Virus record (IMG/VR): IMGVR_UViG_3300028806_000133
Coordinates: 1 to 27,943 of that record
Origin: a virus
Reading direction: 5' to 3' (one strand)
Length of the DNA: 27,943 bases
Shown: in pieces, positions 1 to 27,943 of the stretch
Position numbering within the stretch: position 1 is the stretch's first letter
How the letters are laid out: each line of letters starts with the position of its first letter
Made by a program: the position numbers and the translations under genes
Notes under the pieces: generated by a model
Told to the model about the DNA's origin: nothing
The model's input: the letters and a program-made list of their open reading frames with translations, nothing else
Database searches by the model: none

Positions 1-291
1 GTAGTGAGACGAGTCGTACCCGCTGGTGTTCACCCACACGCCGATTGTGGTGACGCCGTTGTACGTGGCACACAAATTTCCCAGACCGTCCGTGGTCGTG
101 GGATTCGGGATTTCCTGCGTCCCCTGTGGGTCGGCGTAAATCGTTGCCAACGGAGAACCGGGCTGCGTGGTGACGTTCACGGGACTCGCCCCATTCACGT
201 CGCCGATGAGAACCGCCACTTGAACATTTGCCAACGCCTGTCCAACAGCGTTGAACACCTGTCGATTAAGAACTGCTAATGAGTCGCTCAT
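1..291 (-). CDS. Phage tail/fibre-type structural protein, N-terminal part (runs off the window)
   Basis: The first 97 residues are present and the gene continues beyond the left edge. It starts MSDSLAVLNRQVFNAVGQ and holds a small beta-rich module: a run ending VQVAVL, then PLATIYADPQGTQE, then TTDGLGNL. This pattern (variable strand, 'Y-x-D', 'T-T-D-G-x-G-N') resembles the carboxypeptidase-regulatory/prealbumin-like domains found in phage tail and fibre proteins. That assignment is by pattern only. The ATG shares one base with the stop of the upstream gene (TAATG), so the two are probably translationally coupled. It is the last gene seen of the structural block. Exact role (tail, fibre or neck) cannot be told. 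Confidence 0.6.
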   Translation of the reverse strand, partial: MSDSLAVLNRQVFNAVGQALANVQVAVLIGDVNGASPVNVTTQPGSPLATIYADPQGTQEIPNPTTTDGLGNLCATYNGVTTIGVWVNTSGYDSSHY

Positions 292-1211
292 TACCCTCTC
301 CGTCCACGTCGCCCACCACGATACGGAGGACGTTCAAAATTCGAGTACGCTTGCTTACGCACCGTCTGGTTGAGGATTTGATTGATGGCTTCCTCAGCCC
401 ACACCTTGTACGTATCCGCCATCGGCCCGCCGCGTCCGCCTGAGAGTACGTAGAGAACCTGTAGACCGAGTGCTCGTGCAACGCCCGGAACCATAAGCGG
501 GCTTTGCAGTGTGGCGATGGGCGGTGCCATAGCCAAGTAAGTCAGCAGAATGTCGTTCATCTGCGAGGCTGGGGGCAGCTTCAGCGTGTTGTTCGAAAAT
601 GCCCACTTACGGAATCGAGCCGTAATCAGATTGTTCGCGAGAACATCTGGGCACTGTGCCATCGGCACCCACGCAGGCCCTCCTGTGTTGCACTCGCTAA
701 TCTCCAGCGGCTTCACAAGGTCAGGCGGTAGGCACGGCCCGATGTTCGTGAAGATCACCCAGAAGGTTGTCGCCGTATCTGGCTCCTGATTCAAGTTTGT
801 CGCCGAGTTCGGCAGAGCCACGTAATAGACGTTGTTGTAGGTCACGGTCTGACCTTGTGTGTAAGTGACTGCGTTAGACCAAAGCGGGGCGGTGATATTC
901 GGACCCGACCAAGTAAGGCCGTCGAAGAACCCGTTGTAGGTTAGAAGCATCACCGCCCGACGCGAGGAGGTAGCAGCAGCAGGAAGACCGAAAATAGGGG
1001 CTGTTTTGGTGAAGGTATCGACGCCATTTGAAATCAGCCGTTGCTGAAGGTAAATCCAGCATTCCTGCAAGGTTGGGAGAACCTGCGGATTGCGGCTTGG
1101 ATTCAGGATGTTGCCCGCCATGCCCAGAGGTGACCCACCGTCGTTGGCGAAGGTGATCGCTGCATTCAAGGCATCTTGGGCTGTTGGGTAAGGCGTTGTC
1201 GGTGTTGGCAT
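291..1211 (-). CDS. Phage virion-module protein of unknown function, 306 aa
   Basis: I do not recognise a named family. I chose the ATG at 1211 (MPTPTTPYPTAQDALNAA). A longer reading from 1274 would put 21 codons across a strong terminator hairpin, which is unlikely. A GAGGG site lies about 11 bases upstream. Mid-protein there is a segment of the form 'W-x-x-x-V-x-Y-x-x-G-x-x-V-x-Y-x-x-x-x-Y-x-A', as in carbohydrate-binding or fibre-attachment modules of phage proteins (residues about 128-150). The C-terminus is very basic (RRGRRG). The position, between capsid genes and a fibre-like gene, suggests a virion or neck/tail protein. It begins a new unit just after a terminator and overlaps the next gene by one base. 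Confidence 0.65.
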   Translation of the reverse strand: MPTPTTPYPTAQDALNAAITFANDGGSPLGMAGNILNPSRNPQVLPTLQECWIYLQQRLISNGVDTFTKTAPIFGLPAAATSSRRAVMLLTYNGFFDGLTWSGPNITAPLWSNAVTYTQGQTVTYNNVYYVALPNSATNLNQEPDTATTFWVIFTNIGPCLPPDLVKPLEISECNTGGPAWVPMAQCPDVLANNLITARFRKWAFSNNTLKLPPASQMNDILLTYLAMAPPIATLQSPLMVPGVARALGLQVLYVLSGGRGGPMADTYKVWAEEAINQILNQTVRKQAYSNFERPPYRGGRRGRRG

Positions 1212-1231
1212 TTCGGAGAAACCCTCACTAT

Positions 1232-1241
1232 GGAATAATCC
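1232..1241 (-). promoter_or_regulatory. GGATTAyTCC-type upstream motif, copy 1
   Basis: On the minus strand this reads GGATTATTCC preceded by TTT. It lies between a terminator and the ATG at 1211. It matches the motif before the capsid gene (5283-5292) with one change. A phage promoter or other transcription-start signal is inferred, not shown. Confidence 0.35.
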
Positions 1242-1272
1242 AAAAGACAAGAGCCGCCCCGAAGAGCGGCTC
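1242..1272 (-). terminator. Rho-independent terminator with C(UUCG)G loop
   Basis: On the minus strand a 9-bp stem (GAGCCGCTC with GGGCGGCTC, one G-U pair) closes a TTCG tetraloop, followed by TTGTCTTTT. The stable C(UUCG)G loop plus U-rich tail is typical of intrinsic terminators. It ends the transcript of the 291-aa zinc-ribbon gene upstream. Confidence 0.85.
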
Positions 1273-1296
1273 ATCTGGTACAGCCCTCATAAAGAC

Positions 1297-2172
1297 TTAC
1301 TCTTTGTTCTTGCGTCCAGTCATCTTCTCGTAACGCTCTTGGTTGACGATTTCACGGCAGGATGGGCAAATCACTGCGGTGGGTTTCATCTCACTGGTGC
1401 AGAATGGGCACTCGATCATCTCCGCTTTGACACGAGGAGCACGGAAGGTTACCCAGTCCCGCTCTTCGCCAGTCTCCAGCGCACAGAGGCGGTGGATTTC
1501 GAGCGGCCCACCTGTGCCCTTGGACTTGCTCATTTCGTACAGACGGTCGCCGCTTAGCACTTTCTCGAAGCATCGCTTCTGGTGTGCAGCCAACGCTTCG
1601 GTCATGAGCTTGTTCTGCTCACCCTTCGGCAACTCTTCGTACTTCTTGCCGTAGGTGATGAACACGCCCCAGTTTTCGAGGTTGTTCGTGGGGAGCAGCA
1701 AATCGGCGGGGTATAGCTTGGAATTGCCGACGATGCTTTCTGCGATTTCTTCACCGAACTCAACATACGGAATTCGCCGAGTGTCGCCCTTGTCGTAAGA
1801 GGCGATGTAGGAGTGTGGGATGTGCAGCGGGGTGCTGAGCTTGAACACTCCCTTGATGTCATCCTCGGTTGCGGAGACAGTCTTGCCGTCCTTTACGATG
1901 TTGTCGCCTACTGAGGGCGCTTTGGGAATCGTGAAAGTGCCGAATCCCTTGTACGTCCGACGCCACTCAAAAATGCGGCTCACGTTGTAGATGTAGCAGT
2001 CGAGTCCACCCTTGGCGGCAATCTCCTGCGACCGAATCAACGGCTGTGTGCGGGTTCTGCTGCGGTTTGCCAGATAACGATGTGCTTTATCGCTCTGTGC
2101 CCCTGTGTCCTGCTCGGGCTGCAACATGCGTCCTGTGCCTGCCTCGGGAATTATTACTTCACCTTTTGCCAT
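1297..2172 (-). CDS. Phage protein with C-terminal zinc ribbon, 291 aa, unknown function
   Basis: The start is supported by AAGGAG six bases before the ATG. The N-terminus is charged and partly disordered (MAKGEVIIPEAGTGRM, then an Arg-rich stretch). The middle has an ordered mixed alpha/beta region, and the last 45 residues carry two CxxC pairs (CPFC and CPSC, 13 residues apart) that should bind one zinc, like a double zinc ribbon. The family is not recognised. It follows the 225-aa gene by 10 bases and is closed by a strong terminator, so the two form a short transcript. A structural or head-completion role is possible from position only; the zinc ribbon could equally mean nucleic-acid binding. 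Confidence 0.7.
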   Translation of the reverse strand: MAKGEVIIPEAGTGRMLQPEQDTGAQSDKAHRYLANRSRTRTQPLIRSQEIAAKGGLDCYIYNVSRIFEWRRTYKGFGTFTIPKAPSVGDNIVKDGKTVSATEDDIKGVFKLSTPLHIPHSYIASYDKGDTRRIPYVEFGEEIAESIVGNSKLYPADLLLPTNNLENWGVFITYGKKYEELPKGEQNKLMTEALAAHQKRCFEKVLSGDRLYEMSKSKGTGGPLEIHRLCALETGEERDWVTFRAPRVKAEMIECPFCTSEMKPTAVICPSCREIVNQERYEKMTGRKNKE

Positions 2173-2182
2173 ACTGTTCTCC

Positions 2183-2860
2183 TTACAAAGTTCCTGCTTG
2201 CCGGAATCCCGGCTGAAATTCTTCCTTCTTGATTTTGACTCCCGAGGTAATCAGCTTTCGCGTGTATGCCTCAATCTCTGCATCGGTGTTCTGGACTTCG
2301 CCGCCCGATGAGTAGCTCACGCCTCTACGCACGCCATGCGTCTCGTCCCAGTGCTTCTCGAACGCCCGCTTCGATGCTTCTTCCTTTGCCGCTTCCTCGC
2401 TGAGGATTGCGTCTCGGATTTCCCACGTCTTGCGGATACGCCCCGTCCAAATTCCCTGCGCTGTCAGGAAGACCAGATCGGGAAAGATCGGGAGCCAACT
2501 GTGGTCTGGGTTCGCGAACAGATAGCAGCAAACATAGACGCCAAACTTCGGGTACGGCCCTGAGCTTAGGTATCCTTCGTCGTTGCACGTCTGGGATGCC
2601 CAGTAAGCAGGAGAGCCGAAGTGTCTACACGGAAGCCATCGCTCAAGAATCCAACACTTAGGCACGTACTTCTTGGCGTAGCGGTAACGATAGATTCCGT
2701 CATCCGCCCAGTAGCCGCCGTACATCACAATGCGTCGAGGAGCCCAGACAACCCTGAAGATGTTCTCTCCCCAAGGGTTCTGACCGAACTGCTTGAGCAG
2801 GTCTTCACACCACTCTGGGGGATTGATCCCCGAAATTGTCATGTCTCGTCGGTTGACCAT
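2183..2860 (-). CDS. Conserved-looking phage virion-module protein, 225 aa, unknown function
   Basis: The protein is rich in Trp, Tyr and Cys in its first 130 residues (NPWGENIFRVVW, then YRYRYAKKYVPKCWILERW) and ends in a charged, probably helical tail. The 'NP-x-G-E-N-x-F-R-V-V-W' opening recalls uncharacterised proteins encoded near phage capsid genes, but I cannot name the family. The ATG at 2860 has no SD; it sits 10 bases after an ATTA motif shared with other genes here. An alternative ATG is at 2842. It starts a two-gene transcript with the zinc-ribbon gene. Confidence 0.65.
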   Translation of the reverse strand: MVNRRDMTISGINPPEWCEDLLKQFGQNPWGENIFRVVWAPRRIVMYGGYWADDGIYRYRYAKKYVPKCWILERWLPCRHFGSPAYWASQTCNDEGYLSSGPYPKFGVYVCCYLFANPDHSWLPIFPDLVFLTAQGIWTGRIRKTWEIRDAILSEEAAKEEASKRAFEKHWDETHGVRRGVSYSSGGEVQNTDAEIEAYTRKLITSGVKIKKEEFQPGFRQAGTL

Positions 2861-2864
2861 CAGT

Positions 2865-2874
2865 GAGGAGTAAT
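2865..2874 (-). promoter_or_regulatory. ATTACTCCTC-type upstream motif, copy 2
   Basis: Minus strand ATTACTCCTC, ending five bases before the ATG at 2860. ATTA starts 10 bases upstream of the ATG, as before the gene at 20165. The gene has no SD. It lies between a terminator and the gene start, so a promoter-like role is inferred. Confidence 0.4.
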
Positions 2875-2938
2875 AGGGGTAGGCGGGGAAATCCCGTTCT
2901 GGCTACATAATAAGGATGGAATTTTGCAGTTTTATTGG

Positions 2939-2968
2939 AAAAATGAAGGGGTCGCTTTTGGCGACCCC
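2939..2968 (-). terminator. Rho-independent terminator after the fibre-type gene
   Basis: A perfect 8-bp stem (GGGGTCGC/GCGACCCC) with a 5-base loop is followed on the minus strand by TTCATTTTTCC. It lies about 50 bases past the stop of the 223-aa gene. Confidence 0.85.
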
Positions 2969-3019
2969 GTGCCCTCATAAAGCATTGAACGGGAAGGTGT
3001 AGTAATGGTTAATACTGGT

Positions 3020-3691
3020 TTAGTCGTGGATTGCGATGAGGTTTGCAGACCAAGTGTGCGGGATGCTGTCTGCGTTCGCAACGCTGATGATGACTCCAAC
3101 GCCGCCCGCTTGCTTCTGCAACGAAGCGATGTCGATGATGGCGGTGACCGCAGCGTAAGAACTCACTTCGCCGATTTCGATCTGAGCCACAACCGTGTAA
3201 TTGTTGTCCGCGAATGGCGTTGCCCAGTTGATGACGACCGCACCACTGTTCGTGGCGCTTGCCAACGATGTGAACGACGGTGAACGGTAAGTCTGTTGCT
3301 TTGCTGCTACAGCAGCGGCAGAGGCGGCGACCGCAGCATCAGCGTAGGCCGTAGTTGCAATGTCCGTGTTGTTGGTCAGCGGAGACTTGGTAGGAGCCGT
3401 GGGCGAACCAGTCAGAGCAGGGGAAGCCAACGGTGCCAGAAGAGCCTCAGCAGCTTCGGCACGATTCGTCTCCACGAGGATTGCGGCGTGATCGAAGGCC
3501 GTGGTCGCAAGCTGGGTAGTGTTCGTGCCGGGGGCCGCAGTCGGAGCAGTGGGGATACCCAAGAACCCCGGAGAGGTGAGGGGAGCTAATGCGCCCTCTG
3601 TCCCTGACAAGGCGTCGATTTCGTTCTGAAGGTACACCACCGCCTCAAGAGGCGACAGCGGGAAGAAGATTGATTCAGTGGATTGTGACAT
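3020..3691 (-). CDS. Fibre-type phage structural protein with two repeats, 223 aa
   Basis: Residues about 35-115 hold two copies of a repeat of the form 'A-P-L-x-S-P-x-x-x-G-x-P-T-A-P-T-x-x-P-x-x-N-T-x-x-x-A-T-T-A', well known in phage tail fibres and other thin virion fibres. An Ala-rich helical stretch follows, then a beta-rich C-terminal domain of about 80 residues that may be a receptor-binding or capping domain. GAGGA lies upstream of the ATG. The gene directly follows the major capsid gene across a terminator and has its own terminator. Next to the capsid gene, it could be a head fibre or decoration protein rather than a tail fibre; the sequence alone does not decide. Confidence 0.7.
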   Translation of the reverse strand: MSQSTESIFFPLSPLEAVVYLQNEIDALSGTEGALAPLTSPGFLGIPTAPTAAPGTNTTQLATTAFDHAAILVETNRAEAAEALLAPLASPALTGSPTAPTKSPLTNNTDIATTAYADAAVAASAAAVAAKQQTYRSPSFTSLASATNSGAVVINWATPFADNNYTVVAQIEIGEVSSYAAVTAIIDIASLQKQAGGVGVIISVANADSIPHTWSANLIAIHD

Positions 3692-3706
3692 TAAAGTTTC
3701 CTCATG

Positions 3707-3743
3707 TTAAAAAGCCCCGACGCTTTGTCGGCATCGGGGCTTT
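3707..3743 (-). terminator. Rho-independent terminator between capsid and fibre-type genes
   Basis: A long stem on the minus strand (AAAGCCCCGATGC pairing with GCGTCGGGGCTTT, about 13 bp with one G-U) is followed by a U-tract of five. It lies just after the capsid stop. The next gene begins only 15 bases past the U-tract with no motif of its own, so the terminator probably sets capsid/fibre ratio by partial read-through. Confidence 0.9.
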
Positions 3744-3758
3744 CGGTTCTCAACCAGC

Positions 3759-5132
3759 TTAGAAACCGTATGGAAGAGCGAGTGTGTCGATGTAAGCGCC
3801 TGCACGAGGCTTGGCGTTTGCGATCTGACCACCGAACACGAAGTAGAACGCCGTGGTCGGAGCCACACCACCGTCAGAGCCGTACAGCGGGAAGGTCGTC
3901 ATCCCACCTACGTCGAAGAGGGAAGGCGGCTTCACTTCGGTCTTGAACCAGTATTTGAAGTTGATCGCATCAATGCGCTGTTGCTTTGCCTTGATGTTGG
4001 TAATCAACTCGTGACCAGCCATCGAGCGGAGACGCTGCTCAGGCAAGTAATCCTTGCGAGTGTCGCCGTCCTGACGCGGGGTGAAGGCCGTTGCCACACC
4101 AGCAGGAGCGTAGTGGGTTGAAGCCGACGTACCCGAGGTGTACAGGCCGAGGTTTTCCCATGCCGTCACCTGATCCACGTTGCAGTGAACCACGAAGTCC
4201 GTGAGTTCATCAGCGTCCGAGCCGTTGGCACGCTGCAAGAGCGACTCCATCAACTGGAACATCTGAGGAACAAGGGCGTCGGACTGTCCGTTCACGTAGG
4301 CAGAGTTCAGGACGCCGGGCCAAGTGCTGCGCGGAATACCGAACCAGTCGCCGCTGGAAGACTGGTAGTTGATGGCAGGAATGCCGTTCAAAGACGCAGA
4401 CGTTGTCGCGGAGGTGTAACGGTCAGGGGTGTAGGTCTGGGTGAGCATACCGTTGGCACCGAGAACGATCAGGATGTCCGTGGCGATTGTGCCAGTCGGG
4501 AAATACTGACCGGGGGTTCCGGTTCCGCCATCCACGAGATACAGGATGTTGTTGATAAGGTCAGCGGTGAGGACTTGGAAGTACCCACGGTTTGCGCCGT
4601 ACCCAGCAGCGACTACTTGGTAGTAAGCGCCCGCCTGAAAATCATTGGCGTTGCTGACGTTCATGAAGGTTGTGGTCGGCGTGATGGTGACCGTTCCCAG
4701 AGCGCCAGAGCCGTCAGAGACAGCCATGAGAGCTTCGAGGTTGGTGCGGAACGCCTTGAGGTTGATGCGGAAGCTGTCCTTGTAGACATCTACGACGGAC
4801 TTTTCCTTGCCGTCTGTGCTCCACTCGGCACCCTTCGTGACTTGGCAAGCCTGCACGAAGAAGACGGGGGATGCTACACCAGCGTCGTACTGTTCGCCGC
4901 CGCCCGTGCCCATTGAATCGGTTGTGCCGTCTGGGACGAACTGTGCGAAGGTAGAACCCGGCTGCACAAGCAGCGGGATACGGACGAGACGTTCAGAGAC
5001 CTTGAACTGCTCTTGGTTCTGAAGGCGACCGTAGAACTTGGCGTCTTGGTTAAACTGGGGATAGACCGAAGCGTTGAGCTTTTCAATCTCAACGTACAGG
5101 GCAGATGCGCTATTAAGGGTATCTGAGGCCAT
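3759..5132 (-). CDS. Major capsid protein (HK97-fold type), 457 aa
   Basis: The protein builds the icosahedral head shell. It has the look of a large HK97-type capsid protein: a helical N-terminus with no signal (MASDTLNSASALYVEIEKLN), a long mixed alpha/beta core, two Gly/Thr-rich insertions near residues 150-210, and a C-terminal segment ending TLALPYGF. The assignment rests on size, composition, position after the portal gene, and one of the best SDs here (AGGAG, 7 bases before the ATG). A 258-base leader with a shared upstream motif, and a strong terminator after the gene, fit high expression. No protease gene is visible nearby, so maturation cleavage, if any, is unexplained. Confidence 0.8.
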   Translation of the reverse strand: MASDTLNSASALYVEIEKLNASVYPQFNQDAKFYGRLQNQEQFKVSERLVRIPLLVQPGSTFAQFVPDGTTDSMGTGGGEQYDAGVASPVFFVQACQVTKGAEWSTDGKEKSVVDVYKDSFRINLKAFRTNLEALMAVSDGSGALGTVTITPTTTFMNVSNANDFQAGAYYQVVAAGYGANRGYFQVLTADLINNILYLVDGGTGTPGQYFPTGTIATDILIVLGANGMLTQTYTPDRYTSATTSASLNGIPAINYQSSSGDWFGIPRSTWPGVLNSAYVNGQSDALVPQMFQLMESLLQRANGSDADELTDFVVHCNVDQVTAWENLGLYTSGTSASTHYAPAGVATAFTPRQDGDTRKDYLPEQRLRSMAGHELITNIKAKQQRIDAINFKYWFKTEVKPPSLFDVGGMTTFPLYGSDGGVAPTTAFYFVFGGQIANAKPRAGAYIDTLALPYGF

Positions 5133-5390
5133 GATGTTTCTCCTGTCGGATTTGCCCCCGACATGGGCGAAAAATGATTAACTGTTTGGCAGTCACTCAC
5201 TCTTCTCATTGGCCTGACGTTTTCGGGACGAACCCACGGGTAACGGACCCGGAACCTTTGGAAGGGTGTTGCTTGTCACTTAGGAGTAATCCAAATCTAC
5301 TTTTTCTGAAAAAGGGGATGCAGGCGGATGGCTACTCCGAGGCATAGATTCGCGAGTTTGAGGAATAAGAGGTGCAGTCGGATGAAGACC
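5133..5390 (-). promoter_or_regulatory. Untranslated leader of the capsid gene
   Basis: There is no gene in these 258 bases. On the minus strand they hold, in order, a short AT-rich palindrome (5300-5314), the GGATTACTCC motif (5283-5292), a weak GGGT/ACCC hairpin near 5235, a short GCCC/GGGC hairpin near 5160, and the capsid SD. A capsid promoter is likely here. No good -35/-10 pair of host type was found. Confidence 0.5.
5283..5292 (-). promoter_or_regulatory. GGATTACTCC upstream motif, copy 3 (capsid gene)
   Basis: Exact 10-base match to the copy at 20172-20181 and preceded by TTT like the copy at 1232-1241. It lies about 150 bases upstream of the capsid ATG. Inferred promoter element for the phage's own sigma factor. 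Confidence 0.4.
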
Positions 5391-6014
5391 TTAACTTCCA
5401 AACTCGGCGTCATGAGTTTCACCAAAAATGGGTTCTATCTCGTACCCGCCGTCTTCGTCCTCGTCGCAGTAGATGGCACAGATGCCGCCCGGAGCTACAA
5501 CTTCGCCACTTTCGGGCCTGCCTTCGGAGGTGCCGTTGATGATGTCGTTCAAGGCGACAATATTCGAACTATGACAAACGAAAAGCGTCACACAATGCGG
5601 GCAGAGCTTGTCTTCGAAGAAGTCTCCGACTCTTTCGATGAAATCCGAGAGCGATTCTCCGTTTTTGGGGGTCTCAGTTGGATTATCGACGAAGTGATCG
5701 AGTGCTTCTGCGAATTCGTCCTTGTCCTTACCGTAAAGTGGGGCTATCTGCCACGGAAAAAGGCATCTCGACTGCTCGATGCAGCGTCCGCCAAGAGTTC
5801 CACTCACAATTTCGGCAGTCTGCACCGCACGGTGCAGCGGAGAGCAGATTACTCGCTCAATATTTTGTCGGGAGAGGAATTCTGCGGCTTTGTGAGCCTG
5901 CACAACGCCCTCATCGTTGAGACAGGGGTCTAACATCCCTCTGAACGCATTGTCGTCGTTCAAATCCGTGTCCCCATGACGCATCACGTAGGCAATGGGC
6001 TTCTTATCGTCCAT
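5391..6014 (-). CDS. Histidine phosphatase (phosphoglycerate-mutase superfamily), 207 aa
   Basis: The protein starts with the hallmark RHG motif (RHGDT, residues 12-16, catalytic His13), has the supporting Arg in SPLHRAVQTAE (Arg62) and the second active-site His in CHSSN (His148). All are as in the branch of the superfamily that removes phosphate from small molecules or proteins. It is acidic at the C-terminus. The length (207 aa) is normal for the family. The ATG directly abuts the portal stop, with GAGGAAG inside the portal end as SD, so it is co-translated with the portal. The site between portal and capsid genes usually holds a protease or scaffold gene, so a metabolic-type phosphatase there is odd. 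The substrate is unknown. Confidence 0.85.
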   Translation of the reverse strand: MDDKKPIAYVMRHGDTDLNDDNAFRGMLDPCLNDEGVVQAHKAAEFLSRQNIERVICSPLHRAVQTAEIVSGTLGGRCIEQSRCLFPWQIAPLYGKDKDEFAEALDHFVDNPTETPKNGESLSDFIERVGDFFEDKLCPHCVTLFVCHSSNIVALNDIINGTSEGRPESGEVVAPGGICAIYCDEDEDGGYEIEPIFGETHDAEFGS

Positions 6015-8516
6015 TTACTTCCTCTTGAGCTTGCGCGGGGCAGCGGGAGTTGGGGGTTGAGGCGGATTAAGCTGCTCTTCCGTCAGGGCGGCGGCGTGAT
6101 CCGCAGTCCCGTCAAGACCAGCTTGAGCTTCCATCTGCATTTGCACAGCGTGGCCCGCGTCTTTGTAGTTAATGCTCTCGCTCGGATGTGGCGGTGCCTT
6201 CGCTGTCGGCTGTTTCTTGGCAGCTTCGATTGCAAGCTGCGGCTTGACGGCAGCGGCTTGTGCCTGCTCCATCTGCTGCTGGATTTTCGCCTGTAGTGAC
6301 AGTCCATAAAGCTCGACATTCAAGAACCCGTCAGGATTGTTGAAGCGATTCCGCTGTCCTGTAGGCGAGTAAATCCACGCCGTGATAAACGGCAACTCTT
6401 TTGTCACGTCATCAAGCGGGCCGGGTTCCATGGACGACTTGAAGAGCTTGTACTTGTCCGACTCTTCGGGCGTCGGGGGCTGTTGTCCAGATGCCACTGC
6501 TTGCAGGATGACCATTTGTGCGGCTTGCACTGCCTGCTCGTTCGGGACTGGCGGTTGGACAAGCAGCATGTCGATAGTTTGACTAACCTTCATGCCAATG
6601 TCGCCGACAGAAGACTTCATGCCGCTGATCCCACGGAGTTGCGAGATGCGCTCTTGGTTGCCGGGGTCATTCAATGCGGCTTTGGCGCTTTCGTCGCCCG
6701 TTTGGGCAGCCATGGTCAACTGAGTCAAAGCGAGTTGCTCTTCCTCGAATGTGCTCGGGTAAGTCTGGTCGGTATCGGGCACGCACCAGATGTTGCCGTC
6801 CCGTAGATCAATCAAATTCACGAGGACATCGGGGTGTCCCTTCTTTTTGATCGTGAGCACGCCGTCTGCATCAGCCTCGGCGAGACGATATTTGGCACCG
6901 ATGCGGATTGCCTGTTCGCAGGATTTCGAATAGCAACGGATGAAGCCTTCAAAAGCCGTGCCTGCCTCGCCACGTGAAGCCGCACGCAGGATTGAGATTC
7001 CACCAAGAGTCGTGTTATTTTCATCAGCCTGTCCTACTGCCGCTGGAGAAATACCAGTGACTACGGTCGAGAGCGTTGTAGCTAAATCGGTACGTGTCTG
7101 GAGAAGCTGAGCACTCACGCTGACCGCAGGCTCGGCAAAAGCTTTCTGTCCGACGTTGATATTCGATTCCAATCCGTGCTTCAGAGGGTATGCAGCGCCG
7201 GGGTTTGCCTTCTGCTTGCTGCGGGCAGACAGGTCGAATGTATCGGGGTCGAAGTGGATGGCGGGAATTGCACGCATGTGCGTTTCCATTTCCAGATCGA
7301 ACACATCTGAGAAGGCGTCTTGGGCAACCAACATGCTTGCCCCGTAAGCGGGCGTAGCTTGGCCGTGTCCCTTCACTGCGTGACCTATCGACCAATGGTC
7401 ATCCATGCTCTCATTGCGGGATTCCGCATACTCGTTGCCCAAGAACACCACACATCCCCCATCGGGATAGTTGTCCTCGAACCACTCACGGCACTCTTCG
7501 TCATCAATCTCCGCAAACATGCAGGGTCGCACCCAGATTGTTTGGATGGTCGGTAACTGATCCAGTGCCTCGGCCATCTGGCTTACAAGGTGAAGACCCT
7601 GCGTGAGTGCGATTCGCGTTGTGCGGTCGAACATGAACTCTGCTGGTCCGGGTTCTCCTGCTTGAATCCGTTTTGCGATCCACGGGTAAAGGGACTTGGC
7701 AGCACTCAGGTCAATTTCGTCGCTAAGCATCAGCCACGCAAACTCGTGGATGTGCTTCATGTTGATAGGAACTTTTAACCACGGCACGCCGTAGAGGGAC
7801 TGGACTTCGCCGCCCCTTGGCTGACGAGGCTTTTTCTTGGGAGGGTTCTCGGAGCCTTGTCCGACGCCTTCCGCCATGCCCTCATCGTCTTCATCCTCGT
7901 CGTAGTAACCGAAACGAGAGCCGTCAGCTACCCAGCGGGTGTAAATTCCATAGCGCCCGCCCGTGTAAGATTGCACGGCGAATTCTTGCGGTAGGTTGGC
8001 GTCCTGATTGATGGCTTGGATTTCTTCCAGAAGGTGGTTCGCACCGTCCGCCATTTGCAAAGCAGTGGCGCTATCGCCAGAAGCGACAATGTGCACCTCA
8101 GGCTGGTGCCCCACGATCTTCATGTACGCACGGCCAAAGGCTTGATAGATATTCAGGGGGTAAGACAGGGTTTCGGAGTTACCGTTGGAGTCGTTGCCCA
8201 ATCCAGCCGAGCCCGCTCCTTGCATCCACGTAAACTGCAAGTCACTCCAGAAGGCGTCGAAGATGTTACGCCAGTAGAAGCCGCCGTCCGCCGCACGTTT
8301 GACTTCCTCAATGCGGGCGAACATATCTCGGTGCTGGATTTTCGTGACGAGAGCACGCCACGCATCCTTGTACTTGTCGTCGATGAGTTGATTTTTCTTG
8401 CCGTATGACCCCTTCCGAATGGAAGAGGCAGACGTACCGTAGGTTTCCCCCGGTGCGTACTTCTCGGCAATGTCACTGTAAGCATCCTGAGTGGGTGCTT
8501 GTGCTGTGCTGCTCAT
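6015..8516 (-). CDS. Portal protein, 833 aa
   Basis: The portal forms the ring at the head vertex through which DNA is pumped. The call rests on size, an N-terminal helical region followed by 'Y-P-L-N-I-Y-Q-A-F-G-R' and a long mixed core, a 'T-x-L-G-G-I-S-I-L-R-A-A-S-R-G-E-A' segment near residue 505, a long Gln/Ala-rich helical region (about 640-790), and a Pro-rich basic tail ending KLKRK. It is larger than the 725-aa P22 portal and of the same general type. AGGAG lies six bases before the ATG. It follows the DUF3494 gene and precedes the phosphatase and capsid genes. Confidence 0.75.
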   Translation of the reverse strand: MSSTAQAPTQDAYSDIAEKYAPGETYGTSASSIRKGSYGKKNQLIDDKYKDAWRALVTKIQHRDMFARIEEVKRAADGGFYWRNIFDAFWSDLQFTWMQGAGSAGLGNDSNGNSETLSYPLNIYQAFGRAYMKIVGHQPEVHIVASGDSATALQMADGANHLLEEIQAINQDANLPQEFAVQSYTGGRYGIYTRWVADGSRFGYYDEDEDDEGMAEGVGQGSENPPKKKPRQPRGGEVQSLYGVPWLKVPINMKHIHEFAWLMLSDEIDLSAAKSLYPWIAKRIQAGEPGPAEFMFDRTTRIALTQGLHLVSQMAEALDQLPTIQTIWVRPCMFAEIDDEECREWFEDNYPDGGCVVFLGNEYAESRNESMDDHWSIGHAVKGHGQATPAYGASMLVAQDAFSDVFDLEMETHMRAIPAIHFDPDTFDLSARSKQKANPGAAYPLKHGLESNINVGQKAFAEPAVSVSAQLLQTRTDLATTLSTVVTGISPAAVGQADENNTTLGGISILRAASRGEAGTAFEGFIRCYSKSCEQAIRIGAKYRLAEADADGVLTIKKKGHPDVLVNLIDLRDGNIWCVPDTDQTYPSTFEEEQLALTQLTMAAQTGDESAKAALNDPGNQERISQLRGISGMKSSVGDIGMKVSQTIDMLLVQPPVPNEQAVQAAQMVILQAVASGQQPPTPEESDKYKLFKSSMEPGPLDDVTKELPFITAWIYSPTGQRNRFNNPDGFLNVELYGLSLQAKIQQQMEQAQAAAVKPQLAIEAAKKQPTAKAPPHPSESINYKDAGHAVQMQMEAQAGLDGTADHAAALTEEQLNPPQPPTPAAPRKLKRK

Positions 8517-8528
8517 TTAGGCTCCTAC

Positions 8529-9596
8529 TTATTGGGCAGTGAAGTCCACAATGAGGCTGCTCACCGCCGTGCCGCTCAGGTTCAACACACGGCAGAAACG
8601 GGCTGAGGACATGGCCGCAGACTGTGCTCCTGTGACCTGATCGGCCTGAATTTCTCTGTTGCCACTATTTCCCGTGCCGCTGTAGGTATCCACGGTCACG
8701 AAGTTCAAAGGATTGGCGTCGATGCTGACTTGGAATGCCAGATCAACTGTTGCTCCAGCAGGGAACGCACGCCACACAACTGTGCGTAGTGAGTTCTGAT
8801 TCGGAGTACGGGGGGCGATGACAATCGGCACTGAAGCCGCATTGCCCGGTAAATTCTCTGCCGTTGGGCCAACGCCCGGACCTGTCTGTGGGGAAGTGGC
8901 GTCTTCGGCTGTCGCGATAGTCACCGCAGCGGTCAAGGCAAGAGCCCGACCATTCAGTGTTCCGCCGCCGAGGGTCACGCTATCAAGCGCAATGATGGTT
9001 CCAACCATCGTGGTGCCGGGGCCGTCAATCGTGGCTGAGCTACCGACCTGCCAAATCACGTTTGTTGCCGTCGCTCCACCAGTCAAGGCAACGGTTGCAC
9101 CGACGCCGACTGTCAGAGTGGAGCCAATCTGGAATACGTAAAGTCCTGCGCCGTTAAGCGTCAGTGTTTGACCGCCGCTCAGTGCCATCGAACTTGCGCT
9201 GGTGTAAGTACCGGGAGTCAAAGTGAGACCGTCGAGGGTAGATTCAACCGTTCCAGCGGGGAGGCTTTGGAAATGGAGGTAGGCGTTGTTGGCGTCAACT
9301 TCGGCCTGCTCTGCGGCTGGAGTAGTTAGCTGAATCGTGGCGGGAGGAGTGACAACGCCCGGAGGGAATCCTGTGATCGAAGTGCCGGGGTAGAGTCCGA
9401 CGTTTCCACCAGCGATGACGCTGGAGCCGCTATTAGTAATCGTGGATGCGGCAAGGAGGGTAAACAACGACGCCGTGTCCAGCCAAGGGTCAACGAGTGA
9501 AGACGGGCCGATAGGCCCACCGTACACTTGGTCGTAACCCATGAGAAGTGCCCGTGTACCGGGGTAAATTGATCGAACTGCGCCGACTGTTGGCAT
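8529..9596 (-). CDS. Phage protein with ice-binding-type DUF3494 domain, 355 aa
   Basis: Residues about 43-229 match the DUF3494 (ice-binding-protein-like) pattern well: 'F-x-x-L-A-A-S-T-I-T-N-S-G-x-S-x-I-x-G-x-x-G', then 'G-F-P-P-G', 'L-D-G-L-T-L-T-P-G-T-Y', 'Y-V-F-Q-I-G-S-T-L-T', 'N-V-I-W-Q-V-G-S-S-A-T-I' and 'N-G-R-A-L-A'. In known members this is a right-handed beta-solenoid that may bind ice or act as an adhesin. There is no signal peptide. A second beta-rich domain of about 105 residues follows (250-355) and is of unknown type. GAGG precedes the ATG. The gene sits in the head operon just before the portal, so the product is probably virion-associated. Ice binding itself is not shown. 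Confidence 0.85.
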   Translation of the reverse strand: MPTVGAVRSIYPGTRALLMGYDQVYGGPIGPSSLVDPWLDTASLFTLLAASTITNSGSSVIAGGNVGLYPGTSITGFPPGVVTPPATIQLTTPAAEQAEVDANNAYLHFQSLPAGTVESTLDGLTLTPGTYTSASSMALSGGQTLTLNGAGLYVFQIGSTLTVGVGATVALTGGATATNVIWQVGSSATIDGPGTTMVGTIIALDSVTLGGGTLNGRALALTAAVTIATAEDATSPQTGPGVGPTAENLPGNAASVPIVIAPRTPNQNSLRTVVWRAFPAGATVDLAFQVSIDANPLNFVTVDTYSGTGNSGNREIQADQVTGAQSAAMSSARFCRVLNLSGTAVSSLIVDFTAQ

Positions 9597-9599
9597 GTG

Positions 9600-9755
9600 T
9601 TATTCCTCGTCTTTGTCTTTCTTCTTGTCACCCTTCGGGCCGTAACTGGCTGCGATAGCCTTGGCTTGTGCGAGTGACGTGACCTTTGGCCCGTTCTTTG
9701 AACCAGAGTGGAGTGTCTTCTTGTAGAACTCCTCCATGATTTGCTTGGCGGGCAT
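9600..9755 (-). CDS. Small basic phage protein, DUF6496-like, 51 aa
   Basis: A 51-residue protein whose core 'LHSGSKNGPKVTSLAQAKAIA' (residues 15-35) follows the 'G-K-L-x-S-G-S-K-K-G-P-x-V-x-S-x-x-Q-A-I-A-I-A' pattern of small proteins found in phages and bacteria (DUF6496-like). It ends in a run of Lys, Asp and Glu. Function is unknown. Its ATG overlaps the stop of the previous small gene (TAATG). Confidence 0.7.
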   Translation of the reverse strand: MPAKQIMEEFYKKTLHSGSKNGPKVTSLAQAKAIAASYGPKGDKKKDKDEE

Positions 9756-9898
9756 TAGATTTTCGGGATGTCCTTCTTGACATCCGCCTCAACAGCCGCC
9801 TTATCCTTAGAGATGGCAGCCTTGATCTTGCGACCAATGCCGGGGCTGAAGCAGCCTCCGACGTATGCGATTGCGGCGATAACGATTGTTGAAATCAT
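9755..9898 (-). CDS. Small protein with N-terminal hydrophobic helix, 47 aa
   Basis: Sequence begins MISTIVIAAIAYVGGCF, a single hydrophobic stretch that could span a membrane, followed by a Lys-rich soluble tail of about 28 residues. A Cys at position 16 after VGG weakly resembles a lipobox, but no basic n-region precedes it. GGGAG lies upstream, and the gene starts two bases after the previous stop. The stop overlaps the next ATG. Function unknown; a small membrane protein for lysis or for the virion is possible. Confidence 0.6.
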   Translation of the reverse strand: MISTIVIAAIAYVGGCFSPGIGRKIKAAISKDKAAVEADVKKDIPKI

Positions 9899-9900
9899 GG

Positions 9901-10185
9901 TTACTCTCCCTTGCCATGCAGACCGAGAGCTTCGAGTGCTGAACCCGCTCCCGATGTACTGGCGTCGTCCTCATCAGGCTCGTGATGCTGCTTGCCTTCG
10001 TGAGCAGACTTCGCCTTGTTGAGGTGTTCCTGAGCTTTCGCGATATGCTCGGTGACAAGATTTTTCTTCTCGCCGTCCTCGCCATCCTTGCTCTCTTTGT
10101 TCTTGTCACGGTGTAGACCCGCAGCAATCGCCATGGTTGGCCCGAAGGTGCTCTTCTCGCCTGCTTTTTCGCTGAACATCGGCAT
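9901..10185 (-). CDS. Small charged phage protein, 94 aa
   Basis: The product is highly charged and poorly ordered: Lys/Glu/Asp-rich, with a predicted helix around residues 42-66 and a His/Asp/Ser-rich linker before the C-terminal GSALEALGLHGKGE. GGAGA precedes the ATG by 7 bases and the gene starts one base after the previous stop. It shares 'A-I-A-A' and Lys-rich character with the small gene at 9600 but no family is recognised. Confidence 0.6.
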   Translation of the reverse strand: MPMFSEKAGEKSTFGPTMAIAAGLHRDKNKESKDGEDGEKKNLVTEHIAKAQEHLNKAKSAHEGKQHHEPDEDDASTSGAGSALEALGLHGKGE

Positions 10186-10186
10186 G

Positions 10187-10672
10187 TTATTTCTCCGTAG
10201 CGGGCTCTGCCGCTGGTGTGGTCTTGTGTTTCGGTACGTAAGGTTTCAGGAAAACTGAGGAGTCGGAAGCTGCGGCTGCGGCTTCTTTCTTCCGCAGCGA
10301 AGGCTGCTTATATCCCTCTGGTTCCTCTGTATTGGAATAATCCGTTTCCCCATCCCCACTTGCGAAGACCTTATCTTCCAGCGGTTCGATACGGGCGGTA
10401 ACTCGGCTTTCCATCTCGTTCAGGTCGCCGTCGAGGACGCCGAGGCGGACTTGGACTTCTTCCTTGTGAGCACCCTGCTGAGCACTAACCTCACCCACGA
10501 CGCCGCTGAGAGCCCCCAGTTGGGACTCTATTTCGGTGAACCGCTCCTCCAGAAGCTTGTAGTCAGCCTCCAGTTTGGTGAACCGTGTTTCCAGAGCGGT
10601 ACGAGCGGTCTTCTCAGCGCCGATCTGCTGCACGCATTGCGGGTCTTGTAGTTTCTTCCAAAGTTGTCCCAT
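10187..10672 (-). CDS. Coiled-coil phage protein, 161 aa
   Basis: I chose the ATG at 10672 (MGQLWKKLQDPQC) because GAGGAG stands 9 bases upstream; a longer reading adds eight codons without support. Residues about 20-100 form a clear heptad pattern (LETRFTKLEADYKLLEERFTEIESQL), so an elongated coiled coil is likely. The C-terminal third is Ala/Pro/Lys-rich. Such proteins near the terminase often serve as virion rods, spacers or scaffolds; which one cannot be told. Confidence 0.65.
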   Translation of the reverse strand: MGQLWKKLQDPQCVQQIGAEKTARTALETRFTKLEADYKLLEERFTEIESQLGALSGVVGEVSAQQGAHKEEVQVRLGVLDGDLNEMESRVTARIEPLEDKVFASGDGETDYSNTEEPEGYKQPSLRKKEAAAAASDSSVFLKPYVPKHKTTPAAEPATEK

Positions 10673-10673
10673 G

Positions 10674-10838
10674 TTAGTTCTCCTCAAGCTCCTCAAAAAT
10701 ATCGACCGAGAGAGGCGGGTAAGTTACCCGTTCTCCCCGTTTGTCGTTGTCTTTCTCCCGTCTGTTCTCTTCGCTCAGCTTCCTCAAACACTTCTGGCAC
10801 CATCCTTGCGAATCGCGGTTGCAATCTGGGCAGTCCAT
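10674..10838 (-). CDS. Small zinc-binding-type protein, 54 aa
   Basis: The ATG at 10838 overlaps the terminase stop (TAATG), the standard coupling in this genome, so I prefer it to a longer reading from 10886. The first 17 residues carry two CxxC pairs (CPDC and CQKC, seven residues apart), a compact zinc knuckle. The rest is charged and helical. Function unknown. Confidence 0.6.
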   Translation of the reverse strand: MDCPDCNRDSQGWCQKCLRKLSEENRREKDNDKRGERVTYPPLSVDIFEELEEN

Positions 10839-12547
10839 TAGCCCACCTTCGGCATTCTGGTACGGGGATGACGTGACCGAGACCACTGAGCAATCTGGCT
10901 CTGTTGTTTGGCACCCAACGTCCGCAATTCCTGCATCCTGCGGTAGTGCTCTACAAACAGGCGCATACTCTTCATCGGGGTAATGCCGCCCTGCGAGATG
11001 AGTTCCATCTTCTCTTTGTAAACTTCAGACGGCGGCTTCTCTCCCGAGGTGTGGTTCGAGTAGATGAAGTACCGAGTGCCGTCCAGCACATCGAGCTTTG
11101 GGTCGTCGCCTTCCTTCTTGATGTCCCCATCATGCTCGGGGTCAGAGGTAGCCCACGGAAGAGCTTCCAGTAACTCCACGCAGTCTTCGCTGATAAGCCA
11201 GTCAGGAACAACATTGCCTTCCGTCCACCCATCGAGCAACACGTTACGTTCCGCCAGTAGGGTGAACATCTGCCGCAGTCCGTTTGGACGGCTATACTTT
11301 TCCGTCTTACTGGGAATGGGGCGAGGCACACCATCAGCCACAAACACATCGCCGATTACACGGGCTCGGGTGCGAGAACCTTCGCCAAACGTTTCTGGCG
11401 AGAGGTAGATTTTGCTGATGCGCTTCTTCAGCTTATCGTCGCCCTCCATCTCATCGAGAACCGCTCCAGCGAGTCCGCGTTCGCTCAACCCCTTCTTGAG
11501 CAACTCCCTGAATGTCAGAACGAAGATGTGCTTCTCTCCGTTTTGCAGAGGGAGTTCCACAAGCGTGTTCCAGCAGACGTAAGCGTGGTGCACCGTACCT
11601 ACGTCGATACCCAGACCCACGGGCATCCACCACTGGCGTGCCATCAAAGTCAGAACTTTGTCACGCGGAATGACAGTGATGTCTTTGTCGTAGACATCGA
11701 AATACATGCCCTCGAAGCCCGTCCACTTGCCGTATTTCCAAGCGTTGCGAATCGCCTTGGGCTGGGCGTCCAGCATCTTGCGATACGCCTTGCCTGCGGG
11801 TGTAGTGGGGCCGTAGGCTGGGTTGTCATCCAAGATGGCGGGGATGAAGTAGTAATCACCTGCGTCGTACAGGATGTCGAGGTTCTTCGGACATGCCTTC
11901 GGACAATCCGCACCAAACAGGTGCCGCAATACGTCGGCACCCACACCACCGGGGTTACTCAATCCCTTGATCTGAGCAATAACTGGGCTGCCCTTCCAGT
12001 CATGCGTGATAGTTGATCGGGCGGAACCAGTGATGAACGACCACCACTTGAACGGGATTTCGCACCACTCGTCGAAGGTGACCGTCAGGAATTCTCCTGA
12101 CAGATATTTGCGGGCAGCGGCTTCGTCGTTAACCGAGGCGAAGTGAATCACGCTGCCGTTGTCGAACTGTAGCCGTGGGGAGACCGCGCTGTCGGTGAAA
12201 CGTCCACGCAAACGTTCAGGCAGTTTCAGGAACTCGGCGATGATGGTGCGGCGTAACTCACCCATCGTGCGGCGGAAGATGATCTGTTGGCAGCCGGGAA
12301 CTCGATACGCTCGGAATAGGTTGTCAAAGACCGCGCAAAAAGTTTTACCGTTGCCCCGTTGTCCCGCGAAGAACGTGTAAGGGCTCACGGATTCCAGATA
12401 CTCTAACTGTCGAGCATGAGGGAATCCTTTGGGCGTCATAAGTCGGAGCCCAGCTTCAGTCCCGTCTCGATTTTCGTATACCCTGTACTTCGGCCCAAGG
12501 TCACCCGCTTGGTCGAGTACGTAGGGCGAATCTAAGTCGATAGCCAC
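10838..12547 (-). CDS. terL: Terminase large subunit (intact), 569 aa
   Basis: TerL powers DNA packaging and cuts the concatemer. The ATPase has Walker A GQRGNGKT (residues 62-69), an Arg-rich 'F-R-R-T' strand (91-94), Walker B LTVTFDE (154-160), and a coupling-type 'SNPGG' (197-201). The nuclease domain begins near residue 310 with LGIDVGT (Asp315), the first acidic residue of an RNase H-like fold, and continues to about 500. The start is GTG, one base after the stop of the preceding gene. This is the complete terminase of the window; a second, incomplete one lies at 19101-20165. It sits upstream of the portal operon. Confidence 0.9.
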   Translation of the reverse strand: MAIDLDSPYVLDQAGDLGPKYRVYENRDGTEAGLRLMTPKGFPHARQLEYLESVSPYTFFAGQRGNGKTFCAVFDNLFRAYRVPGCQQIIFRRTMGELRRTIIAEFLKLPERLRGRFTDSAVSPRLQFDNGSVIHFASVNDEAAARKYLSGEFLTVTFDEWCEIPFKWWSFITGSARSTITHDWKGSPVIAQIKGLSNPGGVGADVLRHLFGADCPKACPKNLDILYDAGDYYFIPAILDDNPAYGPTTPAGKAYRKMLDAQPKAIRNAWKYGKWTGFEGMYFDVYDKDITVIPRDKVLTLMARQWWMPVGLGIDVGTVHHAYVCWNTLVELPLQNGEKHIFVLTFRELLKKGLSERGLAGAVLDEMEGDDKLKKRISKIYLSPETFGEGSRTRARVIGDVFVADGVPRPIPSKTEKYSRPNGLRQMFTLLAERNVLLDGWTEGNVVPDWLISEDCVELLEALPWATSDPEHDGDIKKEGDDPKLDVLDGTRYFIYSNHTSGEKPPSEVYKEKMELISQGGITPMKSMRLFVEHYRRMQELRTLGAKQQSQIAQWSRSRHPRTRMPKVG

Positions 12548-12937
12548 TTATGCATTTCCACCTGAAGTTTCGGCAGCTTCTTGTGCTTGCTTGCGTGCCG
12601 CTGCCCACTTCATGACTTCCATGGCGTTGAAATGCGCCCGACCATCAGGCCCGATGACCGCACCAACCTCGTCCATGTAGAAGAAGATGATGTCGATAAT
12701 CGAAGCGGTCTGCATCGCAAGGTCGTAAACGGGATTGCTGTAGGTGCCGTCCTCCCGCTGTTGAAGCGTGCGGCTCACAAGCAGGGCGTTCGTGACATAG
12801 GTCATCACGTCCTTGCGGCTGACGAGCATGTCCTCTTCCTTGACCTGCCCATCGGGGGCTTGACCCGCGAAATTGTTATCCCACATGTTCTTCGGTACTG
12901 TCGGTGGTGCTGTCGGCGTCTTCCCGTTGTCCGTCAT
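12548..12937 (-). CDS. Phage protein before terL, 129 aa; possible terminase partner
   Basis: The product has a disordered Pro-rich start (TPTAPPTVPKN), then helices, including a hydrophobic one (ASIIDIIFFYMDEVG), and an Ala/Gln/Glu-rich tail. GAGGAG lies 7 bases before the ATG. It overlaps the preceding gene by 62 bases and abuts terL. Position fits a small terminase subunit or packaging accessory, but no DNA-binding helix-turn-helix is evident. Confidence 0.6.
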   Translation of the reverse strand: MTDNGKTPTAPPTVPKNMWDNNFAGQAPDGQVKEEDMLVSRKDVMTYVTNALLVSRTLQQREDGTYSNPVYDLAMQTASIIDIIFFYMDEVGAVIGPDGRAHFNAMEVMKWAAARKQAQEAAETSGGNA

Positions 12938-13325
12938 CTTCGTACTCCTCTGGCTCTGAGAGCCGTAATTGAACTTGCTGATGTACTTCCTGTGTGCGGA
13001 CAGGCTCGTCTGTCCCCGTCTGAGTTACTCGATCAATCAGTGTCACTGGGACACGGATTCCAAGCTCACTATCTTCTGCACCGTCGAGCATAGTGCGGAG
13101 AGCCTCAAGGCAGAACCGTCTCGCTGGAGTGCCTGCTTTTGCTTCCTTCACGTTCTTCACGAACTGCACCGCCGTCCATTCCGCAAGACCGAGAGAACGT
13201 TCGGCGAGGATGTCGTCTACGGTGGTCTCTGTTGCAATCCAACGCAGGAGGACGGCCTTGACGGGGCGAACCCGTTCCTTCCCCTCGGGGAGTGCCATCA
13301 GCGGTTTAAGCTTCTTCTGTGCCAT
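12876..13325 (-). CDS. Phage protein, 149 aa; candidate small terminase subunit
   Basis: The N-terminal half is basic and helical, with 'VKAVLLRWIATETTVDDIL', which could be a DNA-binding helix pair. The C-terminal half is strongly acidic (EPEEYEDDGQREDAD). A basic DNA-binding start with an acidic end, two genes before terL, is what small terminase subunits often look like, but this is position and composition only. It overlaps both neighbours, by 20 and 62 bases. Confidence 0.6.
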   Translation of the reverse strand: MAQKKLKPLMALPEGKERVRPVKAVLLRWIATETTVDDILAERSLGLAEWTAVQFVKNVKEAKAGTPARRFCLEALRTMLDGAEDSELGIRVPVTLIDRVTQTGTDEPVRTQEVHQQVQLRLSEPEEYEDDGQREDADSTTDSTEEHVG

Positions 13326-13497
13326 ACAAAAACTCTTCCATCAACTCGTTCAACTTGCTCTTCGTGATGTTGCCTTTCCTCAGGTTCTTCTCGATGACCC
13401 GTTTGTGCTCTGGGTCAACAGGCAGACCATCGGCGAGTCGTCGCATTCGCCGTTTGAGTTCCGCTTTCACCTTGCGGTAAGTGGACTTCGGAGGCAC
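13306..13497 (-). CDS. Small basic protein after groEL, 63 aa
   Basis: Start codon is GTG, overlapping the groEL stop (TAGTG), so it is translationally coupled. The protein is very basic in its first 20 residues (STYRKVKAELKRRMRRL) and has a second helix ending in acidic residues. Possibly nucleic-acid binding; the family is not recognised. Confidence 0.55.
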   Translation of the reverse strand: MPPKSTYRKVKAELKRRMRRLADGLPVDPEHKRVIEKNLRKGNITKSKLNELMEEFLYGTEEA

Positions 13498-15029
13498 TAC
13501 TTCTCCACGGTTTGTGTTATCAACTCAGTGAGTAGCATCTGGCAGGCAACTGAAGCTGCATTGCGGAGACTGCTCTTGATAACCTTGGCGGGGTCGATAA
13601 CACCCATTTCAATCAGATCGCCGTACTTGCCCGTGAGGGAATTGAAACCCGCAGAAGTAGTCAGGGCTTTGGTGAGTTCCGTCTCACCGTATCCCGCATT
13701 CTCCAGAATTTGCAGAGCGGGACGGCGTAACGCCTTGCTCACGATACCTTCGGGTAACATCTGGGCTATCCGGGCAAGCGCCATTCCTCCACCGACAACG
13801 ATCCCGTCTTCGAGCGCACAGCGGGTTGCGAGGCACGCATCTTCGCAGCGGGCCTTCTTGTCCCCGAGTTCGATCCCGGTCTGTGCCCCAAGACGCAGGA
13901 TGGTGACTCCTCCCGTAAGCTTTGCCAGACGCTCCTGTAGGCGTTCTTGTTCAAGCTTCGTGGGGCTTTGGGTGAGGAGCCCTCTGATTTCTTCGATTCG
14001 TTTTTCAATCGCTTCCTTCTTTCCGAAGCCGCCAATAATGCGAGTGTTCTTCGACGTGACTACAACCTTGGCAGCACGTCCGAGAGCCTGTGGCGGAAGC
14101 TTCGACAAGTCCAATCCCAACTCTTGCAGGATGGCTTGTCCTCCTGTTACGGCGGCGATGTCGAGTAACAGGTCTTTGCGGTGCCCAAGATTCTCAGGCA
14201 GCTTGACGGCACAGACAGCGAAAGTGCCCTTCAGCTTGTTCATGACGATAGTCGCCAACGCCTCGCCTACAACGTTCTCGGCGATGATGAGCAGCGGATT
14301 GCTGCTCTTGGCGATTCCTTCAAACAGCGGTACGAGACCCTGCAAGGAACTGATGGTTCGGTCGATGAGCAGAATCACGGGTTGCTGGAACTCCACAATC
14401 TGGCGTTCCGCATTGTTTACAAACGCACCGCTGAGGTATCCCTCGTCGAACTGCATCCCTTCCTGCCGCTCAATCGTAGTCTCGTTGGACGGGGAGTCTT
14501 CTACGGCAACTAAGCCGCTTGCTCCCGCCTTACGCATAGCATCAACAATAAGTCCGCCGAGCACGGGGTCGTTGTTCACGGCGATAGTTGCGACTTGCTT
14601 CATCATGTCGCCGCTGACATTGACCTTCGTGCGGTCGATTTCCGCACAGGCGAATTCAACGCCCTGCTCAATTTCTTTTTTGACGGCAACTACATTTTTG
14701 ATCTTCTGAGCCTCTAATCCATGTTTGAACAGGGAGTAGGCGAGTACCACGGCAGCCGAAGTGCCATCCCCAGCGTCCGAGGCTGCCTTCTCTGAGGCTG
14801 CACGGACTGCACGGTTCCCTGTGTCGGGGAAGCCTTCAAGGTAAAAATTGCGGGCGATGGTCACGCCGTCACGGGTGCTCATCGGACAGATCGGATGACC
14901 CGGAGCGTAGTCGATGAACGTATTACGTCCCATCGGCCCCATGCTCTTGCCAACTGCGATGCTCAGTTGTTCTGCACCTTCGAGAAGGTGATTGCGGGCT
15001 TCTTCACCGAATGCATTCTGTGTACCCAT
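13497..15029 (-). CDS. groEL: Phage GroEL-type chaperonin (Hsp60), 510 aa
   Basis: Clear group I chaperonin: 'F-G-E-E-A-R' start, 'M-G-P-x-G-R-N' (P-loop-like, about residues 31-36), 'DGVTIAR', 'AGDGTSAAVVLA' (ATP/Mg site), 'CEDACLATRCALEDGIVVGGGMAL' with the ATPase Asp, and 'YGDLIEMGVIDPAKV'. It is shorter than bacterial GroEL (about 545 aa), diverged in the apical domain, and ends TQTVEK with no Gly-Gly-Met tail. It is coupled by TAATG to the GroES-like gene. Phage chaperonins are known in several large phages and probably fold phage proteins such as the capsid subunit. Whether it forms one or two rings cannot be seen. Confidence 0.95.
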   Translation of the reverse strand: MGTQNAFGEEARNHLLEGAEQLSIAVGKSMGPMGRNTFIDYAPGHPICPMSTRDGVTIARNFYLEGFPDTGNRAVRAASEKAASDAGDGTSAAVVLAYSLFKHGLEAQKIKNVVAVKKEIEQGVEFACAEIDRTKVNVSGDMMKQVATIAVNNDPVLGGLIVDAMRKAGASGLVAVEDSPSNETTIERQEGMQFDEGYLSGAFVNNAERQIVEFQQPVILLIDRTISSLQGLVPLFEGIAKSSNPLLIIAENVVGEALATIVMNKLKGTFAVCAVKLPENLGHRKDLLLDIAAVTGGQAILQELGLDLSKLPPQALGRAAKVVVTSKNTRIIGGFGKKEAIEKRIEEIRGLLTQSPTKLEQERLQERLAKLTGGVTILRLGAQTGIELGDKKARCEDACLATRCALEDGIVVGGGMALARIAQMLPEGIVSKALRRPALQILENAGYGETELTKALTTSAGFNSLTGKYGDLIEMGVIDPAKVIKSSLRNAASVACQMLLTELITQTVEK

Positions 15030-15670
15030 TACTCACCATCCCTGAAAAGTTCGGACTTCGCCATGTGCTCACTAATCTCAACCTCGGCGGGGCGAGTCCA
15101 AGCCTGTTCTTTCTCTTCCCACGCAAGGTCAGGTAGACCGAGCTTGATGCGAGTGAGGATAGCGGTGACGTTAACTTCCATCATCTGAATCAAATCCACC
15201 AACTCCCCCTCACGGTTGATGAGGTTGAATCGCGCACCTACTTCTGCGTACTTGTCGAACAGCACTAAGTCGCCGACCTTGACATCCGCAACGTCCTTGC
15301 CCACTGACTCGACGAAGCCCATGTCGGAATCGCTCTCGTAGGCTTTCGGAATCATCAGGCGTCCCTTGTGTTCCTTGGGGAGCGGCTTGACGAAGATGAA
15401 GCTATGACGTGGAACAGCGAGGTAGCCGAAGTCTGGCTTCTCGGGCTCTGAGATTTCGAACGCGACTGGAGCTTCTGCCTCGACTTCTTCTGCGGCTACT
15501 GCCTTCGACCCGAGTAGCTTCTCAAGATCGAGGTTGTTGCCGTCGTGATAGAAGGCAAGAGCTTGGTCAAGCTCATCGAGGGTGAGGTTGAACTTCTCAG
15601 TCAGTTCCTCGACGGGCACGCCCATCTTGACGGCGAAATCGAAATCGTTAAAGCTCTGAACGTATTGCAT
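15029..15670 (-). CDS. GroES-like co-chaperonin with N- and C-terminal extensions, 213 aa
   Basis: Residues about 85-170 look like a Cpn10/GroES barrel: 'F-I-F-V-K-P-L-P-K-E' as first strand, a mobile-loop region, 'G-x-V-x-x-V-G-K-D-V-A-D-V-K-V-G-D-L-V-L-F-D-K-Y-A', and a last strand 'L-I-Q-M-M-E-V-N-V-T-A-I-L'. Normal GroES is about 97 aa; here an extra 80-residue helical/acidic N-terminal part (MQYVQSFNDFDFAVKMGV, Ala/Glu-rich linker) and a 40-residue C-terminal tail are added. Coupling to groEL by TAATG makes a GroES role very likely. The N-terminal helices could hold substrates or the ring; that is inference. Confidence 0.85.
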   Translation of the reverse strand: MQYVQSFNDFDFAVKMGVPVEELTEKFNLTLDELDQALAFYHDGNNLDLEKLLGSKAVAAEEVEAEAPVAFEISEPEKPDFGYLAVPRHSFIFVKPLPKEHKGRLMIPKAYESDSDMGFVESVGKDVADVKVGDLVLFDKYAEVGARFNLINREGELVDLIQMMEVNVTAILTRIKLGLPDLAWEEKEQAWTRPAEVEISEHMAKSELFRDGE

Positions 15671-16005
15671 TAGCTCACCGTCACTGGTACTGCAAGATTT
15701 TCAATCACGCCGAGGGTCTTACCCGCCAAGCGGAACACGACGACATCGGGGCGAAGGTAGAACTCAATATCCAAAGGACGGCCCGCCATTGATGGTTGAG
15801 GACGTTTGAGATAGTCCTTCTCGGGCGTGGCAGTGGTGAGGACAAGTTCCACCTGCTCAGCAAGGCTGTCCCACACGCACGCCTGTTCTGGCGAAGTCAG
15901 GAAAGTTCCTTCTGGAACGTTTCCGTACTCTGCAAAAACCCGAGATAGAAATATCAGGATGAGGTTCGGGTGAAGGGCTGCGAATTTTGCGTTGACAGTT
16001 ACCAT
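15670..16005 (-). CDS. Phage protein of unknown function, 111 aa
   Basis: The product has an N-terminal hydrophobic helix (NLILIFLSRVFAEYG) and an alpha/beta remainder ending in short strands (DVVVFRLAGKTLGVIENLAVPVTVS). No family recognised. It overlaps the end of the scaffold-like gene by 7 bases and shares its stop with the start of the GroES-like gene, so it belongs to the same transcript. Confidence 0.65.
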   Translation of the reverse strand: MVTVNAKFAALHPNLILIFLSRVFAEYGNVPEGTFLTSPEQACVWDSLAEQVELVLTTATPEKDYLKRPQPSMAGRPLDIEFYLRPDVVVFRLAGKTLGVIENLAVPVTVS

Positions 16006-17357
16006 CGCATCCGTTCTTTCTTCCCGACGATGTAGAACTCGTGGTTCTCAAGCATGTTCGGGTCTTCAGCTTTCATGCGGGCGTAGTCGTAGGCGACATC
16101 GGGTGCGCCGTACTTCATCTTGCCGCTGTACTGCAAACTCACTTTGCCTGCTCCACCCGTCCCGCCGCCGTTGGCTTCGCCCTTGCCTGCGGCTTCGTCA
16201 CGGATAGCCTTACGGTCGAGCAGCTTCGCCTTGTACAAGTCCTTCAGGGCGGCGGTCATGTACTTGTTTTTGCTGGTCTTCACCAAGTCCTTGATTCCCT
16301 CCCGGTCGAGCTTCTGCGCCAACTCGTTGAGCTTGGTTGCGAAATTCGTGTCCTTCTGGGCGTGCTGGTAGAAACTCGTTTCGAGCGTGTCGAGATACTC
16401 TGCACGCTCTTCTGGAGTGATGTCCCGCTTCAATTCGCTTACCAACGAGGACAAGCCTTTGCGGGCGGCGGTACGGATGATAGGCGTGACTTCCAGATCG
16501 GTTTGGTCTTGCCACACCTTGGCTTCGCGGGCGGCAATCTGTTCTTCCTTGGCTTTGAGGCTAAGCGTGGCGTCTGGCTTGTACTCCGACTGCTGGGAGA
16601 TTTGGTTCAAAGTGTAGGCCGCACGCTGGAGTAATTTCTGAGCCTGAGGATCATTCTTGATCGCAGGGATGTCGTACAGGGCATTCAGTGCGTCCACGGC
16701 ACTAAAACCAGCGGCATCTTTTTGGGCAAGGGCACCCCATGCCTTCTGCGCTATGTGGGCGTTGTATCCAGCGGCGTCGGTCTTTTCCCATTGCTCGTTC
16801 AGCTTGGCAGCAGCACCAGCGAGGGAGGCAGGGTCTTTCTCGAACCAGTTGCCGAACTCACCCTTGCGGGCGTTGACGAGGGTGTTAGCCAGTTCACCGA
16901 TAGTGGCTTCCAGTGCATCGAGCCCCACTTTGCCGTCCTGACGACCGATGGTGGTGACCAGCTTGTCGATGCGCTCCACGTGGGACTTGAAATCCTCGGG
17001 GCTCTTGACGCCGATCTTTTCGCCAACCTTGCCGAAGCGACCAGCCTTGCTCAACTCAGCCTTGGCTGCTTTGTACAGGTCGGCGTTGCTTTCCTTGATG
17101 GCGTCCAGTTGCTCGAACTTAAATTCAGGTTCGCTGACAGCGGCTTCTTCGCTTAAATCAAAAGACTCGGCGGCTTCTCCATCGCCGAAAGTGATGTTTA
17201 ACTTGGTGGGAGTCGTGGGCGTACCTTTGCCGTCTCCCGCACCACCAGCGCCGGAATCTCCTGCGCCTGTTCCTGCACCGCTACCTGCGCCCGCACCCGT
17301 TCCTGCCGGGGGCGCTGCACTACCTGCTGCTGGGGGTGTAACCGTCGATGTTGCCAT
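15999..17357 (-). CDS. Scaffold-like phage head protein, 452 aa
   Basis: The first 50 residues are low-complexity Ala/Gly/Pro/Ser/Thr. The rest is almost all charged helix (for example residues 225-370), with a C-terminal Gly-rich linker (GGGTGGAGKVSL) and a short ordered end. This is how phage scaffolding proteins commonly look. SD AAGGAG precedes the ATG. It lies just before the chaperonin genes rather than beside the capsid gene, which is unusual for a scaffold, so an internal virion or minor head protein is an alternative. Confidence 0.55.
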   Translation of the reverse strand: MATSTVTPPAAGSAAPPAGTGAGAGSGAGTGAGDSGAGGAGDGKGTPTTPTKLNITFGDGEAAESFDLSEEAAVSEPEFKFEQLDAIKESNADLYKAAKAELSKAGRFGKVGEKIGVKSPEDFKSHVERIDKLVTTIGRQDGKVGLDALEATIGELANTLVNARKGEFGNWFEKDPASLAGAAAKLNEQWEKTDAAGYNAHIAQKAWGALAQKDAAGFSAVDALNALYDIPAIKNDPQAQKLLQRAAYTLNQISQQSEYKPDATLSLKAKEEQIAAREAKVWQDQTDLEVTPIIRTAARKGLSSLVSELKRDITPEERAEYLDTLETSFYQHAQKDTNFATKLNELAQKLDREGIKDLVKTSKNKYMTAALKDLYKAKLLDRKAIRDEAAGKGEANGGGTGGAGKVSLQYSGKMKYGAPDVAYDYARMKAEDPNMLENHEFYIVGKKERMRW

Positions 17358-18284
17358 TTACTTATTCTCCTTGAAAAATACGGTTTGGTTGGTGACATCA
17401 ACTGCGAAAACTTCGCATTTGTCACCAATCTTGAATCTGTCAAAGTTCGATCCAACGTAAGCGCCAATCGTGTGGAAGGGTGGTTCGGGACCAACCGTGC
17501 CGCCGTTCACGAAATGCGGGTCTTGAGTTTCCAGACGGTCGTGCTCCGCTGTGATCTGCGGCACCACGGCGGGCGTGGGGGTGGATTGCCGATGAAACTC
17601 CTCATGCTGTTTCAGGATTGAGCCTTCGGGCTTGGGACGCTGGTCGTCGTAAAAACCGCAGGCGGGGGCTGCGGGCTTTCCTGCTGGATACTTCAAAGAC
17701 TTAGCGAGAGCCTCACGTCCACCAGCGACTTCGAGAACCCGACCTATCTGCTTGGTCTGAGCGTCAGGCGCGGCGGGCGGGGCGTCTTCGGCTTCGGCTT
17801 TTGCGCGGTTGTAGCCCGAATCGTAAGCTTTGGACATGTGAGTAGCGTCATACTTCCCAACCAGCTTCCGCTCGATGGCGGCGAGTCTTTCGGACAGAGC
17901 CTTGGTGATGGAGTAGTCCCCACCCTGTTCCAAGGCTTCAAGGTGATTGTCAATCTCCCCTTCGTCGCCGACCTGCGACTCAAGGGCGGCGAGGCGGTCT
18001 TCCAGCTTGGCTACGGCGGCTGCCAAACCTTGAATCCAGTCTTGGTGACCGGGGAACCGCTCCGCGAACAGATCGGTCTCGCGTTGGTTCTCCAGCACGG
18101 CGAGGCGGTCTTCGATAAGTTGCCCCGCTTCCTTGGCATCCGCCAATTCTGCTAAGTACGGGGCATCAACAAGACGCCCATTGTTATTCTCGTCAAAGGT
18201 GACGACGGCCCCATCTGGGAACTTGTCGCTCAATTCGGGACTCACGGTCTTGAGTTGCTCGGGCGTTAAATGGATTTCGGACAT
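17358..18284 (-). CDS. Coiled-coil phage protein sharing a repeat with a neighbour, 308 aa
   Basis: Residues 55-145 contain several heptad runs (LIEDRLAVLENQ, VAKLEDRLAALESQ, ALSERLAAIERK). A Pro/Ala-rich segment follows, then a C-terminal globular part (IGAYVGSNFDRFKIGDKCEVFAVD). Near residue 238 the peptide AVVPQITAE is encoded by a 31-base block that recurs exactly in the 115-aa gene at 18655. Starts are coupled by TAATG. Function unknown; a structural or scaffold accessory is likely from position. Confidence 0.6.
   Translation of the reverse strand: MSEIHLTPEQLKTVSPELSDKFPDGAVVTFDENNNGRLVDAPYLAELADAKEAGQLIEDRLAVLENQRETDLFAERFPGHQDWIQGLAAAVAKLEDRLAALESQVGDEGEIDNHLEALEQGGDYSITKALSERLAAIERKLVGKYDATHMSKAYDSGYNRAKAEAEDAPPAAPDAQTKQIGRVLEVAGGREALAKSLKYPAGKPAAPACGFYDDQRPKPEGSILKQHEEFHRQSTPTPAVVPQITAEHDRLETQDPHFVNGGTVGPEPPFHTIGAYVGSNFDRFKIGDKCEVFAVDVTNQTVFFKENK
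17542..17572. repeat. 31-bp exact direct repeat, copy A
   Basis: Identical in sequence and orientation to 18890-18920, 1,348 bases away. It begins TGCTCCGCTG and ends CCACGGCGG on the plus strand. Both copies are read in the same frame and encode VVPQITAE. Confidence 0.95.
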
Positions 18285-18655
18285 TAGATTTCCTTCTTGA
18301 CTTCGGTCACGACTGTCGTGTCGCCATACGTGCCATCGGGCAGCTTGCCGAGATCGGCAACCTTTGGAGCCACACGCTCGGTCTCGGCGGCGATTTCAAC
18401 CTTGAGCGTCTTCATCCCAGCTTGGGCGAGGGTGTACTGACGGGCAGCTTCGGCCTCAGCTTTGGCGGCGTCATGATAGGCCCAGCCGATGACACGCTGA
18501 GTCTCGGCGATAGCGTCGTCGAGTACCTTGCGGTAGACCAGCTTGGCGTTGGGTGAGAGATGGAGCGCCTCGGCTTCGGCCTTGGCACGCAGGACGGCAA
18601 GATGAGCTTCAATCTGGCGAAGCAAAGGGAGGAGTTCGGTGTTAGTGTCGGGCAT
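18284..18655 (-). CDS. Helical phage protein, 123 aa
   Basis: Almost wholly helical, rich in Ala, Glu and Leu (LLRQIEAHLAVLRAKAEAEAL; AKAEAEAARQYTLAQAGM), ending in a short beta-type tail (PDGTYGDTTVVTEVKKEI). No named family. Coupled to both neighbours by TAATG overlaps. It may act with the two coiled-coil neighbours as part of a head-assembly module. Confidence 0.6.
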   Translation of the reverse strand: MPDTNTELLPLLRQIEAHLAVLRAKAEAEALHLSPNAKLVYRKVLDDAIAETQRVIGWAYHDAAKAEAEAARQYTLAQAGMKTLKVEIAAETERVAPKVADLGKLPDGTYGDTTVVTEVKKEI

Positions 18656-19002
18656 TACTTTGACTCCTGATTGAAGACGAGGCGATTGAACTGGACGAAG
18701 GTATCGACCTGTTCGCCAAGGGACGGAACGCCGTTCTCGTCCATGATGATAGTGTGCCCAGCGTGCTTAGGTTCTTCACCGCACAGGCAGAAAGATTGGA
18801 ACGGCTCGTTGATGAGGGCGGCAAGCTCGTCGAAATCAAGCCAGTAGTCAAGTTCACCATCGTTGCGGTCAGCAACCATGTCCTTAACCTGCTCCGCTGT
18901 GATCTGCGGCACCACGGCGGCTTTGCGCTCACGCTTGGCCTGAGCTTTTGCCAAGGCGTCTGGGGCACTTACGAAGGCGTCGAAGGTGAAGAGCTTGGGC
19001 AT
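18655..19002 (-). CDS. Phage protein sharing a repeat with a neighbour, 115 aa
   Basis: Starts MPKLFTFDAFVSAPDAL, then a basic helical linker, then VVPQITAEQ encoded by the second copy of a 31-base repeat, and a C-terminal part with two Cys (FCLCGEEPKHAGH) that could be half of a zinc site. Its ATG overlaps a TAA (TAATG) that closes an open stretch in frame with the truncated terminase, so it was originally coupled to an upstream gene. Function unknown. Confidence 0.6.
   Translation of the reverse strand: MPKLFTFDAFVSAPDALAKAQAKRERKAAVVPQITAEQVKDMVADRNDGELDYWLDFDELAALINEPFQSFCLCGEEPKHAGHTIIMDENGVPSLGEQVDTFVQFNRLVFNQESK
18890..18920. repeat. 31-bp exact direct repeat, copy B
   Basis: Matches 17542-17572 base for base. 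The flanks differ on both sides, so the match is limited to these 31 bases. Confidence 0.95.
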
Positions 19003-19100
19003 TATTCTTTCACGAAGCCCAGCAGACGGCGGGCTTCTTCCTTGGTGATAATTTCGTCGCTAATCAAGCCTGCGAGGTCCCCAGGGCGACGTAAGGGGGC
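19002..19100 (-). pseudogene. Cut-off 3' end of a gene, in frame with the truncated terminase
   Basis: After the TGA that ends the terminase ATPase (19103-19101), the same frame stays open for 32 codons and ends at a TAA that overlaps the next ATG (TAATG), the usual gene joint here. The peptide contains DLAGLISDEIITKEEARRLL, which looks like real coding sequence. I read it as the remaining C-terminus of a gene whose body was lost or replaced at the 29-bp repeat. Stop read-through is a less likely alternative. Confidence 0.5.
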
Positions 19101-19110
19101 TCATACTGGG
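19082..19110. repeat. 29-bp exact direct repeat, copy B (at terminase truncation)
   Basis: Identical to 20025-20053, offset 943 bases. It begins CAGGGCGACG and ends CATACTGGG. It contains the in-frame TGA that ends the terminase ATPase, because here the repeat is read in another frame than in copy A. Confidence 0.95.
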
Positions 19111-20165
19111 TTGTCGAAGACGGACGAGAAGATGTAGGCGTAGCGGCTCGGATCGTACTTAGTGATCTTGCCGTGGGTGTACTTTTTGGCGATTTCCATG
19201 TTGCGGACGAGTTCGCCCTTCTCGTTCTTCTTGCCGATGAACAGAGCCTCAATCCAATCCGAGCCGATGCCTCCGGGGTTACTCGCCAGAGCCATGCACG
19301 GAACCACGGGCTTGCCATTCTTGTCGATCTTGATCGGGCAGCGGTTCTGGAGGGTGAGGTACTGGAACATCTCGTAAGTCCACTCTGTCGCCTCATCGAT
19401 TCCGATGAAGACGTACTCACCACCGTTGTAGTCGTATACGTCATGCTCATGCTGACAAGCACCAAACCACAGCTTGGAGCCGTTGGGGAAAGTCACAACG
19501 TGATCGTTACGGTTCCAGTTGCGAGGCCCACCGTAAACAGCGGATGGAATCTTCTTGCTGAAGTGATCCATCAGGGTTTTGTTCAAGTCTGGGAAGGTTC
19601 GGCGAAGCAACAGGACGTGGCAGCCCGGAATGTTCTGGCAGAAGGTGATAGCTTCCCACAGCAGGCAGAGGCTCTTGCCGCCGCCCTTGGCTCCCCCGTA
19701 CAGGCGGAAGATGGCGGGGTTAGAGTGGAAGGCTATCTGTTTCTCGTGCGGATCGTAAGCGAGTTTGTTGTCTACCCAGACGGCGTAAGGATTGTGGCCT
19801 GATGGCTTAGTGACACTGCACGTTTCGGGGCATGTATACGACGCTACGCAGTTCGGAATATCAGTACCATGCTCCCGAGCATAGGCGAGCGCATCCTGAA
19901 ACTTTGACCCTGCGGGCTTTGCGACAGTGGCACCCTCTTGAACGGACCTGATAGCTGGGCCGACCGGCTTGCTGTAATAGTCCACCGCGTCTTGGGCAGC
20001 CTTACCCTCAAGGGGACGCTCCAGCAGGGCGACGTAAGGGGGCTCATACTGGGAGGAGGGAATCTTGGCAACATGGACGACTTTATAGCCGACCGAGGAC
20101 AGGGAGTTGAGGGAGCTTAGGTCGCCGAAGTCGAAGCCAAGCTCGATATATTCGTAGGTGGTCAT
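19101..20165 (-). CDS. Second terminase large-subunit ATPase, chimeric and truncated, 354 aa
   Basis: Residues 1-52 (MTTYEYIELGFDFGDL ... YVALLERPL) resemble the small DUF4177 domain. A linker follows, and from about 135 a TerL ATPase: Walker A GAKGGGKS (158-165), 'L-L-L-R-R-T' (185-190), Walker B YVFIGIDE (251-258), and 'SNPGG' after it. The protein stops at DNPV, where TerL proteins normally go on to the nuclease domain, so it is ATPase-only. The stop lies inside a 29-bp repeat whose other copy encodes SQYEPPYVAL at residues 39-47. No SD is present; an ATTACTCCTC motif precedes the ATG. It is probably a recombinant remnant; a role as separate ATPase cannot be excluded. Confidence 0.8.
   Translation of the reverse strand: MTTYEYIELGFDFGDLSSLNSLSSVGYKVVHVAKIPSSQYEPPYVALLERPLEGKAAQDAVDYYSKPVGPAIRSVQEGATVAKPAGSKFQDALAYAREHGTDIPNCVASYTCPETCSVTKPSGHNPYAVWVDNKLAYDPHEKQIAFHSNPAIFRLYGGAKGGGKSLCLLWEAITFCQNIPGCHVLLLRRTFPDLNKTLMDHFSKKIPSAVYGGPRNWNRNDHVVTFPNGSKLWFGACQHEHDVYDYNGGEYVFIGIDEATEWTYEMFQYLTLQNRCPIKIDKNGKPVVPCMALASNPGGIGSDWIEALFIGKKNEKGELVRNMEIAKKYTHGKITKYDPSRYAYIFSSVFDNPV
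20025..20053. repeat. 29-bp exact direct repeat, copy A
   Basis: Matches 19082-19110. Here it encodes the end of the DUF4177-like domain. Flanking bases differ on both sides. Confidence 0.95.
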
Positions 20166-20171
20166 CAGAGA

Positions 20172-20181
20172 GGAGTAATCC
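20172..20181 (-). promoter_or_regulatory. GGATTACTCC upstream motif, copy 4
   Basis: Exact match to 5283-5292. ATTA begins 10 bases before the ATG of the second terminase, which has no SD. Same layout as the site at 2865-2874. Confidence 0.4.
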
Positions 20182-20214
20182 AGCTTTTGGCTCAGACCTT
20201 GAGGAATTCCTGAT

Positions 20215-20616
20215 TTATTTTAGGGATTGGTACACTTGCTGGTTGTAACAACGGCTACAGCAACCGCGACATCGTTTGGGTTCGTGCTCACAAGGCGTGA
20301 TGTCCCTGTGCTTGATGTACGAGCACTTTGACCGTCCTAAGTAACGACTGTTGAGTCGCTGTTCCGACCGAGTTGACCACTTCACGTTACCGGGCTCGTA
20401 ATGACCATCGTTGTCTTTGCGATCAAGGGTCGTACCTTCGGGACGTGGGCCTAACTCGGCGATGAATTGGACGAAGCTGGTAAAGCGGAACTCTATTCCT
20501 CGACCGCCGTAATATTTCCACGCCTTGTCACGGGGATTACGGCAGCGATGCTGGGCGGACTTATACGAGTTGTACTCTCGGGCAAAGCGGGTGCGGTGAC
20601 GATGTTGGCCGGGCAT
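20215..20616 (-). CDS. HNH-type endonuclease-like protein, 133 aa
   Basis: Residues 14-80 match a phage family usually labelled HNH or homing-endonuclease-like: 'E-Y-x-x-Y-x-x-x-x-x-R-C-x-N-P', 'Y-Y-G-G-R-G-I', 'F-x-x-F-x-x-E-L-G-P-R-P', then 'L-D-R-K-D-N-D-G-H-Y-E-P-G-N-V-K-W', where Asp, His and Asn would form the metal site. The C-terminus adds a Cys-rich patch (CEHEPKRCRGCCSRCYNQ), perhaps a zinc finger. HNH proteins beside terL may help packaging cuts; free-standing homing endonucleases also sit beside recombined genes, and the next gene here is recombined. The ATG lacks an SD and lies five bases after TATTAG. Confidence 0.75.
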   Translation of the reverse strand: MPGQHRHRTRFAREYNSYKSAQHRCRNPRDKAWKYYGGRGIEFRFTSFVQFIAELGPRPEGTTLDRKDNDGHYEPGNVKWSTRSEQRLNSRYLGRSKCSYIKHRDITPCEHEPKRCRGCCSRCYNQQVYQSLK

Positions 20617-20856
20617 GAAATCTAATACTCAACATTTCGCCCCCTCCTAATTTGTTTTTGGCTCCCAAAATTTTTAGGGATACTTCCCCACGAATTCAGG
20701 TCGATTCAACATGTTCGTGTACCGCACCCCCGTTCTAAAGCATTCTGCCTATTAGGGATGTACTCCCCTTCGAAAGTGCCCCCTCCTGCCCAGAAACGGG
20801 CGAAAGGAGGGTGGTGGGGAAGTTCCACTTCCCAGCCATTGTTGATAACACAGGAC
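20617..20856. other. Intergenic region with two GC-rich hairpins
   Basis: No convincing gene. It holds the TGAGTATTA motif (20623-20631), and two adjacent hairpins: CCCTCCT/AGGAGGG with an inner GCCC/GGGC stem (about 20781-20811) and a perfect GGGAAGT/ACTTCCC stem with 3-base loop (20817-20833). Neither is followed by a U-tract on either strand. Confidence 0.5.
20623..20631 (-). promoter_or_regulatory. TGAGTATTA motif, copy 1
   Basis: Minus strand TGAGTATTAG followed by five bases and the ATG at 20616. Same spacing as at 24005-24013. The gene has no SD, so a -10-like element giving a leaderless mRNA is inferred. Confidence 0.4.
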
Positions 20857-20976
20857 TTAGCACGGATGGTCATACGTCCACTTGGTCTTGCCAGACAGAA
20901 CGTCATCAACCTGATCCAGCAGGTCGATGCCTTTAGCCATCACAATTTCGATTGGAGTTGCTTGTCTGTCGCTCAT
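20857..20976 (-). CDS. Very small ORF, 39 aa
   Basis: MSDRQATPIEIVMAKGIDLL opens a short helical protein ending KWTYDHPC. AAGGA lies upstream but rather far (about 14 bases). It sits 31 bases after the sigma gene and could be co-transcribed. Composition looks coding, but the length makes the call uncertain. Confidence 0.4.
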   Translation of the reverse strand: MSDRQATPIEIVMAKGIDLLDQVDDVLSGKTKWTYDHPC

Positions 20977-21007
20977 GATTCTTGAGTGTCCTTGTGTTGA
21001 GCATGTG

Positions 21008-21685
21008 TTAACGCTTGTCGATGAGTAGCGTCTCATCAGTCCGGGGTGAGGTAGGTTGGTTGTCTGGCTCACTGGCTACACTGAGCTTGATGTGAGCGGC
21101 TTGCAGCCGACTCGATACCCAACTGTTGCTCTTACCAACAAGCCTCATGGTCTGCTCTACGTTCTGCGGCCCGATGTCAGCGCCTCGACCGAAGCCGTAG
21201 CTCAACTCGACTACTGTGCGTTCACTATCTGTGAGGTTGGCTCGGTTGAATAGCTTCTCAACGTCTTGCTGTGCTTCGAGTTGCGCCGATGTGTCGTCTG
21301 CTGTCAGTGCTGCTGTGGTGTGAGCTAAGCAATCGCTGTCCCCCACCAGTTCGTCTACGCTGTTCTCTGTCTGTTGTCTGCGCTTACGTTGTCCTTGCTC
21401 ATCCTTGAGCAGGCTATTGACGATGCAGGTCTTGAGATACGCGGGATTCTTGGCTTTCTTGGAGTGCCGTCTTTGGGCGCTCAACACAGCGCAGTAAGCC
21501 GTCTGGTACATGTCATCACGATAGTCTGAGCCACGTCCCTCGAAGATGAAGTCGTTGATCGAGTAGGTTCGGATGAGCTTGTTCACCAAGCCCCAGATGA
21601 ACTTGTCCATGTTACCGAGGGCTGTGGGTGGTTTGTTTGCTTGTGGATTGAAAGGTTTAAGTCGGGGCATCGTTGCGGTAGCCAT
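21008..21685 (-). CDS. Phage sigma-70-like RNA polymerase sigma factor, 225 aa
   Basis: Residues about 25-110 resemble sigma region 2 ('F-I-W-G-L-V-N-K-L-I', 'D-Y-R-D-D-M-Y-Q-T-A-Y-C-A', 'A-Y-L-K-T-C-I-V-N-S-L'). Residues about 155-205 resemble region 4 ('L-T-D-S-E-R-T-V-V-E-L-S-Y-G-F-G', then a helix-turn-helix ending 'S-N-S-W-V-S-S-R-L-Q-A-A'). It would redirect host RNA polymerase to phage promoters. The frame is open upstream through the end of the TnpB element to 21790; I took the ATG at 21685, outside the element, although it has no SD. Removing the predicted element joins this frame to the 55-aa gene at 22875, so the original gene may have been longer. Confidence 0.75.
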   Translation of the reverse strand: MATATMPRLKPFNPQANKPPTALGNMDKFIWGLVNKLIRTYSINDFIFEGRGSDYRDDMYQTAYCAVLSAQRRHSKKAKNPAYLKTCIVNSLLKDEQGQRKRRQQTENSVDELVGDSDCLAHTTAALTADDTSAQLEAQQDVEKLFNRANLTDSERTVVELSYGFGRGADIGPQNVEQTMRLVGKSNSWVSSRLQAAHIKLSVASEPDNQPTSPRTDETLLIDKR

Positions 21686-21719
21686 TAGTGCACCAGCGCG
21701 ATCACGACGCCGATACCGA

Positions 21720-21900
21720 TTGATGCTCCCAGAGTAAAACTCTGGGATTCCTGACTTGCCGATGTTAGACATAGGCAACCTCGTGGGCACATCCTGCCCC
21801 GATGTTGAGGGTGTTGATAGCGGCGTTTACGTCTCTATCGTGCGAGGCTCCACAGTCTCTACACACCCAACTTCTTACCGACAATCCCGCAAGTCCTGTA
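21720..21900 (-). ncRNA. Probable TnpB guide (omega) RNA region
   Basis: In this family the guide RNA covers the 3' end of tnpB and the right end, and the guide is read from the flank just past TCAA. Here that flank begins TCGGTATCGGCG, in the start region of the sigma gene. The 5' limit given is approximate and no RNA data exist. Confidence 0.35.
21728..21746 (-). other. Right-end hairpin of the TnpB element
   Basis: Perfect 8-bp stem CCCAGAGT/ACTCTGGG with a 3-base loop, GAAT at its foot and TCAA eight bases beyond. It would also form the 3' part of the TnpB guide RNA. Confidence 0.8.
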
Positions 21901-22811
21901 GGACCAGAGGGTCTCCCACATTCGTTACAGGTCTTGGTGGAATCTTTGGAAGCAGCCTCGATGAATGTCGTACCGCTTGTGGGCGACTTGTACGACAGCA
22001 TCCCTCGAATCTGTGCGTGGGCTGAACTGCTCACGCTCTTCCCAAACTTCTTGGCTATTCCTTTGTGGTTATCCTTGCTCCACACGATGAGCACGTTTTC
22101 TGAAACTAATCGTGTCGTTAACTTGTGATTTCTATCTTTCTTGCGGTTGGCAACCCGTTCCTGAATGCGTGCAGCCAAATGCTTGTCGTGGCCACGTTGT
22201 GCTTGTGCCAATCGTTCTGCACTGGCTTCCAACTCCCGTGGGTGTTCGATGATTTCTCCGTCCGAAGTTGTCAGTAGATTCGAGAAGCCTGAGTCTATTC
22301 CAATTTCTCCATACCCAGTCCGCTCAATCTTCTTTGGCTCTGCATCTATGAACAGGCAGAGATACCAACCCGATGCACGTTTGACCATGCGACCGCACTT
22401 GATTTTGCCATCTGGAATGTCCATCTTGTAGAAGCGGACACTACCCAGACTCGGCAGAGTGATGCGATTACCTTTCGGAGCCTTGATGGGGTCAGGAAAC
22501 GGAATGCTGGTGAGTTTGTTCCGCATTCCTTTAAGACGTGGCTTGCCAGCAATCTTCTTGAAGCAACGCTTCCACGCATCGTGCACAGTGCAGAGAACTC
22601 CCTGCAACGTGTGGCTAGGAATCTCCAGCCGCTCTCCGTGGTTCGCCAGTAGGTTCTGGAAATCGTTCTTGGAGAAATAGATTTTGTCCTTGGCGTTGAG
22701 TTCTATCTTTCTGACTGCAAAGTTGAACACAGAGCCGAGAATAGGAAGCCATGACTCAGCAATTCTTTCTTGTGTCTTGCACATCCGAAGTTTTAGTTGT
22801 GTCTGAATCAC
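21765..22811 (-). CDS. tnpB: TnpB-family RNA-guided nuclease (OrfB), possibly altered catalytic site, 348 aa
   Basis: TnpB proteins cut DNA next to a short target motif under guidance of RNA from the element end. Seen here: the RuvC-I motif GIDSG (Asp173), a four-Cys zinc ribbon (295, 298, 317, 320), and HDRDVNAA with RuvC-III Asp327. The central motif, usually 'E-D-L-N-x-K-G', reads SKDNHKG (245-251), so the usual catalytic Glu is absent. Some TnpB groups have a shifted Glu; Glu285 could be one, so loss of cutting is not certain. The start is GTG after a strong AAGGAGG. The element flanks a sigma factor gene. Confidence 0.9.
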   Translation of the reverse strand: MIQTQLKLRMCKTQERIAESWLPILGSVFNFAVRKIELNAKDKIYFSKNDFQNLLANHGERLEIPSHTLQGVLCTVHDAWKRCFKKIAGKPRLKGMRNKLTSIPFPDPIKAPKGNRITLPSLGSVRFYKMDIPDGKIKCGRMVKRASGWYLCLFIDAEPKKIERTGYGEIGIDSGFSNLLTTSDGEIIEHPRELEASAERLAQAQRGHDKHLAARIQERVANRKKDRNHKLTTRLVSENVLIVWSKDNHKGIAKKFGKSVSSSAHAQIRGMLSYKSPTSGTTFIEAASKDSTKTCNECGRPSGPTGLAGLSVRSWVCRDCGASHDRDVNAAINTLNIGAGCAHEVAYV

Positions 22812-22845
22812 GGTATCCTCCTTTCTCCATCAAAGTCGTCGCTTA

Positions 22846-22864
22846 CCCAGATTAAAAATCTGGG
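22846..22864 (-). other. Left-end hairpin of the TnpB element
   Basis: Perfect 8-bp stem CCCAGATT/AATCTGGG with a 3-base loop. It matches the right-end hairpin in 17 of 19 bases; the two changes compensate each other in the stem. Confidence 0.8.
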
Positions 22865-22874
22865 ATTGCGCTCC

Positions 22875-23042
22875 TCAACTACCGTTCACGATGCGCTGTA
22901 CCTCGCGCTCCATGTCCTCGATTTCCTCGATCTTTGCTTCATGCTCGTGGCAGTAATCGCCTTGGCAGGGTCGATCACATGTCACAGCAACGTCGCCCAC
23001 AACCAACTCGTACTTGCACATGCTGAAGCTTTTGATAGTCAT
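22875..23042 (-). CDS. Small Cys/His-rich protein, 55 aa, 3' end inside the TnpB element
   Basis: MTIKSFSMCKYELVVGDV opens the protein, which carries Cys9, Cys22, Cys26, Cys31, His32 and His34, a likely zinc site, and then an acidic helix (EAKIEEIEDMEREVQRIV). It lies three bases after the lysozyme stop. The predicted TnpB-element boundary falls in codon 53; the last codons (NGS, stop) are then supplied by the element. Without it, the frame runs on into the sigma factor gene. It is thus either a small zinc protein or the cut-off N-terminus of a longer one. Confidence 0.65.
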   Translation of the reverse strand: MTIKSFSMCKYELVVGDVAVTCDRPCQGDYCHEHEAKIEEIEDMEREVQRIVNGS

Positions 23043-23045
23043 GAA

Positions 23046-23477
23046 TTACACACCGTTAAACTCATCGGTCTCGCTTTGTCTGCGTCTGAGTAGCCCGGCG
23101 ATGACTTGACCGCTTGAGTGATCCCACTTGTCTATCTCGACTGCCGCACCTGCGAAATCACCAGCGTTGAGTAGCTTGAGCATTGTGCTGGATAGGAAGT
23201 TGCCGACGCCGAGGTTAAAGACCCAATCGACCATTGCGTCGAACTGACCTTGAGTAAGGGAGACAGTCACATAGCGGTTTACAGCGATGCAGGCGGCTTG
23301 CACATCTTCGAGCAGCCAATCGTCGGCCTGTTGTTGGGTGATGGGGGGCGAAGCTGCGTTGATACCGAAGGTATGACCCCAGCCCTGAGTCCAAACACCC
23401 TTGATGTCTTGGTACGCAGTTAGAGAGCAGGATTCAAATTGCTCAGTGAGTTTCAGGCCAGAGGCGGAATAGTCCAT
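23046..23477 (-). CDS. Endolysin, GH24 lysozyme (muramidase), 143 aa
   Basis: Cuts peptidoglycan to release progeny. The N-terminus matches T4/P22-type lysozymes: 'F-E-S-C-S-L-T-A-Y-Q-D-I-K-G-V-W-T-Q-G-W-G-H-T', with the E-8aa-D-5aa-T catalytic triad at Glu15, Asp24 and Thr30. 'F-D-A-M-V-D-W-V-F-N-L-G' and the C-terminal 'L-L-R-R-R-Q-S-E' are also typical. There is no signal peptide, so a holin is needed, but none is obvious. Length is normal. The ATG follows GGGAG closely and TATTAG by five bases. Confidence 0.93.
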   Translation of the reverse strand: MDYSASGLKLTEQFESCSLTAYQDIKGVWTQGWGHTFGINAASPPITQQQADDWLLEDVQAACIAVNRYVTVSLTQGQFDAMVDWVFNLGVGNFLSSTMLKLLNAGDFAGAAVEIDKWDHSSGQVIAGLLRRRQSETDEFNGV

Positions 23478-23482
23478 ACTCC

Positions 23483-23998
23483 CTAATACCGTCTTTTAGC
23501 CAATTCCTCCTTCGTCCAGATCACAATTGGGGCGGCGTACTTGGGCAAAGACTTGTCATGAATGCCTGTAAAGGTGGTCTCAATGTCCCGTTTAAGTGCC
23601 TCTACTTGCTCTGATGTGATGGGTGGGGTGTTGTCGCTCTCATCAAGGTCGGTTCTATGCCCCTTGCCCTTGCCTGCGTGGTTCGCATCGCCATACGTTC
23701 TCCACTTCTGGTAATGACGACCGCACATGCCACGGGCCGCGTATTTGCGCGTGCAGTCGCCAATGGTGCATTGCTTTGAAAGGTTCTTACGCGGAGTTCG
23801 CCATGCGATCCCGAGGAACTTAGCAACGTCTTCGAGACCTATGCAGTTTGGGTATGCCTCTTTGATGAGCTTGTAGAACCGCGCCGGGCCCATATCCATC
23901 CGCACATTCACCTCAGCGGAAGGTAAGTTCAGCCGAAGCAAGGCTTCAAGCTGTGTGCGGAACTCTTCAAGATTTGTGGGAGTTGGATTGCGGCTCAT
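23483..23998 (-). CDS. Zinc-finger DNA-binding-type protein, 171 aa
   Basis: Residues 76-103 carry 'C-T-I-G-D-C-T-R-K-Y-A-A-R-G-M-C-G-R-H-Y-Q-K-W' (three Cys and one His), a zinc motif seen in many phage and HNH-associated proteins. The N-terminal part (residues 25-70) may be a helical DNA-binding domain, and the C-terminus includes ITSEQVEALKRDIE. No nuclease residues are evident. It lacks an SD and starts five bases after TATTAG. Likely a regulator or accessory DNA-binding protein. Confidence 0.65.
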   Translation of the reverse strand: MSRNPTPTNLEEFRTQLEALLRLNLPSAEVNVRMDMGPARFYKLIKEAYPNCIGLEDVAKFLGIAWRTPRKNLSKQCTIGDCTRKYAARGMCGRHYQKWRTYGDANHAGKGKGHRTDLDESDNTPPITSEQVEALKRDIETTFTGIHDKSLPKYAAPIVIWTKEELAKRRY

Positions 23999-24004
23999 AG
24001 AGCC

Positions 24005-24013
24005 TAATACTCA
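24005..24013 (-). promoter_or_regulatory. TGAGTATTA motif, copy 2
   Basis: Minus strand, followed by G, five bases and the ATG at 23998. It also includes the TGA stop of a 21-codon ORF. Same layout as copy 1. Confidence 0.4.
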
Positions 24014-24076
24014 GATCGTGCAGGCAGTGCATTTGCTCGATACAACCTGTCCGTGATTACAGAAAAACTCGTTCAT
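24011..24076 (-). CDS. Micro-ORF, 21 aa, zinc-knuckle-like
   Basis: The peptide begins MNEFFCNHGQVVSSKC and ends TACTI. Cys6, His8, Cys16 and Cys19 could bind a metal. Its ATG overlaps the preceding stop (ATGA) and GGAG lies upstream, so translation is plausible despite the size. Confidence 0.4.
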   Translation of the reverse strand: MNEFFCNHGQVVSSKCTACTI

Positions 24077-24261
24077 TGTTCCGCTCCTTCAGGATGTCCA
24101 TCGCACGCTTGGTGTGACTCGCACAGCCAATCGTCGTAGACTTTGTTGCCATAGCGATCAATGCCTTCGGCACGACCACAGCCGCACGCATCGTGATTTA
24201 TGGCGAGATACCGCCAACCGTTATAGCCTTGCGGCTTCGGGTCTGATGGTAGATAGATCAC
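24073..24261 (-). CDS. Small Cys-rich protein, 62 aa
   Basis: I chose the GTG at 24261 because GAGGAG stands just upstream and it limits the overlap with the previous gene to 41 bases; in-frame ATGs at 24342 and 24390 are alternatives with no SD. The product is ordered (MIYLPSDPKPQGYNGWRYLA) with CGC and a later Cys/His group (LCESHQACDGH), so zinc binding is likely. Function unknown. Confidence 0.55.
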   Translation of the reverse strand: MIYLPSDPKPQGYNGWRYLAINHDACGCGRAEGIDRYGNKVYDDWLCESHQACDGHPEGAEQ

Positions 24262-24478
24262 TTCTGCTCCTCGGTCGGCAGTCCAAAGGGAGTGCGACCA
24301 TTGGTTTACCAGCCATGAAATCTCCGAGTGATTGTGGCTCATAAGGAGAGTTGGCTGCTGCGGCACGGGCGGCTTGAGTCGTGCGATCATGGTCGGCTTT
24401 GATCGCAGCGGCGACACGCAATCGGCGTGCTGCTTTCTCTTTGGGCGATGCCTTCGGATTGTACTTCTCATAAACCAT
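24221..24478 (-). CDS. Small basic, Ala/Arg-rich protein, 85 aa
   Basis: I took the ATG at 24478 (MVYEKYNPKASPKEK), which has GGAG 8 bases upstream and lies downstream of a strong promoter. The ATG at 24496 would fall in the -10 box. The protein is basic, with an Ala/Arg helix (RRLRVAAAIKADHDRTTQ) that could bind nucleic acid. It starts a short transcript toward the lysozyme. Confidence 0.6.
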   Translation of the reverse strand: MVYEKYNPKASPKEKAARRLRVAAAIKADHDRTTQAARAAAANSPYEPQSLGDFMAGKPMVALPLDCRPRSRSDLSTIRPEAARL

Positions 24479-24494
24479 AAACGTCTCCACGTCC

Positions 24495-24524
24495 ATTATA
24501 CCACAGTCGCATTTGATCTGTCAC
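24495..24524 (-). promoter_or_regulatory. Host-type promoter with extended -10
   Basis: GTGACA (24524-24519), 18-base spacer, then TATAAT (24500-24495) with TG one base before it. It has the best -10 box in the window and should start transcription about 8-10 bases before the ATG at 24478. Confidence 0.75.
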
Positions 24525-24525
24525 G

Positions 24526-24801
24526 TCACCGTCGTCGTTCTGCAATACCAGTTTGCCCACCAGACTTTGCAGGCTGGGTGCGTTGTTGCCTCGGAACAGA
24601 AGGTAGCCTTCGTCCCATGCTTCGCCGATCTTCGAGAGGCTCTATATCAACCTTGATGGTGAGTCTCATACAGTCGGGATGCGTCTCAGTGCCCTTCGGT
24701 TTGAAATCCCATCGAGCGCCTGCGAAGAATCCGTTATCGTTGAGATGTTGTCTCAACAGCCGGATCGCTTCATACAACACTGATGCGTCTGGTTGTTTCA
24801 T
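24526..24801 (-). CDS. Small phage protein, 91 aa
   Basis: The ATG at 24801 overlaps the preceding stop (ATGA), so it is preferred to an earlier one at 24813. The N-terminal two thirds look folded (ASVLYEAIRLLRQHL, then GARWDFKPKGTE, MRLTIKVDIEPL). The tail is basic and disordered. Family not recognised. Confidence 0.6.
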   Translation of the reverse strand: MKQPDASVLYEAIRLLRQHLNDNGFFAGARWDFKPKGTETHPDCMRLTIKVDIEPLEDRRSMGRRLPSVPRQQRTQPAKSGGQTGIAERRR

Positions 24802-24986
24802 GGCTCGACCCATTGTCCAGAGATGTCATCCCAGAACGCATCTGGCGTGTGTGGCTTTTGGTGGTACTCAGTCGCAAGATGGTTGACGACATCCTCAGCG
24901 TCCTCGCCGATCCAGTCTGGACAACGAACGCACTTGTACCCTGTAAATGGGACGATACCCTCACCCAATGGGATCATTTCACTCAT
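24798..24986 (-). CDS. Small zinc-knuckle-like protein, 62 aa
   Basis: SD AAGGAG precedes the ATG at 24986, which overlaps the previous gene's end. The peptide has CVRC followed by H and H spaced as in a C2H2 finger (YKCVRCPDWIGEDAEDVVNH, then EYH). Function unknown. Confidence 0.6.
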   Translation of the reverse strand: MSEMIPLGEGIVPFTGYKCVRCPDWIGEDAEDVVNHLATEYHQKPHTPDAFWDDISGQWVEP

Positions 24987-25269
24987 GTTCCTTCTCCTTG
25001 GCTGGGATGGACGGGAACCCGTCCATTTCTTCATCCGCTCGTTTCTGTCCTCGGTCGGTATGTGGGAAATCAATTGCTATTCCAGCTTGCGCTTTGTGGT
25101 AGCCAAACTGAACACCCATCTTGAACGCCTTCTTCAATTCGCCGAGGCTGAACTTTTGGTGCTCACGCGGATGCGCCAGTATTCGCTTGAACCGTTCGAG
25201 TACACGGGCAGCGAACCATGACGGATTGTGGTGCGTGTATCGGTTGTTATTCAAACCACGGACTCTCAC
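24979..25269 (-). CDS. Small phage protein, 96 aa
   Basis: Starts with GTG overlapping the previous stop (GTGA), with AAGGAGG just upstream, inside a 26-bp repeat. The middle is helical and basic (RVLERFKRILAHPREHQ; ELKKAFKMGVQFGYHKAQ). It begins MRVRG, as does the next gene upstream, because both starts lie in the repeat. Family not recognised. Confidence 0.6.
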   Translation of the reverse strand: MRVRGLNNNRYTHHNPSWFAARVLERFKRILAHPREHQKFSLGELKKAFKMGVQFGYHKAQAGIAIDFPHTDRGQKRADEEMDGFPSIPAKEKEHE

Positions 25270-25280
25270 TTTTCCTCCTT
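25255..25280. repeat. 26-bp exact direct repeat at a gene joint, copy A
   Basis: Matches 25416-25441, offset 161. On the minus strand it holds AAGGAGG, the last codons of one gene, its TGA and the GTG start of the next. Confidence 0.95.
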
Positions 25281-25430
25281 TTGGGTCTCAATCGACTGAT
25301 TTGGGGCCTCGAAGCCGTTGTTCGCAGCCGCAACTTCGGCTTCGAGTCGCTTGACCCATTCAATCAGGCGCTTCATCTCTCGCCGGGCCTGTGCACAGCA
25401 GATACAGATTTCCTCACCACGGACTCTCAC
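25266..25430 (-). CDS. Small coiled-coil protein, 54 aa
   Basis: GTG start within the second copy of the 26-bp repeat, overlapping the upstream stop (GTGA). It begins MRVRGEEICICCAQ, has three close Cys residues, and then a heptad helix (MKRLIEWVKRLEAEVAAAN). It ends KEEK like its upstream neighbour, again because of the repeat. A longer reading from 25607 would overlap the neighbour fully and was not used. Confidence 0.55.
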   Translation of the reverse strand: MRVRGEEICICCAQARREMKRLIEWVKRLEAEVAAANNGFEAPNQSIETQKEEK

Positions 25431-25441
25431 TTTTCCTCCTT
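25416..25441. repeat. 26-bp exact direct repeat at a gene joint, copy B
   Basis: Same block as 25255-25280, at the joint between the 82-aa Cys-rich gene and the 54-aa gene. Confidence 0.95.
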
Positions 25442-25675
25442 GGACTGCCGATTCTTGCAGATCAGAAGGTGTGCATCTATCGCCGCACAGATACATTCCA
25501 ATCCTTCCCACGGTTCCGGCTGACTGTGATAGTGCGTGCATTCGCTCAGTGGCTTCGCCTCGTCCTTGAAATAGTCGTGACCGCAGTGGAAACACATCCC
25601 AGCCCACACGCCGTCCTTACGATCCCAGCACCCACATTTGCAGTCGTCTTCGTCGTTTGTCGGCACTTGCTTCAT
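25427..25675 (-). CDS. Cys-rich zinc-finger-type protein, 82 aa
   Basis: AGGAG precedes the ATG. Nine Cys and several His are spread as CKCGC, CFHCGH, CTHYH and CIC, fitting two metal sites. Small multi-zinc proteins are common among early phage genes and often bind host proteins or nucleic acid. Exact role unknown. Confidence 0.65.
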   Translation of the reverse strand: MKQVPTNDEDDCKCGCWDRKDGVWAGMCFHCGHDYFKDEAKPLSECTHYHSQPEPWEGLECICAAIDAHLLICKNRQSKEEK

Positions 25676-25684
25676 GCTTATCTC

Positions 25685-25855
25685 CTACTCTCCTGTTTTA
25701 ATACTCATCTTCAAGCGAAACGCCTCATCCAGAAATCGGTTGGCGAGTAGGTAGATGACGGCGTTGGGCGTATCCAGCGGCATTAACTGCACCGCAAGTG
25801 TGAGCGCACGTTTCATGTTGAGGTTGGCTTGCGCCTTAATTGCTTTGGGAACCAT
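25685..25855 (-). CDS. Small helical protein, 56 aa
   Basis: The ATG at 25855 has AAGGAG in good position and is preferred to one at 25933. The protein is helical (MVPKAIKAQANLNMKRALTL, then AVIYLLANRFLDEAFRL). Its last codons contain a TGAGTATTA motif. It overlaps the previous gene by 20 bases. Confidence 0.6.
   Translation of the reverse strand: MVPKAIKAQANLNMKRALTLAVQLMPLDTPNAVIYLLANRFLDEAFRLKMSIKTGE
25699..25707 (-). promoter_or_regulatory. TGAGTATTA motif, copy 3
   Basis: Within the 3' end of the 56-aa gene, about 25 bases before the ATG at 25675, which has its own SD. It could be an internal start, or coding by chance. Confidence 0.25.
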
Positions 25856-25988
25856 CGCGAATCTCCTTGAACTCCTTAGGGTGGTCACGCTTGATTTCAG
25901 CGAGAATCTCCCGCAGTTGGTCGCCGTGGTCAAACAGGCGGTGGAACCTCACCCACTCATTAGCGGTGAGACGCCCCGGCCCATTCAT
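25836..25988 (-). CDS. Small protein, 50 aa
   Basis: MNGPGRLTANEWVRFHRLFD opens an acidic/basic helical protein ending KEIRDGSQSN. It overlaps the genes on both sides (29 and 20 bases). SD is weak (AAGAA). Its coding-like composition supports it. Family unknown. Confidence 0.5.
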   Translation of the reverse strand: MNGPGRLTANEWVRFHRLFDHGDQLREILAEIKRDHPKEFKEIRDGSQSN

Positions 25989-26136
25989 GTGGTTTCTTGC
26001 GACCCGCAAGCTCAAGCACGAGCCTCACCTTGCCGAGGGTCTCATCACAGGAATAACCTCCCGATGCAAAGTCGAGTACAGGCAGACACTCTTCAAGCAA
26101 GTCCAACAACTTTGATTCATTCACAGTGATTGGCAT
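25960..26136 (-). CDS. Small protein, 58 aa
   Basis: ATG directly follows the TAA of the 119-aa gene. A leucine-rich acidic helix (SKLLDLLEECLPVLDFAS) is followed by SCDETLGKVRLVLELAG and a polar tail. Reads as a folded two-helix protein. Function unknown. Confidence 0.55.
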   Translation of the reverse strand: MPITVNESKLLDLLEECLPVLDFASGGYSCDETLGKVRLVLELAGRKKPHEWAGASHR

Positions 26137-26496
26137 TTACAAATCCTCCTCATCGTTTTTAGCGTCACCTTGTGGAACGTTATCCTCGGCAAACTGGTCG
26201 AGCTTGGCTTGGAGCTTCTTGAGCTTCTGGTCAACCTTGCTGTGATCCTCACGGGTAACACGGCGGGGACAGGCAGCGTCGAGCTTACGGGCAATGAATT
26301 TGTCGAGCATGGGCTCCTTCCTCTTCTCGTCATTGGCAAGGCAGGTGTGAGCGGCACGGACAGGGTTGCTGGAGTTATTGATGGCACCAGCGGTGCCAGA
26401 TAACCAGCCCAGATACTCGATGTGCAGCGGCGGGAGCCCGCCAAGTTGCAGCGCCTTCACGGTTTCATCTGTTAGCAGTTGTGATGGTGGAAACAT
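26137..26496 (-). CDS. Phage protein, 119 aa, first gene of the minus-strand small-gene operon
   Basis: GAGGA lies upstream of the ATG. The N-terminal half is folded (MFPPSQLLTDETVKALQLGG, HIEYLGWLSG); the C-terminal half is a charged helix (VDQKLKKLQAKLDQFAED) with an acidic end. Not recognised. A TGAGTATTA motif about 100 bases upstream (26599-26607) may drive the operon that runs toward 24 kb. Confidence 0.6.
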   Translation of the reverse strand: MFPPSQLLTDETVKALQLGGLPPLHIEYLGWLSGTAGAINNSSNPVRAAHTCLANDEKRKEPMLDKFIARKLDAACPRRVTREDHSKVDQKLKKLQAKLDQFAEDNVPQGDAKNDEEDL

Positions 26497-26849
26497 GTGA
26501 TCCTCATAGTCTGGTGGGGGCCTCAGCTATGAGTCTGAAACCCCTCACCGATCAAAACTTTGGGGAGCAAATCCCAAAGTGGCAAGCAGCCTACTTCTTA
26601 ATACTCAAGTCCAGCCGAAACCCATGTGACAGGCTGGGGTTGCTGTTGGTTTTGGGGTTTGAGAGCGAAGCTCGACCTGCTCGACAGGGAGGAGGCATAA
26701 GTACGTAGGCCCTTCTCCATGTTGGAGCATTCGCTCCTTCGAACTTCAACACCTAAAACCTTAAGCAACATCAACGCATGAACACCTAAGCACGTAAGCA
26801 ACGTTAGCAACGTTACGTAACGTAAGAACGTTAAAACATTAGAGGGTCT
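26497..26849. other. Gene-free region with hairpins and short repeats; origin candidate
   Basis: No supported gene in 353 bases. It has CTCATAG/CTATGAG (26504-26533), an 8-bp ACTTTGGG/CCCAAAGT hairpin followed on the minus strand by TTTTG (26557-26580), TGAGTATTA (26599-26607), two tandem GCAACGTTA units (26798-26815) and a 14-bp palindrome ACGTTACGTAACGT (26810-26823). Next to it stands a large inverted repeat. Repeats of this kind fit a replication origin or operator array. Confidence 0.45.
26599..26607 (-). promoter_or_regulatory. TGAGTATTA motif, copy 4
   Basis: In the gene-free region, about 100 bases before the ATG at 26496. Candidate start signal for the small-gene operon. Confidence 0.35.
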
Positions 26850-26890
26850 CTAAGAGGCGTCTAAGAGGCTCTTAGAGGCTCTTAGAGACC
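26845..26890. repeat. Large imperfect inverted repeat, 46 bp
   Basis: GGTCTCTAAGAG at one end and CTCTTAGAGACC at the other pair perfectly; inside is a CTAAGAG-G-CTCTTAG palindrome, so the whole can fold as a stem of about 22 bp. It covers the last codons and stop of the minus-strand gene at 26850. It could be a terminator for both directions or part of an origin. Confidence 0.8.
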
Positions 26891-27113
26891 GGGCGAATCG
26901 GGGCAGGCGATGTGGGTCGCCACTTGCTCTACTGCAACCGCAACTGCGCGTGCCTTGTTTTTGTCGTAGGTGACTACCAGTGATGGGTTTCTGATTCCCG
27001 CAATCACAATCACAGAGCCATCTGGCCCCACTGCCGATTCTTTGAGGATTCGCCGCTCGGCAGCGCACAACCAACATCCCAAACCGTTGACCTGTTAAAT
27101 CCACTGCTTTCAT
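26850..27113 (-). CDS. Zinc-ribbon phage protein of the 'DLTGQRFG' type, 87 aa
   Basis: Residues 5-60 match a zinc-ribbon module often found in phage proteins and before HNH or AP2 domains: 'D-L-T-G-Q-R-F-G-x-L-V-V', 'W-L-C-D-C-D-C-G-N', 'L-R-x-x-x-x-x-S-C-G-C'. The four or more Cys bind zinc; DNA binding is usual. The C-terminus is encoded by the inverted repeat and is repetitive (SLRASKSLLDAS). The ATG at 27113 falls where transcription from the promoter at 27121-27149 should begin, so the mRNA may be leaderless. A longer reading from 27629 crosses that promoter and is rejected. Confidence 0.7.
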   Translation of the reverse strand: MKAVDLTGQRFGMLVVRCRAANPQRIGSGARWLCDCDCGNQKPITGSHLRQKQGTRSCGCSRASGDPHRLPRFARSLRASKSLLDAS

Positions 27114-27120
27114 GACTCTC

Positions 27121-27149
27121 ATATTACCATGGGTTGACGAAAGAGTCAA
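27121..27149 (-). promoter_or_regulatory. Leftward promoter of the zinc-ribbon gene
   Basis: TTGACT (27149-27144), 17-base spacer, TAATAT (27126-27121) with TG one base ahead. Predicted start at about 27114, next to the ATG. Confidence 0.6.
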
Positions 27150-27150
27150 C
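27133..27150. promoter_or_regulatory. Palindromic operator candidate between divergent promoters
   Basis: GTTGAC, six bases, GTCAAC. Each arm holds one -35 box, one for each direction, so a dimeric repressor here would block both. Confidence 0.55.
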
Positions 27151-27163
27151 GTCGTTATATCAT
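27134..27163 (+). promoter_or_regulatory. Rightward promoter
   Basis: TTGACG (27134-27139), 18-base spacer, TATCAT (27158-27163). It points toward the plus-strand small genes. Confidence 0.5.
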
Positions 27164-27213
27164 GGCGGTAATCTGAGTCGGACTTTGCACCGCCCACTCC
27201 ACCAATTCCGCCT

Positions 27214-27304
27214 GAGTTACCTAAGTAATGGCACTTCGGTGCCATAGACAGCAAAACTACAATGCGATACAATGTAGTTAGTTGCTGGGAGGCAACCATG
27301 AATG
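27214..27304 (+). promoter_or_regulatory. 91-bp expression cassette, copy A
   Basis: In order: GAGTTACCTAAGTAA (a decayed copy of a gene end), a hairpin ATGGCAC-TTCG-GTGCCAT (27228-27245), TAGACA (27245-27250), 17-base spacer, TACAAT (27268-27273), GTTGC-TGGGAG-GCAAC (27281-27296; the SD GGGAG is in the loop), then ATGAATG. It matches 27769-27859 over its whole length. Confidence 0.85.
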
Positions 27305-27487
27305 GAAGTAAACCTGAGGAGCGGTGATAAGGTGAAGGCCAATAGCAAAATCTATCGCTACATGTATTTTCCAATGCCCGATGGGACAGATGGCTACTGG
27401 ATTGCCCCAAGCGGATTGTCCGTATACCACCCCAACACTCTTGCCAAAATCGAAGCAGCCATCGCTGCTGGAAAGCTGGTGCGCTAA
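27302..27487 (+). CDS. Small plus-strand protein, 61 aa
   Basis: The second ATG of ATGAATG gives the long frame (MEVNLRSGDKVKANSKIYRY ... AAIAAGKLVR). The first ATG (27298) opens only nine codons, which might be a control peptide. The product is a small alpha/beta protein of unknown function. Its stop overlaps the next start (TAATG). Expressed from cassette A. Confidence 0.65.
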   Translation: MEVNLRSGDKVKANSKIYRYMYFPMPDGTDGYWIAPSGLSVYHPNTLAKIEAAIAAGKLVR

Positions 27488-27783
27488 TGGAAACCGAACT
27501 GACGTACACGCAAGAGCAGAAGTTGAAAGCCGCCGCCAAACGATTCAAATTCACCGACGCCGAGCTTGTTGACGGCGCTGCCTGTGTTGGATGGGATAAC
27601 CACAGCGGCGATGATTGGGTCACCATCAACGCTAACGGGGAGCCTTGGGACTATATCCCCTACGACAAGTTGAAGAAAACCATCCAGCGGATACTCGGTC
27701 GTCCGAGGATGGATTTGGTCTGGGACGGAGAAGAACGGGAATGGCATGACCCGCTCTGGGAAGCCGCCGAGTTACCGAAGTAA
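27487..27783 (+). CDS. Small plus-strand protein, 98 aa
   Basis: Coupled by TAATG to the 61-aa gene. Begins METELTYTQEQKLKAAAKRF; then Trp/Asp-rich central part (GWDNHSGDDWVTINANGEPWDY) and a helical end (KKTIQRILGR, WEAAELPK). No family recognised. Its last codons and stop (GAGTTACCGAAGTAA) lie at the start of cassette B and resemble the decayed gene end before cassette A. Confidence 0.65.
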   Translation: METELTYTQEQKLKAAAKRFKFTDAELVDGAACVGWDNHSGDDWVTINANGEPWDYIPYDKLKKTIQRILGRPRMDLVWDGEEREWHDPLWEAAELPK

Positions 27784-27859
27784 TGGCACTTTCGTGCCAT
27801 TGCCAGACTAACTACAATGCGATACAATGTATCTAGTTGCTGGGAGGCAACCATGAATG
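27769..27859 (+). promoter_or_regulatory. 91-bp expression cassette, copy B
   Basis: Same order as copy A: gene end, hairpin AATGGCAC-TTTC-GTGCCATT (27782-27801), TTGCCA (27800-27805), 17-base spacer, TACAAT (27823-27828), SD in a GTTGC/GCAAC hairpin loop (27836-27851), ATGAATG. Confidence 0.85.
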
Positions 27860-27943
27860 AAAATCTCCAACACGACAGACATCCCGACAACCACCATCCG
27901 TGAGTTAGTTAGGTTCTGTCTACCCGAGAACGTAGATGTGAAG
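27857..27943 (+). CDS. Plus-strand phage protein, N-terminus only (runs off the window)
   Basis: The second ATG of ATGAATG gives 29 codons to the window end: MKISNTTDIPTTTIRELVRF, then CLPENVDVK. The 'I-P-T-x-x-I-R-E-L-V-R-F' start resembles a phage protein family sometimes labelled metallopeptidase-like; this is a weak match. The first ATG (27853) would give 16 codons only. Confidence 0.55.
   Translation, partial: MKISNTTDIPTTTIRELVRFCLPENVDVK

What the first reader, a model, noticed from the sequence alone, without database searches (positions are those of the whole stretch)
21720..22884. TnpB-only IS200/IS605-type element with IS608-like ends, splitting a phage locus in frame
Seen: two matching perfect hairpins flank tnpB; the right end has GAAT at the hairpin foot and TCAA beyond it, exactly the IS608 guide/cleavage pair. 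Applying the same pairing rule to the left foot (CAAT) predicts cleavage after TGAA, which is present at 22888-22885. Removing 22884-21720 joins codon 53 of a Cys-rich gene to the open frame of the sigma factor with no stop, giving one 289-codon reading frame. Inferred: the element entered a gene coding an N-terminal zinc part plus a sigma factor, and the predicted TnpB target is TGAA followed by TCGGTATCGG.
Basis: partly seen in the sequence, partly recalled or inferred. Interest (0 to 1): 0.75.

Follow-up and report, generated by a model that had tools for sequence, protein, structure and literature searches.

The report
Jumping gene that restarts interrupted genes
A small phage-borne TnpB transposon lands after TGAA, in several cases right behind a gene's start codon, and its right end carries a ribosome-binding site and start codon that usually read on, in frame, into the gene downstream, so the insertion may do little harm.

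Summary
Relatives support TGAA: 13 of 16 distinct sites with an independently found left hairpin have it 14-17 nt before the hairpin foot, and in one relative, removing the element restores a conserved start codon. The "zinc part fused to a sigma factor" reading is not supported. G001, 99.7-99.8% identical in its two main aligned blocks, has the same element and left flank, but 24 unrelated bases replace the 34 after the right end; there the joined frame stops at TAATG before the sigma gene. A TnpB guide would lie in that stretch, so the two alleles carry different predicted guides.

New here: the right end carries a Shine-Dalgarno-like motif and ATG (window 21782-21770), open through the hairpin into the downstream gene. 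Of 38 family right ends, 30 have such a leader. Among 21 with a clear downstream frame, 16 leaders match it (expected 7.0; P=7e-5; permutation p=0.005). None of 8 unrelated phage TnpB elements has an SD-linked one. I propose a translational restart that makes insertion tolerable. Expression is untested; five sites miss. The TnpB lacks the canonical RuvC-II glutamate in 79 of 79 aligned rows.

The parts
21720..22884 (-). Whole TnpB-only IS200/IS605-type element, 1165 bp
   Evidence: Ends fixed by comparison with other copies
22885..22888 (-). Target and left cleavage tetranucleotide TGAA in the left flank
   Evidence: 13 of 16 distinct sites with an independently found left hairpin have TGAA 14-17 nt before the hairpin foot
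22865..22868 (-). Left guide tetranucleotide CAAT at the hairpin foot
   Evidence: Pairing rule as for IS608 GL (rule recalled; IS608 tetranucleotides); sequence
22846..22864 (-). Left subterminal hairpin, 8-bp perfect stem
21765..22811 (-). tnpB, 348 aa, GTG start, AAGGAGG upstream
   Evidence: Pfam, PHROGs, NCBIfam; SD; RuvC D173 and D327 kept, canonical Glu position is S245
21778..21782 (-). Shine-Dalgarno-like GAGGT of the right-end leader
21720..21772 (-). Right-end leader frame (ATG 21772-21770, overlapping the end of tnpB) open through the right end: MSNIGKSGIPEFYSGSI, then into the sigma frame
21747..21750 (-). Right guide tetranucleotide GAAT
   Evidence: IS608 GR
21728..21746 (-). 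Right subterminal hairpin, 8-bp perfect stem; predicted omegaRNA scaffold
21720..21723 (-). Right cleavage site TCAA, last bases of the element
21686..21719 (-). 34 nt after the right end (predicted TnpB guide region); replaced by 24 unrelated nt in G001/L003
22875..23042 (-). 55-aa Cys-containing ORF cut by the element (end of codon 53, last two codons and the stop come from the left end)
21008..21685 (-). Sigma-like gene downstream (weak sigma70-ECF match, below cut-off)
   Evidence: NCBIfam TIGR02937 2.8e-7, 30.3 bits against 42.9

Best explanation
This is a non-autonomous IS200/IS605-type element (TnpB only, IS608-like ends) in a phage. It is likely moved by TnpA supplied in trans and inserts after TGAA. 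Shown: its right end carries an SD-ATG leader, overlapping the end of tnpB, that stays open through the hairpin. Across the family this leader is usually in frame with the downstream gene. Inferred: ribosomes finishing tnpB, or starting at the leader, read through the right end and restore expression of the interrupted gene as an N-terminally extended protein. Because NTG-AA is a start codon plus a Lys/Asn codon, and the right end finishes ATC-AA, an element landing just after a start codon hands translation back in the same phase. In the window the leader enters the sigma gene directly. In G001 it runs 8 codons past the end and stops at TAATG, which could couple to the same sigma gene. The bases after the right end should also be the TnpB guide, and they differ between the two alleles.
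For: Ends and target. Leader: 30 of 38 right ends have an SD-linked ATG open through the end; leader lengths 44, 47, 50, 53, 56, 59 keep one frame in 25 of 30. Frame match 16 of 21, expected 7.0, P=7.3e-5, permutation p=0.005; with genes of at least 100 codons 14 of 16, P=1.2e-5. Off-phase leaders follow their gene in 4 of 5 clear cases: L176 0/0, L185 0/0, L146 0/0, L187 1/1, but not L192. L142: 13 of 13 relatives with no right end in front of the gene have a start-like codon at that position (7) or one codon upstream (6); the joined site restores TTG-AAA, and the leader MPRDPSRNPQALAMGRF joins K2 in frame. No SD-linked leader in 8 of 8 unrelated phage TnpB elements whose right end I could read. 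Guide difference.
Against: Five clear misses: L169 (=G001), L182, L192, L206, L167. The loosest thresholds give 17 of 27, P=0.0015, p=0.018. 32 of 79 TnpB rows had no recognised right end and were not tested; of two of these looked at afterwards, L200 had no clear gene and L201's only ATG (39 nt before the end) is out of frame with its 144-codon gene. L187's gene keeps its own ATG 11 nt beyond the end, so its match needs no leader. Control L270 has one ATG at 40 nt, without an SD. The P value treats sites as independent, though the elements are related by descent and the window and G001 are two alleles of one site. No expression data exist. The window's own GTG-AA is inside the 55-aa ORF, not at a gene start.
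Confidence: 0.6

Rival explanations
1. Ordinary TnpB-only IS: the leader is an accident of a conserved tnpB tail and omegaRNA sequence, and the frame agreement reflects only that TGAA sites at start codons share one phase.
For: The leader ATG overlaps or closely follows the tnpB 3' end; phase 2 is commonest for both leader and gene, and permutation of gene phases alone already gives 11.0 matches of 21.
Against: Observed 16 exceeds that (p=0.005); 4 of 5 off-phase leaders with a clear gene sit with a gene of the same phase; an SD precedes the ATG in 30 of 38; 8 of 8 unrelated phage TnpB elements lack an SD-linked leader.
Confidence: 0.28
2. One reading: the element split one gene that coded a Cys-rich part fused to a sigma factor.
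For: One open 289-codon frame on removal.
Against: G001 has a stop at TAATG in the joined frame and a good SD (AAGGA, 9 nt before ATG) for a separate sigma start, which the window allele lacks. The joined frame has about a one-in-four chance. No fused homologue was found.
Confidence: 0.08
3. TldR-like: a nuclease-dead TnpB used as an RNA-guided repressor, whose guide changes with the sequence after the right end.
For: No Glu at the canonical RuvC-II position in 79 of 79 aligned rows; two guide sequences at one site.
Against: D173 is kept in 79 of 79, D327 in all 78 rows that cover it, and D247 is invariant, so an alternative acid may serve; ends are intact and copies sit at many sites; no TGAA followed by at least 9 of the first 12 guide bases was found in the window or G001.
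Confidence: 0.12

Closest known systems
IS608 and the IS605 group of IS200/IS605 elements
   Same: Subterminal hairpins, GAAT/TCAA right guide and cleavage pair, insertion 3' of a tetranucleotide kept in the left flank, tnpB gene (PMC5934647, passages)
   Different: Target TGAA with left guide CAAT, no tnpA in this copy, SD-ATG leader through the right end, no canonical RuvC-II Glu
IStrons (group I intron plus IS200/IS605 or IS607)
   Same: A mobile TnpB-type element with a device that makes insertion into genes harmless (PMC4227781, abstract and passages)
   Different: IStrons splice at the RNA level; here no Rfam family reached its gathering score in the window and the proposed device is translational restart
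[quoted passage not shown]
   Same: Phage-borne TnpB relative with an altered nuclease site (TldR seen in search listings only; details recalled)
   Different: Here transposon ends and target are intact and copies sit at many sites
Fanzor and pro-Fanzor
   Same: RuvC-I DPG motif in 64 of 79 aligned family rows
   Different: No Glu six residues before the zinc finger as defined in PMC10711439 (passages); the window itself has DSG; some relatives carry a tnpA C-terminal signature directly upstream, taken as the Y1 type from memory and not as IS607

Membership tests
IS200/IS605 (IS605 group) | Subterminal hairpins at both ends with guide tetranucleotides at the 5' foot | tested here: met
IS200/IS605 (IS605 group) | Insertion 3' of a fixed tetranucleotide, no target duplication | tested here: met
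   TGAA at 13 of 16 distinct sites with an independently found left hairpin; exact restoration of a start codon in L142. No empty site was found for the window's own copy
IS200/IS605 (IS605 group) | TnpB with RuvC and zinc finger | tested here: met
IS200/IS605 (IS605 group) | Y1 TnpA in the element | tested here: not met
   No room and no such ORF beside tnpB between the ends of this copy. A tnpA C-terminal signature lies directly upstream in 9 of 79 rows; so this is a non-autonomous derivative
IS200/IS605 (IS605 group) | Transposition and omegaRNA from the right end | not testable with these tools
   needs experiment or RNA-seq
TldR | RuvC catalytic residues lost | tested here: inconclusive
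   Glu absent in 79 of 79 rows, both Asp kept, D247 invariant
TldR | Transposon ends lost | tested here: not met
IStron | Group I intron in the element | tested here: not met
   no Rfam match at gathering threshold in the window
Fanzor / pro-Fanzor | DPG plus Glu six residues before the zinc-finger CxxC | tested here: not met
   window has DSG; position 288 is S in 63 of 79 rows and E in none

The most novel reading that the evidence does not exclude
A family of phage-borne TnpB elements has a dual-purpose right end. As RNA it is the TnpB guide scaffold; as mRNA it is a leader cistron that restarts translation into the gene it interrupts, with frame corrected by small indels after insertion. 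Recombination at the same boundary can exchange the TnpB guide between near-identical phages.
Probability: 0.5. Interest if true: 0.78.

Novelty: new variant of a known kind. Interest (0 to 1): 0.62.

Why it matters
It would be a second way, besides IStron splicing, for TnpB elements to sit inside genes without killing them, and could help explain persistence in compact phage genomes. It sets up a direct conflict, because the same bases would serve as guide RNA scaffold and as coding sequence. The two alleles at one site show natural replacement of a predicted TnpB guide, which makes guide turnover testable.

Tried and rejected
Gene fusion of the 55-aa part and the sigma factor: rejected as unsupported. 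Empty-site search in IMG/VR with both guide sequences and with the 55-aa and sigma proteins: only the four known element-bearing contigs. More distant phages reached through the portal protein: 0 of 9 (portal 38-60% identical) gave a match to the 55-aa protein at E<=1, with no positive control in that set; 3 of 13 (those 9 plus four at about 27-30%) gave a weak sigma match at E<=0.1. L187/L188/L189 as proof of guide swapping: not used, because shared repeats in metagenomes can give assembly chimeras. G001 against window is less easily so explained, since identity resumes after the replaced stretch, but I had no reads. Source of the 34 or 24 nt: no convincing match in held sequence. Fanzor-type alternative Glu: spacing does not fit. 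The structure model (pLDDT 71.5) matches TnpB structures but was not used to place the active site. Literature: searches listed no report of a right-end translational leader in IS200/IS605 elements; that is absence from those listings only. PMC7290912 was looked at in passages: 'start codon' and 'in-frame' do not occur in it.

Rows dropped before the frame test: of 79 TnpB rows, 32 had no recognised right end. Thirteen more were left out: 8 duplicates (L004, L170, L171, L179, L189, L193, L020, L184), 4 with ambiguous or wrongly found ends (L183, L145, L209, L150) and 1 pseudogene (L195). Four further right ends were added (L159, L160, L167, L168), giving 38; the window and L169 (G001) are two alleles of one site, and L187 and L188 share a left flank. 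Seventeen of the 38 then fell out as unclear frame or no SD-linked leader ATG. The control right ends were chosen by eye; L268 and L269 could not be read.

Full report
What is there. The window is a whole IMG/VR virus record of 27943 bases. On the minus strand, 22884-21720 is a 1165-bp element holding one gene, tnpB (22811-21765, 348 aa). Family libraries agree: Pfam Cas12f1-like_TNB and OrfB_IS605, PHROG transposase, NCBIfam guided_TnpB above its cut-off. The model of the protein (pLDDT 71.5) is closest to a solved TnpB structure (Foldseek E=1.2e-16 to 8h1j). The IS608 tetranucleotides GAAT/TCAA and AAAG/TTAC are in PMC5934647 (passages); the position-by-position pairing rule used to go from CAAT to TGAA is recalled.

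Ends confirmed by relatives. Viral scans gave 20 and 77 loci with relatives of this TnpB, and the genome scan gave 17. Flanks diverge at TGAA on the left and TCAA on the right. When left hairpins were found without using TGAA, 13 of 16 distinct sites had TGAA 14-17 nt upstream of the hairpin foot. Of the other three, L175's true left end also follows TGAA, while L203 and L232 do not show it. TGAA occurs 128 times in 27943 bases of this strand. In L142 (Thiobaca trueperi), joining the flanks restores TTG-AAA-TTC-ATC. Of 38 genomes of its family searched, 14 had the gene, one being L142's own. In the other 13 no right end precedes the gene; 7 have a start-like codon (ATG, GTG or TTG) at exactly that position and 6 one codon upstream.

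The fusion reading fails. Four other contigs carry the same insertion: L002, L003 (in G001), L004 and L005. L003 differs from the window at only 5 places in 7.1 kb. One of these is the replacement of the 34 nt directly after the right end by 24 unrelated nt, after which identity resumes at TAATGGCT. L004 shares two flanking variants with L003 (window positions 24059 and 21556-21555) but has the window's 34 nt. So this short stretch appears to have been exchanged on its own; which allele is older is not known. In L003 the joined frame ends KWPDKDGQ-stop, with TAATG overlapping the sigma start and AAGGA 9 nt before that ATG; in the window allele no such motif precedes it. TAATG recurs at other gene starts of this genome. 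The exchanged stretch is where a TnpB guide lies, so the two phages are predicted to carry different guides.

A leader through the right end. In the window ATG 21772-21770 overlaps the end of tnpB, follows GAGGT, and opens MSNIGKSGIPEFYSGSI through the hairpin and on into the sigma frame. In L003 the same leader runs 8 codons further and stops at TAATG. I tested whether this is general. Of 79 TnpB rows, 47 had a recognised right end; after dropping 13 and adding 4, 38 right ends were examined. Thirty have an SD-linked ATG 40-62 nt before the end, open to the end. Twenty-five of these 30 are in one phase although their lengths vary by threes (44 to 59). For 21 the downstream gene frame was clear (longest frame at least 50 codons and 1.5 times the next). 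Leader and gene agree in 16, expected 7.0, P=7.3e-5. Shuffling gene frames among elements gives 11.0 on average, p=0.005. With genes of at least 100 codons it is 14 of 16 (P=1.2e-5, p=0.0014). With the loosest cut it is 17 of 27 (P=0.0015, p=0.018). Dropping both the window and L169 gives 15 of 19 (P=6.1e-5, p=0.0043). Misses at the main setting: L169, L182, L192, L206, L167. Of five off-phase leaders with a clear gene, four go with a gene of the same phase (L176, L185, L146, L187) and L192 does not; L187's gene has its own ATG 11 nt downstream. Two ends that my hairpin rule had missed were looked at afterwards: L200 has no clear gene, and L201 would be a miss.

Controls. Of ten unrelated phage TnpB elements fetched, eight had a right end I could read. 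Six had no ATG open through it within 66 nt; L262 had ATGs at 7 and 19 nt and L270 one at 40 nt. By the rule used for the family, 1 of 8 (L270) has an ATG at 40-62 nt and 0 of 8 has one with an SD.

Why start codons. TGAA after A, G or T makes NTG-AA, a start codon plus the first two bases of a Lys or Asn codon; the right end finishes ATC-AA, so an element landing there returns the same phase. ATG-AA or TTG-AA at what look like gene starts is seen in L142, L172, L177, L178, L160 and L229; by the motif list an SD precedes it in L142, L172 and L229, and also in L145 and at the window's internal GTG. In 15 loci 8 of 438 TGAA lie at SD-supported starts of ORFs of at least 80 codons, and in the window 1 of 128 lies at a start in my gene list. 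The 24 left junctions listed were built from motifs that contain TGAA, so they illustrate rather than test.

The protein. In 79 aligned rows, some of them near-duplicates, RuvC-I D173 is invariant. The canonical RuvC-II Glu position is S, T, L or V in all 79, D247 two residues on is invariant (79 of 79), and D327 is present in all 78 that cover it. Position 245 aligns with the RuvC-II Glu of the best solved relative. E285 is Glu in 66 of 79 but is not at the Fanzor spacing. Whether it cuts DNA is open. In cells the family seems rare: 2 of 369 genomes sampled from one class and 1 of 395 from one phylum had a match at E<=1e-60, in each case including the genome used as centre; this is not directly comparable with the viral scans.

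What is shown and what is inferred. Shown: ends, target, allele replacement between assembled contigs, leader and its frame statistics. Inferred: trans-mobilisation by TnpA (a signature lies directly upstream in 9 of 79 rows), guide function of the flank, translation of the leader, and the benefit to the element. I found no report of such a leader in the search listings. IStrons make insertions harmless by splicing (PMC4227781, abstract and passages), which is the nearest idea in function.

Change after checking: the confidence of the best explanation went from 0.62 to 0.60, because L192 as an off-phase mismatch and the added look at L201 are against it.

Noticed in passing
L160 (about 2850-3120), L168 (about 1317-1539): Miniature elements with both ends but no full tnpB (left end 240 and 191 bp before the right-end motif) and their own flank sequence. 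L160's contig also holds a full-length family tnpB (L012/L176), so it could supply a second guide in trans.
   Followed up: partly
L187, L188, L189: Near-identical tnpB with the same 3-kb left flank but different right flanks (L187/L188), or the same right flank but different left (L188/L189; L189 lacks the tnpA end seen in L188): recombination through the element, or assembly chimera.
   Followed up: partly
L204, L213, L217, L219, L221 downstream of tnpB: More distant TnpB copies without a recognised right hairpin, where the place of the TCAA end reads TCATG, putting a start codon at the former boundary; possibly domesticated.
   Followed up: no
window 10838-12547 and 19101-20165: Two large-terminase-like genes; both match phrog_979 and the second is short. 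A perfect 29-nt direct repeat pairs 19082-19110 with 20025-20053; L002 lacks about 20140-19808.
   Followed up: no
window 17378-17950: About 570 nt here are replaced by about 53 nt in G001 and L002; one copy of a perfect 31-nt repeat (17542-17572 and 18890-18920) lies in it.
   Followed up: no
window 13497-15029: Phage-encoded GroEL (phrog_5725, 3.8e-111).
   Followed up: no
window 27214-27307 and 27769-27862: Two 94-nt direct repeats, 88% identical, each with an ATG of a short ORF near its end: possibly duplicated promoters.
   Followed up: no
L175 4091-4513: Another family member sits in front of a phage lysozyme gene; its best annotated phage match is in a Tunturiibacter phage (53.6%), at most a weak hint at an acidobacterial host.
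   Followed up: partly
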